From Cyanobium sp. FACHB-13342 (GTDB lineage Bacteria; Cyanobacteriota; Cyanobacteriia; PCC-6307; Cyanobiaceae), in assembly GCF_014697415.1 (NCBI RefSeq), contig NZ_JACJRT010000008.1, forward strand, positions 186,001 to 250,000: a stretch of DNA of 64,000 nt, given 5' to 3'. A model generated the notes under the pieces. That model did no database searches, was not told the origin of the DNA, and was given only the letters and a program-made list of their open reading frames with translations. Below, piece by piece: positions 1 to 64,000 of this stretch (positions are counted from its first letter, which is position 1; each line of letters opens with the position of its first letter). The position numbers and the translations under genes were made by a program.

Positions 1-696
1 GGGGGAGAGCCCCCGCTCCCACAGACCATCGAGCTTGCCAGCAGCCACAAAGGCCAAATCCAGGGCCACCGAACCGCCCCTCCGGACCCCCTGGGTGCGA
101 TGGGTGAACCAGGCGAATTCGGCGTAGTTGTTGTCGAGCCTGGTGCGGCGGTCGTAGGCGAACCCCGTCACCAGCAGGGCCTGATCCAGGCTGGGGCAGT
201 CGCTGACCTGCAGGCGGCTGCCATTGCACCAGGCTCCCAGCCCGGGAGCGGCCCAGTAGAGCTGCTCGAGCCCCGGGGCCGCCAGAGCTCCCAGGAGGGG
301 TTGGCCGCGCCAGCACAGCCCCACCGAGGTGCCAAAGAAGGGATAGCTGTGGGCGTAGTTGGTGGTGCCGTCCAGGGGGTCGACGCACCATTCCAGATCG
401 CCGGGTCTGGCCTGACGGCCGCTCTCCTCGGCCAGCACGCCGATGGCTGGGGTTTCCGCCGCCAGCACGGCCAGCACCGCCGCTTCGGCGGCGTGGTCCG
501 CCTCGGTCACCAGGTCGCCCGAGCGCCCCTTTTCCCGCACCTGCTCCAGCTTGCCGAAGTACTGGCGCAGCTGATCTCCCCCCGCTTCGGCGGCCCGGCG
601 GCCCACCTCCAACAGCCGCTCCAGTTCGGCCAAGCCGAGCCCGGAACGCTCGAAGGCGTCACTGGACTGGCGGATGCCGGTGCCGGTCTGGGCCAT
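1..696 (-). CDS. Inositol monophosphatase family protein (partial, C-terminus off window)
   Basis: Mg-dependent sugar/inositol phosphate phosphatase of the SuhB/IMPase superfamily, cytosolic. The 232 visible residues include the classic metal-binding elements: LVTEADHAAE near residue 62, the acidic VLAEES near 87 and WCVDPLDGTTNY at 103-114. The family is usually about 260-275 residues, so roughly 30-40 C-terminal residues are missing beyond position 1. The ATG at 696-694 overlaps the TGA of the upstream ferredoxin gene (TGATG), which suggests translational coupling. The true substrate (inositol-1-P, fructose-bisphosphate, histidinol-P or PAP) cannot be told from this sequence. Confidence 0.9.
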   Translation of the reverse strand, partial: MAQTGTGIRQSSDAFERSGLGLAELERLLEVGRRAAEAGGDQLRQYFGKLEQVREKGRSGDLVTEADHAAEAAVLAVLAAETPAIGVLAEESGRQARPGDLEWCVDPLDGTTNYAHSYPFFGTSVGLCWRGQPLLGALAAPGLEQLYWAAPGLGAWCNGSRLQVSDCPSLDQALLVTGFAYDRRTRLDNNYAEFAWFTHRTQGVRRGGSVALDLAFVAAGKLDGLWERGLSP

Positions 697-1076
697 CACT
701 CCTCGTCCAGCGGCAGCCCGGGGCGCACCCGGCCCCGTCCGAAGTGGCGTCCGAACTGGAGCTCGTAAACCTCATCTTCGTCCTGGGTTTCCACCTCCAG
801 GGGGCCGGTGGCACGGGCCACGCACAGCAGGCCATAGCCCTTGGCCCGCAGCTCCCGGGACAGGCCGAGGGCTTCGCGGTGGTCGATCTCACCGGCCAGC
901 ACCCGCACCGCACAGGCGGTGCAGCAGCCGTTGCGGCAGCTGAAGGGCAGGGGGTCGCCCTGCTGTTCAAAGCTGCGCAGGATGTACTCCCCTTCAGGCA
1001 CGTCGTGCTGGATCACCTGGCCGGTCTGGCGCCAGTGGATCGTCACCGGGTGGGTGCGCGGGGCGGAGCTACTCAT
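696..1076 (-). CDS. 2Fe-2S ferredoxin-like protein
   Basis: Plant-type [2Fe-2S] ferredoxin of 126 residues, a soluble electron carrier. Cluster ligands fit C47-x4-C52-x2-C55 (FSCRNGCCTACAVRV) and C85 (YGLLCVAR). The acidic C-terminal segment (ETQDEDEVYE) is typical of docking surfaces. I chose the ATG at 1076 because the longer open frame runs back through the tRNA gene and has no ferredoxin character there. It is followed by, and overlaps, the inositol monophosphatase gene. It is longer than photosynthetic PetF (about 97 residues), so it is more likely a divergent paralogue with another partner. Confidence 0.88.
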   Translation of the reverse strand: MSSSAPRTHPVTIHWRQTGQVIQHDVPEGEYILRSFEQQGDPLPFSCRNGCCTACAVRVLAGEIDHREALGLSRELRAKGYGLLCVARATGPLEVETQDEDEVYELQFGRHFGRGRVRPGLPLDEE

Positions 1077-1114
1077 GCTGCTACATTGCCATCCGGTTGC
1101 CCCATTTTGCCCCT

Positions 1115-1201
1115 GGAGAGGTGGCCGAGTGGTCGAAGGCGCAGCACTGGAAATGCTGTATAGGGGCAACTCTATCGAGGGTTCGAATCCCTCCCTCTCC
1201 G
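1115..1201 (+). tRNA. tRNA-Ser(GGA)
   Basis: An 87-nt class II tRNA. The acceptor stem GGAGAGG at 1115 pairs with CCTCTCC ending at 1200, followed by discriminator G. The D-arm GTGGCCGAGTGGTCGAAGGC, anticodon arm CAGCA-CTGGAAA-TGCTG (anticodon GGA), a long variable arm and the T-loop GGGTTCGAATCCC are all present. CCA is not encoded. It starts only 38 bp from the divergent ferredoxin start codon. Confidence 0.96.
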
Positions 1202-1206
1202 TTCCA

Positions 1207-1232
1207 AAAGCCGGCTTTGCAGCCGGCTTTTT
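1207..1232. terminator. Intrinsic (probably bidirectional) terminator
   Basis: A perfect hairpin AAAGCCGGCT-TTGC-AGCCGGCTTT followed by a T run on the plus strand and preceded by A residues that act as a T run on the minus strand. It sits between tRNA-Ser (plus) and the 3' end of pstB (minus), so it can end transcription from both sides. Confidence 0.85.
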
Positions 1233-1278
1233 CATGGCCTGATCGCAGGACTAGCTGCTCTCCGAGCACGACGGATTC

Positions 1279-2103
1279 TCAACCGAAACGGCCGCTCACG
1301 TAATCCTGGGTGGCCTGTTGTCCCGGGGCATTGAAGATGCGTTCGGTGTCATTGAATTCCACCAGATAGCCCACCTTGCCGGTGCCACCTTCGACGGCTT
1401 CAGCGTTGAAGAATGCGGTTTGATCGGCGACACGGACCGCCTGCTGCATGTTGTGGGTCACGATGATGATCGTGTAACTCCGCTTGAGCTCATGCATCGT
1501 TTCTTCGATCTTGAGCGTGGAGATCGGATCGAGGGCGGAGCAGGGCTCGTCCATCAGAATCACCTCCGGTTCGGTGGCGATGGCCCGGGCAATGCAGAGG
1601 CGTTGCTGCTGGCCACCCGAGAGGGCAAAGCCGCTCTCACGCAACTTGTCCTTGCACTCATCCCACACGGCGGCCTTGCGCAGCGAACGCTCCACCAGTT
1701 CGTCCATGTCCCCTTTGAAGCCATTGATGCGAGCCCCAAAGGCGATGTTCTCGTAGATCGATTTGGGGAAGGGATTCGGTTTTTGGAACACCATGCCAAT
1801 GCGGCGCCGCACTTCCACCGGATCCACCCGGGGGTCGTAGAGGTCGTGCCCGTCAAACACCACCCGACCCTTGAGCTTGCAACCTGGGATCAGGTCGTTC
1901 ATCCGGTTCAGGGCCCGCAGGACGGTGGATTTGCCGCAGCCTGATGGGCCGATGAAGGCCGTCACCCGCCCCCTTGGAATGTCCATGAAGACATTTTTGA
2001 CGGCTTCAAATTTGCCGTAGGAAATGGTGACGTTCTGCAGCGACATGCAGGCATCAACCGTGGCGGTGTTGGCGGCGGAGCTTTGGTAGAGGCTGCTGGT
2101 CAT
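1279..2103 (-). CDS. pstB: Phosphate ABC transporter ATP-binding protein PstB
   Basis: The ATPase that powers high-affinity phosphate import by the PstSCAB complex at the inner membrane. 274 residues, normal for the family. Walker [11 protein letters not shown]-loop FQKPNPFP (the phosphate-family signature), ABC signature LSGGQQQR, Walker B VILMDEP and the H-loop in VTHNM are all visible. Last gene of pstC-pstA-pstB, 40 bp after pstA. Confidence 0.97.
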
Positions 2104-2143
2104 GGCTCTGGAAGGGAAGGGGGAAGGCGGAGCGAAATGGGAT

Positions 2144-3058
2144 TCAGACTTTGGCCATCCGGCTGATCCAGCGCGCCAGCAGATTGGCCCCGAGGATCAT
2201 CATGACCAGCACAAAAGAGGCGGCCCAGGCCAGGGCGTTCTGGACCTCATAGGGCATGATCGCGAAGTTGAAAATCAGCACCGACATGGTGGCGATCGGG
2301 CTGAACACCCCCTCCGGCCAGAAGGGGGAGAACAGGGCGGTGAAAATCAGCGGCGCGGTCTCCCCGGCTGCCCTGGCGATGGCCAGCACCACGCCGGTGG
2401 CGATGGGGGTGAAGGCGGAGGGGAGGGTGATGCGCGTGACGGTCACAAACTTGGATGCGCCCACCCCGTAGGCCCCCCAGCGCAGCTCCTGGGGCACCAG
2501 CTTCAGGCCCTCATCGGTGGTTTTGATCACCGTGGGCAGCATCAGCACGGCCAGGGCGATGCCACCGGCCATGGCGCTGTAGCTCTGGTCGAAAAAGATG
2601 CGGGTCGTCACCACGACGCCGTAGACAAACACGCCAGCGATGATCGAGGGCACACCGGCCAGTACGTCATTGCCGAAGCCCACAAACTGGGCAAACCAGC
2701 CGCGACTGGAGTACTCGCTGAGATAGACGCCGCCGCCCACCCCCACGGGGATCGCAATCAGGGAGGCGATCAGGGTCACCAGGATCGTGCCGAGGATGGC
2801 ATTGCCAATCCCGCCGCCATCGAGGCCCGGGGGAGGGGGCAGCTGGCTCAGCATGCCGAAGCTGATCAGCCGTCCCCCCTGCACGAGCACGTGCACCAGC
2901 ACCAGCACCAGGGGCAGCACGGCGATGGCCGCAAACACCCCGGCAATGGTGGTGAACAGCAGGTTGAAGCGATTGCGCCGCAGGCTCGGGTCGAAGTGCA
3001 GCGGTCGCCTGTCGAACAGGGCGCTGGTGGCGTAGGTGATCGGTGCCGGATTCGCCAT
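2144..3058 (-). CDS. pstA: Phosphate ABC transporter permease PstA
   Basis: One of the two membrane permease subunits of the phosphate importer. 304 residues with about six hydrophobic segments and the binding-protein-dependent transport EAA region around [15 protein letters not shown]. The ATG at 3058 (MANPAPITY) is chosen because the longer frame from 3100 would overlap the end of pstC by 34 bp. It lies 8 bp after the pstC stop and is almost certainly co-transcribed with it. Confidence 0.95.
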
Positions 3059-3066
3059 GGGGAGGG

Positions 3067-4062
3067 TCAGTAACGCAGGCTCAGGCGGCGCACGATCCAT
3101 TGGGCGGCCACGTTCACGGAGAAGGTGAGCACCATCAGGATCAGGGCTGCATACATCAGGGCCGACACCTGGATGCCATCGGCCTCCCCGAATTGGTTGG
3201 CCAGCATCGAGGCAATGGTGTTGCCCGGTGCCAGCAGGGACAGGTCAAAGTTGAGGGCGTTGCCAATGATCATGGTCACCGCCATGGTTTCGCCCATGGC
3301 CCGCCCGAGAGCCAGCATCACGCCGCCGGTGATGGCCGAAATGGCTGCCGGCAGGATCACGCTGAAGATCGCGCCCCAGCGGGTGGTTCCCACCCCGTAG
3401 GCGCCCTGGCGGAGCTCGATCGGCACCTGGTTGAGGGCATCGCGGGAAATGGCCGTGATGATCGGCAGCACCATCACCACCAGGATCAAGATGGCGGGCG
3501 CCATGCCGGGACCCTGGGGCACGGTGTTGAAGAAGGGACTCCAGCCCAGCAGAGAGTGGAGCAGGTTGAGGGCAGGCCGGATGGCTGGCTCCATCACGAA
3601 GATGGCCCACAGGCCCAGCACCACCGAAGGGATGGCCGCCAGCAGTTCGACCATCAGGCCGATGGCATCGCGGAGGGCCGTGGGGATCAGATCTTCGGTG
3701 ATGAAGATGGCCGTGCCCACCCCCAGGGGAACGGCGATCAGCAGGGCCAACAGGGAGCTCACCAGGGTGCCGTAAATGGCGATGAACGCCCCGTACTGCT
3801 CGTTGACCGGGTCCCAGTTGGAGGTGGTGAGGAAGTTCAGACCGAAGGTGGCGATCGCTTCACGGGCTCCCTGGAACACCGTCAAAAAAATGCCCAACAA
3901 CACGATCGCCACCGTGGAGGCCAGCAGCAGGGTGAGCTGCCGGAAGCCGAGATCCACCACTTTTTCCGCCGGAGGTCGGCGACGCAGGGTGAACGCGTCG
4001 GCGTTCAGGGCGGGGTTGGGATCCGTCGGCATGGGGGTGCGAGGCTTTGCATCGGTCAGCAC
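3067..4062 (-). CDS. pstC: Phosphate ABC transporter permease PstC
   Basis: The first permease subunit of the PstSCAB importer and the first gene of this operon. 331 residues: a cytosolic N-terminus of about 45 residues, then six hydrophobic segments and the EAA-like loop PIELRQGAYGVGTTRW. An internal ATG at 4032 (MPTDPN) is an alternative start. A candidate Pho box lies about 50 bp upstream. No pstS or sphX gene adjoins it, so the periplasmic binding protein must be encoded elsewhere. Confidence 0.96.
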   Translation of the reverse strand: MLTDAKPRTPMPTDPNPALNADAFTLRRRPPAEKVVDLGFRQLTLLLASTVAIVLLGIFLTVFQGAREAIATFGLNFLTTSNWDPVNEQYGAFIAIYGTLVSSLLALLIAVPLGVGTAIFITEDLIPTALRDAIGLMVELLAAIPSVVLGLWAIFVMEPAIRPALNLLHSLLGWSPFFNTVPQGPGMAPAILILVVMVLPIITAISRDALNQVPIELRQGAYGVGTTRWGAIFSVILPAAISAITGGVMLALGRAMGETMAVTMIIGNALNFDLSLLAPGNTIASMLANQFGEADGIQVSALMYAALILMVLTFSVNVAAQWIVRRLSLRY

Positions 4063-4110
4063 GGAGTTGGCCGATCCCTGCGAAATCTACGAACTGCCCC
4101 TCACCGGGGC

Positions 4111-4129
4111 GTTTAAGTGGTGATTAACG
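4111..4129 (-). promoter_or_regulatory. Candidate Pho box upstream of pstCAB
   Basis: Read on the minus strand the segment is CGTTAATCACCACTTAAAC, giving two TTAA-centred half-sites whose starts are 11 bp apart. That matches the known cyanobacterial Pho box layout, in which 8-bp repeats close to CTTAACCT are separated by 3 bp and bound by SphR/PhoB. It lies about 50 bp before the pstC start codon. Each half-site has mismatches to the consensus, and only two repeats are clear. Confidence 0.55.
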
Positions 4130-4232
4130 TCTGGAGGCCCGGTAGTTTTGGGGCTCCACAGCGCGGGGCTACGCCAGCCGGTTTCATGGGTCGACGGGTT
4201 TCCTGGCTGCTGATGTCATTGGGCGGAGACGG

Positions 4233-6338
4233 ATGTCCCGCATAGTTGGCATCGACCTGGGCACCACCAATTCGGTGGTGGCCGTGCTGGAGGGTGGCCG
4301 TCCCCAGGTGATCGCCAGCGCCGAGGGCGGCCGCACGACGCCGTCGGTGGTGGGCTTCAGCCGCGATCAGGAGTTGCTGGTGGGCCAGTTGGCCCGTCGC
4401 CAGCTGGTGTTGAACCCCCGCAACACCTTCGCCAACCTCAAGCGTTTCGTGGGGCGCCAGTGGGATGAGCTGGAGGAGGGCAGCCTCTCGGTGCCTTACA
4501 CCGTGCGCGCCAACGACCAGGGCAACGTGCGGGTGGTCTGCCCGGCCACCGAGCGGGAGTACGCCCCGGAAGAGCTGGTGGCCAGCATCCTGCGCAAGCT
4601 CGTCGATGACGCCTCCACCTACCTCGGCGAGGCGGTGGAGGCGGCGGTGATCACCGTGCCCGCCTATTTCAACGACGCCCAGCGCCAGGCCACCCGCGAC
4701 GCCGGCCGGCTGGCGGGCATCAGTGTGGAGCGCATCCTCAACGAGCCCACGGCGGCGGCCCTGGCCTATGGCTTCGATCGCAGCACCGTCAAGCGCGTGT
4801 TGGTGTTCGACCTGGGCGGCGGCACCTTTGATGTGTCCGTGCTGCGCATTGCCCAGGGCGTTTTTGACGTCAAGGCCACCAGCGGCGACACCCAGCTCGG
4901 CGGCAACGATTGGGACCGCCGCATTGTCGACTGGCTGGCCGAGGGCTTCCAGCAGGAGCATGGCCTCGACCTGCGCCGCGACCGCCAGGCCCTGCAGCGC
5001 CTCACCGAGGCGGCGGAGAAGGCCAAGATCGAGCTGAGCGGCGTGCCGAGCACCCCCATCTCCCTGCCCTTCATCGCCACCGGTCCGGACGGCCCCCTCC
5101 ACATTGAAACCACCCTGGAGCGCCGGGTGTTCGAGGGGCTCTGCCCCGATCTGTTGGATCGGTTGCTGCGCCCAGTGCAGCGGGCCCTGCGGGATTCGGG
5201 CCTGGCGGCCGACGACATCGATGACGTGGTGCTGGTGGGGGGCTCCACCCGCATGCCGATGGTGCAGGAGATGGTGCGCACCCTGATTCCCCTGGAACCC
5301 TGCCAATCGGTGAATCCCGATGAGGTGGTGGCGATCGGGGCGGCGGTGCAGGCCGGCATCCTCACCGGCGAGTTGCGGGATCTGATGCTCAACGACGTCA
5401 CGCCCCTCTCGCTGGGTCTGGAGACGATCGGCGGCGTGATGAAGGTGCTGATTCCGCGCAACACCCCCATCCCGGTGCGCAAGAGCGACCTGTTCAGCAC
5501 CTCCGAAGCCAACCAGAGCTCGGTGGAGATCCATGTGCTCCAGGGGGAGCGCCAGATGGCGGCTGATAACAAGAGCTTGGGGCGTTTTCGCCTGTCTGGA
5601 ATTCCCCCGGCTCCCAGGGGCGTGCCCCAGGTGCAGGTGTCCTTCGACATCGATGCCAATGGCTTGCTGCAGGTGTCGGCCACCGACCGCACCACTGGGC
5701 GGCAGCAGAGCGTCAGCATTCAGGGGGGCTCCAACCTCAGCGAGGAGGAGATCGCCAAGCTGATCGAGGAGGCGGAGCAGAAGGCCAGCGAAGACCGCCG
5801 CAAGCGATCCGAGATTGACCGCCGCAACCGGGCCCAGACCCTGGTGGCCCAGGCCGAGCGCCGGCTGCGCGATGCGGCCCTGGAGCTGGGGCCCTACGGC
5901 GCCGAGCGCCAGCAGCGCGCCGTGGAGATGGCCCTCCGGGATGTGCAGGATCTCCTGGCCGCCGACGACCTGGTGGAACTCGAGTTGGCCGTGAGCCAGC
6001 TGCAGGAGGCCCTGTTCGGCCTCAACCGGCGGCTGTTGAGTGAGCGCAAGGCGGAGCAGGGCCCGCTGCAGGGCCTGAAGAACACCCTGGGCTCCCTCAA
6101 GGATGAGCTGTTTGCGGACGACGACTGGGATGACTGGAACCGCCCCGGCAGCGACCCCTGGGCCTCGCCACCCCCGCGCTACGACCGGGAACCCCCTTAC
6201 CGCGAGCCCAGCTATCGGGAACCCAGCTACCGCGAACCCGCCTATCGCGAGCCCAGCTACCGCGATCCCGAACCGGCCCTGCCCCAGCGCCGGCCCCGTG
6301 TGGATGACGATCCCTGGGGGGATGGGGCCTACCGGTGA
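4233..6338 (+). CDS. dnaK3: Molecular chaperone DnaK (DnaK3-like, extended tail)
   Basis: Hsp70 chaperone: ATP-driven binding and release of unfolded segments with DnaJ and GrpE. 701 residues, longer than standard DnaK (about 635). The N-terminal ATPase has [13 protein letters not shown] at 5-17, the [11 protein letters not shown] phosphate loop near 193 and [10 protein letters not shown] near 333; the substrate domain follows from about 390. The last 80 residues differ from canonical DnaK and hold five or more copies of YREPS/A. I assign it to the cyanobacterial DnaK3 group, a membrane-associated paralogue, from the long tail and the following dnaJ; a phylogeny would decide. GTG of dnaJ overlaps its stop. 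Confidence 0.93.
6196..6275 (+). repeat. Tandem 15-18 bp repeat in the dnaK tail
   Basis: Near-identical units of the form TACCGCGAGCCCAGC / TATCGGGAACCCAGC, coding for repeated [10 protein letters not shown] and YRDPE pentapeptides, occupy the 3' end of dnaK3. The coding is conserved while wobble bases vary, so the repeat appears maintained at protein level. Confidence 0.8.
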
Positions 6339-7300
6339 CGCGTAGCCCTGCTGCCCCACCCGACTACTGGTCGGTGCTGGGCCTCGAGCCCGGGGCCGAT
6401 GCCGGCAGCCTCAAGCGGGCCTTCCGCGCCCAGGCCCGGCGCTGGCATCCCGACCTCAACGGCAATGACCCCCTGGCCGAGGAGCGGTTCAAGCTGGTGA
6501 ACGAGGCCTATGCCGTGCTGTCGGATCCACGGCGGCGCCAGGCCTGGGAGGCGGGTGGAGCCGGATCAGGGAGCGCAGCTTCCGAGCCCCAGGATCCCTT
6601 TGCCACGGGCTTCCCAGACTTCGAGGACTACCTCGACGCTCTCCTGGGGGATCGCCGCCGCCCGCGCCGCGCCGTCGATGCCGATGCCGATGCCGGGTTC
6701 GATTCTGAGCGCGATCCTGAGCCTGCCGACGAGCCCCAACCACCACGGCAGGGTTCGGGTTCGGTGACCGCTTCGCCGCCGCCACCCCCGCCGGTGCAGG
6801 CTTCGAGCGACCAGGAGAGCCTGGTGGAGCTCACCCCCGAGCAAGCGCTGCAGGGGGAGCGGGTGGAGTTGGAGTTGGCCGATGGCACGGCGGTGGAGGT
6901 GTGGACCCCGCCCCTGGCCGGCGACGGTTGGCGCCTGCGGCTCGCCGGAGTGACCCCGGGAGGCGGCGACCATTTCCTCCAGCTGCGCGTGCGGACGGAG
7001 GAGGGGCTGCGCATTGATGGCCTGCGGGTGCTCTATCCGCTCGAACTCACCCCCGCCGAGGCGGCCCTGGGTTGCCAGGTCGTGGTGCCGACCCTGCGGG
7101 GCGAGGTGAAGCTGCGGGTGCCGCCGGGCTCCTCCAGTGGCCGGCTGCTCCGGCTGCGGGGTCGGGGCCAGGAGTGGGGCGAGTTGCGGGGGGACCAGCT
7201 GGTGGAGGTGCGGATCGTGGTGCCCGAGCAGCTCGACGAGGCTGAAGCCGCCCTCTATCGCCGCCTGCAGGAGCTGGCCACTGATCCCGACCGCCCGTAA
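6335..7300 (+). CDS. dnaJ: DnaJ-type co-chaperone
   Basis: J-domain protein that stimulates the ATPase of its Hsp70 partner, probably the DnaK3 upstream. 321 residues. J domain at about 10-75 with the HPD tripeptide at 38-40 (RRWHPDLNG); an acidic, proline-rich linker at 95-160; a DnaJ C-terminal beta domain from about 165. It lacks the zinc-finger cysteine repeats of type I DnaJ, so it is type II/CbpA-like. The GTG start overlaps the dnaK stop (GTGA), indicating coupled translation. Confidence 0.92.
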   Translation: MTRSPAAPPDYWSVLGLEPGADAGSLKRAFRAQARRWHPDLNGNDPLAEERFKLVNEAYAVLSDPRRRQAWEAGGAGSGSAASEPQDPFATGFPDFEDYLDALLGDRRRPRRAVDADADAGFDSERDPEPADEPQPPRQGSGSVTASPPPPPPVQASSDQESLVELTPEQALQGERVELELADGTAVEVWTPPLAGDGWRLRLAGVTPGGGDHFLQLRVRTEEGLRIDGLRVLYPLELTPAEAALGCQVVVPTLRGEVKLRVPPGSSSGRLLRLRGRGQEWGELRGDQLVEVRIVVPEQLDEAEAALYRRLQELATDPDRP

Positions 7301-7356
7301 CCCCTGAGGGCCTGCACCGGTGACACACTGAGGGGCCCTGCCCTTTGCCGCGATCC

Positions 7357-7773
7357 ATGCCGGTGCATGTGCTGCTCTTCGATGCCGGAAGCGACCAGGA
7401 AGGCATCCATTCGCTCGAGCTCAATGGCCGCACTGTGGTGTTGCTGTTTGAGGATCGGGACGATGCGGAGCGCTATGCCGGCCTGCTCGAGGCCCAGGAC
7501 TTCCCCGTGCCAACCGTCGAACCCCTCGACCGGGAGGAGATGGAACTGTTCTGCAGTCAGGCGGGTTATGAGGCCCGCTTCGTGCCCGCCGGCTTCCTGC
7601 CCCAGAGCGCCGAAGACCGGCTGTTGATTGCCCCGCCTGAGCGCAACATGGACGTGGCCAACTGGCAGGAGCAGCAGGCGTCCGAGGCCGCAGCGGCGGG
7701 CCAGGCCGACCCGATCAGCTCCGGGGATCCCAGCCTGGAGGCCTTTCGTCGCCAGTTGGAGGGCCTGCTGTGA
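7357..7773 (+). CDS. DUF3110 family protein
   Basis: 138-residue soluble protein of the cyanobacterial/plant DUF3110 family: VHVLLFDAG at the N-terminus, then VVLLFEDRDDAERYAGLLEAQ. Molecular role unknown. I chose the ATG at 7357; a TTG at 7345 would add four residues. It follows dnaJ by 56 bp and its stop overlaps the murQ GTG, so it is likely in the same transcript. Placement after dnaK3/dnaJ suggests a chaperone or membrane-related role, but that is only context. Confidence 0.85.
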   Translation: MPVHVLLFDAGSDQEGIHSLELNGRTVVLLFEDRDDAERYAGLLEAQDFPVPTVEPLDREEMELFCSQAGYEARFVPAGFLPQSAEDRLLIAPPERNMDVANWQEQQASEAAAAGQADPISSGDPSLEAFRRQLEGLL

Positions 7774-8729
7774 GTGGATCCCTGTCCGGCGTCGACCGCG
7801 GCCACCTGCTCACCGAACAGGCCAATCCCCTCAGTGAGCGGCTCGACGAGCTGCCCACCGACCAGCTGGTGGCCCTGTTCTGTGCCAATGACTTGGAGCC
7901 CCAGCGGGCACTGGAGCGGGCGGCACCAGCCCTGGCCGCCGCCGTGGATGCCATTGCGGCACGCCTTGCCAGCGGTGGCCGCCTTTTTTATCTCGGGGCC
8001 GGCACCTCCGGGCGGCTCGGGGTGCTGGATGCGGCGGAATGTCCGCCCACCTTCTGCACGCCACCGGAGTTGGTGCAGGGCGTGCTGGCGGGCGGTGCCC
8101 CTGCCCTGCTGCGCAGTTCCGAGGGCCTGGAGGATCTGGCCGATGCGGGCCAACGCGATCTGGAGGAGCGTGGCTTCGGTCCCGGGGATTGCCTGGTGGG
8201 CATCGCCGCCGGAGGCACCACCCCCTATGTGCTGGGAGGCCTGCAGCATGCCCGCTCGATTGGCGCCCTGGCCATTGCCCTGGCCTGCGTGTCCGCCGAC
8301 CAGGTGCCGATGCCCTGTGACATCGACATCCGCCTGCTCACGGGTCCCGAGCTGGTGGCCGGCTCCACCCGGCTCAAGGCCGGCACGGCCACCAAGATGG
8401 CCCTCAACCTGCTCTCCACCGGCGTGATGGTGCGCCTGGGCAAGGTGCACGGCAACCGCATGGTGGATGTGGCCGTCACCAACAGCAAGCTCGAAGATCG
8501 GGCCCTGCGGATCCTGCGCGACCTGGCTGGTGTGAGCCGTGAGCAGGGCCGTGCGCTGCTGCAGCAGAGTGGTGGTTCGGTGAAGTTGGCCCTGCTGATG
8601 GCCGCCTCAGGCCTGGAGCTGGCCCCGGCCCGCGCCCATCTCGCCCGCCATGGCCCCCGGCTGCGGGACGCCCTGGACGTCTGTGGTGCCCAGCTCAGCG
8701 GGTCGCCTCAGCCGCAGGGGCCCCAGTAG
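7770..8729 (+). CDS. murQ: N-acetylmuramic acid 6-phosphate etherase
   Basis: Cleaves the lactyl ether of MurNAc-6-P to give GlcNAc-6-P and D-lactate, a step in peptidoglycan recycling; cytosolic. 319 residues with an SIS sugar-isomerase domain: FYLGAGTSGRLGVLDAAECPP at about 72-92, IAAGGTTPYV, and KAGTATKMALNLLST. GTG start overlapping the preceding stop. The gene converges on mtnP and its last 22 bp overlap that gene's 3' end. Confidence 0.94.
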   Translation: MSGSLSGVDRGHLLTEQANPLSERLDELPTDQLVALFCANDLEPQRALERAAPALAAAVDAIAARLASGGRLFYLGAGTSGRLGVLDAAECPPTFCTPPELVQGVLAGGAPALLRSSEGLEDLADAGQRDLEERGFGPGDCLVGIAAGGTTPYVLGGLQHARSIGALAIALACVSADQVPMPCDIDIRLLTGPELVAGSTRLKAGTATKMALNLLSTGVMVRLGKVHGNRMVDVAVTNSKLEDRALRILRDLAGVSREQGRALLQQSGGSVKLALLMAASGLELAPARAHLARHGPRLRDALDVCGAQLSGSPQPQGPQ

Positions 8730-9631
8730 GGCGCCGTGAACAGGTCGACCTTGCGACGGGTGGCCGCGGGAACCTGATCCTTGGGGGTCATCAGGGCATG
8801 GCGCAGGGCGTGGTGGGCGCTGCTGGTGGGGCGTTGAGCGGCCACCCGCTCCGCTGCCACCCGCACGATCTGCTTGGCCAGGTCGGCGTTGGCGTGGAGG
8901 TTGGCGATCACCATCTCCACCGTCACCGAGGCGTGTTCCTGGTGCCAGCAGTCGTAGTCGGTCACCATCGCCAGGGTGGCGTAGGCGATTTCCGCTTCCC
9001 GGGCCAGCCGGGCTTCGGTGTGGTTGGTCATGCCGATCACGCTGCAGCCCCAGGAGCGGTAGAGCTCCGACTCGGCCCGCGTCGAGAAGGCCGGCCCCTC
9101 CATGCAGAGGTAGGTGCCACCGCGATGCAGCTGGCGCCCTGCGGGCATCAGGCTTTCCCCCACGTCGGCCAACAGGCGGCTCAGGGCGGGACAGAACGGA
9201 TCACCGAAGGTCACATGGGCCACCAACCCCTCGCCAAACAGCGTCAGGGGCCGTTGGTGGGTGCGGTCGATGAACTGATCGGGCACCACCATGTCGAGGG
9301 GCCGGCACTGCTCCTGCAGGGAGCCCACCGCCGAAAGGGAGAGGATCCAGCGCACCCCCAGGGAGCGAAGGGCCCAGAGGTTGGCCCGGTAGGGCACCTC
9401 CGTGGGGGTGTGGCTGTGATGGCGGCCGTGGCGGGCCAGGAACACCACCTCCAGGTCGCCGATTCGGCCCAGCCGCAGGCTGTCGGACGGGGCCCCATAG
9501 GGCGTGTCAATGGTCAGCTCCTGTACGTCCTCCAGGCCTTCCATGGCGTAGAGGCCGCTGCCCCCCAGAATCCCCAGCCGGGCCTGGCTCAGATCGATGC
9601 CGGGGTTGGAGTCGGGGGTGGAGCTGCTCAT
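8708..9631 (-). CDS. mtnP: S-methyl-5'-thioadenosine phosphorylase
   Basis: Phosphorolysis of methylthioadenosine to adenine and methylthioribose-1-phosphate (methionine/purine salvage). 307 residues. Phosphate-binding [12 protein letters not shown] near the N-terminus, [11 protein letters not shown], and the nucleoside-binding stretch [16 protein letters not shown]...GMTNHTEA support the PNP/MTAP family; it could also act on other purine nucleosides. The ATG at 9631 (MSSSTPDSN) is preferred to the longer frame from 9859, which would run through the cyclophilin promoter and start. Its 3' end overlaps murQ by 22 bp. Confidence 0.92.
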
Positions 9632-9758
9632 CGGCGAGGGGGGCTGGCGACGGGGCGTTGAAAGACGGGATCCGGTTGGATCGGCCCCATTCTCAACATG
9701 CGACTTCAGCCCCAGTCCCCCGCCCACCCCATACAGTCGCCTTTTACCCCCTGTGCCC

Positions 9759-10199
9759 GTGACCAAAGCCCTGATGGAGACCGATGCCGGCACCATCGAA
9801 CTCGAGTTGTTCGAGGCCGATGCTCCCAACACCGTGGCCAACTTCACCAAGCTCGCCAAGGAGGGCTTTTATGACGGCCTGGCCTTCCATCGCGTGATCC
9901 CGGGCTTCATGGCCCAGGGCGGCTGCCCCAACAGCCGTGAAGGCTCCCGCGGCATGGCCGGCACCGGCGGCCCGGGCTACCAGATCGACTGCGAAATCAA
10001 CCGCCAGAAGCACCAGGCGGGCACCCTGGCGATGGCCCACGCCGGCAAGAACACGGGGGGCTCGCAGTTCTACATCTGCCACGAAGCCCAGCCCCACCTC
10101 GATGGGGTCCACACCGTGTTCGGCCACACCGGCAACATGGACGTGGTGCAAGCCCTCAAGAACGGCAGCCGCATCACCAAAGTCACGATCCTCGACTGA
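9759..10199 (+). CDS. Cyclophilin-type peptidyl-prolyl isomerase
   Basis: Peptidyl-prolyl cis-trans isomerase assisting protein folding, probably cytosolic because no signal peptide is seen. 146 residues from the GTG at 9759 ([18 protein letters not shown]); the ATG at 9774 is an alternative. The active-site elements [33 protein letters not shown] and LDGVHTVFG are intact. Compact bacterial PpiB-like length. Confidence 0.93.
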
Positions 10200-10235
10200 G
10201 TCAGCACCGTCTGACGCAGCACTGACTGAGTCAGC
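10194..10235. repeat. 12-bp direct repeat at convergent gene ends
   Basis: GACTGAGTCAGC occurs at 10194-10205 and 10224-10235, 30 nt apart. Each copy contains TGAGTCA, which reads as a stop on both strands; the first supplies the cyclophilin TGA and the second the ribBA TGA. No T tract follows, so it is not a convincing intrinsic terminator. Confidence 0.6.
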
Positions 10236-11901
10236 GCCAGACGAGGAAGGCCCCGGGTTGCACGGTCAGCAGGCTGGACAACCCGGCCTTCTGCCCCGCC
10301 CTCAGCTCGGCCAGGGGCCGCTGTTCCGGCTCGAGGTTGGCACTGGGGTGGCTGCTGCGCTGGGTATCTGGCGCCAACAGCAAGCTCAAGCGGCTTGTCT
10401 GGGGCCAGTCAGCCATCAGGGCGAGCGCCGCACCCACGGCCCCCACGCCTCCGCTGGCCTGATCCAGCCCCCCCAGCACCACGGCGAGTTGGGGTTGGTT
10501 GAGCAGGGCCAGCAGGCGGGGATGGTCCTCCCGTTCCACCTGCAGGCCCTGGCCGGTGGCCCAGCTGGCGAGGTGATCCAGCTCAGCTCCAGCTGGTGTG
10601 CCATGCCAGGCCAGAACCGCCGTCGGTCCGCCGATCGGGCAGGACGGCCCATCCCCCATCAGGTGGCCGAGCTTGATGCGCTTGGTCTGCAGGTAGGCGG
10701 CGTTGTGGCTGCCGGCATCCATCACCAGCGGCACCCGATCCACCACCTGCAGGCCGTAGCCCCCCAGGCCCGCAATCTTGCGGGGATTGTTGGTGATCAG
10801 CCGCAGCCGTTGCACGCCCAGGTCGCTCAGGATCTGGGCTCCCACGCCGTAGTTGCGCAGGTCCGCGGCGAAGCCCAGGCGCTCATTGGCCTCCACCGTG
10901 TCGAGGCCGGTGTCCTGGAGGGAATAGGCCTTGAGCTTGTTGATCAGGCCGATGCCCCGGCCCTCCTGGCGCAGATACACCACCACCCCTTCGCCAGCCG
11001 CTTCGATCATGTGCAGGGCCGCCTCCAGCTGGGGGCGGCAGTCGCAGCGCAGGGAGCCAAAGGCATCGCCGGTGAGGCATTCACTGTGCACCCGCACCAG
11101 CAGCGGCGTGCTGGCTTGCTTGGGATCGCCCTTGACGATGGCGACGTGCTCACTGCCGTCGAGCTCGTTGCGATAGCCGATGGCGCGGAAGTCGCCGAAG
11201 GCGCTGGGCAGGCTGGCCTCCGCCTGGCGACGCACGAAGCGCTCCGTGTCGAGGCGATAGCGGATCAGGTCGGCGATGTTGATCAGCCGCAATCCGTGCC
11301 GCTGGGCGTAGGCCGCGAGCTGGGGCAGCCGGGCCATCGACCCATCGCTGTTCTGGATCTCACAGATCACGCCGGCGGGATAGAGGCCAGCCAGGCGGGC
11401 CAGGTCGACGGCTGCCTCCGTGTGCCCGGCCCGCTTCAGCACCCCGCCCTGACGGGCCCGCAGCGGGAAAATGTGGCCGGGACGGCGCAGATCGGCCGGG
11501 CGGGTGGCTGGGTGGATGGCCACCTGGATGGTGCGGGCCCGGTCCTCGGCAGAGATGCCGGTGCTCACGCCGTTTTCGGCACCCGCATCCACGCTCACCG
11601 TGAAGGCGGTCTGGTTGCTGTCGGTGTTGCGATCCACCATCAGCGGCAGATCCAGGGCGTCGAGCCGTTCGCCCTCCATGGCCAGGCAGATCAGGCCGCG
11701 GGCCTCGATGGCCATGAAGTTGATCTGTTCGGGTGTGGCGAACTGGGCCGCGCAGATCAGATCGCCCTCGTTTTCGCGGTTTTCGTCGTCGACCACCACG
11801 ATCGACTCGCCGTTGCGAATCGCCGCCAGGGCGTCGGCAATCGAATCAAACCGGATGCCGGGCTCCTGGGAAGGGAGGGGCTGGTCGCGCAGGAGGGTCA
11901 A
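10231..11901 (-). CDS. ribBA: Bifunctional DHBP synthase / GTP cyclohydrolase II
   Basis: Carries out both first committed steps of riboflavin synthesis. About 556 residues: the N-terminal 3,4-dihydroxy-2-butanone-4-phosphate synthase ([40 protein letters not shown]), then GTP cyclohydrolase II with zinc ligands in [16 protein letters not shown] and the RQEGRGIGL loop. A C-terminal extension of about 130 residues after GHLMGDGP follows and matches nothing I recognise. The in-frame ATG at 11991 lies inside the divergent argC gene, so I favour a TTG at 11901, just before [11 protein letters not shown]. Start position is uncertain. Confidence 0.92.
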
Positions 11902-11980
11902 CGGTGGGCGGGTGGGGCGTGGAGCCCGGGCGCAATCATCCTTTATAAAGCCCGAGTCGATCGGCTTTCGGACCCCTGCC

Positions 11981-13045
11981 ATGGCCAACAAGCGCGTTGC
12001 GGTGATCGGGGCCAGTGGCTACGGCGGGCTGCAGACCCTGCGGCTGCTGCATCAGCACCCGGCCCTGGAGATCTCCTTCCTCGGTGGGGAGCGCAGCAGC
12101 GGCAAGCGCTGGAGTGAGCTGGTGCCGTTTCTGCCGCTGGCGGGTGACCCGGTGGTGCAGACCCCGGACCCCGATGCGATTGCCGAGCAGGCCGAGTTCG
12201 CGGTGCTGAGCCTGCCCAACGGCCTGGCGGCCCAGCTGGTGCCAGCGCTGCTGGAGCGGGGGGTGCGGGTGGTGGACCTCTCCGCCGATTACCGCTACAG
12301 CTCCCTGCACCAGTGGCAGGAGGTGTATGCCGCTGAAGCCCGCCAGGTGCCCCGCGACGACGGCGACCTCTGCGCCGAGGCCGTGTATGGCCTGCCGGAA
12401 TGGGAGGCGGAGGCGATTCGCCGGGCGCGCCTGGTGGCCGCCCCTGGGTGTTTCCCCACGGCCTCCCTGTTGGGCCTGTTGCCGTTCCTCAAGCAGGGCC
12501 TGATCGACACCAGCGGCATCGTGATCGACGCCAAGACCGGCACCTCCGGCGGGGGGCGGGCCGCCAAGGAGCACCTGCTGCTGGCCGAATGTTCCGAGGC
12601 GGTGGCGCCCTATGGCGTGGTGGGCCATCGCCACACCAGTGAGATCGAGCAGGTGGCCGGCCGGGTGGCCGGTCGTGACATCCAGCTGCAATTCACCCCC
12701 CACCTGATCCCGATGGTGCGGGGCCTGCTCGCCACGGTGTACTGCCGCCTGCGGGACCCGGGCCTCACGGCGGAGGACTGCGCCACCTTGTTGGCGTCGG
12801 CCTACCGCCAGGCCCCCTGCGTGGAGGTGCTGCCCGTGGGCACCTATCCCTCCACCAAATGGGTGCGCCAGACCAACCGGGCCCTGCTTTCGGTGCAGGT
12901 TGATGCTCGCACCGGTCAGTTGATCGTCATGGGCGCCATCGACAACCTGGTCAAGGGTCAGGCAGGCCAGGGTGTGCAGTGCCTCAACCTGATGGCGGGG
13001 CTGGAGCCCACGGCGGGCCTGCCCTTGCTTCCCTTCTACCCCTGA
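11981..13045 (+). CDS. argC: N-acetyl-gamma-glutamyl-phosphate reductase
   Basis: NADPH-dependent reduction of N-acetylglutamyl phosphate in arginine synthesis. 354 residues. Rossmann [14 protein letters not shown] at 10-23, catalytic cysteine in APGCFPTA at about 157-164, and [10 protein letters not shown] are diagnostic of type 1 ArgC. Divergent from ribBA with about 80 bp between starts; a TTTATAAAG element near 11942 could be part of either promoter. Confidence 0.96.
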
Positions 13046-13051
13046 GGCCCC

Positions 13052-13732
13052 TCAGCCCGGCTCGCCCAATTGCTGGGCGGTGAGGGCCACCGCCAGCGGC
13101 AGGATGCGGTGCTCCTGCCGCTGGATGCGGGCACTGAGGCTGGCGTGGTCGTCGTCGGACAGCACGGGCACCGCCGCCTGCACCAGGATCCGCCCCGCAT
13201 CCACCTCCTCGCACACCAGGTGGGCGGTACAGCCGGTCAGGGTGACCCCCGCCGCCAGGGCCTGGCCCACAGCATCCAGGCCCCGAAAGCTGGGCAGCAG
13301 GGAGGGGTGAATGTTCACCAGCCGCTCCGCAAAGGCGCCGATCAGGGTGGGGGTGACGACCCGCATCCAGCCGGCCATCACCACCACGTCCACGGCGGCG
13401 CCCCGGAAGGCCTTCACCAGGGCCTGATCGAGCTGCTCCCGGCTGGGCTGGGTCCGGTGGTCGTGCAGCTGCCAGGGCACGCCGAGCCGTTCCGCCCGTG
13501 CCTGGGCCCCGCAGCCGGGATTGTTCACCACCAGCAGGGCCACCTCCGCGTGGAGGTGGCCGCCTCGGCAGGCCTGCACCAGCGCCTCAAAATTGCTGCC
13601 CGAGCCGGAGGCCATCACCCCCAGCCGCAGCGGGGGGTGGCTGGCTTGGCGTTCCGCTAGCCCAGTCCGATCCGGTGGCAATGGCCACTGGACGGAGGGC
13701 TCCTGATCGCTAGGGTCTGAAAAAGCGGGCAT
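13052..13732 (-). CDS. purN: Phosphoribosylglycinamide formyltransferase
   Basis: Formyl-THF-dependent GAR transformylase of purine synthesis. 226 residues: LRLGVMASGSGSNFEALV (phosphate loop) from about residue 35, VVVMAGWMRVVTP, the folate/active-site NIHPSLLPSFRG, and HLVCEEVDAGRILVQ with the catalytic Asp. The first 35 residues are family-atypical, so the real start may be further in. The chosen ATG at 13732 lies only 6 bp from the divergent DUF1257 start. Confidence 0.93.
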   Translation of the reverse strand: MPAFSDPSDQEPSVQWPLPPDRTGLAERQASHPPLRLGVMASGSGSNFEALVQACRGGHLHAEVALLVVNNPGCGAQARAERLGVPWQLHDHRTQPSREQLDQALVKAFRGAAVDVVVMAGWMRVVTPTLIGAFAERLVNIHPSLLPSFRGLDAVGQALAAGVTLTGCTAHLVCEEVDAGRILVQAAVPVLSDDDHASLSARIQRQEHRILPLAVALTAQQLGEPG

Positions 13733-13738
13733 TACGCC

Positions 13739-14083
13739 GTGTCCCACCTCTCCATCCTGCCAACGGTTCTGCGTGATGCCGAGGGGCTCGCGGCCAGCCT
13801 CAACGCCCTCGGCCATCCCCCCACTTGGGGAGGCCAGCTCGACGGTTTCGCCGGCGAATCCCAACCGGTGGTGCTCCAGGTGGCCCTGGCGGGAGGACAA
13901 CGACTGGGCTGGATGCGCCATGCCGATGGTTCCCTGGCACTGGTGGGAGATCTGCAGCGGCTCAGCCGCTCCCAGACCCTGCAGCGGTTGTTGGGGCGGA
14001 TCACCAAGCGCTATGCGGCCGAGATGGCCCTGCGCCAGGCAACCAGCCTGGGTCCAGGGGCCCAGGTGAGCGTGGTGGTCTGA
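13739..14083 (+). CDS. DUF1257 (ycf35-like) protein
   Basis: 114-residue protein of the DUF1257 family, represented in algal plastids by ycf35. Begins SHLSILPTVLRDAEGLAASL; the C-terminal part KRYAAEMALRQATSLG is the usual family tail. Function unknown. GTG start, back-to-back with purN. Family assignment is by recognition of the opening motif and length. Confidence 0.85.
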   Translation: MSHLSILPTVLRDAEGLAASLNALGHPPTWGGQLDGFAGESQPVVLQVALAGGQRLGWMRHADGSLALVGDLQRLSRSQTLQRLLGRITKRYAAEMALRQATSLGPGAQVSVVV

Positions 14084-14108
14084 CACCTCTCCGTGCCGGA
14101 ATCAGCCC

Positions 14109-15854
14109 GTGCCAGCGTTTCACCTTGACCTCACGGCCTGCCACCAGCACCTGGTGCGGGTGCGCCTCAGCCACACCCCATCGCGCCCCAGCCTGGGCTT
14201 CGCCCTGCCGGGCTGGACGCCGGGCTCCTATCTGATCCGCGATTACGTTCGGCAGCTCGAGGGGCTCACGGTGGTGCAGGCGGGCCAGGCCCTGGAGCCC
14301 CGTCGTCTCACCCCGAGCCGCTGGCAGCTTGAGCTCCCCAACCTCGAGCCGCTGGAGATCCGCTACACGCTGCACGCGGCCGACCTCACGGTGCGCACCT
14401 GCCATCTCAACGGCGACCATGGCTTCCTGGCCCTGGCGGCCGTGGTGCTGGAGCTCGATGGGGAGCGCTGGTCTCCCCACGGGCTCCAGCTCAGCCTGCC
14501 CCCTGACTGGCAGGCCTTTGTGCCCCTGCCGACCCCCGATGGCACCATTCCCCCGGAGGGCTCGGCTGGCTGGCTGGCGGCCAACTTCGACCAGCTGGTC
14601 GACACGCCGATCGAGGTCGGCCCCCATCGCGCTCATGCGTTCCAGGTGGCTGGCGTACCCCACCGTTGGGTGACTTGGGGCTCCGATTTGGGTGGTGGCG
14701 ATCCGCTGGACCGTGATCCGCTGTGGCTGACCGACCTGGAACAGGTGTGCCTGGCCTGTTGCCGGTTGATGGGGGTGGAGCAGCCTGCGGCCCCCCACTA
14801 CCTGTTTGTGCTGCACCTCACCGACAGCGGTTATGGGGGCCTGGAGCACGACCTCAGCACCGTGCTCCAGTTCGGTCGCCGGGCCCTGGTCCGGCCCGGG
14901 GGCCGCCGCAAATTGCTGCAGCTGGCGGCCCATGAATACCTTCACCAATGGAATGTCCGCCGGCTGCGGCCTGCGGAACTCACTCCCTACCGCTACGACC
15001 GCGCCGTGGTGGTGCCCACCCTGTGGTTTGCCGAGGGAATCACCAGCTATGTCGACCAGCTCCTGCCCCATAGCGCTGGCTGCTGCACGGAGGCGGAGGT
15101 ACTGGAGGACCTTGGCGCCGACCTGAGCCGGTATCTGCTCAGCCCCGGCCGGCAGGTGCAGAGCCTGCGGGCCAGCAGTGAGGAGGCCTGGGTGAAGCTC
15201 TACCAAACCGATGCCTACTCCCCCAACAGCCAGATCAGCTACTACCTCAAAGGAGCCGTGCTGGCGCTGGTTCTGGATCTCCATCTCCGCCGGGCCGGCA
15301 GCGGCCTGCCCCAGGTGTTGCGGGAGCTCTGGGCCAGCCATGGCGCCGTGGGTCGGGGGTACCGGGAGGTCGACCTGATCGAGGCGTTCGCCCGCCAAGC
15401 CCCGGATCTGGCCGAGCGGTTGCCCCGCTGGCTGGCCTCCTGTGAGGACCCGCCTCTGCAGGCCTGTCTGGCCGATGTGGGCCTTCGGCTGCAGCCCACG
15501 TTGGGCCCCAGTCAGGACCTGGGCTGCCGCCTGGAGGCCGGCGCGACTGGGCTGACGCTGGCGCGGGTGGCCCGGGAGGGGCCTGCCGTGCGGGCGGGCC
15601 TGGCAGTGGGCGATGAATGGATTGCCCTCAACGGCGTGCGGCTGCGCAGTGTGGACGATTGCATGGAGCTGTTTCGGCCGGAGGCCCCCCTGACTGCCCA
15701 CCAGCTGCTGTTCTGCCGGGATGGACTGGTGCGTACCACCACCCTCCTGCCCGAGCCGCCGTCGGTGGAGGGGTGGCGGCTGGAGATCGTGCCCGAAACC
15801 GCCGAGGCCACCGCCCCCCAGCGCCGCCGCTGGCTCACGCTGGAGACCCCATGA
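14109..15854 (+). CDS. M61 family metallopeptidase with C-terminal PDZ
   Basis: 581-residue zinc aminopeptidase of the glycyl-aminopeptidase (M61) family. N-terminal beta domain with GWTPGSYLIRDYVRQLEG; zinc site HEYLH at 275-279 followed by QWNVRRLRP; WFAEGITSY supplies the glutamate third ligand; PDZ-like module at about 480-560 (AREGPAVRAGLAVGDEWIALNG). No signal peptide is evident. GTG start. The stop overlaps the ATG of the following amidase (ATGA), linking the two in one operon. Confidence 0.88.
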   Translation: MPAFHLDLTACHQHLVRVRLSHTPSRPSLGFALPGWTPGSYLIRDYVRQLEGLTVVQAGQALEPRRLTPSRWQLELPNLEPLEIRYTLHAADLTVRTCHLNGDHGFLALAAVVLELDGERWSPHGLQLSLPPDWQAFVPLPTPDGTIPPEGSAGWLAANFDQLVDTPIEVGPHRAHAFQVAGVPHRWVTWGSDLGGGDPLDRDPLWLTDLEQVCLACCRLMGVEQPAAPHYLFVLHLTDSGYGGLEHDLSTVLQFGRRALVRPGGRRKLLQLAAHEYLHQWNVRRLRPAELTPYRYDRAVVVPTLWFAEGITSYVDQLLPHSAGCCTEAEVLEDLGADLSRYLLSPGRQVQSLRASSEEAWVKLYQTDAYSPNSQISYYLKGAVLALVLDLHLRRAGSGLPQVLRELWASHGAVGRGYREVDLIEAFARQAPDLAERLPRWLASCEDPPLQACLADVGLRLQPTLGPSQDLGCRLEAGATGLTLARVAREGPAVRAGLAVGDEWIALNGVRLRSVDDCMELFRPEAPLTAHQLLFCRDGLVRTTTLLPEPPSVEGWRLEIVPETAEATAPQRRRWLTLETP

Positions 15855-16729
15855 GCACTGCCCCCCAGCCCTGGTGGATCGCCTGTGCTGCCGGCGGGAT
15901 GCTGGCCCTCGGGGCGGTGGGATGGCTGGCGCGGGACCTTTCGGCCGAACCGTCTGATGGTCACAAGCGCCCCTCTCTGTTTGAGCTGCTCGAGGAGGTG
16001 CGCCAGCCACCGGCCGCCCCGGAACCCGGCCGCCGCGCGGCGCCGGGTCCCCCCGCCCAGCGTCGTTGGCAATCCCCCCTGCGGGCCAGTTGCACCATCA
16101 CCGATCCAGGCCAACGCCAGAGGCTGCAGCGCCTGGTCAGCCAGGTGCAGACCTCCTCCGCCCGGGTGCAGATCCACCCCACCAACTTTGGTGAGCGATT
16201 GACCCGCGATGCCTATGGCAATCCGATCGACACCACACCCCAGCTGGTGGTGCTTCACGAGACGGTGTACGGCATCGGTTCCGCCATCAACACCTTCCTC
16301 ACCCCCCATCCCCGGGATGACGATCAGGTGAGCTACCACAGCCTGATCGGTGGGGATGGCTCCGTCGTGCAGGTGCTCGATCCCGCCAAGCGGGCCTTCG
16401 GTGCGGGCAATTCCGCTTTTAACGGCCGCTGGGTGGTAACCAACGCCAAGGTGGGTGGCTCGGTGAACAATTTTGCGCTGCATGTCAGCCTTGAGACCCC
16501 CCTCGACGGGGAAGACGATGGTCCGGCCCACAGCGGCTATTCCCCAGCCCAATACGACGCCTTGGCGGCCCTGATCGCCGGATGGATGGAGCGCTATTCC
16601 ATTCCCGCTGAGCACATCACCACCCACCGGGCGGTGGATTTGGGAGGCGAGCGGGCCGACCCGCGCAGCTTTGAGTGGTCGGCCCTGCAGCAGCGCCTCC
16701 AAAATCTTGGCCTGCTCTGCCGGCGCTAA
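15851..16729 (+). CDS. N-acetylmuramoyl-L-alanine amidase (Amidase_2)
   Basis: Zinc amidase that cuts the amide bond between MurNAc and the stem peptide. 292 residues: an N-terminal hydrophobic anchor at about 8-27 (periplasmic enzyme), a variable linker, and the amidase domain from about 120, with VLHETVYGIG, VSYHSLIGGDG, FGAGNSAF and the late histidine motif ITTHRAVDLGG. The ATG at 15851 overlaps the previous stop; a longer frame upstream is inside the M61 gene. Likely works in wall turnover. Confidence 0.9.
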   Translation: MSTAPQPWWIACAAGGMLALGAVGWLARDLSAEPSDGHKRPSLFELLEEVRQPPAAPEPGRRAAPGPPAQRRWQSPLRASCTITDPGQRQRLQRLVSQVQTSSARVQIHPTNFGERLTRDAYGNPIDTTPQLVVLHETVYGIGSAINTFLTPHPRDDDQVSYHSLIGGDGSVVQVLDPAKRAFGAGNSAFNGRWVVTNAKVGGSVNNFALHVSLETPLDGEDDGPAHSGYSPAQYDALAALIAGWMERYSIPAEHITTHRAVDLGGERADPRSFEWSALQQRLQNLGLLCRR

Positions 16730-16735
16730 GCCCGG

Positions 16736-17584
16736 TCAGATCAGGGGGCTGGGGGCCTGCTTGCGCTTGGAGTAGAGCAACGCATGGAGCTCGGGATCCT
16801 GCATGGTGCGCAGGATCCGGCGCGGGTAATCCAATTTGCCGTTGTGGAGATAGGCCAGGGTGGCGAGAGCCTTGGCGTCCCGTTGACTGACGCTGGCCTG
16901 GAGCGGCCGGGTTGGCAGGTTGAGGGCGCGACTCAGACGGGCGAATTTGCCGACCAACAGCACCACGTTGCGCTCGGGATCCAGCAGCTGCTCCCGGGCC
17001 TGGGTGATCTCCTGATCGGAGGCATTGGGCTTGAGCAAGCCTTGATGCACCATCTCGCCAAGGCCCAGCTGGGCGGGGCCATGGGTGCTGAACAGGCCGG
17101 AGTGGGCCGCCAGGGGGAGGTCTTCGCCGGGTTTGGCGTGGCGCATCTCATCGAAGAGCACGGCGGCCACCAGCAGAGGATTCACCCCCTGGCGACGGCT
17201 TTCGGTCAGGATCACGGGCCGAAGATCTGAGATGCGGCCCAGGGTGTGGCTCCGCAGGGGCTCCAGCTGGTCAATCCCGTGGGTGAACAGCTGGGCCAGC
17301 CGGGGTTGGGGGCCGTGGACGCCGAAGCGACGTTGCAGTTCCTGAAGCTCCGAAGCGGAAAACTGGAGGGGGTCATCTGAGGCCCGCTCGCTGGCCGGAG
17401 CCGTGATGCTGCCGCTCAGACCCGGATCCAGGAGCAGCAGAGGGTCGCTGCTGACATCCGTCACCCGTGCGGTGGAGAAGGGGACGCTGGCGAGGACAAC
17501 CAGGGCCAGGGTGCTGAAACGCCTCTGCCCAACCGCGCGCTTGCCGGTGGCAAGCCAGCGCCGATAGCTGGAACGGAGGGTCAC
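16736..17584 (-). CDS. Secreted protein of unknown function, possibly lysozyme-like
   Basis: 282 residues from the GTG at 17584 (MTLRSSYRRWLATGKRAV). It has a basic N-terminus and the hydrophobic run FSTLALVVLASVPFSTA, a plausible signal peptide. The core VNPLLVAAVLFDEMRH...HGPAQLGLGEMVHQGLL resembles the helical pattern around the catalytic glutamate and GxxQ region of lysozyme/transglycosylase folds, with E in FDEMRH as candidate. I do not recognise a named family with certainty. The frame continues upstream to 17926 but that part overlaps pgi antisense. It converges on the amidase gene, 6 bp away. Confidence 0.7.
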   Translation of the reverse strand: MTLRSSYRRWLATGKRAVGQRRFSTLALVVLASVPFSTARVTDVSSDPLLLLDPGLSGSITAPASERASDDPLQFSASELQELQRRFGVHGPQPRLAQLFTHGIDQLEPLRSHTLGRISDLRPVILTESRRQGVNPLLVAAVLFDEMRHAKPGEDLPLAAHSGLFSTHGPAQLGLGEMVHQGLLKPNASDQEITQAREQLLDPERNVVLLVGKFARLSRALNLPTRPLQASVSQRDAKALATLAYLHNGKLDYPRRILRTMQDPELHALLYSKRKQAPSPLI

Positions 17585-17732
17585 AAAACCTTCATGAATG
17601 ATCGTCAACCTTAAAGAAAATTCCTGGTTTGTCGGTGCATCACAGAACGGTCCGCCGGCCGGCCCAAGGGCTGGTGTTGCTTTCGTGTCAGGCCTAAGTT
17701 CTGGGGGCGTGAGTGGCCAGAGCCGCGAGCCC

Positions 17733-19328
17733 ATGCTTGCCAATTTCGATGGCTCCAGTGCCGAAACCCAGTGGCAGCGCTTCTGCGAGCTGCTCTGGTA
17801 CCAGGACGATCTGGGCATCTGGCTGGATGTGAGCCGCATGGCGATCGGCCAGGCCGATCTGGAGGCCCTTGCTCCCCGCTTCGACCAGGCCTTTGCAGCC
17901 ATGGCAGCCCTGGAAGCCGGAGCCATCGCTAACCCTGATGAGCAGCGCCAGGTTGGCCACTACTGGCTGCGGACGCCAGCCCTGGCTCCGGATTCCACCA
18001 TTACTGCCCACATCACCGAGGAGGTGGACCGGATCGAGGCCTTTGGGCGGTCCGTGCTTGATGGCAGCCTCCGCGCTCCCAACGGGGAGGCGTTCACCGA
18101 TGTGCTTTGGATCGGCATCGGCGGTTCCGGGCTGGGCCCCCTGCTGATGGTGCGGGCCCTCCAGGACGCAGGGGTGGGTCTGCCCTTCCACTTTTTCGAC
18201 AACGTCGATCCCAACGGCATGAGCCGGACCCTGGCGGCCCTGGACCGCCGCCTCAGTACCACCCTGGTGGTGGTGGTGAGCAAGTCGGGTGGGACGCCCG
18301 AGCCCCACATCGGCATGGAGCAGGCCCAGGCCAGGCTCGAGGCGCGGGGTGGCCAGTGGGCTGGCCAGGCGGTCGCCGTCACCATGCTCGGCAGCCAATT
18401 GGATCAGCTGGCGGTTGAGGGCAACTGGCTCCGCCGCTTCGACATGTTCGATTGGGTGGGCGGGCGCACCAGCATCACCAGTGCTGTGGGACTGCTGCCT
18501 GGTGCCCTGATCGGTGCCGACATCCGCGGCTTTCTCGCCGGTGCCTCCCAGATGGATGGGGTGACCCGGGTGGCAGATCTGCGCCAGAACCCAGCTGCCC
18601 TGATGGCGGCGTCCTGGTATGTGGCCGGCCACGGCAAAGGCCAGCGGGACATGGTCGTGCTCCCCTACCGCGATCGGCTGGAGGTGTTCAGCCGCTATCT
18701 CCAGCAACTGGTGATGGAAAGCCTCGGCAAGAAGCATGACCGCACCGGCGGTGTGGTGCACCAGGGCATCGCCGTGTACGGCAACAAGGGATCCACCGAC
18801 CAGCACGCCTACGTCCAGCAGCTGCGCGATGGCGTTGACAACTTCTTCGTCACCTTTGTGGAGGCCCTGGAGGAGCCCAGTGACATCCCCCCCATCGGCG
18901 ATGAGATTCCCGGCGATTTTCTTGACGGTTTTCTGCAGGGCACCCGTTCGGCCCTGATGGAGGGGGGACGCCAGAGCCTCTCGATCACCCTGCGTCGCTT
19001 CGATGCCACGGCCCTCGGAGCCCTGATCGCCCTGTTCGAGCGAGCCGTCGGCCTCTACGCCGAACTCGTCAACGTCAACGCCTACGACCAACCCGGGGTG
19101 GAAGCCGGCAAGAAAGCCGCGGCCCAGATCCTGGCCCTGCAGGAGCAGTTGGAAAGTTTGCTCAGCGATGGCCAGTCCCGCAGCCTGCAGGACCTGCAGC
19201 AGGCCCTCGGCACCACCAGTCCCGAGCCCCTGTTTTGGATCCTGCGCCATCTCTGCGCCAACCCCCGCGGCTACCAGGCCAGTGGCGATTGGGGCCAGCC
19301 GGCGGCGATGCGGTTCGTCAAGGTCTGA
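17733..19328 (+). CDS. pgi: Glucose-6-phosphate isomerase
   Basis: Interconverts glucose-6-P and fructose-6-P. 531 residues from the ATG at 17733 ([17 protein letters not shown]); a GTG at 17709 would add eight. Signature elements: [52 protein letters not shown] and [11 protein letters not shown]. The frame extends further upstream but without conserved character. Confidence 0.96.
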
Positions 19329-21193
19329 GTTCTCCGTTCCCGGTCCCCACCCTCCCGGCCCCCGAGCAGGTCCTGCGGGAGGTGTTTGGCTACGGGCAGT
19401 TTCGGGGACCGCAGCAGGAGATCGTCGCCCACGTGGTGGCGGGTGGCTCAGCCCTGGTGTTGATGCCAACCGGGGGGGGCAAGTCGCTCTGTTATCAGGT
19501 CCCGGCCCTCTGCCGGCCCGGCACCGGGGTGGTGATCTCGCCCCTGATCGCCCTCATGCAGGACCAGGTGGAAGCGCTGTGTCAGGCGGGAGTGAGGGCC
19601 TCGGGCCTCCACTCCGGCTGTTCCGCCGAGGAGACGGCGGCCACCTGGCGGGATCTGGAGACGGGTCAGCTGGATCTGCTCTATCTCTCCCCGGAGCGGC
19701 TGCTGTCACCAGGCACCTTGGATCGCCTCGCGCAGGCAGCACCGATCGCCCTCTTCGCCATTGATGAGGCGCACTGCGTCTCGCAATGGGGCCATGATTT
19801 CCGTCCGGAGTATCTGCAGCTGTCGGTGTTGGCGGAACGCTTTACCGCGGTTCCTCGCCTGGCCCTCACCGCCACCGCCGATCCGCGCACCCGGGAGGAG
19901 ATCCGGGTGCGTCTGCAGTTGGAGCAGGACCCACTCTTCCTGGCCAGCTTCGATCGGCCCAACATTCGCTATGTGCTGCGTGACAAGGACGACCTGCGCC
20001 TCCAGCTTCTGGCGCTATTGGCCGAGCACCGTGGGGACGCCGGCATTGTCTACGCCCGTTCCCGCAACCGGGTGGACCGCCTGTGCAGCGAGCTGCAGGC
20101 TGCTGGCTACGACGCGGTGGCCTATCACGCCGGTCTGGACGGCGCCGTGCGCCGCGCGGCGCTGGAACGCTTCCGCCGCGAGAGCGGCGTGATTGTGGTG
20201 GCCACCATTGCCTTCGGCATGGGGATCGACAAGCCGGATGTGCGTTTTGTGGCCCATGTGGATCTACCCAAGAGCCTGGAGGCCTACTACCAGGAAACGG
20301 GCCGGGCCGGTCGCGATGGCCTGCCGGCCGTGGCCTGGATGGCCCATGGGGCCGGTGATCTGCCCCAGCTGCGCCGGTTCATCGATGACTCCAACGCCCC
20401 GCCCAGCCAGAAACGGATCGAACACGGCAAGCTCGATGCCCTGATCGCCCTGACGGAAGCCCCGGTCTGTCGCCGCCAGGTGTTGCTCAGCCATTTCGGC
20501 GAATCCCTGCCCTCCCCCTGCGGCAACTGTGACCTCTGCCTGGAACCCTCCACGGCCCAGGACGTGACCGAGGCTGCCCGCAAGGCGCTCTCTGCGGTTT
20601 TTCGCTGCGACAGCCGTTTCGGAGCCACCCATCTCACCGATGTGTTGCTCGGCGCCGACACCGCCCGGATCCGGGAGCTGGGCCACAACAGGCTCAGTGT
20701 GTATGGCATTGGCCAAGAGCTGGACCGGAGCCAGTGGCGCAGCCTGTTTCGTCAGTTGCTGGCCCGCAATCTGCTGCGGGCCGATCCGGAGCGTTTTGGG
20801 GCCCTGGCCTTCGGTGATGACGATCGGCTCAAGCCCCTGTTGCGGGGCGAGGAACGGCTGGAACTGCGCCTCCCGCCACCCCGCCGGGAGCGCCGACGGG
20901 AGGGTGTCGCCGCTCGGGGGGCCTCAGTGGCGCTGGATCCCGCCGATTCGCCCCTGTTGCAGCACCTCAAGGCCTGGCGGCTTGAGCAAGCTCGCCTCCA
21001 AGGCGTGCCGCCCTATGTGGTGTTCCACGACCGCACCCTGGTGGAGGTGGTGGCGCGCCGACCCCGTTGCCTCGAGGAGCTTGGCCAGATCAGCGGCGTG
21101 GGCCAGGCCAAGCTTGAGCGCTATGGCCCCGGACTGCTCGAAAGCCTGCGGGCGTTCCAGGCTCAGGCTTTGGGCAGTCGGCAACCGAGCTGA
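19235..21193 (+). CDS. recQ: ATP-dependent DNA helicase RecQ
   Basis: 3'-5' helicase in recombination and repair. About 620-652 residues. Motif 0 [14 protein letters not shown], Walker [17 protein letters not shown] box [32 protein letters not shown], and the arginine finger region [12 protein letters not shown]; RecQ zinc cysteines in CGNCDLC; an HRDC domain at the C-terminus ([14 protein letters not shown]). No ATG or GTG lies before motif 0: the frame offers TTG at 19235 (94 bp overlap with pgi) or CTG at 19326. The true start is unresolved. Confidence 0.93.
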
Positions 21194-21345
21194 ATCACCC
21201 CTTGGTCGAGCAGCCGACCCAGGCGCAGGGCCGTGGCCTCTTCGACGCGGTTGAAGTCTCCCTGATGGCGGGTGAGCCAGCTCAACTCGGCCGGGGCAAT
21301 CACGCCCGTGCTCAGGGCTTCGAGAAACACGGTTCCAACGGACAT
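21163..21345 (-). CDS. Small conserved hypothetical protein
   Basis: 60 residues from the ATG at 21345 ([24 protein letters not shown]). Predicted helical, with the look of small soluble proteins seen in picocyanobacteria; no domain known to me. Its 3' end overlaps the last 31 bp of recQ, which it faces. The frame extends 13 residues upstream, but [11 protein letters not shown] is the more natural start. Confidence 0.65.
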
Positions 21346-21515
21346 GGTGGAGCGGTGCGGCTTGGCAGAAGTTTGCTGCGCCAATCCGCCAGTGACCGGA
21401 GCTCAGTGTTTCGTAACAGCACGAACGTGCGGCGATCAGCCCAAAGGCATCAGGGGATACACCCTCTCCATGGGGTGCCACTAAGATGAAGTTTCGTTAA
21501 GTCCTTGTGAACCCC

Positions 21516-21659
21516 ATGGCTGATTCTTCTGCACGCTTTGGCTTTGTGGCCTTCGCCGAAACCTGGAATGGCCGGTTGGCCATGCTCGGCTTCGTGATCG
21601 GGCTCGGCACCGAACTGCTCACCGGCCAGGGCATCCTCGGCCAGATCGGTCTCGGCTGA
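21516..21659 (+). CDS. hli: High-light-inducible protein (Hli/Scp)
   Basis: 47-residue single-helix chlorophyll a/b-binding-like protein of the thylakoid membrane, involved in photoprotection and chlorophyll/photosystem II assembly. The chlorophyll-binding helix is explicit: FAETWNGRLAMLGFVIGLGTEL, with the ExxNGR motif. One transmembrane helix, short soluble N-terminus. It has its own 170-bp upstream region and no close co-directional partner, in keeping with stress-regulated monocistronic hli genes. Confidence 0.95.
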   Translation: MADSSARFGFVAFAETWNGRLAMLGFVIGLGTELLTGQGILGQIGLG

Positions 21660-21668
21660 TTTCCGGGC

Positions 21669-22181
21669 TCAGAGCCACTGCATGCCCGGTGTCTCGAGCA
21701 TTTCTGTGGTGGGCCAGGCCCCCAGCCCCGAAAGGGCTGCACCAAGCATGGCCCACACCCCCTTGCCACTGGCCAAGTCCTGCTCCGCTGCCCACTCGGC
21801 CTCTTGCACCTGGGTCTCGCTGAGGCCCAAGCCCTCCACCAGTCGCCGGTACACAGCCTTCTCTTGGGCATTGATCGGGGATGTGTCCTCCGGACGCTGT
21901 CCAACCCGCGCCATCATGTTGGCCAGTTTCAAGGCCAGGAGTCGCTCCTCTTCGCTCTCGAGGCTGCGGATGGCGTCCTCAAACACGGTGTCGTCCAGAC
22001 TCCAGGCAGCCAATTGACGGGCGGCCTCCTCGCTCGGGTTCGAGCCTTCACTCCCCGGGAAGTACTGGGCTACAAGTTTCTCGAGCAGTCGTTTTTCATC
22101 CGCCGACACGTCCCCATCGGCCCAGGCCACGCAGCAGACGATCCGGAGTAGGTCGAGCTGACGATCGCGTTCAAGGGCCAT
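21669..22181 (-). CDS. TerB-like protein
   Basis: 170-residue, mostly helical, acidic soluble protein. LLRIVCCVAWADGDVSADEKRLLEKLV matches the TerB/DjlA helical-bundle signature, in which a conserved Asp/Glu pattern binds metal. Second half (NAQEKAVYRRLVEGLGL) is family-consistent. TerB-like domains occur with tellurite resistance and membrane-stress genes, but no ter operon is present here. Start ATG at 22181. Confidence 0.78.
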   Translation of the reverse strand: MALERDRQLDLLRIVCCVAWADGDVSADEKRLLEKLVAQYFPGSEGSNPSEEAARQLAAWSLDDTVFEDAIRSLESEEERLLALKLANMMARVGQRPEDTSPINAQEKAVYRRLVEGLGLSETQVQEAEWAAEQDLASGKGVWAMLGAALSGLGAWPTTEMLETPGMQWL

Positions 22182-22338
22182 GGACGATGGGGTTGGTGAT
22201 GGGCTCCATTGTGGAGGCCTTGAAGCGCACGGGTGTCCTTGGGCCGCTACCCCTGCGCCATCGAATCACCCCCGGATGGGGGCAGACAGGGGCAGCAGCC
22301 CCACCGATGATGGAAGAAAGGGAGAAGGGAGAGACACC

Positions 22339-22557
22339 ATGACCAGGCCCCACATGACCAGCACCACCATCACCGGCTCCAGCCCACGGGCGAGTGTGAG
22401 CTGCCTGGGACGGACCTGTCTCAAGTGGCAGGCTGACGGTGAGTTGACGCCGCTCGATCTGCGCTTGGTGCTCGAGCGCCTGGCGCAGGTCGATCAGGAT
22501 GCAACGGTTCTGTTGGATCGAACCGTCGACGACCTGCCATGTCCATCGATCAGTTGA
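22339..22557 (+). CDS. Small unknown protein, resembles the one at 34277
   Basis: 72 residues, ATG at 22339 with a strong ribosome site (GGGAGAAGGGAG) 7-8 bp upstream. The middle reads LKWQADGELTPLDLRLVLER, very close in pattern to LEWQDNGEL in the small gene at 34277. Its 3' end overlaps the next gene by 19 bp. No known family. Confidence 0.6.
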   Translation: MTRPHMTSTTITGSSPRASVSCLGRTCLKWQADGELTPLDLRLVLERLAQVDQDATVLLDRTVDDLPCPSIS

Positions 22558-22754
22558 AGGCCTTTTTGGGGCGTGTCCAGGATGACGCTTCGCTGCGGCA
22601 GGCCGTTCAGGCAGCAGCCACGGCCGACGACGTGGCCCAGATCGGCGCCACCCTGGGGTTTGAATTTTCTGGCGATGAACTGTTGCGTTTGTCGGGCCAG
22701 CGGGTTGGGCGGGTCACGGTGACCAAGCAGGACATCCCCGGCGAGTACAACTAA
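22539..22754 (+). CDS. Nif11-like leader peptide family protein
   Basis: 71 residues. MSIDQLKAFLGRVQDDASLRQAV...FEFSGDELLRLSG is a textbook Nif11 domain (helices followed by the GF.FS.DEL motif), the leader used by many cyanobacterial RiPP precursors. Here the segment after the leader (QRVGRVTVTKQDIPGEYN) has no Cys and no double-glycine site, and no LanM, cyclodehydratase or peptidase-transporter gene is near. It may be a leader-like protein with another function. It overlaps the preceding small gene. Confidence 0.82.
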   Translation: MSIDQLKAFLGRVQDDASLRQAVQAAATADDVAQIGATLGFEFSGDELLRLSGQRVGRVTVTKQDIPGEYN

Positions 22755-22972
22755 GTTCCCAGGGCTTGCACCAGGCTTCCAGCGTCAAAGCGTTCGAGCA
22801 ATTCAGCTCCGCCAAGACCATGGGTCCACAGTTCCACGTCGGCGTCGATCGGGGCCTGAAAGCACCAGTCTTCGAAGGGAAAAATCACCTTTTCCAGGAA
22901 GTAGGCCTCGGCACCGATGCAGCGCAGAATCACCAGCCGCTCACTGCTGTTGCGGTAGTGGCAGGTTTCCAT
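22751..22972 (-). CDS. DUF1830 family protein
   Basis: 73 residues from the ATG at 22972: METCHYRNSSERLVILRCIGAEAYFLEKVIFPFEDWCF fits DUF1830, a short cyanobacterial family with a conserved C-x-Y-x-N-x-S start and an FP-E motif. Function unknown. The open frame extends upstream to 23176 but only the last part is family-like. It converges on the Nif11-like gene with a 4-bp overlap. Confidence 0.8.
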   Translation of the reverse strand: METCHYRNSSERLVILRCIGAEAYFLEKVIFPFEDWCFQAPIDADVELWTHGLGGAELLERFDAGSLVQALGT

Positions 22973-23123
22973 CGCGCCGAACTTCAGGAGTCCAGATGAC
23001 CCTGTGCCATGGTCTGCCCAGCTTCTGTGCCGGTGCACACCGTTTACAGGATTGTCCCCAGCAGGGGGCAGCGTGCTGCCGCACTCCCAGCCGAAGCTAG
23101 GCATCGCCAACGGATCGGCTGCC

Positions 23124-23363
23124 ATGTCATCCACCACCTTCACCACCCAGCTTTCCATCGGAGAACTGGAGGCCAATTACTCCCTGTACTGCCAGGCCCT
23201 GCGCATCTTGGCCCGGGAGGGAGCGACGGTGACCAAGGTGAAGCGCACCGTGTGCTGGAGCCGTCTGGAGACCCTCCATCAGTGCTTGCCTCGCCAGTAC
23301 AAGGACCCTGAGATTCTGTATTTCCGTCTCTGCCGGGATCTGCAGACCGCCACCCCCGCCTGA
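23124..23363 (+). CDS. Small hypothetical protein
   Basis: 79 residues from the ATG at 23124 (MSSTTFTTQLSIGELEANYSLY). Predicted helical, basic, three Cys. It reads like a real coding region (no shadow partner, sensible composition), but I recognise no family. Lies in the small-protein stretch between the DUF1830 gene and another short gene. Confidence 0.62.
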   Translation: MSSTTFTTQLSIGELEANYSLYCQALRILAREGATVTKVKRTVCWSRLETLHQCLPRQYKDPEILYFRLCRDLQTATPA

Positions 23364-23477
23364 GCGGACGTTGGCCTCATCGGCGACCGGGCCGCCAATG
23401 AGATTTTCTACGGATTGAGTCTTGTTTGGGGATGGATTCAGGATCAAGCTTCCCCAACCTGGCTTGCGGAGGTCCCC

Positions 23478-23720
23478 ATGCAGAGACAGATCCAAGACCA
23501 GTCGCCGCAACATCGGCGTTTCGGCACGAACGGTATGGGCAGTGCGGTGTCGGACCCCTCCAGCTGCATGGTGGGATCGACCGGCAACTGCTGCATCAGC
23601 CGAGATGGCCTAGGCCGCTACCTGGTGCAGCGTTGTGACCAGCCCACGGACCAGTGGGTGGCGGCCAACCTCCCTTCGGCCCATGCTCTCTGCCAGCAGA
23701 TCGCCAACGCGTCGGACTGA
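23478..23720 (+). CDS. Small hypothetical protein
   Basis: 80 residues from the ATG at 23478 (MQRQIQDQSPQHRRFG). The second half GRYLVQRCDQPTDQWVAANL then SAHALCQQIANA resembles a small beta-strand pair plus helix. The first half is low in complexity. The upstream TTG at 23415 is possible. No recognised family; weak similarity in plan to the small gene at 34536 (basic strand, Cys, then a helix). Confidence 0.5.
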   Translation: MQRQIQDQSPQHRRFGTNGMGSAVSDPSSCMVGSTGNCCISRDGLGRYLVQRCDQPTDQWVAANLPSAHALCQQIANASD

Positions 23721-23778
23721 GCAGGGATCGGCCAAGGCTGCCGACTTTGGCTAAAGAAGGCTCAGTGACCCTGGGCCC

Positions 23779-24477
23779 ATGACCTTGAACGCGCCAGCCA
23801 TGGTTTGCACCGCAGCTCTGCTCGGGCTGGTGGGTGCGACCCCCCTTTTGGAGGCTGCCCAGGCCCGACCGCGGGCGGGTGGTGGTGTCGGCGGACCGGC
23901 CTCCGGGGCTGGCGTTCGTCCAGGTGCCGGTTGGGGTGCTCCGGGTGCGGGGATGACCCGGGGACCTGGGGTGGGAGCACCGGGTGCTGGTGCCCCCGGA
24001 GCCGGAGTGCGCCCCGGCGTGGGCTGGGGAGCCCCTGGCGCCGGCCTAACCCGGGCTCCTGGGGTGTCCGCCTGGAATCCGGGCTGGGCCAGGCGTGGCT
24101 ACTGGCCCTCGCGCACCTGGGCTACCGGTTGGTATCGCCCCTACCCTGCTGCCTGGCCCTGGTGGCGCACCAGTTCCGTGGCCTGGGGTGTGACTGGCCT
24201 GGCCACCGCTGCCGCCATCACCAGCGCCGTGGATGCTGCCGCTGACCAGCAGTCGACGGTGATCGTGGTTCCCCAGACCAGCGTCCAGCTCGATTACGGC
24301 TCGATTCAGGCCCTTCCTCCCAATGGTGTGCAATTCGCCTATGGCGTGGCCGGCTTGCCTTACACATCGGCCACCAGTGACTGCAAGCAGGGGTTGCTCA
24401 ACGGCCAGCCGCCCACCACGGCCGACCAGGCCCAAGTGCTCAACGCCAGCTGTCAGATCGCCTACGGCTCCGTCTGA
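23779..24477 (+). CDS. Secreted Gly/Pro-rich repeat protein
   Basis: 232 residues. Hydrophobic N-terminal MVCTAALLGLVGATPLLEAAQA is a probable signal peptide with an AxA-type cleavage site. Residues about 38-95 consist of Gly/Ala/Pro-rich repeats with two long copies of GAGVRPG.GWGAPGAG.TR.PGV. Then an aromatic stretch (GYWPSRTWATGWYRPYPAAWPWW), a short hydrophobic segment, and a C-terminal domain with two cysteines (C200 and C225 area). Envelope-exposed structural protein is likely; function unknown. Confidence 0.75.
   Translation: MTLNAPAMVCTAALLGLVGATPLLEAAQARPRAGGGVGGPASGAGVRPGAGWGAPGAGMTRGPGVGAPGAGAPGAGVRPGVGWGAPGAGLTRAPGVSAWNPGWARRGYWPSRTWATGWYRPYPAAWPWWRTSSVAWGVTGLATAAAITSAVDAAADQQSTVIVVPQTSVQLDYGSIQALPPNGVQFAYGVAGLPYTSATSDCKQGLLNGQPPTTADQAQVLNASCQIAYGSV
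23910..24080 (+). repeat. Gly/Pro repeat block in secreted protein
   Basis: Protein-level repeats based on GAGVRPGxGWGAPGAGxTRxPGV appear twice with shorter GAPGAG units between. The DNA copies differ at many wobble positions, so this is an old duplication, not a fresh one. Confidence 0.75.
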
Positions 24478-24479
24478 CG

Positions 24480-25367
24480 GTGACCCTTCCCTCGCTGCTC
24501 CGCATCCGGACGTTGGAGAAGGCCGACCTGCCGATGGTGATCGGCTGGGCTCGGGCTGAACGATTCGCCCCGGGCATCGGGGATGTGGCCATCTATCGCC
24601 ATACCGATCGCCAGGGCCTCTGGATGGGTTGCCTCGGCGGTCGTCCGATCGGTTGTATCGCCGGCGTGCGCTACAACGCCGCCTATGGATTCATCGGACT
24701 GTTCCTGGTGGAGCCGGACCAGCGGGGCAAGGGCTATGGCCGCCAGCTCTGGGCCCATGCCCTTGATTACCTCAGCGATCTCTCCTGCATCGGCATCGAG
24801 GCCGCCCCGGATCGGATTGCCGACTACGCGGGGTGGGGGTTTGAGGCCGCCTCGCCCACACGGCGCTGGCAGAGGGTTGGAGACTCTGGGACGGACTCCA
24901 GCGTGGAGGGGGTAATCGAGGGGTTGTCCTTGATCGAGGGGGCCGCCATTCCGCAACAGGCCGTGCAGGCCTATGACGCCATGCGGGAGCCCAGTCCCCG
25001 CCCCCACTTTCTGGCCGATTGGCTCGGCCATCCCGCCGGCACGGTGCTGGCCCTGCTCGATGCGAACGGGGCTTGCCATGGTTTTGGTCGGATCCGCCCC
25101 TGTCTGTTGCAGCCTGGGGAGGGTTGGCGCATCGGGCCCCTGCTGGCGGATAGCCCGGTTCTGGCCCAGCTCCTGATCACCGCTCTGCTGCAGCGCCATC
25201 CTGGTGTTGTGCTGATGGATGCCCCCGGGGCCAATCCCGAGGCCGACCCTCTCCTGCAGAGCCTTGGATTTGGGGTGGTGGGGGAGACCCTGCGGATGTA
25301 TCGAGGGGTCGCGCCCACCGTGTCCCTTCGGGACGTGTATGGATTGGCCTGTCTGGAGCTGGGTTGA
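24480..25367 (+). CDS. GNAT family N-acetyltransferase
   Basis: 295 residues. The acetyl-CoA loop is plain: IGLFLVEPDQRGKGYGRQLWAHAL at about 78-101, preceded by the beta strands GCIAGVRYN. The C-terminal half (from about 150) looks like a second, degenerate GNAT-like module ending in GVVLMDAPGANPEADPLLQSLGF, as in YitH-type two-module acetyltransferases. Substrate unknown. GTG start, 2 bp after the stop of the secreted repeat protein. Confidence 0.88.
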   Translation: MTLPSLLRIRTLEKADLPMVIGWARAERFAPGIGDVAIYRHTDRQGLWMGCLGGRPIGCIAGVRYNAAYGFIGLFLVEPDQRGKGYGRQLWAHALDYLSDLSCIGIEAAPDRIADYAGWGFEAASPTRRWQRVGDSGTDSSVEGVIEGLSLIEGAAIPQQAVQAYDAMREPSPRPHFLADWLGHPAGTVLALLDANGACHGFGRIRPCLLQPGEGWRIGPLLADSPVLAQLLITALLQRHPGVVLMDAPGANPEADPLLQSLGFGVVGETLRMYRGVAPTVSLRDVYGLACLELG

Positions 25368-25414
25368 ACGGATGGACTTGTGGGGCTGGCCTGTCCTGCG
25401 GAGCTCCAGGTGGA

Positions 25415-26545
25415 TCAGGAATCGGGATAGCGGGTCCGGATGGCGCCAACGTCGTCGGGATGGCGTTTCAGGGCCGCCACACAATCGGCATCAATCTTGC
25501 CGATCTGCACCAGCCGCTCCAGCTCGGCAATCGCTGCCTCCAGGCTCCAGGGTTGTTTATAGGGTCGATGGGTGGTGAGGGCATCGAAGATATCGGCCAC
25601 GGTAATAATTCTGGCCTCGAGGGGGATCTGATCCCGCATCAACCCTTTGGGGTAGCCAGACCCATCCAGGCATTCATGGTGGCTGGCAACCACATTCACC
25701 ATCATGGCTGAGTCTGGTAAGTCCTGCAGCCCAAACTCGCCGATGAGCCGATTCAACACATCGATTCCCTTTTGAACGTGGGTCTCCATAATCTGGCGCT
25801 CCTCGGGATCGAGCCGTCCTGGCTTCAGCAAAACACTGTCCGGGATGCCAATTTTGCCGATATCATGCAGGGGAGCGAACAGGAAAAGGTGCTCAATGAA
25901 TTCATCGCTCAAGTGGTGACTGGTGGCCAGGTCCTTGGCAATCAGGCGGGCGTAATGGGCCATCCGTTCCAGGTGGCTGCCGGTTTCAAAATCCCGAAGA
26001 TTGGCGAATTCCCGGGCTACCTGGGCTGAGGCCGTGATCGATCGAACCACATTCAGTTCGCTCGAAATGGTCATGTTGATGAGTTTTGAATACAGAGAAA
26101 GATTTCGCTGAACCTCCGGAGTAAAAGCTCCGGGCTCCCGGGAGTCGTAGAAGATGAAGCCGATGAATTGGTGGTGGTCAAACAGGGGGACGGTGAGGGA
26201 GGAGCGGTAGCCCTCCTTCAGCAGCCAAACCGAATGGAGAGACTGGCCATGCACAGCGGCAGGAATGTCATCCAGCACGCGTATCGTTCCCTGTTCGGCG
26301 AGCTTGCTCAGCGATGCGCTGTCCGACAATCGAAATTCGTATCCGCTGATTGAAACCCCTTCCCGGGTGCTGTTGACGAAGGTTTTGAGCAGGTCTTCCT
26401 GCTGCTCATACAGCACACAGGCGATCCGATCGACAACTGGAAAGCTCTCGAGCAATTGGTTGTGCAGTTGTCGGAGACGTCCATTCAGTTGATCTCCGAC
26501 CTCGCCAACGGTGAGTGCTTCCGTGTTGGGCTGATCAGGAGTCAC
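25415..26545 (-). CDS. GAF and HD-GYP domain protein (c-di-GMP phosphodiesterase type)
   Basis: 376 residues. GAF-like sensor at about 20-170, then an HD-GYP domain with all hallmark residues: HLERMAHYARLIA, HDIGKIGIPDSVLLKPG, SHHECLDGSGYPKGL and ADIFDALTTHRPYK. HD-GYP enzymes hydrolyse c-di-GMP (or cGAMP) to the linear form or GMP, so this protein is predicted active. No signal peptide or membrane helix: cytosolic sensor-effector. Confidence 0.92.
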   Translation of the reverse strand: MTPDQPNTEALTVGEVGDQLNGRLRQLHNQLLESFPVVDRIACVLYEQQEDLLKTFVNSTREGVSISGYEFRLSDSASLSKLAEQGTIRVLDDIPAAVHGQSLHSVWLLKEGYRSSLTVPLFDHHQFIGFIFYDSREPGAFTPEVQRNLSLYSKLINMTISSELNVVRSITASAQVAREFANLRDFETGSHLERMAHYARLIAKDLATSHHLSDEFIEHLFLFAPLHDIGKIGIPDSVLLKPGRLDPEERQIMETHVQKGIDVLNRLIGEFGLQDLPDSAMMVNVVASHHECLDGSGYPKGLMRDQIPLEARIITVADIFDALTTHRPYKQPWSLEAAIAELERLVQIGKIDADCVAALKRHPDDVGAIRTRYPDS

Positions 26546-26599
26546 AGTGATGTTTAGGCTGCTTTCACCCTAGGTGGGATCTCCCACGCCCGATGTGCC

Positions 26600-27046
26600 G
26601 TGCTGGCCGCCCTGGTGATTCTGTTGGTGATGGCAGTGGTGGTTGGAGGCCTGAATCCCGGTCGGGATGATCTGACCTGGTTCATGCGGCTGCGGCGACC
26701 CCGTTGGTTGGTCTTCGAAGGTTGGATTCCGGTGATCTGGCTGGTGATCTACGGCTGCTTCTTCGTGTCGGCCTGGCTCACCTGGCAGTCCTCCTGGAGT
26801 GGGCTTCTGATGGGGGGGTACCTGGCTCAGCTGCTGCTGGTGCAGAGCTACACCCTGCTGATTTGCCGCAGTCGCAGCCTGGGCAACGGCACCGCGATCG
26901 GATTTGGGGGCTGGGTGTGGGGAATCGCCCTCACCATGGCGGTGGTGAGGCAAAGCCCCGCCGCTGCGGCCCTGCTGGTGCCTTACCTGGTGTGGAGCCC
27001 GGTCGGCACCTGGGTTACCTGGCAAATGCGTCAGCTCAACCGCTGA
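26600..27046 (+). CDS. TspO/MBR-like membrane protein
   Basis: 148 residues with five hydrophobic segments, the TspO architecture. RPRWLVFEGWIPVIWLVIYGCFFVSAWLTW corresponds to the family loop-helix with conserved W/P/Y residues. TspO proteins bind tetrapyrroles and are implicated in light/oxygen stress responses. Similarity is at the level of helix plan and motif, so the family call is good but not certain. GTG start. Its last 11 bp overlap the convergent rhomboid gene. Confidence 0.72.
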   Translation: MLAALVILLVMAVVVGGLNPGRDDLTWFMRLRRPRWLVFEGWIPVIWLVIYGCFFVSAWLTWQSSWSGLLMGGYLAQLLLVQSYTLLICRSRSLGNGTAIGFGGWVWGIALTMAVVRQSPAAAALLVPYLVWSPVGTWVTWQMRQLNR

Positions 27047-27635
27047 GCTTCGAGCCTCGCTCGGGATCTCGGGCCACGGCCAACGCCGCCAGCACCCCCC
27101 CGCCAAAGCCACTGACATGGCCGATCCAACTGATGCCCGGCGGGGAGAAGATCGGCAGCAGGCTGGGCAGCACGCCGGCGTAGGTCACCAGGGCCAGCAC
27201 CGAGAGCAGCATTGACAGGGGGCGTTTCTCCAGCCAGCCAATCAGCAGCAGGTAGCCCAGCAGGCCGTACACCACCCCGGAGAGCCCATGGCTGCCCGTG
27301 GGCCAGAGCAGCCATACCGGGATGGCTGTGGCGTACACGCCCAGCCACACCGCCAGGTAGTCGCGTCGGCCGCGCAGCAGCACCAGCCAGGAGAGGGGCA
27401 GGAAGGTGAGGGAGTTGGCCAGCAGGTGGCCGAAGCCTCCGTGGCTGAAGGGAGCAGTCAGCACGCCCAGGAAGGATCCACCCGGGGTCATGGCCAGGTT
27501 CCAGCGGCCGCCGAACAGAAGCTGATCCACCAGTTCCTGCAGCCAAGGCAGCACGAGGATCAGGGGCGGGATCAACAGGGTGCGGCCGGCTCGGGCCATC
27601 CAGCGATCCAGGCGTTGGGGCAGGGATCTGGTCAC
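27036..27635 (-). CDS. Rhomboid family intramembrane serine protease
   Basis: 199 residues with six hydrophobic segments. Conserved elements: FSHGGFGHLLANSLTFLPLSW (the HxxxN helix), the catalytic serine loop SHGLSGVVYGLLGY, and the catalytic histidine in ISWIGHVSGFGGG. It would cut membrane helices within the bilayer. It overlaps by 4 bp the preceding gene of the operon, which is read the same way. Confidence 0.9.
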   Translation of the reverse strand: MTRSLPQRLDRWMARAGRTLLIPPLILVLPWLQELVDQLLFGGRWNLAMTPGGSFLGVLTAPFSHGGFGHLLANSLTFLPLSWLVLLRGRRDYLAVWLGVYATAIPVWLLWPTGSHGLSGVVYGLLGYLLLIGWLEKRPLSMLLSVLALVTYAGVLPSLLPIFSPPGISWIGHVSGFGGGVLAALAVARDPERGSKLSG

Positions 27636-28210
27636 GCGATGGGGGTCATGCTGCAGCGCAGCATGGCAAGGGCCTCATCGGGAAGCCCCAGAAAGCGATC
27701 CAGCCACAGGTCGCCGCTGGGGGGCACCACCGCCACCCCAACCAACAGGGCCCCGCCGGCGTCTCCAAGGGTCTGGCCGACGGCACTGTGGCGCCGACCC
27801 CGGACCAGGCCCGTGCCCAGCTGGGTGTCAATCAGCAGATCGGGGGCCTGGTACAGGCCAGCGAGACGGAAGCGAAAGCGGGCCTGGAAGCGCAAGGCCA
27901 CCTCGCCGGTGGCGGCATTGAGCGTGCCTGCGAGCTGGCTGGCGGCGATCGTGATCGAGAGGCCAGGGGGCAGGGGCAGCCCCAAAATTCGGGTGGTCCG
28001 CCCGGTGAGGGGCGGGATGGACAGGCCTTCGGCCGGAAACCGCACCAGCTGGTGGGTGGCGCCTTCCTGGCCATCCAGCTCACCGAGGCCACCGCCGCCG
28101 CGGGCGTCGTAGCGGAACTGGGGATAGCGACCAATGGCCAGGGCGCAGTCGGCGCCGGTCTGGAGCTGGACCCTGGAGGGGACGGGACCGCTGTTCACGG
28201 GGAACGCCAA
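27632..28210 (-). CDS. Conserved hypothetical protein
   Basis: 192 residues, predicted rich in beta strands, no clear signal peptide. Contains LPLPPGLSITIAASQLAGTLNAATGEVAL RFQARF-like strands and ends in LDRFLGLPDEALAML. Not a family I can name; beta-rich lipid- or membrane-associated domain possible. The TTG at 28210 follows the stop of the PPC-glutaredoxin gene directly; a GTG at 28198 is an alternative. Co-transcribed with rhomboid downstream. Confidence 0.7.
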   Translation of the reverse strand: MAFPVNSGPVPSRVQLQTGADCALAIGRYPQFRYDARGGGGLGELDGQEGATHQLVRFPAEGLSIPPLTGRTTRILGLPLPPGLSITIAASQLAGTLNAATGEVALRFQARFRFRLAGLYQAPDLLIDTQLGTGLVRGRRHSAVGQTLGDAGGALLVGVAVVPPSGDLWLDRFLGLPDEALAMLRCSMTPIA

Positions 28211-28789
28211 TCAGTGGCCGCGCAGTTGGTCGAGCTCGCCACGGCTGTGGAGTTCAGCGAGGGCGTCGTAGCCGCCGATGGGAACCCCATCAATGAACAG
28301 TTGGGGCACGGACTCCCCGCCACTGGGTTCGATTTCAACGAAGGGAATGCCCAGGGTCCGCAGCATGCGCAAGGCCCGCCGGGTGTAGGGACAACCCGGG
28401 AGTCCGGCAATCTCCACCCGGGGCAGGCCACGCTGGGTGGTCTGGGCGGGGGTGGGCGCGGCTTCCGTGAGCAGGCCAACGAGCAGATCGGCACCCCGCA
28501 GCACCAGGGTGCCGTATTCGAGATGGCCGCCCCACACCTGGCATTGGCCATCGGAGAAGCTCAGGTGCAGGTGCACCCCTGCCGGAGCCAGGGTGCCCTG
28601 CAGGGTGATGATTTCCAGTTCTCCGCTCAGCACCATTGGTTCGGCTTGGCCCGGGCAGGCGAAGGCCGCCTGGGATAGGTTCCCCACCACGCTCAGTACA
28701 AAGCCGCCGGCGTTCTGGGCCACTGCCAGCTGCTCGAGGCTGTGGCGCACATCGCTGCCGGCATCGAGGTGGAGCGGCAGAGCGCGCAT
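28211..28789 (-). CDS. PPC (DUF296)-glutaredoxin fusion protein
   Basis: 192 residues with two joined domains. Residues about 5-112 form a PPC/DUF296 domain (GGFVLSVVGNLSQAAF, LSGELEIITLQGTL, HLHLSFSD, VWGGHLEYGTLVLRGADLLVG), a trimeric fold known from AT-hook plant proteins and bacterial PD1-like proteins. Residues about 124-190 form a glutaredoxin with CPYT active site (LPGCPYTRRALRMLRTLGI), VPQLFIDG and IGGYDAL. Glutathione-linked thiol chemistry is likely; the PPC partner function is unknown. Confidence 0.85.
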   Translation of the reverse strand: MRALPLHLDAGSDVRHSLEQLAVAQNAGGFVLSVVGNLSQAAFACPGQAEPMVLSGELEIITLQGTLAPAGVHLHLSFSDGQCQVWGGHLEYGTLVLRGADLLVGLLTEAAPTPAQTTQRGLPRVEIAGLPGCPYTRRALRMLRTLGIPFVEIEPSGGESVPQLFIDGVPIGGYDALAELHSRGELDQLRGH

Positions 28790-28834
28790 GGCGGTTAGGG
28801 ATGCTGGCGGGCAGGTTACGCCGGCCAGGGGTGG

Positions 28835-29500
28835 TCACCAGGGCAGCACGTCGCCATTGGCGTGCCAGAAGGTTCCCGAGGTTTCCAGCGTCAGTGCATC
28901 GATGCGCTGGAGCAGTCCTCGGACCGCCTGCTCCGGGCTGATCCCCTGGGAATTGAAGTTCACCATGCGGGTGCGCACAAGCCCGGGGTGCAGGATCGCT
29001 ACGGCGATGCCCCTGGGCCGCAGGTCAATCGCCAGCGATCGGCCCGCCATGTTGAGGGCCACCTTCGACATCCGGTAGCCGTAGGAGCCGCCCGAACTGT
29101 TGTCGTCAATGGATCCCATCCGGCTGGTCATCAAAATCACCTTGGATCCGGCCTGCAGCTGGCCCAGGAGAGCCTGGGTGAGCCGCAGGGGGCCCAGGGC
29201 ATTCACCTCAAACTGACGGCGGATGCTGGCAAGATCCAAGTTGCCGAGGCTGGTGGATTCCAGGATTCCGGCGTTGTGGATCAGCCCGTCGATGGGTCTG
29301 CCGTCGAGCCCCGCCACCAGGTTGGTGATCGACTCGCCAGCGGTGATGTCCACCCCGGTTTCCAGATGAACGCCCAAGGCCTCCAGCTCCGGTGATGGCT
29401 GCCGGCAAACGGCAATCACCTGGTCCCCCCGGGCCTGCAGTTGGCGGCAGTACTCCAGGCCGATGCCCCGGTTAGAGCCCGTCACGAGGAAGGTCTTCAA
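28835..29500 (-). CDS. Short-chain dehydrogenase/reductase (SDR)
   Basis: 221-residue classical SDR using NAD(P)H. Cofactor motif VTGSNRGIG at the N-terminus, IHNAGILE, the catalytic serine in ILMTSRMGSI, and catalytic YGYRMSK. C-fac/CsgA-like short family. Substrate not predictable. ATG at 29500. Confidence 0.9.
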   Translation of the reverse strand: MKTFLVTGSNRGIGLEYCRQLQARGDQVIAVCRQPSPELEALGVHLETGVDITAGESITNLVAGLDGRPIDGLIHNAGILESTSLGNLDLASIRRQFEVNALGPLRLTQALLGQLQAGSKVILMTSRMGSIDDNSSGGSYGYRMSKVALNMAGRSLAIDLRPRGIAVAILHPGLVRTRMVNFNSQGISPEQAVRGLLQRIDALTLETSGTFWHANGDVLPW

Positions 29501-29549
29501 GGCAGCACGCTTGTCAGGAAGGCGACTCCATGTTCCCTGCTATGGCGCC

Positions 29550-30359
29550 TCAGCGACGGCCGTTGACGATCACCGACTGGCCGCTGCCTGCCCCGGAACC
29601 CGGCAGGGCTGGGACCACGGAGGTCTGCCCATCCCACTTGTCCAGGAACAGCTTGTAGAGCACCTGGTCGTCGAGGCTGGTGTTCAGCGTCTCGTAGCGC
29701 TTGGCTTCCTGTTCGGCGATCAGAACCTCGGTTTGGGCCCGCAGCAGCTGTTGCTCGGCGATCTGTTTTTGCTCAATGGCGGCGCGGTATTCCTCGGCAA
29801 TTTGCAGGCCGGTGAGGTCGAGGCCCTGCACGGTCACATAGTCGAATTTGCGCAGTTCTTCGGCCACCTTCTCCTGCACGAGTTCGGAAATGGAGTTCCA
29901 CTCCGTGGCAATGGTGACCAGCTCATATTGGGAAAACACGGATTTGAGAGCCTTCAGCAGGGAGGGCTGAATCACCCGGGGATAGATCTGCTGGTCGTCG
30001 GTGGCGATCGTTTCGTAGATCCGGCCCGCCTCGGCCGGTTTCATCGCGTACTTCACCGTTGCTGTGGCCTGGATCACCTGCAGATCCTTGGTCAGGGTGG
30101 AGAACTGCTCTGGTCGCACCTGGGTGCGCACGTCAAACAGGGAGGTGTTCTGCACGAGTGGGGCCTTGATGTTGGCGCCCGGATTGCGGGGAACACCGGT
30201 GACCTTGCCGAGGGTGGTGACCACGGCCACATTGCCGGCTGGAACGATGAAGACGGTCTGGCTGAGCAAGATCGCCAGCCCCACCACCACGGCCACGATC
30301 AGGCTGAAGGCAGCTCCCGGCCCCTCTGGACTGGCGGCGGAGCGAAGGGGAGACTGCAT
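29550..30359 (-). CDS. SPFH/prohibitin domain membrane protein
   Basis: 269 residues. One N-terminal membrane helix at about 18-38, then an SPFH/Band 7 domain (VFIVPAGNVAVVTTLGKVTG...NPGANIKAPLVQ) and a coiled-coil region (EYRAAIEQKQIAEQQLLRAQTEV). It belongs with the cyanobacterial prohibitin-like proteins that form large oligomers in membranes. Role in cyanobacteria is unsettled. Confidence 0.9.
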   Translation of the reverse strand: MQSPLRSAASPEGPGAAFSLIVAVVVGLAILLSQTVFIVPAGNVAVVTTLGKVTGVPRNPGANIKAPLVQNTSLFDVRTQVRPEQFSTLTKDLQVIQATATVKYAMKPAEAGRIYETIATDDQQIYPRVIQPSLLKALKSVFSQYELVTIATEWNSISELVQEKVAEELRKFDYVTVQGLDLTGLQIAEEYRAAIEQKQIAEQQLLRAQTEVLIAEQEAKRYETLNTSLDDQVLYKLFLDKWDGQTSVVPALPGSGAGSGQSVIVNGRR

Positions 30360-30384
30360 CGGGGAACCGTTCCAATCGTCAACC

Positions 30385-31467
30385 CTAGGAACGGTCGTGG
30401 ATCAAACAACGGCTCACAAAGGGTGACGTCATGGCACGCAGCAGGGCGCTGTAGCTCAGGGAAAAGCGCAGTTCATCGCCCACCTGGAGCGGCATGCCGC
30501 CGCATCCGATCACCAGATGGTCACTGGAGGCGCCCCGGATTGTCATCCCCTCAGGGGAGCCCAGGCCTGCCGGATCCACATCCTGTTCGCCGATGGCCAC
30601 CAGGGCTCTCCGTTCGCCAGCATGCGCCCTGGGCACCTGGTCAAGGGGCGTCGCGGTAGGAAAGCTCGTTCGGCAGCGCTGCCCCCAGGGTTGGCTGGGT
30701 TTGGTCTTGGCCTCGATCACCTCTGCCACGAGGGTGATGGCATCGGTGTGCAGCCCGGGGATGGCCGTCCCCCCGAGGGGTTCACGGCCCAGCAGCAAGG
30801 CCTCCCCCAAACGCAGATGGTTGATCCGGCCGGGGTCGCCGCCACCGGCCAACCAGGGGAGGTTGGCGGAGTTTCCCCCGGAGCACCAGGGCAGGTGCAG
30901 CGAGAAGCGCCGCTCCAGGGCTGTTGCCAGGCGGGAGAGTTCGGCCATGTTGCGCGCATCGGGGGCTACGCCGTGCTGGCAGCCCAGGTTGGTGCCGATG
31001 CCCATCAGCTCCAGGTTGGGAAGCGCCAGGGTCAACTGGGCCACGGCCTCCAGTTCCGTAGCCAGGATTCCTTCCCGCAGATCGCCAAGCTCCACCATCA
31101 ACAGAACCCCATGGCGCACCCCCTGGCGGGCAGCCGTTCGGGCCAGGGCCTCCAACACCACCGGTTCGCTGTTGCAGCTGATCGCCGCATGGGCCACCAC
31201 CCGCTCCACCTGGCTGAGCAGGGGCGCCCGGATCAGCAGCATGGGCACCGCCACGCCACTGGCGGCCAGGGCTTCGATGGTCTCGATGCGGGATTCCCCG
31301 ATTGAGCCGATCCCCGCCGCCACCCAAGTGCGCACGATGTCGGCGTCCCCCAGGGTTGCCTTGCTGACTCCCGTTACGGCGATCCCCTGCTGGCCAAAAC
31401 GCTCCACCAGGATTCGGGCGTTGTGCTGAAGCCGCTCGAGATGGATCTCGAGCCGCGGAGCGCTCAA
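30385..31467 (-). CDS. Alanine/ornithine racemase-family PLP enzyme
   Basis: 360 residues with the alanine-racemase TIM-barrel fold. The PLP lysine sits in VTGVSKATLGD near residue 35; GIGSIGESRIETIEAL and LELMGIGTNLGCQHG fit the Orr/YhfX-type racemase group, not canonical Alr or YggS. It probably racemises or binds an amino acid; the substrate is unknown. The start overlaps the stop of the upstream DUF1611 gene (ATGA), so the two are translated together. Confidence 0.85.
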   Translation of the reverse strand: MSAPRLEIHLERLQHNARILVERFGQQGIAVTGVSKATLGDADIVRTWVAAGIGSIGESRIETIEALAASGVAVPMLLIRAPLLSQVERVVAHAAISCNSEPVVLEALARTAARQGVRHGVLLMVELGDLREGILATELEAVAQLTLALPNLELMGIGTNLGCQHGVAPDARNMAELSRLATALERRFSLHLPWCSGGNSANLPWLAGGGDPGRINHLRLGEALLLGREPLGGTAIPGLHTDAITLVAEVIEAKTKPSQPWGQRCRTSFPTATPLDQVPRAHAGERRALVAIGEQDVDPAGLGSPEGMTIRGASSDHLVIGCGGMPLQVGDELRFSLSYSALLRAMTSPFVSRCLIHDRS

Positions 31468-32633
31468 GCCACCCTGCGCCGTTCACCGCTGAGTTCGGGA
31501 AAGGCCCGCAGCACCATGGTGACCAACCGGGACGCCGGTCGGCTGACCGCGTCGGTGACGGGGATGGCGAGCTCTGCCTCGTAGAGCGCGATGGCGGCGG
31601 TCAGTTCGGCGTCATCCATCCCCTCGTGGTTGATGGTCAGGCCGATCACCCGCGTGGGGGCGAAGGCCTCGATCAGCTTGATCTCACTGGTTGCCGTGGG
31701 CATGGGCAGAAAGGGGAAATCACTCAGATTCCGCCGGGCCGGGGCGTGTTGGAGGATCACCGCTTGGGGTTGGCTGCCCCGCAGGATGAAAGTAGAGGAC
31801 AGGTAGGCGGGATGGCTGAGGGCTCCCTGCCCCTCGATCACGATCACGGCGGGGTGCTGGCTTTCAAATGCCTCGACAACCGCTCCCTCCACCGCTCCGG
31901 AACAGAACTGGGACGGAATGGCGTCGAGGGGGATCCCGAAGCGCCCCCCTTGGATGAGCCCGGTCTGGCCAGTGTTCACCAGCACGGCGTGGATGCCCTG
32001 GTCTTGGAGGGCCTTCACCAGCAGGGTGGCCGTGGTGCGTTTGCCGATCGCGCCGTCGGTGCCGAGCACGGCGATGCGCAGGCAGTGGGCCCTGGCAATC
32101 GACCCGTCAAACAGCCGTAAATCCTTCAGGGCGGCGGGTCGACGGACGTCTCGGATCGACACCTGCTGTCGATCCGCCACGGCGGCGAACTCGGCGTCGT
32201 CGCCAAGGAATTCGCGCATGCCGCTCACCAGGTGGAGGCCGGAGGCCATGGCCCCCAGCAGGGCCTGGCGGTCCTCCGGACGGAACAGGCCGTTGGCTGG
32301 AGCCATCCCGTAGATGAAGGTGTCGGCCCGGGCTCCGGCGAGGGCCAAGGCTGCCGCCAGATCGGCCACAATTGGAATGCCGTTGGCGATGCCATCGAGC
32401 ACCATCCCCGCGTCCAGGCCCGCACGGTGGCTGTCCACCACGGCACGGATCTCAAAGGCCTCGCAGTGACGCACGAGTCCGTGGGCCGTTTTGCCATCGA
32501 GTCCGGCGAAATGGCCTTCGCAGTGGATGATGGCCACTCGGCGCTGGGCTGTCGGGAGCCTTCGGAGCGCTGGGGACAGGTCAGAGACCTGTGTTGGGAA
32601 TGTCAAAGAGGCCAGGCTTCGCCGGCCGCGCAC
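31464..32633 (-). CDS. DUF1611 (DgcN-like) domain protein
   Basis: About 389 residues. Nucleotide-binding GTDGAIGKRTTATLLVKAL lies near residue 190; QTGLIQGGRFGIPLDAIPSQF and IEGQGALSHPAYLSS are family hallmarks of DUF1611. In other bacteria DUF1611 members (DgcN) act in D-amino-acid metabolism, as CoA-dependent acyltransferases of D-glutamate. The partner racemase fits such a role. The GTG at 32633 is taken from the open frame; TTG at 32606 or GTG near 32539 are also possible. Confidence 0.82.
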   Translation of the reverse strand: MRGRRSLASLTFPTQVSDLSPALRRLPTAQRRVAIIHCEGHFAGLDGKTAHGLVRHCEAFEIRAVVDSHRAGLDAGMVLDGIANGIPIVADLAAALALAGARADTFIYGMAPANGLFRPEDRQALLGAMASGLHLVSGMREFLGDDAEFAAVADRQQVSIRDVRRPAALKDLRLFDGSIARAHCLRIAVLGTDGAIGKRTTATLLVKALQDQGIHAVLVNTGQTGLIQGGRFGIPLDAIPSQFCSGAVEGAVVEAFESQHPAVIVIEGQGALSHPAYLSSTFILRGSQPQAVILQHAPARRNLSDFPFLPMPTATSEIKLIEAFAPTRVIGLTINHEGMDDAELTAAIALYEAELAIPVTDAVSRPASRLVTMVLRAFPELSGERRRVA

Positions 32634-32686
32634 CGTTGCACAGCGCAGGCGCCAGAAGCACAGAAGTGGCCGCTGAATGGCGTGGG

Positions 32687-33712
32687 TCAGCCCATGCTAG
32701 GGGGGATGTCCGGGTCGAGGGGATCGGCCAGCAGCTCGGCGATCTGGTTGTGGCCGTTGCCTTGGGCCAGAAACAGGGCCCGCTCCGCCCGCAGCAGTAG
32801 ATCCTCAACACCGGCATCCCCCGGTGCCAGGACGGTCAGCCCCCCGCTGATCTGGAGCCGGTGCCCACTGCCGCTGAACACGCCACCCAGTGCGGCGAAC
32901 CCGCAGCGAATGGCTTCAGCCCGCTCCATGGCCGCTTCGGCATTGGCATTCACCATCAACAGGGCGAATTCCTGGTCGCCGATTTGGCCGATCAGGTCCT
33001 GGGGGCAGAGCTGGGAGCGGAGCAGCTCGGCCCCATCCTTGAGCGCCCGGTCCGAGGCCTCCTGCCCCCAGCGGTTTCGGATCTGGCTGAAGTGGTCGAT
33101 CTCGATGGCCAGGAGTGCCAGGTCTGAGCCAGCCGCCCGGGCGCGCTCCAGCTCCGGTTTCGCCTGCTCCAGGAAGCTGATCCGGTTGGCGAATCCGGTG
33201 AGCGGTTGGACCGTGGCCAGTCGACGCAGTTCGAATTCGCGCAGCACCAGCTGGGCCAGGTCTTCGAGCAGCTTCACCTGGTTGGCACTGAAATGCCTTG
33301 GCTGGACATCGATCACGCACAGGGTGCCGAGGTTATGGCCGTCGCGACTCTGCAGGGGTGTCCCGGCATAGAAACAGATCTTGGGATCGGTGGTCACCAG
33401 GGGATTGGTGCAGAAGCGGGGGTCCTGTCGCGCATCGGGCACCACCAGGGTTTCGTCACCGGCTATGGCATGGGCGCAGAAGGCCATGTCGCGTGGCGTT
33501 TCCGTGGCGTCGAGCCCATGGCGGGCCAGAAACCACTGCCGATCGCGATCCACCAGGGAAATCAAGGCGATGGGGGTCTCCAGCACGGTGGACGCCAGTT
33601 GGACGAGGCGCGTGAAGTGCTCATCCTCCGGGTGGTCGAGCACGCCCTGGCGCTCCAGGTCACGCTGGCGCTGGACCTCATTGGGCAGGATCGGATAGTC
33701 GGGGTACGGCAC
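32687..33712 (-). CDS. GAF domain protein with degenerate GGDEF
   Basis: 341 residues. GAF domain at about 28-160 (VDRDRQWFLARHGLDATETPRD... FCAHAIAG), then a GGDEF-fold domain from about 170. The active-site loop reads GDQEF at 245-249 in place of GGDEF, and no RxxD inhibitory site precedes it. It is predicted not to make c-di-GMP and may act as a sensor or bind nucleotide. Cytosolic, no membrane helix. Confidence 0.88.
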   Translation of the reverse strand: MPYPDYPILPNEVQRQRDLERQGVLDHPEDEHFTRLVQLASTVLETPIALISLVDRDRQWFLARHGLDATETPRDMAFCAHAIAGDETLVVPDARQDPRFCTNPLVTTDPKICFYAGTPLQSRDGHNLGTLCVIDVQPRHFSANQVKLLEDLAQLVLREFELRRLATVQPLTGFANRISFLEQAKPELERARAAGSDLALLAIEIDHFSQIRNRWGQEASDRALKDGAELLRSQLCPQDLIGQIGDQEFALLMVNANAEAAMERAEAIRCGFAALGGVFSGSGHRLQISGGLTVLAPGDAGVEDLLLRAERALFLAQGNGHNQIAELLADPLDPDIPPSMG

Positions 33713-33803
33713 GCAGGCATCCCGATGATGACCAGCCTAGGAAAGTCGCGGTGCGCCGTCTCAGGCTCGCCATGATCGGATCAAGACCTGCGCCAGAGAA
33801 CCC

Positions 33804-34136
33804 ATGAGCCTCTCCAAGGAAACCTGCATCCCCTGCCGGGATGGGGCCCCCACCCTCAGCGAAGCCGAGCTGGCCTCCCTGTTGCCCCAGTTGCCGGGTT
33901 GGGCCGTGGTCAGCGGCCACCACCTGCGCAAGACCTGGACGTTTCCCGACTTTCAGCAGGCCCTCGATTGGGTCAACAGGGCTGGAGCCATCTGTGAGGC
34001 CGAGGGCCATCACGCTGAGTTCAGCCTCGGCTGGGGCCATGCCGAAGCTGTCATCTACACCCACAAAGTGGATGGCCTCACCCGGGCCGATGCGGTTTTG
34101 GCGGCCAAGTTCGAAGCTCTCGCTGTCGGGGCCTAG
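33804..34136 (+). CDS. phhB: Pterin-4-alpha-carbinolamine dehydratase
   Basis: 110 residues. Recycles 4a-hydroxytetrahydropterin; PCD/DCoH family. Conserved EGHHAEFSLGWGHAEAVIYTHKVDGLT holds the catalytic HH pair and the second histidine. LPGWAVVSGHHLRKTWTFPDF is the usual N-terminal half. ATG at 33804. Stands alone. Confidence 0.92.
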   Translation: MSLSKETCIPCRDGAPTLSEAELASLLPQLPGWAVVSGHHLRKTWTFPDFQQALDWVNRAGAICEAEGHHAEFSLGWGHAEAVIYTHKVDGLTRADAVLAAKFEALAVGA

Positions 34137-34276
34137 GGCTATCCCACTTCCAGTGCCCAGGTCCAGCTTGTCAGTTCCGCCCCGAACTCCTTCACACAAT
34201 CTTCCATTGAAAACCTGGTGCAGCCGTCTCGGCAGCAGCGGCTTTCTCCATAGGGTTCAGCAAACGAAGCTCCACC

Positions 34277-34465
34277 ATGTCAGCCCAGGAGGACAGTCAC
34301 CCCAACGCAGCAATTGGTTCCGACTCCTTCGAGCCCCGCAGCCTGGAATGGCAGGACAACGGTGAGCTGGCCGCCACCGAGGTGTTCGAGCTTGTCAAAC
34401 GTCTGCGGGCGGTTGAAACCGGCGAGCACGTCAACGAGCTCTGGAGGTTGGGCCAGAAAGCCTGA
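34277..34465 (+). CDS. Small unknown protein, related to the one at 22339
   Basis: 62 residues from the ATG at 34277 (MSAQEDSHPNAAIG). The central SLEWQDNGELAATEVFELVKRL parallels the LKWQADGEL-x-LVLERL part of the gene at 22339. Acidic, helical second half. No known family. Part of a run of three short genes here. Confidence 0.6.
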   Translation: MSAQEDSHPNAAIGSDSFEPRSLEWQDNGELAATEVFELVKRLRAVETGEHVNELWRLGQKA

Positions 34466-34535
34466 AGGCCCTTGCCGTTGGGCGCGGCCTCGGTTTGATG
34501 GCGTGAGGCCCAACACCCTTCGGGCAGCGCACGCC

Positions 34536-34757
34536 ATGACTGACAGCCCAGTGATCCCAGATGGTTCCGCCGTGGCGGAATGGCGGCATCGGGGCTGCTC
34601 GGTGAGGCTGATTCGTCGTTGTGCAGCCGCCGAGGCCTACCGGATTCACCACTGCAGTGGGGTGCCCATGGGCACGGCCGCCAGCCTGGAGGAGGCTCGC
34701 AGCTTGATTGATGAGCGCATCCAGCTGTTGCGGCAGCGGCTGGTGGCTGCGGCCTGA
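34536..34757 (+). CDS. Small hypothetical protein
   Basis: 73 residues from the ATG at 34536 (MTDSPVIPDGSAVAEWRHRG). A basic, Cys-containing strand region (CSVRLIRRCAAAEAYRIHHC) followed by a helix (SLEEARSLIDERIQLLRQRL). Possibly a small beta-beta-alpha fold. No recognised family. Confidence 0.58.
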   Translation: MTDSPVIPDGSAVAEWRHRGCSVRLIRRCAAAEAYRIHHCSGVPMGTAASLEEARSLIDERIQLLRQRLVAAA

Positions 34758-34864
34758 ACGGGATTCAACAGCAGTGGCGAACATTCTTGTGATCTTGGCT
34801 TGATGGTGGCTCTCCTTCCCTTGAGCGCGTCAGACTGAACTCAGCGTCGTTGAGGTCTGGGCAG

Positions 34865-35083
34865 ATGTTCCTGAAGATGCACAACGGGGAAGATGACAGC
34901 TTGGTTGAGGTGCTCAATCTCCAGCAGCTTTTCGATCCATTTGCGGGCCAGGTGCTGGGACGTCTGCACGCCGGTGAGGAACTGCAGGACCCGGCCCCCG
35001 TCGACAAGGGCCAGCTGGTGTTTCCCTCCGGTGAGACCCTGCCACGCTGCTGGCGTGATCCCCACTACGGCGACCAGGGGTAG
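34865..35083 (+). CDS. Small conserved hypothetical protein
   Basis: 72 residues from the ATG at 34865: MFLKMHNGEDDSLVEVLNLQQLFDPFAGQVLGRLHAGEEL, ending PRCWRDPHYGDQG. The pattern (compact, acidic, ending in CW-DPHY) looks conserved and not like a shadow frame; I believe similar proteins occur across picocyanobacteria. Some databases call such proteins acetyltransferase, but no GNAT motif is present. Confidence 0.72.
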   Translation: MFLKMHNGEDDSLVEVLNLQQLFDPFAGQVLGRLHAGEELQDPAPVDKGQLVFPSGETLPRCWRDPHYGDQG

Positions 35084-35089
35084 GGAGGT

Positions 35090-36046
35090 TCAGGGTTGGC
35101 TTGGGCGACTGGCCGGCATCCGCTCCAGATAGGTTTTGACGGCTAGGGGTTGGGTCTGGTGATAGCCCTGGGGCAGCCAAACGTCCCCAGCACTGGTGGT
35201 GACGTGAATCTCCCAGTGGTAGAGCCCCCGATAGGCCCGGGGGTCTTCGCGGAGCAGTTGGGCGTACTGCAGCACCCCTTCGCCGTAATGCCAGCTGTTG
35301 TTGTAGCCCCAGAGCCCGCGGCGGATGTCCCGTAGGCCCCCCCGCCGCACCAGATACCGGGCTGCAGCGGCGATGGCATCGTGGGGATCACGGATGTTGC
35401 CCTGGCCGATGCCCGGTTCGGCCCAGGTCGTGGGCAGGAACTGCATCGGTCCCTGGGCGTTGGCAACGGAGACGCCATCGATCCGGCCCATGCCTGTTTC
35501 CACCAGGTTCACCGCGGCAAGCACTTCCCAGGGGATTCCGGTGGCGGCGGCGGCCTTGCGGTAGTGGCCCAGCAGCACCTCGGCCGGCTCCGGGGCGATG
35601 ATCCGCCAGGCAGGCACCGCACTGATCGGTCTGCCACGGTGCATGGCCTGAAAGGCCCGCCGTGCGGCCAGGTGTCGGTCGAACACCTTGTGCCACCGAT
35701 CTGGCAGGGATTCCCGCACCTGGCGGGCCAGGTCAGGCTGGCGGCTGAGCCGTCTGTAGATCACCTGTTGCTGGTGCCCGAGCTGGGGCAGCCGCGGTTC
35801 AGGGGTGTCGGTCGATCTGAGCGCCGTTTCCACCTCGCCCAGCAGGTGGGCGATGGCGGTGGCGGTGGTTGGAACCAGGGGGTAGGGGCGGCCATTGCCA
35901 CTCCGGGGGAGCTGCGGCTGGGCAAGAGGTGCTCCGGCATCCGTGGCCAGGCAGCCGCTTCCGCCGAGCAGCAGGGCCAACCCTGCCAGCAGGCCGAGGC
36001 TTGTGCTGTGCAGGCTGGTGATGCGCTGGCCCTGACGGATCACCAC
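35090..36046 (-). CDS. Lytic transglycosylase (lipoprotein)
   Basis: 318 residues. Lipobox-like LLLGGSGC at about residues 25-32 after a hydrophobic run predicts a lipid-anchored envelope enzyme. The catalytic region LAAVNLVETGMGRIDGVSVANAQGPMQFLPTTW is an SLT/MltB-like core with the catalytic Glu in VETGMGR; DPHDAIAAAARYLVRRGG and WGYNNSWHYGEGVL follow. It cleaves glycan strands to 1,6-anhydro products. GTG start at 36046, 3 bp after the small membrane gene. Confidence 0.9.
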   Translation of the reverse strand: MVIRQGQRITSLHSTSLGLLAGLALLLGGSGCLATDAGAPLAQPQLPRSGNGRPYPLVPTTATAIAHLLGEVETALRSTDTPEPRLPQLGHQQQVIYRRLSRQPDLARQVRESLPDRWHKVFDRHLAARRAFQAMHRGRPISAVPAWRIIAPEPAEVLLGHYRKAAAATGIPWEVLAAVNLVETGMGRIDGVSVANAQGPMQFLPTTWAEPGIGQGNIRDPHDAIAAAARYLVRRGGLRDIRRGLWGYNNSWHYGEGVLQYAQLLREDPRAYRGLYHWEIHVTTSAGDVWLPQGYHQTQPLAVKTYLERMPASRPSQP

Positions 36047-36049
36047 GGC

Positions 36050-36205
36050 TCAGGGCCCAATGCTCACCAGCCGCCGGCGTTGCAGCTCCAGGTGGAAGGC
36101 GTGGCTGAGGGCATCCCGTCGCCCCCACCGTTGGATCCCCTGCCAGAGGGACTGCAACCGCCAGCCCAGCCAGAGCAGGCACAGCACCAGTCCCAGCCAA
36201 CGCAT
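36050..36205 (-). CDS. Small single-helix membrane protein
   Basis: 51 residues from the ATG at 36205: MRWLGLVLCLLWLGWRLQSLWQ, one N-terminal hydrophobic helix, then a basic tail (RWGRRDALSHAFHLELQRRRL). It ends 3 bp before the lytic transglycosylase start on the same strand, so co-transcription is likely. Too short for certainty; no family known. Confidence 0.5.
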   Translation of the reverse strand: MRWLGLVLCLLWLGWRLQSLWQGIQRWGRRDALSHAFHLELQRRRLVSIGP

Positions 36206-36509
36206 GGTTCAGCCTTGCAACTCAACCGGTTTAAGGACGAATGTCGGCTCTGGCGAGGGCCCACCCCGCCTCTGACACAGAACGCCAGGAAGCGATCCCC
36301 GACCTGGGGAGCTTGGTTTGCTCCCGCTGACAGCGGGCGTTCCGGTGGGGCTCCCCTGCCCGTTGCTGGCCTCACTGGGCTCTGCTCGTGTCTATCGGGC
36401 GACCCCGGGGCGGTTGATCCCCACCGGTCATGGCGATCCCCTGACAGAACCCGAAATCCTGGACCAAGAACGACAGGATTGCTCCAGTTTTTACCGGGAA
36501 GCTTCCGTC
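36206..36509. other. Intergenic region without an identified gene
   Basis: 304 bases between the divergent small membrane gene and the DUF4912 gene. It should hold both promoters. The only clear structure is a small hairpin CCCGCTGACAGCGGG near 36322-36336. No tRNA, known sRNA motif or T-tract terminator is seen. Confidence 0.6.
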
Positions 36510-37616
36510 ATGACCACGTCAGGTTTTCCGATGTCGGACGAGGGGAACACCAATGATCTGACGCTGCGTCAGCTGCGGGAACTGGCCAGCAACCTCGGGA
36601 TCGGCCGCTACAGCCGCATGCTGAAAGACCAATTGGTCCGTGCGATTGATCGCCAATCAGACCCGACCTCGGAGTCGGCAGAGCGCTCCACTGACTTGCG
36701 GGCCCTGGAAGCCGAGATGCTCCCGGCCCCCCGTCCATCGGCCCAGACTTCGGTGGTGTTCCTGCCCCGCGATCCCCAGTGGGCCTACGTGTTCTGGGAG
36801 CTGTCTGACAGCGATCGACGCCAGGCGATGGCTGATGGGGCCAGCCAATTGGTGCTCCGGGTGGCCGACGTGACCGGTCTGGGTGGTGGAGCCGCCCACC
36901 AGCACACCATGCAGGAAGTGGTGGTTAACAGTCACGCCACCGAGTGGTACCTCCCCGTTCCCCTCAGCGACCGCGACTACCGCGTTGAACTGGGCTATCG
37001 CCTCGGTGCAGGCGGTTGGCACTCCCTGGCCTTCTCGGCCGTTGCCCGGGTTCCGGCCCTGCATCCCAGCGAACAGATCCTCGACCAGTTTGTCCCCTTC
37101 TCCCTGGAGGCCCCTGCCGCCGCCGCCGCTGCGGTGACGGCCATCCCCCAGGCCGCTCCCGGCATCCACGAACGGGTTTACCAGGCTGCCACGTCCACCT
37201 TCCGTGCTTTTGGTCGGGGTTCGGAGGCCTTCCATGACGTGGACGCTGCCGGCGACCATTCCCATGGCCTGAATGCTTCAGGCGTTGGGGTCTGGGCCAG
37301 CGGCCGCCATGAATCCGGTGCCGGCGGCGTCGCCTCCCGCCAGCGTTCCTTCTGGCTGGTGGCCGATGCGGAGCTGATCGTCTACGGCGCCACCGATCCA
37401 GCAGCCACCCTGCGCATTGGCGACGAGGTGGTGCCCCTGGCGGAGGACGGCACGTTCCGCCTTCAGGTGCCGTTCCGCGACGGACAACAGCTGTATCCGA
37501 TCACGGCCGTGGCCGCCGATGGGGAGCAGCGCCGCCACATCACCCTCGAATTTGCCCGCACCACCCCTGATGCCCACGTCAACAGCGCGGAGGAAGCCGT
37601 AGCCGAGTGGTTCTGA
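36510..37616 (+). CDS. DUF4912 domain protein with Rho_N-like start
   Basis: 368 residues from the ATG at 36510. Residues about 12-50 (DLTLRQLRELASNLGIGRYSRMLKDQLVRAI) are a Rho N-terminal/SAP-like helical module; residues about 80-190 form the DUF4912 domain (FLPRDPQWAYVFWELSDSDR, WYLPVPLSDRDYRVELGY). The C-terminal part repeats a small beta module (AELIVYGATDPAATLRIGDEVVPLAEDGTFRL). Possibly nucleic-acid linked, but function is unknown. The longer upstream frame is not needed. Confidence 0.85.
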   Translation: MTTSGFPMSDEGNTNDLTLRQLRELASNLGIGRYSRMLKDQLVRAIDRQSDPTSESAERSTDLRALEAEMLPAPRPSAQTSVVFLPRDPQWAYVFWELSDSDRRQAMADGASQLVLRVADVTGLGGGAAHQHTMQEVVVNSHATEWYLPVPLSDRDYRVELGYRLGAGGWHSLAFSAVARVPALHPSEQILDQFVPFSLEAPAAAAAAVTAIPQAAPGIHERVYQAATSTFRAFGRGSEAFHDVDAAGDHSHGLNASGVGVWASGRHESGAGGVASRQRSFWLVADAELIVYGATDPAATLRIGDEVVPLAEDGTFRLQVPFRDGQQLYPITAVAADGEQRRHITLEFARTTPDAHVNSAEEAVAEWF

Positions 37617-37632
37617 GGGACCTTGGCCCCGT

Positions 37633-40251
37633 TCAGGGCACCAGGTTGACGAGTTTGCCGGGGACCACAATCACCCGGCTCGGGGCCTTGCCCTCCAGCC
37701 ATTTGGCGGCGATCTCGCTGGCCAGGGCCAACCGTTCCAAGGTGGCCCTGTCCGCATCGGCGGGAACCTCGAGGTTGCCCCGGACCTTGCCCTTCACCTG
37801 GATCACCAGCGGGATCGTTTCGCGCACCAGGGCCGTGGCATCGGCCGACGGCCAGGGCTGCTGGTGGATGCTGATGCGGTCATCCGGGTTGGCCCCCAGC
37901 TTGAGCCAGAGTTCCTCGGCCAGATGGGGAGCAAACGGGGCAAGCAGGATCAACAGGGTACGTAGGGCTTCGCAGGCCACCTCGGTGCTGGCGGCCTCCA
38001 GGTGCTCGCCCATCGCATTGCTGAGTTTCATCAGCTCCGAAACGGCCGTATTGAACTGGTAGTCGCCGTCGAGGTCCTCGCTGATGGCGGCAATGGCGGT
38101 GTGCACCGCCCGGCGCAGCTCCTGCTCGCCCGCACTCAGGCCATCGGCCGCCGGCTTGCCCCCATCCTCGGCCAGGCTCAAACCCCGCGCCACCGCCCCG
38201 TCCACCAGGCGCCAGAGGCGCTGCAGGAAGCGGAATTGGCCCTCCACATCGGCGTCATCCCACTCCAGATCCTTCTCGGGCGGGGCCTTGAACAGGATGA
38301 ACATGCGGGCGGTGTCGGCGCCATATTTGTCGATCACCACCGCCGGGTCGACGCCGTTGTACTTCGACTTCGACATCTTTTCGTAGAACGTTTCCAGCGG
38401 CTCGCCACTTCGTGGGTCGCGGGGATCGCTGGGGTCGGCCACATCGGCTGGGGCGATGTATTTGCCGGAGTGGGGGTTCTTGTAGGTGATGCCCTGCACC
38501 ATGCCCTGGGTGAGCAGGCGGGTGAAGGGTTCATCGAAGCCCAACAGGCCGCGGTCGCGCAGCACTTTGGTGAAGAAGCGCGAGTAGAGCAGATGCAGGA
38601 TCGCGTGCTCGATGCCGCCCACGTATTGATCCACCGGCAGCCAGGAATCGACCGCTTCGCGGCTGAAGGGAAGGGCGGTGTTCTTGGGATCGCTGTAACG
38701 CAGGTAGTACCAGCTGGAGCACATGAAGGTGTCCATGGTGTCGGTCTCCCGCCGGGCTGGCTGACCGCAGCAGGGGCAGTCCACGCGCCACCAGCTCTCA
38801 AGCTGGGCGAGGGGCGACCCGCCCTTGCCCACCAGGCTGGCCTCCTGGGGCAGTTCCACCGGAAGCTGGTCGGCGGGCACCGGCACAGCGCCGCAGTCCT
38901 CGCAGTGGATCACCGGGATCGGGCAGCCCCAGTAGCGCTGACGGGAGATCAGCCAGTCCCGCAGGCGGTAGGTGATGCGGGCCTGGCCCCAGCCCTCCTG
39001 CTCGGCCGCCGCCGTGATCGCCTGCTTGGCCTCACGGCTGGACAGGCCATCGAAGCGCCCGGAGTGAATCAGCACACCGGCTTCGGTCCAGGCGCCGCCC
39101 TCGTAGGCGTGCTCATCACTGCCCTCGGGGATCACCACCTGCCGCACCGGCAATTCGTACTGCCGGGCAAACACAAAATCGCGTTGGTCGTGGGCCGGCA
39201 CGCCCATCACGGCACCCGTGCCGTAGTCGGCCAGCACGTAGTCGGCAATCCACAGGGGGATCAGCTCGCCATTGGCCGGGTTGCGAACGTGCGCTCCGAT
39301 CGGCACACCGCGTTTGGGCTTGTCGTCGGCGGTGCGCTCCTGCTCGCTCTGACGGCTCACCAGATCGCAGAAGGCCTCCACGTGGATGGTCTGCTCGGCG
39401 GTGGTGAGCTGGGCCACCAGCGGATGCTCCGGGGCGAGCACCACGTAGCTGGCGCCGAAGATCGTGTCAGGCCGGGTGGTGAACACGGTGATGCCCTCGC
39501 CCGTGTCTGAGCCCCCGCCATCCACCACCTGGAAACGGAGTTCGGCGCCGGTGCTGCGGCCGATCCAGTTGGCCTGCATGGTGCGCACCCGCTCCGGCCA
39601 GCCCTCCAGCTTCGGCAGGTCGTCGAGCAGCTGGTCGGCGTAGGCGGTGATCTTCAGGAACCATTGGCGCAGCTTGCGCTTTTCCACCAGGGCGCCGGAG
39701 CGCCAGGAGCGTCCCTCGCTGTCCACCTGTTCATTGGCGAGCACCGTCTGATCGATCGGATCCCAGTTGACGGTGGCGTCCTTCTGATAGGCCAGGCCGG
39801 CGTCGAGAAACTGCAGGAACAGCCATTGGGTCCAGCGGTAGTAATCGGCGTGGCAGGTGGCTACCTCCCTGTCCCAGTCGATCGATAGGCCCAACCGTTG
39901 GAGTTGAGCACGCATGGACGCGATGTTCTGATCCGTCCAGACCCCTGGATCAATGCCCCGTTCGATTGCCGCATTTTCCGCGGGTAAGCCGAAGGCGTCC
40001 CAGCCCATGGGGTGAAGCACCTGCTTGCCGCGCATGCGCTGGACGCGGGCGACGACGTCGGTAATCACGTAGTTGCGCACATGGCCCATGTGCAGGTTCC
40101 CCGAGGGATAGGGGAACATCGAAAGGGCGTAGTAGGCGTCTCCGGTGTCCCGATCTGGCCTGGCTGGCGTGCGGTGCTGTCCCGTGGCCGTCCACCGCTC
40201 CTGCCAGCGGGCTTCGATCGCCTGGGGTTGGTAGCGGGGGGCGTCGCTCAC
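37633..40251 (-). CDS. leuS: Leucyl-tRNA synthetase
   Basis: Charges tRNA-Leu. 872 residues, bacterial-type length. HIGH-equivalent [15 protein letters not shown] at about 47-61; editing domain [30 protein letters not shown] at about 625; [15 protein letters not shown]. Faces the DUF4912 gene with only 16 bp between stops. Confidence 0.98.
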
Positions 40252-40310
40252 GGCAGCCAGGGCTGGATCAGAGCTGTGATCGTGCCACAGCCCAGAAGGG
40301 CAGGGCGGGC

Positions 40311-40550
40311 TCAGCCCAGGGCGCGGATCGTGCTCGCCGCCGCGCGACTGATCAGGGTCAGGGGCCGTCCTTCGTCCTGGCTCAGGGCCAGATAGTGGAT
40401 GTCTTGCCAGTGGAGGGTGCCTTCCAGTTCACCCACGCCACTCACCTGAATGGCCACCGGGGTGCGGTGGCGGATCAGGTCCTGCAGGTGGCGGATGCTC
40501 GGCTGGGACGTATCGAGGGCGGTCGTCCGCTTCTCGAAAAAGCTCTGCAT
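40311..40550 (-). CDS. hfq: Cyanobacterial Hfq-like RNA-binding protein
   Basis: 79-residue LSm-fold protein. [40 protein letters not shown] is the Sm1 region of the divergent cyanobacterial Hfq, which acts with type IV pili and motility rather than as a general sRNA chaperone. Divergent from dapF with very little space, as commonly seen in picocyanobacteria. Short for canonical Hfq tails but normal for cyanobacteria. Confidence 0.85.
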
Positions 40551-40561
40551 AGGATTTGCAC

Positions 40562-41695
40562 GTGGCTGCGCTCGCCCCCATCGTGCTCCAGTTCAGCAAA
40601 TATCAAGGCCTGGGAAACGATTTCCTCATGCTTGATGGCCGGAGTGCAGCCATCGGCGATGACGGCATGGGCCTGACCCAGGAGCGCATTCAGCGGTTGT
40701 GTGACCGACGTTTTGGCGTGGGGGGAGATGGGGTGATCCTGGCCCTGCCCCCCCGGGAGGGCGGAGAGCTGCGGATGCGGATTTTCAATGCCGATGGCAG
40801 CGAACCAGAAATGTGCGGCAACGGCATCCGTTGTTTGGCCCGTTTTCTGGCGGATAGCGATGGCGATGGTCCGGGCCGGCAGTGGCAGATCGAAACCCTG
40901 GCGGGCCGGATTGTGCCGGAGCTCCAGGCCGATGGCACGATCCGGGTGGATATGGGCGTGCCCTTTCTGGAGCCCGCCACCATCCCCACCACGCTGGCCG
41001 TTGGCGAGGCCGGTGTGCCCCAGGGCCAGCTGGAGGTTGCTGGCATCACCTTTGCGGTTGGTGCCGCCGGCATGGGCAATCCCCATGTGGTGATTCCGGT
41101 GGATGACGTGGCGGCCATTGATCTGGAGCGCTGCGGTGCCGCGCTGGAAGTCGATCCCGCCTTCCCCGCTCGCACCAACGTCCACTTCGTGCAGGCCCTG
41201 AGCCCGACCCACCTGGTGATGCGGGTCTGGGAGCGGGGCGCCGGCCCCACCCTGGCCTGCGGCACGGGTGCCTGCGCCACGTTGGTGGTGGCCCATCGGT
41301 TCGGATTGGCCGAGCGACGGGCCCGGGTAGACCTGCCCGGCGGTCCCCTCGAGATTGACTGGGATCCCGCCAGCGACCACCTGTTCATGACCGGTCCTGC
41401 CCTGGCGGTGTTTGACGGGGTGGTGACGCCCGAGCTCTGGGGCGAGTCCGTTCCCCCAACCCAGGCCGCACCGGCTGCCGATGGGGCATCCGCCAACGCC
41501 CCGTCGGTGGATTGCGCCAGCGTCTGCGTCAACGGCTGCATTCGGCCTGAGGCCTGCCCGTCGGCGGAGGCTCGCGCCCGGGTGGAGGCGCTGCTGAACA
41601 ACAGCTCCCTGGACGACCTGGTGGCCCTGGCCACCGAATCCCTCGAAAACCGCACCAGAGCTCGTTTCGAGCGAGCCATGCCCCCGGGCGGTTGA
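40562..41695 (+). CDS. dapF: Diaminopimelate epimerase with Cys-rich C-terminal extension
   Basis: Converts LL- to meso-diaminopimelate for lysine and peptidoglycan. The core (to about residue 292) has the two catalytic Cys motifs EMCGNGIRCLARF and LACGTGACATLVV and FGVGGDGVIL. It is followed by a linker of Ala/Pro and a tail of about 60 residues with C-x3-C-x3-C-x5-C (DCASVCVNGCIRPEAC) and a helical end. Total about 377 residues; DapF is usually near 280. Start is uncertain: TTG 40556, GTG 40562 or GTG 40583. TGA overlaps the ATG of the next gene. Confidence 0.95.
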   Translation: MAALAPIVLQFSKYQGLGNDFLMLDGRSAAIGDDGMGLTQERIQRLCDRRFGVGGDGVILALPPREGGELRMRIFNADGSEPEMCGNGIRCLARFLADSDGDGPGRQWQIETLAGRIVPELQADGTIRVDMGVPFLEPATIPTTLAVGEAGVPQGQLEVAGITFAVGAAGMGNPHVVIPVDDVAAIDLERCGAALEVDPAFPARTNVHFVQALSPTHLVMRVWERGAGPTLACGTGACATLVVAHRFGLAERRARVDLPGGPLEIDWDPASDHLFMTGPALAVFDGVVTPELWGESVPPTQAAPAADGASANAPSVDCASVCVNGCIRPEACPSAEARARVEALLNNSSLDDLVALATESLENRTRARFERAMPPGG

Positions 41696-42864
41696 TGGCA
41701 TCTCCGGGCCTGGCGACCTACTTCGACACCAGCGCCACCACGCCGCCCTGCGAGGCCGTGCTCCGCGCGATGGCCGAGGTCCAGGCCTCGGGCTGGGCCA
41801 ACCCCTCCAGCCTGCACGGCCCCGGGCTGGCCGCTGCCGAACATCTGGAGCGATCGCGGCAGAGCCTGGCATGGCTCCTGGGCTGTGACGCCGACGAGCT
41901 GGTGGTGACCTCCGGCGGCACCGAATCCATCCACCTGGCCCTGCTCGGAGCTGCCGCGCCGCTGCAACCCGGTCGCCTGTTGATCTCCGCGGTGGAGCAT
42001 CCGGCCACCCAGGCGGCCGCCTCTCGCCTGGCGGCACGGGGATGGCAGGTGCAGACCATCCCGGTGGACCGTCAGGGCCTGCTGGATCTCAACGCCCTCG
42101 ACGACCTGCTCGCCCCACCCACCCGGCTGGTGTCTTTGATCTGGGGTCAGAACGAGGTGGGCAGCCTGCAACCGATTGAGGCCGTCGGCAGCCGTTGCCG
42201 TGCCGCTGGCGTGCTGCTGCATGTCGATGCGGTGCAGGTGCTGGGGCACCGTCCTGTCTGCTTCCGCGACCTTCCCGTGGACCTGCTCAGTGGGGCCGCC
42301 CACAAACTGCAGGGGCCCCGGGGCGTGGGCCTGTTGCTGGTCCGTGCCGGCGTGCCCCTCCAGGGCCAGCTCGGGGGCGGGGGGCAGGAGGGGGGCCGCC
42401 GGGCCGGGACCGAGCCGGTGGCCCTGCTGGCCGGATTTGCCAAGGCCCTGGAGCTATCCAGGCAGCTCCCCTCAGCGGCCGGACTGCGCGATCCGCTGCT
42501 GGAGCAGTTGCTGGCCATTCCGGGCCTTCGGCTCACTGGTCCTCCCCCGGGCCCTCAGCGGTTGCCCCACCACATCAGCCTGTTGGTGTCTCGGCCGGAG
42601 GGTCAGCCCCTCTCCGGACGGTGGCTGGTGGGTGCGATGGCGCGCCAGGGCCTGGCGATCAGCAGCGGCTCGGCCTGCAGCAGCAGTGGTTCGGCGGCCA
42701 GCCCCGTGCTGTTGGCGATGGGTTGCCCTGAAGACGAAGCCAGCAGCGGCGTGCGCATCAGCCTGGGCCCCTGGCATACCGCTGAGGATTGCAGGGTCCT
42801 GGCGACGGCCCTGAGACGCAACCTGGACCTGGCGTCCATGGGCCCGGTCGGGCCAACTCGTTAG
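41695..42864 (+). CDS. Cysteine desulfurase (NifS/IscS family)
   Basis: 389-residue PLP enzyme that removes sulfur from cysteine for Fe-S clusters or thio-cofactors. VVTSGGTESIHLALLGA, HVDAVQVLG, PLP lysine in SGAAHKLQGPRGVG, GGQEGGRRAGTEPV, and persulfide cysteine in SSGSACSSSGSAASPVL. Group I-type active loop. The ATG at 41695 overlaps the dapF stop (TGATG), so it is translationally coupled to the extended DapF. Confidence 0.93.
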   Translation: MASPGLATYFDTSATTPPCEAVLRAMAEVQASGWANPSSLHGPGLAAAEHLERSRQSLAWLLGCDADELVVTSGGTESIHLALLGAAAPLQPGRLLISAVEHPATQAAASRLAARGWQVQTIPVDRQGLLDLNALDDLLAPPTRLVSLIWGQNEVGSLQPIEAVGSRCRAAGVLLHVDAVQVLGHRPVCFRDLPVDLLSGAAHKLQGPRGVGLLLVRAGVPLQGQLGGGGQEGGRRAGTEPVALLAGFAKALELSRQLPSAAGLRDPLLEQLLAIPGLRLTGPPPGPQRLPHHISLLVSRPEGQPLSGRWLVGAMARQGLAISSGSACSSSGSAASPVLLAMGCPEDEASSGVRISLGPWHTAEDCRVLATALRRNLDLASMGPVGPTR

Positions 42865-42889
42865 CGTCAGCCGGTTAGATCCCGCTCTG

Positions 42890-43582
42890 ATGCTTCCCCC
42901 CGACCTGCGCAGCGCCGAGGCCGAAGCCCTGGTGGCGATCCAGGCAGCCCTTGCCGCAGGCGCCAAAGGGCTGTGGTCTGTGGAACTGCGTTTTGAGGGA
43001 CTGCGCCTCTTGCCGGTGGCCCTGCGCCTGCAGGCGGCCCTGGCCCCAACGGTGGCTGGCCTGCGTCTGCTGTGTGCCGATGCTGGGGCCACGGCCCTGG
43101 CCCAGCGGGATGCCCCTGAGGCGGCGTCCCAAATCGCCAGCCTGCGGGATCAGATGCGCCTGCAGCAGGCTGACGGTGGCAGCGAAGGGGTGCTGCTGCT
43201 GCTCGCTCCCTCGCCGTCCGACTACGAGGAGGTTGAGCAGGTCTGTGCCCTCCATCGCGGGGCTGTGGTGCTGTTGAACGGCAATCTCGAGGATGCCGCC
43301 GTGGGCATTGGCAGCGTGGCCCGCCAACGCCGCAAAGGATTTCTCTCGGGCTGGCAGAGCGCCTATGCCCTGATTCCCACGGGCGATGGCGCCCTGAAGC
43401 GGGCTTGCCCCGGAGCCTGGGAGCTCTATCGCCGCGATCCGGATGGGTTTCGCTTCGTGAGTCAGTTCGACCACAAGCCCGATGCTGAGGAGCAGGCCCT
43501 GGCCCTGGCCGGCGGCGCGGGTCTGGGATTGGGTGGCAATCTCAAGGTGATGGACGCCTTCATCGAGGGGCTGCGCAACTAG
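42890..43582 (+). CDS. DUF1995 family protein
   Basis: 230 residues. DUF1995 proteins are found in cyanobacteria and plastids (including low PSII accumulation-type relatives). Motifs: LRSAEAEALVAIQAALAAG, LRFEGLRLLPVALRL, and GWQSAYALIPTGDGALKRACPG-WELYR. Function in this organism is unknown, plausibly photosystem-linked. Follows the cysteine desulfurase by 25 bp. Confidence 0.82.
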   Translation: MLPPDLRSAEAEALVAIQAALAAGAKGLWSVELRFEGLRLLPVALRLQAALAPTVAGLRLLCADAGATALAQRDAPEAASQIASLRDQMRLQQADGGSEGVLLLLAPSPSDYEEVEQVCALHRGAVVLLNGNLEDAAVGIGSVARQRRKGFLSGWQSAYALIPTGDGALKRACPGAWELYRRDPDGFRFVSQFDHKPDAEEQALALAGGAGLGLGGNLKVMDAFIEGLRN

Positions 43583-43648
43583 TCCCCAGGGCTGCCCTGG
43601 TGGGACCGGGCGAACCTCCGTACACTTCGCCGATCCCCGAGCTATCCG

Positions 43649-44188
43649 ATGGCTGCCCAGAGCGACCCCACTCCCGCCCGCGATGGACGCGCCTGGAGCG
43701 TGGTGGATCTCGGTGCTGCCGCCGCCGTCGGACTCGCCCTCGCTGGGGTGATCTGGAGTCCCAAGCTCAGTGGTGCCGTCGCCAGTGCCACGGGTGCCCT
43801 CATCCCCGTCACGGTGCTGGTGGACGTGCGCGGTGTGGCGGTGGCCGATCCTGCCGCCCTGATTCAGGCGGCCCAACAGGAAGGCAAGGTGGCGATCGTG
43901 ATTCGCAACCAGCCCCACGGCTCGGTGGCGGTGAAGCAGGTCGTGCCGTTGCAGCGCAAACTTGTGGCGGTCCAGCCCAATGGCTCCGTGGTGTCGGCTG
44001 TGGACCCCAACCAGACCACCCTGGGCACGCTGGACGCCCGTTTCGTGCTCCAGGGCCAGGGCCGGCGGAGTGGTGGCGGCGTGGTCTTCGGCAACCAGAA
44101 CCTCAAGATTGGCGCCCCGGTAGAGATTGAGGGGGAGCAATACCGCATTGGCGGCACCGTGACCGGCCTGCAGCTGGGAGGCCGGTGA
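43649..44188 (+). CDS. DUF4330 family membrane protein
   Basis: 179 residues. One hydrophobic helix at about 21-41 (VVDLGAAAAVGLALAGVIWSP), then a soluble beta-rich domain (VTVLVDVRGVAVADPAAL, LKIGAPVEIEGEQYRIGGTVTGL). DUF4330 is common in cyanobacteria; role unknown. Its stop lies next to the GTG of dacB, likely one transcript. Confidence 0.8.
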   Translation: MAAQSDPTPARDGRAWSVVDLGAAAAVGLALAGVIWSPKLSGAVASATGALIPVTVLVDVRGVAVADPAALIQAAQQEGKVAIVIRNQPHGSVAVKQVVPLQRKLVAVQPNGSVVSAVDPNQTTLGTLDARFVLQGQGRRSGGGVVFGNQNLKIGAPVEIEGEQYRIGGTVTGLQLGGR

Positions 44189-44189
44189 C

Positions 44190-45500
44190 GTGACCTCGCT
44201 GCCCCCTTGCCGATGCGTCGCCCTGGCCCTGTTGCCCGCCAGCCTGGCTCCACTGGTGTCCCTGGCGGCACCGGCTCCCCAGACCCCGGCCGTTCCCGCC
44301 TTCGCCCCCCTGGCAGCGGCTCCGCTCGCCTCCCTGCCTCCCCTGCCCCCGCCGGTAGGCCTGCCCCTCCTGCAGGCCCAGGTGAGTTGTCCGGCCCTGC
44401 AGCAGCGCCTCCTGGCCACGGTGGGAGGCGAGGCATCGGTGTGGAGCATCAGCATTGCCGATCCCCAAGGTCGCCTGTTGGCCGACCTCAATGGCCTGCG
44501 GCCGCGCATCCCCGCCTCCAACCAGAAGCTGGTGAGCACGGCCTATGCCCTGGACCAACTCGGGCCCGATTACCGCCTGAACACCCAGCTCTGGCGCCTC
44601 ACGGACGGCAGCTTCCGCCTCACCGGTGAGGGGGATCCCGACCTGGCCCTGCCCCAGTTGCAACGCTTCGCCAAGTTGGCCCTGGGATCCGGCGGCAGCA
44701 CCGGGACTGTCCCCAGCGTGGTCAAACTCCAGATCGCCGAAGAACCCCGGCAAGCCTGGTGGCCGCAGGGATGGCATCCCGATGATCGCTACACCGCCTA
44801 CGGCGCGCCGATCACCCGCTTGGCTGTCACCAGCAACGCCATCCATGAGGCGGTGATGAATCCGCCCTCCAGGCTCCAGAACCTGATGAGCAAAACCATG
44901 GGTCAGCAGGGCACCAAGGTCCAGTTGTCGCTGGTGTCTGCCCGCGCCCCCATGCCTGGCGATGCGGTGTTGCTGCATCAGGAACCCTCGGCACCGATGC
45001 ACAACCTGCTGAGCCTGGCCAACACGGAAAGCCACAATTTCACTGCCGAGGTGTTGCTGCGTCAGGCCGCTGGCAGCTGGGATCTGGGCCAGGCGGCCCA
45101 ACGGGAGACCCTCTGGCTGATGGAGCAGGGCCTGCCGATGCAGGGGGTGCGCGTCGCCGATGGCAGCGGCCTGGACCGGGCCAACCGGCTCACCAGTCGC
45201 TTCCTGGCGGCCCTCCTGCTGCGCATGGACCAGCATCCCTACGGCCGGGACTACCTGGCCTCGATGGCGGTGGCGGGCCAACGGGGCACCCTGCGCAACC
45301 TGTACATCGGCACGCCCTTGCAGGGCAGGTTCTTTGGCAAGACAGGCACGATCAGTGGGGTGCGCTCCATCAGTGGGGTGCTGATGACCGCCGATGGGCC
45401 CCGCTATGTCAGTGCGATCAGCAATGGAGCGGGATCGCCGAACGACACCATCGGTCGGGTGCTGCGCCAGGCACAGCTCACCCAGCTCTGCCCCCTCTAG
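44190..45500 (+). CDS. dacB: D-alanyl-D-alanine carboxypeptidase/endopeptidase (PBP4, S13)
   Basis: 436 residues. Secreted penicillin-binding protein that trims or cuts peptidoglycan peptide cross-links. Hydrophobic, Ala/Pro-rich signal region at the N-terminus. Active-site motifs: SxxK as S110-NQK (IPASNQKLVSTAYAL), SxN in NTESHNFTAEVLLRQ, and KTG in FFGKTGTISGVRSISG. GTG start at 44190. Confidence 0.93.
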   Translation: MTSLPPCRCVALALLPASLAPLVSLAAPAPQTPAVPAFAPLAAAPLASLPPLPPPVGLPLLQAQVSCPALQQRLLATVGGEASVWSISIADPQGRLLADLNGLRPRIPASNQKLVSTAYALDQLGPDYRLNTQLWRLTDGSFRLTGEGDPDLALPQLQRFAKLALGSGGSTGTVPSVVKLQIAEEPRQAWWPQGWHPDDRYTAYGAPITRLAVTSNAIHEAVMNPPSRLQNLMSKTMGQQGTKVQLSLVSARAPMPGDAVLLHQEPSAPMHNLLSLANTESHNFTAEVLLRQAAGSWDLGQAAQRETLWLMEQGLPMQGVRVADGSGLDRANRLTSRFLAALLLRMDQHPYGRDYLASMAVAGQRGTLRNLYIGTPLQGRFFGKTGTISGVRSISGVLMTADGPRYVSAISNGAGSPNDTIGRVLRQAQLTQLCPL

Positions 45501-46366
45501 CCGGCCAGCTGCTTGAGGGTGTTGGCCACCCGGCGGCGGCGGCTCAGGGGCTCCGTTGCGGCGTCTGACCCCTCCGGTGTCTGCAGTCGCACCAGCTCCC
45601 GGCGGCCGCCCAGCACCACCTGGCTCATCTCCTTGAGGCGACCTTCCAATTCACCGAGCACCTGCTCGGCGTAACGGTTGGCCCCCTCCTGAATGGTGGC
45701 GGCTTCCTGGCGGCTGCGGGCCACCAAGGCGTCACACTGCTGCTGGGTCTGCTGGCGAAACTGCAGGGCATCGTTGTGCAACCGCTCGGCTTCGACCTGG
45801 CTGTCCCGCTGCACACGTGCCCCCTCCTGGCGGATCTGCTCCAGTTCGGCCATGGCCTGTTGGCGGTTGCGGTCGTGCTGCTCCACAAGCTGGCGGTTGC
45901 GTTCGGCGCTCTCCTGCTCCAGCTGCTGGCGTCGCAGCGCAAACTGCTGCTCCATCTGGGCCAGCCGGGCCTGGTGCTCCTGTTCGGCCTGGGCCACCTG
46001 CTGGCGGGCCTGCAGCAGCAGCTGCTCACACTGCTGGCGCGCCTGATCGCGCAGCTCGGCCACCTGCCGCTCCGCCTCCTGGCGGATGGCGGCGCTGTTG
46101 ATCAGTTGCTCCCGCTCGCGCTTGCCGGCCGCCACGATCTCCTCGGCCTGCTGGCGGGCCTGGGCGATGAAGTCCTCCCGTTGGCGGATCAGTTCGACGG
46201 CCTGGCTCAGTTGGGTTGGCAGGGAGTCCCGCAGGGCATCCATCACCTCGATGGCGTCCTGCTCGTTCACCAGCCGCCCACCGCTGAAGGGAATGCGGCT
46301 GCCTTCCAGCACGATCTCCTCGAGTTGATCGAGTTGGTCGAGCACGGTGATGGTGGCCTCGGCCAT
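45497..46366 (-). CDS. Long coiled-coil protein, DivIVA-like
   Basis: 289 residues from the ATG at 46366 (MAEATITVLDQLDQLEEIV); a GTG at 46375 overlapping the coaD stop is also possible. After a short globular N-terminus with SRIPFSGGRLVNEQDAIEVMDALRDSL, nearly the whole chain is a coiled coil rich in Gln/Glu/Arg (ARQQAEEIVAAGKREREQL). The start resembles DivIVA/Cdv3 or SepF-like cytoskeletal proteins of cyanobacteria, but this is a structural guess. The last 4 bp overlap the end of dacB. Confidence 0.78.
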   Translation of the reverse strand: MAEATITVLDQLDQLEEIVLEGSRIPFSGGRLVNEQDAIEVMDALRDSLPTQLSQAVELIRQREDFIAQARQQAEEIVAAGKREREQLINSAAIRQEAERQVAELRDQARQQCEQLLLQARQQVAQAEQEHQARLAQMEQQFALRRQQLEQESAERNRQLVEQHDRNRQQAMAELEQIRQEGARVQRDSQVEAERLHNDALQFRQQTQQQCDALVARSRQEAATIQEGANRYAEQVLGELEGRLKEMSQVVLGGRRELVRLQTPEGSDAATEPLSRRRRVANTLKQLAG

Positions 46367-46374
46367 GGACGGCA

Positions 46375-46869
<495 letters not shown>

Positions 46870-46935
46870 CTATGGGCGAGCGTTGCGTTTCTAGAGTTGG
46901 AACCGTTCCCTGCGTCCCCGGGCGCTCCTGTCGTC

Positions 46936-47430
46936 ATGGCCCAGACCGCCGCCCTCAACGCCGAAGCCAAGAAAACCCTGCTGCGCAAGATCCCCCATGG
47001 CGTGTTCATCTGTGGCGTGGCAGAGGGAGAGGAGGTGAACGGCTTCACCGCCAGCTGGGTCACCCAGGGATCCTTTGAACCGCCCCTGGTGGTGATGGCC
47101 GTGCGGGCCGACAGCACGAGCAACGGCATGATCCAGCGCACCGGCAAGTTTTCGCTCAACGTGTTGGCTGCCGATCAGAAGGACCTGGCCGCCGTGTTTT
47201 TCAAGCCCCAGAAAGGGGTGGGTGGCCGTTTTGATGCCGCTCCCTTCAGCCTGGGCGACCTGGGCTTGCCGATCCTCGACAACGCTCTCGGTTCCGTGGA
47301 GTGTGAGCTGGTGGGCCAGGTGGCCCATGGGGATCACACCGTGTTCGTGGGAGAAGTGAAGACCGCCACCCTGCATCGCGATGGTGCAGCTCTGGAGCTG
47401 GGGAGCACCGGCTGGCAGTACGGCGGCTGA
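46936..47430 (+). CDS. Flavin reductase-like protein
   Basis: 164 residues from the ATG at 46936. FMN-binding split-barrel of the flavin reductase family: [53 protein letters not shown], and [14 protein letters not shown]. Resembles the C-terminal module of cyanobacterial diflavin flavoproteins standing alone. Likely NAD(P)H:FMN reductase. Its last 50 bp may overlap the N-terminal extension of uvrC. Confidence 0.88.
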
Positions 47431-47431
47431 A

Positions 47432-49393
47432 TTGGCGCTGCCCCTGCTGCAGCAACCCGAACGGCTCAAGGCCCGGCTGAGGGAGGTTCCTTCCGAGCCG
47501 GGCTGCTATCTGCTGCGCGACGCCGACGACCGCATCCTGTACATCGGCAAGGCCAAGGTGCTGCGCAACCGGGTGCGCAGCTACTTCCAGAGCGGCAGCG
47601 GCCACGGCCACAGCCCGCGCATCTCGTTGATGGTGCGCCAGGTGTGCGAGATCGAGTTCATCGTTACCGACAGCGAAGCGGAGGCGCTGGCCCTCGAATC
47701 CAACCTGATCAAGCAGAACCAGCCGCATTTCAACGTGTTGCTGAAGGACGACAAGAAATACCCCTACCTCTGCATCACCTGGAGCGAGGCCTATCCGCGC
47801 ATCTTCATCACCCGGCGGCGCCGCTTCCGCTCCCCGTTAGACCGTTTTTATGGGCCCTACGTGGATGTGGGTCTGCTGCGCCGAACCCTCACCCTGGTGA
47901 AGCGGGTGTTTCCCCTGCGGCAGCGGCCCCAGCCCCTCTACCGCGACCGTACCTGCCTCAATTTCGACATCGGCCGCTGCCCGGGCGTTTGCCAGGAAAA
48001 GATCAGCTCCGAGGCTTACCACCGCACCCTGCGTCAGGTGGCGATGGTGTTCCAGGGCCGCAACGAGGAGTTGCTGGAGCTGCTGCAGGAGCAGATGGAG
48101 CGCTATGCCGAACGCCTTGATTTTGAGAGCGCCGCGCGTGTGCGGGACCAGCTCCAGGGCATCGACACCCTGACTGCGGATCAGAAGATGAGCATCGGCG
48201 ACAGTTCCGTGAGTCGCGATGTGGTCGCCCTCGCGGCGGATGCGCGCCTGGCGGCGGTGCAGTTGTTCCAGATGCGGGCGGGCAAGCTCGTGGGCCGGCT
48301 GGGCTTCACGGCCGATGCCGTGGGCGCCGATGGCCAGCCCCTCGAGCCCGGTCGGATCCTGCAGCGGGTGGTGGAGGAGCACTACAGCCAGGTGGAGCCC
48401 GTGGAGATCCCGCCCGAGCTGTTGCTGCAGCACCCGCTGCCCCAGCAGGACCTGATCGAGGAATGGCTGGCCGAGCGGCGGGGTCGCAAGGTGAGGCTGG
48501 CCGTGCCCCAGCGCCAGCAAAAGGCCGACCTGATCGAGCTTCTGGAGCGCAACGCCACCTATGAATTGCAACGGGCCCAACGCGGCGCTGAGCAGCAACT
48601 GCTGGCCACGGAAGACCTGGCCCAACTGCTGGAGCTTCCCTCCCCGCCGCGTCGCATCGAGGGCTTCGACATCAGCCACATCCAGGGCAGCGATGCGGTG
48701 GCCTCCCAGGTGGTGTTCCTCGATGGCCTGCCCGCCAAGCAGCACTACCGCAAATACAAGATCCAGAGCAGTTCGATCCGCGCCGGCCATTCCGACGACT
48801 TCATGGCCATGGCCGAGATCATGCGCCGCCGCTTCCGGCGCTGGGCCCAGGCCAAGGCGGAGGGGGCGGACCTTCAGGCCCTGCGTCGGGCCGCAGACAC
48901 CGCGCTGCACACCGCTGGACTCAACGACTGGCCCGACGTGGTGATGATCGATGGCGGCAAGGGGCAGCTCTCGGCGGTGATGGAAGCCCTGCGGGAACTC
49001 AACCTGCATGAGGAGTTGGTGGTCTGTTCCCTGGCCAAGCAGCGTGAGGACGTGTTTGTTCCGGGGGTCAAGCACCCCCTCGAGAGCGAGCCCGACCAGT
49101 TGGGCGTTCAGCTGTTGCGGCGTTTGCGGGACGAGGCCCACCGGTTTGCCGTGAGCTTCCACCGTCAACAACGGGGCGAGCGCATGAAGCGCTCGCGCCT
49201 CTCCGACATCCCTGGCCTGGGCCCCAAGCGGGTCAAGGAGCTGCTGGCCCACTTCCGCTCCATCGATGCCATCCAGCTGGCGACCCCGGAGCAGATCGCA
49301 GCGGCCCCGGGGGTTGGTGCGGCCCTGGCACGCCAGGTGTGGGACTACTTTCATCCCAGTGATGAGCGCGAGGGTGAGGAGTTGGCCAGTTGA
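47432..49393 (+). CDS. uvrC: Excinuclease ABC subunit C
   Basis: Makes both incisions in nucleotide-excision repair. About 653 residues. GIY-YIG-type N-terminus ([31 protein letters not shown]), UvrB-interacting UVR motif ([21 protein letters not shown]), the RNase H-like nuclease ([37 protein letters not shown]) and C-terminal HhH ([13 protein letters not shown]). TTG at 47432 fits the usual UvrC start; the ATG at 47381 would overlap the flavin reductase gene. Confidence 0.96.
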
Positions 49394-49704
49394 GGCGCCT
49401 GGCTTGCTCCGTTCTCCTCCCCGTGGTCCTGGCCCTGCTGCTCCAGCTGCTGCCCGGCCTGCCCCCGCCTGCGTTGGCGGCTCCCGGTCTCTGCGTCGGA
49501 CCGGTCTGCGGCGATGAGATCCATCGCAGTGCCAAGCACCATTGGCAGTTGCGCCTGCGGGTGGGGGACCAGCGGGGCCAGCACGAGCGGCTGGTGGTGG
49601 ATTGCAGAAACGGGGTGCTCAGTCCCCTGGCCGGTCCGGTGGAGCGGGGCTATGCCGCCGCCGTGGCACGGCGTGCCTGCCGCTTGGCCGGTGAATCGGG
49701 GTAG
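49390..49704 (+). CDS. Small secreted protein
   Basis: 104 residues from the TTG at 49390, overlapping the uvrC stop. Strong signal peptide [22 protein letters not shown], cleavage after ALA. Mature part short with four cysteines ([27 protein letters not shown]), so disulfide-linked and periplasmic. No recognised family; may be taxon-restricted. Confidence 0.68.
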
Positions 49705-49787
49705 GCCGGAACGGTTCTCCGCCCCTCCCCGCCGGATTGGACCGGGGCCGGCGCTCCAGAATCGGGGATCATCCCCGTGGTGCCTCC

Positions 49788-50045
49788 ATGGCTCGTTTCA
49801 CCACCCTCCGGGTCGCCGCCCGTGGCGGTCCGCCCCCCCTGCTGGTGGCCCCGGTGCTGGCCCTGGCCGCGGTAGGTGCCCTCGTGATCGTGCCGTTGCT
49901 GGCATTGGCCGCGATTCCGGTGGTGATCACCCTCCTGATGGCAATGGGTTGGCTGCTGGCCTGTGGGCTCGGGCTCTGGGCCCTGATCGAGGGCCTGGCG
50001 GCCTTGGAGCGTTGGATGGAATCCGACTCCCGCTTCCAGCAATGA
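49788..50045 (+). CDS. Small membrane protein
   Basis: 85 residues from the ATG at 49788 (MARFTTLRVAARGGPP). Two hydrophobic helices (LLVAPVLALAAVGALVIVP, VVITLLMAMGWLLACGLGLW). Acidic C-terminal tail. No known family. Precedes the photolyase gene by 31 bp. Confidence 0.65.
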   Translation: MARFTTLRVAARGGPPPLLVAPVLALAAVGALVIVPLLALAAIPVVITLLMAMGWLLACGLGLWALIEGLAALERWMESDSRFQQ

Positions 50046-50076
50046 CCCGGCCGACTCCCGTGCAACGGGGACGGCC

Positions 50077-51633
50077 GTGATCGGCATCTGGATCCTGGGT
50101 GACCAGCTCTCCCAGTCCCATCCCGCCCTGCTGGCTCTGGAGCAGCAGCTCGGCCCTAGCCAGGCCCGGCGCCAATGCCGCATCCTCTTGGTCGAGAGCA
50201 GTTCGGTGCTGGCCTGGCGCCGTTATCACCGCCAGAAGCTGGTGCTGGTGTGGAGTGCCATGCGCCACTTCAGTGCGGAGCTCCACCAGGCCGGTTGGAG
50301 CGTCGATCACCTGGAAACCGATCGGTTTTCGGAAGCTCTCCCTGGCTGGATCAGCGACCATGGGATCCGCCAACTCCAGCTCATGGAGCCCGCGGAGCGG
50401 CCCTTTCGCGGCGCGATCGAGCGGCTCAGCTTGCCGATCCCGGTGCAGTGGCACGCCTCCAATGCCTTTCTCTGGAGCCGGGAGGACTTCGCGGCCTGGG
50501 CCCAGCCCTACAAGCAGCTGCGGATGGAGCTCTTCTACCGGGAGGGTCGACGGCGCTTCAGCGTGCTGATGGAGGGCGGCACCCCCCTGGGTGGCCAGTG
50601 GAATTACGACCAGGCCAACCGCAAGGCGCCGCCCAAAGGGCTGCAGGGCCCCGAGCCCCTGACATTTGAACCGGATGCCATCACCGGTGATGTGATCGCC
50701 AAGGTGGAACGCCTGGCTGGGGAGCTGGAGGCTGCGGGTGAGCCTGGCCTGCCGGGCCTGAGCCAGCCCTTTCACTGGGGGGTGACCCGAGGCCAGGCCC
50801 TGGCGGTGCTCGAGCACTTCATCGCCACCCGCCTCGATGGCTTCGGCCCATACCAGGACGCCATGGTGGGCGGCCAACCCACCCTCTGGCACGCCCTGCT
50901 CTCCCCCTACCTCAACCTGGGCCTGCTGGGCCCATTGGAGGTGATCCGTCGGCTGGAGGAGGCGGGACAGGAACGGGGCACGCCGCTGGCCTCGCTGGAG
51001 GGGGTGATCCGCCAGATCCTTGGCTGGCGCGAATACACGCACGGCCTGTACTGGTGGTTTGGCGCCGACTACCCCCAGCGCAACCACTTCGCCGCCGATC
51101 GGCCCCTGCCGCCCTGGCTCGAGGGTCTCGGTGGCAGCGGCATGGCCTGCATGGACACGGTGCTGGGGGAGTTGAAGGCCAGCGGCTACGCCCACCACAT
51201 CCAGCGGTTGATGGTGCTGGCTAACTACGGCCTGATCGCCGGCCTCGATCCCCAGGCCTTCACCGCCTGGTTTCACCGACTGTTTATCGATGGTTACGAC
51301 TGGGTGATGCAGACCAACGTGCTCGGCATGGGTCTGTTTGCCGACGGCGGCCTGCTGGCCAGCAAGCCCTACGCCGCCAGCGGCAACTACATCAACCGGA
51401 TGGGCACCTACTGCAAGGGCTGCCAGTACAACCCCAAACAACGCAGCGGCCCGCAGGCCTGCCCGTTCAACGCCCTCTACTGGGACTTTCTGGCCCGCCA
51501 CAGCGATGGTTTGGGTCGCAATCCGCGCATGGCCCTGGTGATCAAGCAGCTGGAGCGGATCGATGCTGAGGAGCTGGCGGCGATCCGGGCTGCCGCTGCG
51601 GGTCACCGGGGGCCTGGGCCATCTCCGGGATGA
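50077..51633 (+). CDS. Fe-S cluster bacterial cryptochrome/photolyase (FeS-BCP)
   Basis: 518 residues. Starts IGIWILGDQLSQSHPAL and contains GWREYTHGLYWWFG and LFIDGYDWVMQTNVLGMGLFADGG, typical of the prokaryotic (6-4) photolyase/PhrB group. Four cysteines at about 358, 446, 449 and 462 have spacings of 88, 3 and 13, which match the [4Fe-4S] ligands I know from Agrobacterium PhrB (350, 438, 441, 454). FAD, and probably a lumazine-type antenna, expected. GTG start; its stop overlaps the bestrophin ATG (ATGA). Confidence 0.93.
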   Translation: MIGIWILGDQLSQSHPALLALEQQLGPSQARRQCRILLVESSSVLAWRRYHRQKLVLVWSAMRHFSAELHQAGWSVDHLETDRFSEALPGWISDHGIRQLQLMEPAERPFRGAIERLSLPIPVQWHASNAFLWSREDFAAWAQPYKQLRMELFYREGRRRFSVLMEGGTPLGGQWNYDQANRKAPPKGLQGPEPLTFEPDAITGDVIAKVERLAGELEAAGEPGLPGLSQPFHWGVTRGQALAVLEHFIATRLDGFGPYQDAMVGGQPTLWHALLSPYLNLGLLGPLEVIRRLEEAGQERGTPLASLEGVIRQILGWREYTHGLYWWFGADYPQRNHFAADRPLPPWLEGLGGSGMACMDTVLGELKASGYAHHIQRLMVLANYGLIAGLDPQAFTAWFHRLFIDGYDWVMQTNVLGMGLFADGGLLASKPYAASGNYINRMGTYCKGCQYNPKQRSGPQACPFNALYWDFLARHSDGLGRNPRMALVIKQLERIDAEELAAIRAAAAGHRGPGPSPG

Positions 51634-52586
51634 TGGTGGGGCACTCGCATCCCCCCATGTCCACGCTGTTGACGGGCGGCCATGGCGATCCACCCCGGAC
51701 CCGTCGGCATGACTACGGACTGGTGGTTCTGCAGCTCTTCTGGCGGATGCGCCTCGATCTGCTGCTGTTCGCCCTGCTGGTGGCAGTGGCGGTCTGGCGC
51801 GGCCCGCTGCAGACCCGCTGGACCCTCACACCGATGGGGATCTCGGTGCTGGGGATTGCCGTGTCGATCTTCATCGCCTTTCGCAACACCCAGGCCATCA
51901 ACCGCTGGTGGGAAGCCCGCAGCCTCTGGGGGTCGGTGGTGAACCACAGCCGCAAATGGCGAGATGTGCTGCTGTGCCTGCTGCCCCACGAAAGGCTGGT
52001 CAGCCAAAGGGGGCGCTGCCTGATGGAGTACCAGGTGGCCCAGGTGTGGCTGCTCAATTTCGAGTTGCGCAATTTCTGGCGGGCCGACCTGCGTCGTGGC
52101 GTTGATGGTCTGCTCGCCGATCTGCAGCTTCAGCCCTCAACCTCCCTGCAGGAGCTCTGCAGGCAACGGGCCCGGGCGGTTGAGCGGTTGCACCGCGATG
52201 GCTGGATCGACGCCTGGGGCCGTCAGCAGTTGATGGAGGTGGGCAACCTCTGTCATGACGCGATCGGCGGGCTGCAACGCATCCGCAATACACCGATTCC
52301 CGCCTCCTACGACGTGTTCGTGCGGATGATCACCTGGCTCTACGGCCTGCAGTTGCTCCTGGAATTCCAGCGCTCCACCCATGTGCTGATCGGAGTGGTG
52401 CTCTTCATGGGTTTCCTCACGGCGGAGCGCATCGGCTCCTATGTGGAGGGGCCCTTTGACCGCGATGGCAGCAGCTTCTGCCTGCCCCTCAATGCCATCT
52501 GCAGCACGATCACGGAGGATCTGATTCAACGACCGCTCGATTTCGGCGGCTTCCGGCCCAGCCAGGACCCGACGCGTTGGGATTGA
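51630..52586 (+). CDS. Bestrophin family protein
   Basis: 318 residues with four hydrophobic segments and the bestrophin/UPF0187 pattern: FRNTQAINRWWEARSLWGSVVNHSR, then RIRNTPIPASYDVFVRMITWLYGLQLL and FLTAERIGSYVEGPFD. Bestrophins are anion channels; plant and algal ones sit in thylakoids. The ATG at 51630 overlaps the photolyase stop, so the two are translationally coupled; the ATG at 51657 is an alternative. Confidence 0.88.
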   Translation: MMVGHSHPPMSTLLTGGHGDPPRTRRHDYGLVVLQLFWRMRLDLLLFALLVAVAVWRGPLQTRWTLTPMGISVLGIAVSIFIAFRNTQAINRWWEARSLWGSVVNHSRKWRDVLLCLLPHERLVSQRGRCLMEYQVAQVWLLNFELRNFWRADLRRGVDGLLADLQLQPSTSLQELCRQRARAVERLHRDGWIDAWGRQQLMEVGNLCHDAIGGLQRIRNTPIPASYDVFVRMITWLYGLQLLLEFQRSTHVLIGVVLFMGFLTAERIGSYVEGPFDRDGSSFCLPLNAICSTITEDLIQRPLDFGGFRPSQDPTRWD

Positions 52587-52667
52587 GCAGACCACGGATC
52601 GCTACGCCCTCCCCCACAGCTCCTGCCGCATCAGGATGATCGGCGGGCCTCTCGTTTCCGTTCAACC

Positions 52668-52745
52668 ATGGGTCGGATCCTCACCTTGGTGCTGGGCCAC
52701 CTGGATCTGTGGAGCCGTCACGAGCGCACCCGGATCAAGGCTTGA
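52668..52745 (+). CDS. Tiny ORF upstream of hemJ (tentative)
   Basis: 25 codons from the ATG at 52668: MGRILTLVLGHLDLWSRHER, ending at TGA 52743-52745. Mildly amphipathic. It lies in the 212-bp gap between bestrophin and hemJ. Could be a leader peptide or chance; no Trp/Cys attenuator-like run. Confidence 0.2.
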   Translation: MGRILTLVLGHLDLWSRHERTRIKA

Positions 52746-52797
52746 TCGACCGGGGATCGGAGGCCCTACCTTGAGGCTCGCTCTGTTCACCACCGCC

Positions 52798-53388
52798 ATG
52801 CAGCTGCTGGCCCTGAGCTGGCCTCCGGAGGCCTACCTCTGGTTTAAGACCCTGCACATCGTCGGGGTGGTGGTGTGGTTTGCCGGGTTGTTCTATCTCG
52901 TGCGGCTGTTCATCTACCACCGGGAAGCGGAGGAGCTGGATGGCACCCTGCGGCAGGCCTTTCAGGATCAATACGCCCTGATGGAGCGGCGCCTTGCCAA
53001 CATCATCACCACCCCCGGCATGGTGGTGGCCGTGGTCTGTGCGGCCGGTCTGCTGAGCGTCAACCCGGCCTGGCTCCAGCAGGGCTGGATGCACGCCAAG
53101 CTGGCCTTTGTGGCAGCCCTGCTGGCCTATCACGCCTTCTGTTATCGCCTGATGGGCCAGCTGCAGGCGGGTCGCTGCAGTTGGAGCCCCAAACAACTGC
53201 GGGCCCTCAACGAACTGCCCACGCTGCTGCTGGTGATCGTGGTGATGCTGGTGGTGTTCAAGGCCCAGTTCCCCACTGGAGCGGCCACCTGGCTCATCGT
53301 GGCCCTTGTGGTGTTCATGGCGGCCTCAATCCAGTTCTACGCCCGATGGCGTCGCCTCAGGGCCGAGCGCCTGGCGTCCGGTGCCTGA
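52798..53388 (+). CDS. hemJ: Protoporphyrinogen oxidase HemJ
   Basis: Six-electron oxidation of protoporphyrinogen IX to protoporphyrin IX, shared by heme and chlorophyll synthesis, at the membrane. 196 residues from the ATG at 52798 (MQLLALSWPPEAYLWFKTLHIVGVV). Four hydrophobic helices; conserved histidine in KTLHIVGVVVWFAGLFYLVRLFIYHREA and HAKLAFVAALLAYH. TTG at 52771 is an alternative start. The PHP gene begins inside its last codons. Confidence 0.92.
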   Translation: MQLLALSWPPEAYLWFKTLHIVGVVVWFAGLFYLVRLFIYHREAEELDGTLRQAFQDQYALMERRLANIITTPGMVVAVVCAAGLLSVNPAWLQQGWMHAKLAFVAALLAYHAFCYRLMGQLQAGRCSWSPKQLRALNELPTLLLVIVVMLVVFKAQFPTGAATWLIVALVVFMAASIQFYARWRRLRAERLASGA

Positions 53389-54031
53389 GCATCCCCTGCG
53401 GTCGGTGTTGCGCCAGGTCACCCCGACCTGCTGCCCGACCCGGGTCAACTTTCACTGCCACACCACCTGCAGCGACGGCAGCCTCTCGCCCCAGGACTTG
53501 GCGTCCCAGGCTCTCAGGATCGGTCTGGACCACCTCGCCATCACAGACCACCACAGCGTTGCTGCCCACGCCGTGGTCGAGGCGGCCTTCCACGCTGCCG
53601 CCCTGGGCGGCCATCCGGTGCCCAGGCTTTGGCGGGGTGTGGAGATCAGTTGTCTGCTGGAGGGCTGCCTGGTACATGTGCTGGCCCTTGGCTTCGGCGA
53701 GGAGCACCCCAGTCTTTGGCCCTACCTCCAGGGCCGATCCGTGGTGGGGCCCGCGCTCCAGGCGGGGGCGGTGCTGGAGGCGGGTCGCCAGGCCGATGCC
53801 CTGATGCTCCTCGCCCACCCCGCCCGCTACCGGCTTCCCTTTCAACGCTTGATCGCAGCGGCCGATCGGCTGGGATTTGACGGAGCCGAGGCCTGGTACG
53901 ACTACAAGCTGCAGGCTCGCTGGGCGCCCACGCCGCTGGTCTGCGAGGCCATTGCGGCCGAGCTCCAGCAGCGCGGCCTTTTGCTGAGTTGTGGTACGGA
54001 TACCCATGGTCTTGCCCTCAATGGCCGCTAG
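53381..54031 (+). CDS. PHP domain metallophosphoesterase
   Basis: 216 residues from the GTG at 53381. HxH motif FHCHTTCSDGSLSP, ITDHHSVAAHAVVEA, AHPARYRLPF and CGTDTHGLALNG give the metal ligands of PHP/TrpH-like enzymes, which hydrolyse 3'-5' phosphonucleotides or short RNAs. Overlaps the end of hemJ by 8 bp. Confidence 0.88.
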   Translation: MPEHPLRSVLRQVTPTCCPTRVNFHCHTTCSDGSLSPQDLASQALRIGLDHLAITDHHSVAAHAVVEAAFHAAALGGHPVPRLWRGVEISCLLEGCLVHVLALGFGEEHPSLWPYLQGRSVVGPALQAGAVLEAGRQADALMLLAHPARYRLPFQRLIAAADRLGFDGAEAWYDYKLQARWAPTPLVCEAIAAELQQRGLLLSCGTDTHGLALNGR

Positions 54032-54058
54032 GGTTTGCTGACGCTTTCCTGCCAGCCG

Positions 54059-54592
54059 ATGGGTCTGTTTGATCGCCTGTTCGCCTCCCGCGCCGGCAAC
54101 GCCAGTTCCAACGCCTCTCCTGCCAAGCCAAAGAAAGAGGCCGAAACCTTTTTCCTCGATGCCGATGCCTCCAGCAGCATGGGCAATGTGGAGTTCATGC
54201 GGCGCTCCAACACCATTCGCCGCACCTTCCCCGGAACCGCCGACAGCCCCGGCAACAAGGAGATGGTGGCTGAGGTGGCGTCCATGGAGGCCAAGCTCGA
54301 AAAGATGTCCGAGGGCCTGGGGGGCAAGACCACCACAGAGGAGACCGTGGATCTCACCGGTGGCATCCCCAAGCCGGTGAAGAAGACCTTCGCCCAAACC
54401 ATGTCGGCTGCCGAACTCGAGCAGCGCAAGAAGGGATCGGCCATGGGCGTGAATGTGCCGGGCGGGTCAACGGGGATCGGCAAACCGAAGGAGCAGGAAG
54501 CCTCTGCCCAGCCCCAGATCAACCAACCCGCCACGGGCAAGGCCGGTGCGATCGATCCCTTCAAACAGATGGTTAGGGATCTGAACAACTGA
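54059..54592 (+). CDS. Conserved hypothetical protein
   Basis: 177 residues from the ATG at 54059 (MGLFDRLFASRAGNA). Basic/acidic and rich in Lys, Glu, Ser, Thr; likely disordered between a short N-terminal helix and the final DPFKQMVRDL helix. FMRRSNTIRRTFPGTAD and KKTFAQTMSAAELEQRKK are compositionally striking. I recognise it as a cyanobacterial-type conserved gene but know no function. It ends 1 bp before the convergent cobN stop. Confidence 0.72.
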   Translation: MGLFDRLFASRAGNASSNASPAKPKKEAETFFLDADASSSMGNVEFMRRSNTIRRTFPGTADSPGNKEMVAEVASMEAKLEKMSEGLGGKTTTEETVDLTGGIPKPVKKTFAQTMSAAELEQRKKGSAMGVNVPGGSTGIGKPKEQEASAQPQINQPATGKAGAIDPFKQMVRDLNN

Positions 54593-54593
54593 A

Positions 54594-57500
54594 TCAGGAG
54601 CCCTCGATTCGTCCTTCGCTCTCCAACACCAGCTGGCGCAGGTGCTCCAGCTGGTTGTTCTGTGCCCCTTCCCACAATCCCCGGTTGTGGGCCTCCAGCA
54701 GTCGTTCGGCCATGTCCCGCAGGGCCCAGGGGTTGCTCTGCTCCAGAAACGCGAGCACTTCGGGGTCGCGGAGCCACTGGTCGCAGAGGGCGCCATAGCC
54801 CCAGTCCGGTACCCGGCCGGTGCTGGCGTCGTAGGCAAACAGGTAGTCGAGGCTGGCGGCCATCTCGAAGCCGCCCTTGTAGCCGTGCTGCTGCATCGCC
54901 TGGATCCAGCGGGGATTGAGCACCCGGCTGCGCAGCACCTTGTCCAACTCCCGTTCCAGCCGGTGCAGCCGGGGTCGAGCTGCCCGGGAGTGGTCGCCAA
55001 ACCACAGGGCCGGCCGCTGCCCTGAGACCCGCTCCACCGCGGCACTCATGCCCCCTTGAAACTGGTAGTAATCGTCGGAATCGAGCAGATCGTGTTCCCG
55101 GTTGTCCTGGTTGTGCAGCACCACCTGCACCGCCAAGAGGCGCTGCTCCAGGCCAGCCCGGTCTGCCCGGGCCTCGATCCCCGCCTGGCCTGGCCCCCCT
55201 GGCTGGCCGTCGTAGCGCCAGCTGCTCCAGTTGAGGAAGGCCTCGCCCAGGTCGCCCCGCTGCTCCCACTGGCCGCTGTCAATCAATCCCTGCAGCCCGG
55301 CCCCATAGGCCCCTGGGGCTGAGCCGTACACCCGGGCGCTGTGGCCTTCCCGTCGGTAGGCGGCCGCCAGGGGGTTTTGGTCCTCCGGTTCCTCCAGGAC
55401 CGCCACCAGCTCGGTGGCCCGGTTCACCCAGGTCACCAGCTGGGGAAAGGCGTCGCGGAACAGCCCGGAGATGCGCAGGGTGACATCCACCCGCGGGCGG
55501 CCCAGGAGGGAGAGCGGGATCACGTCCAGGTCGACCATCCGCCGGGTGGGACCATCCCAGACCGGCCGCACCCCAAGCAGGGCCAACACCTGGGCGATGT
55601 CTTCACCGCCGTTGCGCATCGTTGCCGTGCCCCAGACCGACAGCGCCAGGGTCTGCAGGTGCTCCCCCTGGTCCTGCAGGTGTAATTCGAGCAGCAACTC
55701 AGCACTGCGGCGGCCCAGGTCCCAGGCGGCCTCGGTGGGAAGGCCGCGGAGATCAACGCTGTAGAAATTGCGGCCCGTGGGCAGGAGGTCGGGCCGGCCC
55801 CGGGTGGGGGCGCCGGAGGGACCTGCGGCGATCCGCTCCCCTGCCAGTCCCCGCAGAAACCCCTCCCGTTCGGCCTTGTCGCAGGCGAGCAGGCGGGGCA
55901 GCAGCACCTGGCGCAGATGGTTCAGGGCCTGGGTCAAGGCGGGGCCATGGTTGGCCCGCTGCCGCTCCTTGGCCAGGCCGGCGAGTTCCTCAGCCACGAG
56001 GCAGAGCGCTCGCTGCTCCAGCAGAGCCACCCCGTCGCCCACCAACCGCGGCGGATCGCCCCCGAAGGTGGTCTGGAGCAGCCCCCGATCCTCCGGCTCC
56101 AGGGCTGTGGCGTCGGAGTCAGACCAGGGATCAAAGCCCAGGCCGAGGTCACGGGCCAGGGCCTGGGTGAGACCGGGCTGCTCGGCCAGGGGGCAGCGGG
56201 CGAGACAGAGCAGCAGTTCCGCCAGCCGCTCCGGTTCCGGCAGGGTGCCGTAGGTGTGCAGTCCCAGGCGGATCTGGGCTTCTTTCAACTCACAGAGATA
56301 GCCGTCGGCGGCATCGAGGCGCGCATCCAGTTCGTCGGCGGTGCCCAGGGGCAGCTGGAGCTGCTCCAGCTGTTGGGCCAGGCGCTGGCGCAGGGGAGCG
56401 GCTCTCTCGCTCCCCAGTTGGCTCGCTTCCCAGTACTCATCCAGCAGGACCTCCAACTGCTGCAGCTCGCCATGGAGTCCGGCCCGCCCCAGGGGTGGGG
56501 TGAGGTGGTCGAGGATGACCGCCTGGCTGCGTCGTTTGGCCTGGGAGCCTTCCCCCGGGTCGTTGACGATGAATGGATAGAGGTGGGGCATGGGGCCGAG
56601 GGCCCACTCCGGAAAGCAGCGATCGGACAGCCCCAACCCCTTGCCCGGCAGCCATTCCAGGTTGCCGTGCTTGCCCACGTGCACCACGGCATGGGCGCCG
56701 AACCCTTGGCGCAGCCAGAGGTAATGGGCCAGGTAGGCATGGGTGGGGGGCAGATCGGGGCTGTGATAGCTGAGGCTCGGATCGCGGTCGTAGCCCCGCT
56801 CGGGCTGAACCAGCACGGTTACGTGGTGCCAGCGCAGGCCTCGGATCGGAAATCCGGCCGTGCCCCCCCGCGGTGTTTCTAGGCCGGGATCCTGGTGCGG
56901 AGCCCCCCAGGCCGCCTCCAGTCGCTCCCGCCCCTGCCTCGGCAATTGGTCATACCAGGCCTGGTAGTCCTCGAGAGGGAGGTGGTCGAGGGGGGGGCGG
57001 TGGCCGCTTTCCGGGTCATTGCTGCGGCCGGCGAGCAGCTGCTGGATCAGCTCCTCCCCGCTGCTGGGCCACGCGGGCCCCAGGCCATAGCCCGCTTCGG
57101 CCAGCCAGCGCAACATCAGCGCCGTGGAAGCCGGGGTGTCGAGTCCCACCCCATTGGCCAGGCGACTGTTGCGGGTGGGGTAGTTGGCCAGCACCAGGGC
57201 GATGTGCCGCTCGGCGGCGGGGGTCTGGCGCAGGTGGATCCAATTGGCAGCCAGTTGGGCAATCCATGCCAGGCGCTCCGGATCCGGTTGGTAGCGCTGT
57301 AGGGCTGAGGCCAGCTGCGCACTGGCCCCCACCGTTTCCTTGAAGGCGCCGATCCGTGTGGTGATACGGCCATCCAGCTCCGGCAGGGCCACCTGGAGGG
57401 TGAGGTCGGTCGGACCCAGGCCGATGCTGCTCTCCTGCCAGTGGCTGCGGGGTTGGCTGCTGCAGAGCAACTGGAACACGGGAACCCCCAGCTGCTCCCA

Positions 57501-58316
57501 CAGCGGAGCCCCCAGCCCGGCCTCCTCAAACTGCACCGAGGCAAAGGAGGTGCTGCACAGCACGGCCTGCACCTGTTCCCGGCCCAGGAGGTCGGCAACC
57601 CCCCGCTGCACGGCCCCATCCCGCAGGCCGCTCACCCAGAGGGCACGGGGGCACAACCCCACCCGGCGGAGGGCGGCGAGGCTCGCCTCCATCAGGGCCA
57701 GATCACCGGCCTGCAGCAGGGCCCGATAGGCGATCAGGCCGATCCGGGGGCCCGTCTCCTCGCGCCAGTCATGGGGAAGGGGATCGGCCAGGGGCTCGGG
57801 TGTCGGGGGCGCGGGCTGCTCCCCCTGCAGCAGGGCGCGAAGGCTGCCCAGCAGGTGCCGCAGGTTGGCGGGGCCCCCTTCCCGCAGGCATTGGGCCAGG
57901 GCCACGGCCAGGGCCGGGTCCACGGTGCCCAGACTGGCCAGGGCGCCCTCCTCCTCCAGGGTGCCGGCCAGCACCAGCAACTGGCGCCCGGCCTGGGTGC
58001 GGACCCACTCCTGCAGGCGTTCGAGTCCATAGCTCCAGTGGCCCCGACCGCCCAGCAGCCGCACCACCACCAATTGGGCGTGGCGCACCGTTGAGCTGAG
58101 GTAGTGGTCGATCTGGGCGGGATGGCCCAGGGCCGCGAGGTTCAGGCCCCGCAGCTCCGCCCCGAGGAGCTGGGGCTCCTGCGCCAGCAGCTGATCGATG
58201 GCCAGCAGATCGGTGTCAGCGCTGCTGAGCAGCAGAACCGACGCGGGGGGTTGCTCCACCAGGGCGCCCCAATCGGCGGCTGCCGTTCCCCCCGGTACCG
58301 ATGCCAAGCGATGCAT
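54594..58316 (-). CDS. cobN: Cobaltochelatase subunit CobN
   Basis: Large subunit that inserts cobalt into hydrogenobyrinic acid diamide in aerobic cobalamin synthesis; same superfamily as Mg chelatase ChlH. 1240 residues from the ATG at 58316. Features: [61 protein letters not shown], and [30 protein letters not shown]-type C-terminal blocks. CobN rather than ChlH by [10 protein letters not shown] and the sequence near HGNLEW. CobS/CobT are not in the window. Confidence 0.92.
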   Translation of the reverse strand: [1240 protein letters not shown]

Positions 58317-58401
58317 GGCCCCATCCTGCTTGCTGCAGTGAGAAGATCGGGGCATCCCGGCCACCGGCCGTCGCGCCTGCACCGCCCGCTTCGCCTCCAC
58401 C

Positions 58402-59319
58402 ATGCACCAGTTCCTGCCCTTCGCCTGGTTCGGTGGCCGCTGTGTGCCCTTTGCGGAGGCCACCCTGTCGGTGGCCACCCATGCCCTCCACTACGGCACC
58501 GGAGCCTTCGGCGGCATGCGGGCCCTGCCGAATCCCAGCGATCCCGCCGAGATCCTGTTGTTCCGCGCCGATCGGCACGTCCGTCGGCTCAGCCAGAGCG
58601 CCCGGCTGCTGCTCACTGAGCTGCCGGAGGCCACCATCCATGACGCCATCGTCTCGTTCCTGAAGGCCAACAAGCCCACCTGTCCGGTGTACCTGCGGCC
58701 CTTCGTGTACACCAGCGATCTGGGCATTGCGCCCCGCCTGCACAACATCGAGACCGACTTTCTGATCTACGGCCTGGAGCTGGGTGATTACCTCTCCCCG
58801 GACGGGGTGAGCTGCCGCATCAGCTCCTGGACCCGTCAGGAAGACCGCTCCCTGCCCCTGCGGGGCAAGATCAGTGGGGCCTACATCACCAGCTCCCTGG
58901 CCAAAACCGAGGCCGTTAAGAGCGGCTTTGATGAGGCGCTGCTGCTCAACAGCCGCGGCAAGGTGAGCGAAGCCAGTGGCATGAACCTGTTCATCGTTCG
59001 GGATGGGGTTCTGATCACCCCCGGCGTCGACCAGGACATCCTGGAGGGCATCACCCGTGCCAGCGTGCTGGAGCTGGCCAAGGCGATGGGGATCCCCACC
59101 CTGGAGCGGCCCGTGGACAAGAGCGAATTGTTCGTGGCCGACGAAGTGTTCCTCAGCGGTACCGCCGCCAAGGTCACCCCGGTCCGTCGGGTGGAGACCA
59201 CGGACATGCCGGGCCATCGCCCGGTGATGACGGCCATCCGGGACCGGCTCACCGCGATCACAGAAGGCCGCGATCCCGCCTATGACCATTGGGTGACCCG
59301 AATCCGCGTCGACGTTTGA
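58402..59319 (+). CDS. ilvE: Branched-chain amino acid aminotransferase
   Basis: Class IV PLP aminotransferase for Leu/Ile/Val. 305 residues. PLP lysine in [34 protein letters not shown] at about 30-42; [12 protein letters not shown] and [30 protein letters not shown]. Divergent from cobN with 85 bp between. The metH ATG follows 5 bp after its stop, so probably co-transcribed. Confidence 0.95.
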
Positions 59320-59324
59320 GCGCC

Positions 59325-62300
59325 ATGACAACGGCAGTGGCATCCCGGGTGGGACAGCGGATCGGCTTTCTGGAGAGGCTCCATGGCCCGGAGCGCCCCG
59401 TGCTGGTCTTCGACGGAGCCACGGGCACCTCGCTCCAGCAGATGGACCTGACCGCCGAGGATTTCGGCGGTGCCGCCCTCGAGGGCTGCAATGAACATCT
59501 GGTTTTCACCAGACCCGACGCGGTGCAGGCCGTGCACCGGCAGTTTCTGGAGGCGGGCGCCGATGTGATCGAAACCGACACCTTTGGGGCCACCTCCCTG
59601 GTGCTGGCGGAGTACGACATCGCCGATCAGACCTTCGCGCTCAACAAGCGGGCCGCCGAATTGGCCCGGGAGATGGCCGATGCCTACTCCACCCCTGAGA
59701 AACCCCGTTTTGTGGCGGGCTCCATGGGGCCCACCACCAAGTTGCCCACCCTGGGGCACGTCGATTTCGACACCATGAAGGCCTCCTTCGCCGAGCAGGC
59801 GGAGGGTCTGTTGGCCGGTGACGTTGACCTGTTCATCGTCGAGACCTGCCAGGACGTGCTGCAGATCAAGGCCGCCCTGCAGGGCATTGAGGACGCCTTC
59901 CAGAGGACGGGACAGCGGCGGCCACTGATGGTGAGCGTGACGATGGAAACCACCGGCACGATGCTGGTGGGCTCGGATATCGCTGCCGTCGTGGCGATCC
60001 TCGAACCCTTCCCGATCGACGTGCTCGGCCTCAACTGCGCCACCGGCCCGGAGCAGATGAAGGAGCACATCCGCTACCTGAGCGAGCACAGCCCCTTTGT
60101 GGTGAGCTGTATTCCGAACGCCGGCCTACCGGAAAACATCGGCGGGGTCGCTCACTACCGGCTGACACCTGTGGAGATGAAGATGCAGCTGCTGCACTTC
60201 GTCGAAGACCTGGGCGTGCAGGTGATCGGTGGCTGCTGTGGCACCACCCCAGCCCACATCGGTGCCCTGGCCGAGCTCGCCGCCGAATTGCATGCGGCGC
60301 CCCGTCCGGTGCGCACCCCCCAGACCCAGCACGAGCGGCCGCTGCTTCAGGTGGAGCCCTCGGCCGCCTCGATCTATGGCACCACGCCGTATCACCAGGA
60401 CAACTCGTTTCTGATCATTGGCGAACGGCTCAATGCCAGTGGCAGCAAAAAGGTGCGGGAGCTGTTGGCTGAAGAAGACTGGGATGGCCTGGTGGCCGTC
60501 GCCCGGGGCCAGGTCAAGGAAAACGCCCATGTGCTTGACGTCAACGTCGACTACGTCGGTCGTGATGGCGAGCGCGATATGCATGAGCTGGTGAGTCGTC
60601 TGGTGACGAACGTCAACCTGCCATTGATGCTCGATTCCACCGAGTGGCAGAAAATGGAGGCTGGCCTGAAGGTGGCCGGTGGCAAGTGCATCCTCAACTC
60701 CACCAACTACGAAGACGGCGATGAGCGCTTCTTCAAGGTGTTGGAGTTGGCCAAGGCCTACGGCGCTGGTGTGGTGGTGGGCACCATCGACGAAGAGGGC
60801 ATGGCCCGCACGGCTGAGCGCAAGTTCGCCATCGCCCAGCGGGCCTACCGCGATGCCCTGGAGTTCGGGATTCCGGCCCACGAGATTTTCTACGACCCCC
60901 TGGCTCTGCCGATCTCCACCGGCATCGAGGAAGACCGTCTCAACGGGGCGGCCACGGTGGAGGCGATTCGTCGCATTCGCACCGATCTTCCCGGGGTGCA
61001 TGTGGTGCTGGGGGTCAGCAACGTGAGCTTTGGCCTCTCCCCGGCGGCCCGCATCGTGCTCAACTCGGTCTTCCTGCACGACTGCTGCGAGGCCGGCATG
61101 GATGCGGCCATCGTCAGCCCGGCCAAGATCCTGCCGCTGGCCAAGATCAGCGAGGAGCACCAGCAGGTTTGCCGCGACCTGATCTATGACCGTCGCCGCT
61201 TTGAGAGCGACGACGCCGGGGCGATCTGCAACTACGACCCCCTCACCGTGCTCACCACCCTGTTTGAGGGGGTGAGTGCCAAAGAGGCCCGGGCATCCGG
61301 TCCCTCCCTGGCCGATCTCCCGGTGGAGGAGCGTCTCAAGCAACACATCATCGATGGGGAGCGCATTGGCCTGGAGACCTCGCTCAATGAAGCGCTCCAG
61401 ACCTATCCGCCCCTGCAGATCATCAACACCTTCCTGCTGGATGGCATGAAGGTCGTGGGCGATCTGTTTGGTTCGGGCCAGATGCAGCTTCCGTTTGTGC
61501 TGCAGAGCGCGGAAACGATGAAGGCAGCGGTAGCCCAGCTCGAACCCCACATGGAGACCGTGGAAGGGGAAAGTTCGGCCAAGGGCAAGTTCCTGATCGC
61601 CACGGTGAAGGGCGATGTGCACGACATCGGCAAAAACCTGGTGGACATCATCCTCACCAACAACGGCTACGAGGTGATCAACCTCGGCATCAAACAGAGC
61701 TGTGAGGCGATTATCGAGGCCCAGCGCGAGCACCAGGCCGACTGCATCGCCATGAGTGGTCTCCTGGTGAAGTCCACCGCCTTCATGAAAGACAACCTGG
61801 AGGCGTTCAACGCGGCCGGTATCGCCGTTCCCGTCATCCTCGGCGGTGCCGCCCTCACGCCCCGCTTTGTGCATGGTGACTGCCGTGCGGCTTACCAGGG
61901 TCAGGTGATCTATGGCCGCGATGCCTTCGCCGATCTGCGCTTCATGGATGCGCTGATGGAGGCCAAGGCCGCCGGCAGCTGGGACGACCGGCAGGGCTTC
62001 CAGGGGCCGATTCCGGAGGGCCTGGGGCTTGCCAGTACGGACAGCGCCACCCCCACCTCCCCGGGGGACGAACCGGCCGCCACGGCGGTGCCCACAGATG
62101 GGCAGGTGGCTGGACCCAACGATCACCGTTCCGAGGCCGTGCCCGAGGAACCGGCCCTCGATCCCCCGTTCTGGGGCAGCCAGGTGCTCACCGAGCAGGA
62201 CATCAACCTGCAGGAGGTGTTCGCCTACCTCGACCGCAACGCCCTGTTTGCGGGCCAATGGCAGCTGCGCAAGACCCAGCAGCAGAGCCGGGAGGAGTAT

Positions 62301-62975
62301 GAGGCGATGCTGGCTGAGAAGGCCGAGCCCGTGTTGCAGCAGTGGATGGAGCGCTGTCTTGAGGAGGAGCTGCTCACCCCACGGCTGGCCTACGGCTATT
62401 TCCCCTGTGGGCGCAGTGGCAACGCCGTGGTGGTCTTCGATCCCACCCAGCCTCAGCAGGAACTGGGGCGCTTTGGCTTGCCCCGCCAGCGGTCGGGGAA
62501 TCGCTACTGCATCGCTGATTTTTACCGTGATCTCTCGCTCGGAGTCGATGGCGCTGTCACGCCTACTGACGTGTTGCCGATGCAAGCCGTGACGATGGGG
62601 GAGAGGGCCTCTGCCTTTGCCCGGGAGCTGTTCAAAGCTGACCAATACAGCGACTATCTCTACTTCCATGGGCTTGGGGTGCAGATGGCCGAGGCCCTGG
62701 CGGAGTGGGTGCATGCCCGGATTCGGCGGGAACTGGGCTTTGCCGATCCCGCCGACATGCCGTTGCGGGATGTGCTCGCCCAGCGCTACCGCGGCAGCCG
62801 CTACTCCTTCGGCTATCCGGCCTGCCCCAATGTGGCGGACTCCCGCCAGCAGCTCATCTGGCTGGGTGCTGATCGCATCGGTCTCACCATGGATGAAAGC
62901 GATCAGCTCGACCCCGAGCAGAGCACCACGGCCCTGGTGGCCCTGCACAGCCAGGCCCGTTATTTCTCGGCCTGA
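59325..62975 (+). CDS. metH: B12-dependent methionine synthase
   Basis: Transfers methyl from methyl-THF to homocysteine. 1216 residues. Homocysteine domain with zinc cysteines in [10 protein letters not shown] and [12 protein letters not shown]; folate domain ([15 protein letters not shown]); cobalamin motif [14 protein letters not shown], with cobalt-ligand His near 766; SAM-activation domain at the C-terminus ([14 protein letters not shown]). Residues about 905-960 form a Thr/Pro/Asp-rich linker between the cobalamin and activation domains. No cobalamin riboswitch is seen upstream. Confidence 0.97.
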
Positions 62976-63022
62976 CCGGACGCGCTCCCTCTTAGCCTGC
63001 AGGCGTTCTTGCTGAGCAGGCC

Positions 63023-63295
63023 ATGGCCATTGCAGGCCCCGGCGGCGTTGACGCCGCGATCGCATCGGGCATCGATCTCGATGGCACACCCATCCCCGCG
63101 GAAATGATCGCCCTGTACACCGAGGTGATGGACCTGGAGAGTCAGCGCGCCCGCAGCGGCGTTAAGAAGTCGATGCGCAACCGCATCGTCAAGACCGGAT
63201 CCAAACACTTCGACCAGGCCACGTTGGATGCCCGCCTGCAGGCGGCCGGATGGGAGGGGCTTAAAGCCAAGGAGATTGCCTTCTTTTACTCCTGA
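63023..63295 (+). CDS. Conserved hypothetical protein
   Basis: 90 residues from the ATG at 63023: MAIAGPGGVDAAIASGIDLDG, then YTEVMDLESQRARSGVKKSMRNRIVKTGSKHFD. A basic helical core flanked by acidic ends; small soluble protein. I believe it belongs to a strictly cyanobacterial family, but I cannot name its function. Ends 3 bp before the stop of the convergent gene. Confidence 0.75.
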   Translation: MAIAGPGGVDAAIASGIDLDGTPIPAEMIALYTEVMDLESQRARSGVKKSMRNRIVKTGSKHFDQATLDARLQAAGWEGLKAKEIAFFYS

Positions 63296-63298
63296 TCC

Positions 63299-63526
63299 CT
63301 AGCTGCACATCTCCTCGAGGGCATCGATCACCTCTTGCTGAAACTCCTCCAGATCGGAGGAGTCGCTCAGGTCGATTCCCTCTCCGGCGGCATTCTGGGT
63401 GAGCTCCTGGAAATGGAAGGCCCCTTCGCCGTGGGCGAGGAATTCCATGGCGGAGGGTTCACCGCTCTCTTTGTAGGCGTCGCAGAGGGCCAGGAAGGCC
63501 GCATCCTCGGTGAATTCCCAGCTCAT
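63299..63526 (-). CDS. Small acidic conserved hypothetical protein
   Basis: 75 residues from the ATG at 63526 (MSWEFTEDAAFLALCDAYKES). Strongly acidic; ends SSDLEEFQQEVIDALEEMCS. Helical throughout. No family known. Convergent with the 90-residue gene. Confidence 0.65.
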   Translation of the reverse strand: MSWEFTEDAAFLALCDAYKESGEPSAMEFLAHGEGAFHFQELTQNAAGEGIDLSDSSDLEEFQQEVIDALEEMCS

Positions 63527-63735
63527 GAAGGGGGCCGCGCTGAAAAACAGGGTGAACGCGCTAACCGACCTTTAACGCCTCCCCCCCGGAATCCGTCAAC
63601 CACCTCGCCCCACTTTGTGCCGGTGTGTTGCCTTTGGTGCAGCCCTGTGGCTCCCCGGAAAGCCTGGGTTCCGGCCCGATGCGGCGCCCGGATCCCTTGG
63701 CCAGACTTGCGGCACTGCCGTTGCCAATCCCTGTC

Positions 63736-64000
63736 GTGAGCGATTCCAGCCCCAGCCTCCCGCCCTCGCTCAATGTGCTCGGTGAGCCGCTGGAGGTGTG
63801 TGGATGCCAGCCCATGACCGGCTGGTTCCGCGATGGCCACTGCCGCACCAATGCCGCAGATCTGGGCCGCCACAGCGTCTGCTGCGTCGTGACGGAGGCG
63901 TTTCTGCGCTACAGCGCCGCCCAGGGCAACGATCTGAGCACCCCGGTCCCGGCCTACGACTTTCCCGGACTCCAGCCAGGGGACCACTGGTGTGTGTGTG
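63736..64000 (+). CDS. DUF2237 family protein (partial)
   Basis: First 88 residues from the GTG at 63736: MSDSSPSLPPSLNVLGEPLEVC, then GWFRDGHCRTNAADLGRHSVCCVVTEAFLRYSAAQGNDLSTP and GDHWCVC. This is the DUF2237 pattern (plant and bacterial, about 120 residues, conserved C/H/W). Function unknown. The sequence runs off the window at 64000, so about 30 residues are missing. Confidence 0.85.
   Translation, partial: MSDSSPSLPPSLNVLGEPLEVCGCQPMTGWFRDGHCRTNAADLGRHSVCCVVTEAFLRYSAAQGNDLSTPVPAYDFPGLQPGDHWCVC

Follow-up and report, generated by a model that had tools for sequence, protein, structure and literature searches.

A four-cysteine module fused to diaminopimelate epimerase in one cyanobacterial family, its free-standing relatives and the likely order of its fusion

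The diaminopimelate epimerase (DapF) of Cyanobium sp. FACHB-13342 carries at its C-terminus a member of an undescribed cyanobacterial protein family, and the fusion can be traced step by step, the order of the steps being likely. The gene was found in a stretch of 64,000 nucleotides, which as a whole is called the window here. The small protein is present in most of the cyanobacteria sampled but matched nothing in the protein-family libraries that were searched, and its fusion to DapF is a concrete and testable hint of a partner for a protein that has no name. Below, genomes and loci are given by G and L codes and families and genera by f and g codes; f1 is the family of the window, which we take to be Cyanobiaceae.

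The dapF frame of the window (40556-41695, + strand) is open throughout, from a TTG at 40556, which is a provisional start, to the TGA stop at 41693-41695. Its core (40556..41434, +) matches TIGR00652 and PF01678, the former over residues 12-290 with 276.7 bits against a curated cut-off of 114.65, so that the score of the DapF family is reached. DapF catalysis employs two Cys, and MCGNG and ACGTG, presumably the contexts of these catalytic Cys, are both found in the protein. About 89 residues follow the part covered by TIGR00652. They comprise a Pro/Ala-rich linker (41435..41506, +), variable in length and sequence over the 30 rows compared, and a C-terminal module of 62 residues (41507..41692, +), constant over the same rows, in which the spacing C-x3-C-x3-C-x5-C is followed by two predicted helices. 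The motif stretch after the linker reads DCASVCVNGCIRPEAC, with the codons for its four Cys, a putative metal site (41513..41557, +), at 41513, 41525, 41537, and 41555, and the helical stretch then runs to the stop. The ATG of a NifS-type cysteine desulfurase (aminotransferase class-V; 41695..42864, +) overlaps this stop by one base; the desulfurase matches PF00266 with 200 bits and scores 289.5 bits against TIGR03402, under the cut-off of 530.75, and we judge it to be a neighbour of dapF and not part of the four-Cys module. An earlier, sequence-only reading of this locus had described core, linker, four-Cys module, and stop/ATG overlap accurately, and its view of the tail as an added module is supported.

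The desulfurase is followed by a DUF1995 gene (42890..43582, +; PF09353, 126.8 bits), which is also seen in L078 and whose place in the gene order is kept in relatives, and an Hfq-related gene lies upstream of dapF in the divergent direction (40311..40550, −; PF21979, 61.6 bits). Downstream of the dapF-desulfurase-DUF1995 run are a DUF4330 gene (43649-44188, +) and a gene for an S13 D-Ala-D-Ala carboxypeptidase of peptidoglycan (44190-45500, +).

The DapF tail alone (linker plus module) has matches in 145 of 251 f1 genomes at E<=0.01, and the 29 top-ranking ones, not counting the window, are all on DapF, the dapF frame being split in one of them (L030). dapF itself was examined in 149 distinct f1 genomes, of which 137 were taken from the 145 with tail matches and 12 were picked from the 106 without (a thirteenth pick, G021, yielded no dapF); because of this choice the counts that follow are not prevalences. 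The four-Cys motif is present in 120 of the 149, the helical part with no more than one Cys in 17, and neither in 12, two of the latter being uncertain (G240, cut at a contig end, and G026, a fragment). Conservation of the tail with its Cys, for which the earlier reading had asked, is seen in those 120 genomes; the opposite case that it had allowed for, Cys that are not conserved, applies to a minority of 17 among the 137 tail-bearing genomes and fails for the other 120. Over 115 distinct four-Cys modules, those columns beyond the motif that hold L, A, and R are invariant (100%) and several others 97-99% conserved, while the percentages of the Cys themselves carry no weight because the modules were selected by the motif. 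Over 19 hand-picked pairs, three of them of Cys-less tails, core and module have similar median dN/dS values of 0.114 and 0.125, and the linker has one of 0.349.

The tail is dispensable, several f1 genomes having dapF without it. It lacks the Cys in the genera g5, g35, g9, g3, and g45 and is missing in g30, g26, g15, g56, g58, g4, g11, g40, and g18; the small f1 genomes without it are, we assume, Prochlorococcus-like. At two g30 loci (L095 and L098) the end of dapF resembles a decayed remnant, with the linker retained and the motif and helix degraded or shortened. Such absences, and the decay in g30, are what one would expect of a neutral appendage or read-through artefact that has no function. 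Neither a frame error, which the earlier reading had considered, nor a tail free of constraint fits with 145 of 251 genomes matching the tail, with invariant columns, and with a module dN/dS that is like that of the core and far from that of the linker; free-standing homologues, described below, also speak against a tail without function. The constraint seen in the sequences already contradicts it, to which we give almost no credence. That the tail exceeds chance is confirmed, and the observation is real. Separate translation of the module from an internal start was considered as well and is unsupported: an ATG, GTG, or TTG stands no more than 12 codons before the first Cys in 35 of the 120 fused genes, and a Shine-Dalgarno-like stretch in none.

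The number of Cys in the tail is discontinuous. Among tails of at least 50 residues it is four to six in 120 f1 genomes, zero or one in 18, and two or three in none, and most of the Cys-less tails retain the helices. On a quick DapF tree of 144 cores, with incomplete and duplicate rows omitted and with the tail-less rows as long branches, six changes of the four-Cys state are counted, of which starred branches force at least four. The Cys disappear together and the remainder is kept, as in the C+/C− zinc proteins. At three loci short repeats that keep the frame surround the first Cys of the tail, reading IDCATIDCATIDCATVC in L016 (G140), INCAINCAIAC in L259 (G076), and VDCAIDCAVAC in L271 (G187), which bring the number of Cys per tail to five or six.

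Relatives of the module are not restricted to DapF. Of 386 genomes of the phylum, 139 were matched by a profile built from 20 fused tails only; the matches that are not from f1 sit in open frames of 60-139 aa, one of them (G510) being a false hit. A mixed profile found it in 233 of 289 genomes of the class with a completeness of at least 97%, both forms and f1 included, with one module per genome in nearly all matches listed; G603 (f53) has two, at C1:4170399 and C1:1529495. Of the 56 class genomes without a match, 20 were identified individually, and at least 8 class genomes had no module match of any kind on re-examination. In the 22 genomes searched from the remaining classes of the phylum there was no match, in a run without a positive control. 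The free-standing protein is about 65-85 residues long, and its carriers include, among the best 80 of 396 matches, Nostoc, Anabaena, Dolichospermum, Aliterella, and Chroococcus. The module does therefore occur alone, as the earlier reading had anticipated, in most other cyanobacteria sampled. Searches of Pfam, NCBIfam, PHROGs, and PDB with the module returned no significant match (best E 0.19), and among literature titles we found none with a cyanobacterial DapF tail or the module family as its subject.

Carrier loci found by pattern were not used to judge the conservation of the Cys, since the search patterns themselves contain Cys. Of 20 free-standing matches that were fetched, 19 have the exact C-x3-C-x3-C-x5-C spacing and the remaining one (L082) is a false hit; in 30 further genomes, picked mostly among weaker matches, the motif is exact in 25, has a wider last gap in 3, and is absent from 2 proteins that are Cys-free but helical. 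Three f47 genomes (L326, L327, L328) share a free-standing four-Cys protein with five inserted residues ahead of the last Cys. When the Cys were masked on both sides of the comparison, in the profile as in the targets, 40 of the 49 free-standing copies, all of them prior profile matches, were still found at E<=0.05 and 26 at E<=1e-3, with 0 of 980 shuffles; masking in the targets alone left 29 of the 49 at E<=0.05, and the helix half alone found 25 at the same threshold. Judged by sequence similarity, the fused module is homologous to the free-standing protein beyond the Cys alone, and the DapF tail is almost certainly the fusion of a free-standing protein family.

The surroundings of the free-standing gene were compared at 130 loci (99 + 1 + 30), in which two genomes appear twice (L064/L188 and L079/L307), contig ends truncate many of the loci, and 30 have flanks of 1.5 kb. 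A gene that looks MnmE-like from its sequence lies nearby in 72 of the 99 loci, mostly of Nostocales, and no neighbour common throughout the phylum was seen in the 99. dapF is near the free-standing gene only at the f10 locus among the 99 and at none of the 30 further loci, so that in other cyanobacteria it is the fusion itself that suggests a link to DapF. Three other associations were looked for. Among 28 candidate stretches in viral contigs there was no relative of the module, which we take to reject carriage by viruses. A link to the phycobilisome, considered on account of the small-genome relatives without the tail, was rejected because PF00427 linkers are present in all 8 module-negative class genomes examined. 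A Zur-type control region is known for some C+/C− zinc proteins; upstream of 121 free-standing genes, Zur- or Fur-like boxes of an assumed consensus were not enriched over shuffles.

The origin of the fusion can be followed in the family f10. In all 25 genomes examined outside f1, DapF ends no more than 14 residues past the core. G286 of f10 has dapF, a separate module gene, the desulfurase, and DUF1995 in one direction, which is the gene order of the window with the module unfused, and a second f10 genome, G591, likewise shows the run dapF, module, desulfurase. A branch supported at 87/93 sets the DapF proteins of f1 and f10 apart from the others, in a tree with 10 f1 rows, without an outgroup, and with the long rows L136 and L137 omitted; in a second tree, which has its root on L137, L136 is also beside f1. 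The grouping is suggestive, not conclusive, and f10 is the apparent sister lineage of f1 by DapF, holding the state before fusion. From the f10 gene order and the tree branch we infer that relocation next to dapF probably preceded fusion. The module gene would have entered the operon of dapF and the desulfurase before f1 and f10 diverged, in their common ancestor, remained separate in f10, and in f1 have been joined to the C-terminus of DapF via a flexible linker. As fused, adjacent-but-separate, Cys-less, and lost states are all found in living lineages, the steps of the fusion are directly comparable.

By its position the desulfurase is a candidate for the partner of the module. Its start is about −40 to +20 bases from the dapF stop (offsets being estimates from BLAST starts) in 131 of the 137 f1 genomes with a tail, that is, 114 of 120 with four Cys and 17 of 17 with the helices only, and in both f10 genomes dapF and the desulfurase flank the module gene. 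The earlier reading had proposed a link between lysine/peptidoglycan synthesis and Fe-S supply; on this view the tail would serve the adjacent enzyme as sulfur acceptor or Fe-S scaffold, its Cys accepting persulfide and tying DapF to Fe-S supply. Tail and desulfurase are nevertheless uncoupled in both directions. Three g38 genomes (G037, G077, and G103) have a four-Cys DapF tail followed directly by DUF1995, the desulfurase being gone from the operon, and conversely the desulfurase stays beside dapF in all 17 genomes whose tail has no Cys motif. The g38 loci concerned, at which DUF1995 takes the place of the desulfurase next to dapF, are L270, L273, and L265; G037 and G077 are 99% complete and have two desulfurase-like matches each, the best elsewhere at 46% identity, like the second paralogue of the window at 45%, and G103, at 88% completeness, has one, at 34%. 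The desulfurase was located in 10 of the 12 tail-less f1 genomes, and in 6 of these it is equally close to dapF. An association of the module with a desulfurase, one of the supports named in the earlier reading, was seen in only 2 of the 130 free-standing loci, both of f10 and both with dapF adjoining as well. Nor are the Cys indispensable, the helical part being kept in 17 f1 genomes with no more than one Cys and in 2 Cys-free free-standing proteins. On these grounds the coupling to the desulfurase was rejected, and a role as sulfur acceptor or scaffold is in our opinion very improbable.

Loss of the Cys all together or not at all fits one putative metal centre, and this pattern is most naturally read as that of a metal or Fe-S site; there is a good chance that the four Cys form a metal site. 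For 65 residues from 41498, AlphaFold2 predicted an N-terminal part that bears the Cys, then helices 23-35 and 38-60 (mean pLDDT 81.5, pTM 0.48), and for a free-standing form the corresponding helices (pLDDT 70.5, pTM 0.38), the confidence being moderate for both, and a Foldseek search of PDB with the module gave no fold match. The models support a small hairpin and have no bearing on function. We propose that the four Cys would hold one metal centre stapling the N-terminal loop onto the two-helix hairpin, with Zn the more likely metal than Fe-S, and that the hairpin, which is conserved in the region of S-L-D-x-[LM]-[LV]-x-[LI]-A, may be the working surface, which would dock DapF onto a partner or sense the metal or redox state. 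Since whole sets of Cys were lost and the hairpin stayed, the metal would be an optional support and the hairpin would hold the core function. As an explanation of the whole, a metal-stapled docking module that was fused after relocation seems to us somewhat favoured, the docking or regulatory role in it being inferred.

Two other readings of the Cys were weighed against this one. The site might be a [4Fe-4S] or [2Fe-2S] sensor and not a Zn site, lost in some lineages, perhaps with a saving of iron. Tails that are Cys-less or lost in several f1 genera would agree with such a cluster; the spacing of the Cys is compatible with either metal and no Fe-S family in Pfam, NCBIfam, or PDB was matched, and we regard it as unlikely. 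Slightly less probable still is a redox switch, in which the four Cys as disulfides report the redox state and gate DapF. It would make sense of an enzyme that has both catalytic-Cys contexts, and set-wise loss is also expected of two coupled disulfides, but the same Cys pattern is found in free-standing proteins without linkage to dapF, and no tail of at least 50 residues has two Cys, though loss of one disulfide would permit that.

The metal-stapled docking module has a consequence for the free-standing form. By Rosetta-stone logic, the fusion predicts that the free-standing protein of other cyanobacteria binds DapF or the partner of DapF. A bolder and less likely reading is that this widespread protein of oxygenic cyanobacteria could act on DapF as regulator or adaptor in a metal-dependent way, a partnership exposed by the fusion in f1, some f1 lineages having retained the adaptor without the metal; if true, metal or redox state would be tied to lysine and peptidoglycan synthesis via a DapF adaptor. 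Repeated loss of the Cys with retention of the helices also offers a natural experiment on what a metal site contributes to a small protein.

In comparison with known systems, the core of the window protein is that of the DapF family (TIGR00652, PF01678), with a score above the curated cut-off, and the protein differs from the family model by the extra residues of linker and four-Cys module. NifS/IscS-type desulfurases have Fe-S or sulfur-acceptor partners, and the module is likewise gene-adjacent to one in f1 and f10, but differs from such partners in being uncoupled from it both ways. The module family is also similar in size and host to the small conserved cyanobacterial proteins of unknown function in the lists of PMC2823733, in the available part of which the DapF fusion is not mentioned and no match of the family to a listed locus tag was made. 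Ssr3189/Asl3888, with 55 aa, is given there among the proteins of all or most cyanobacteria; compared by description only, it is a lead and is not equated with the module family. The closest parallel known to us for the all-or-none Cys is found in the C+/C− ribosomal proteins, for example S4 (PMC3087516), in which a small Cys site is wholly present or wholly absent among homologues. No sequence relation of the module to these proteins was found, its metal is putative, and its Cys-less forms are scattered over the DapF tree.
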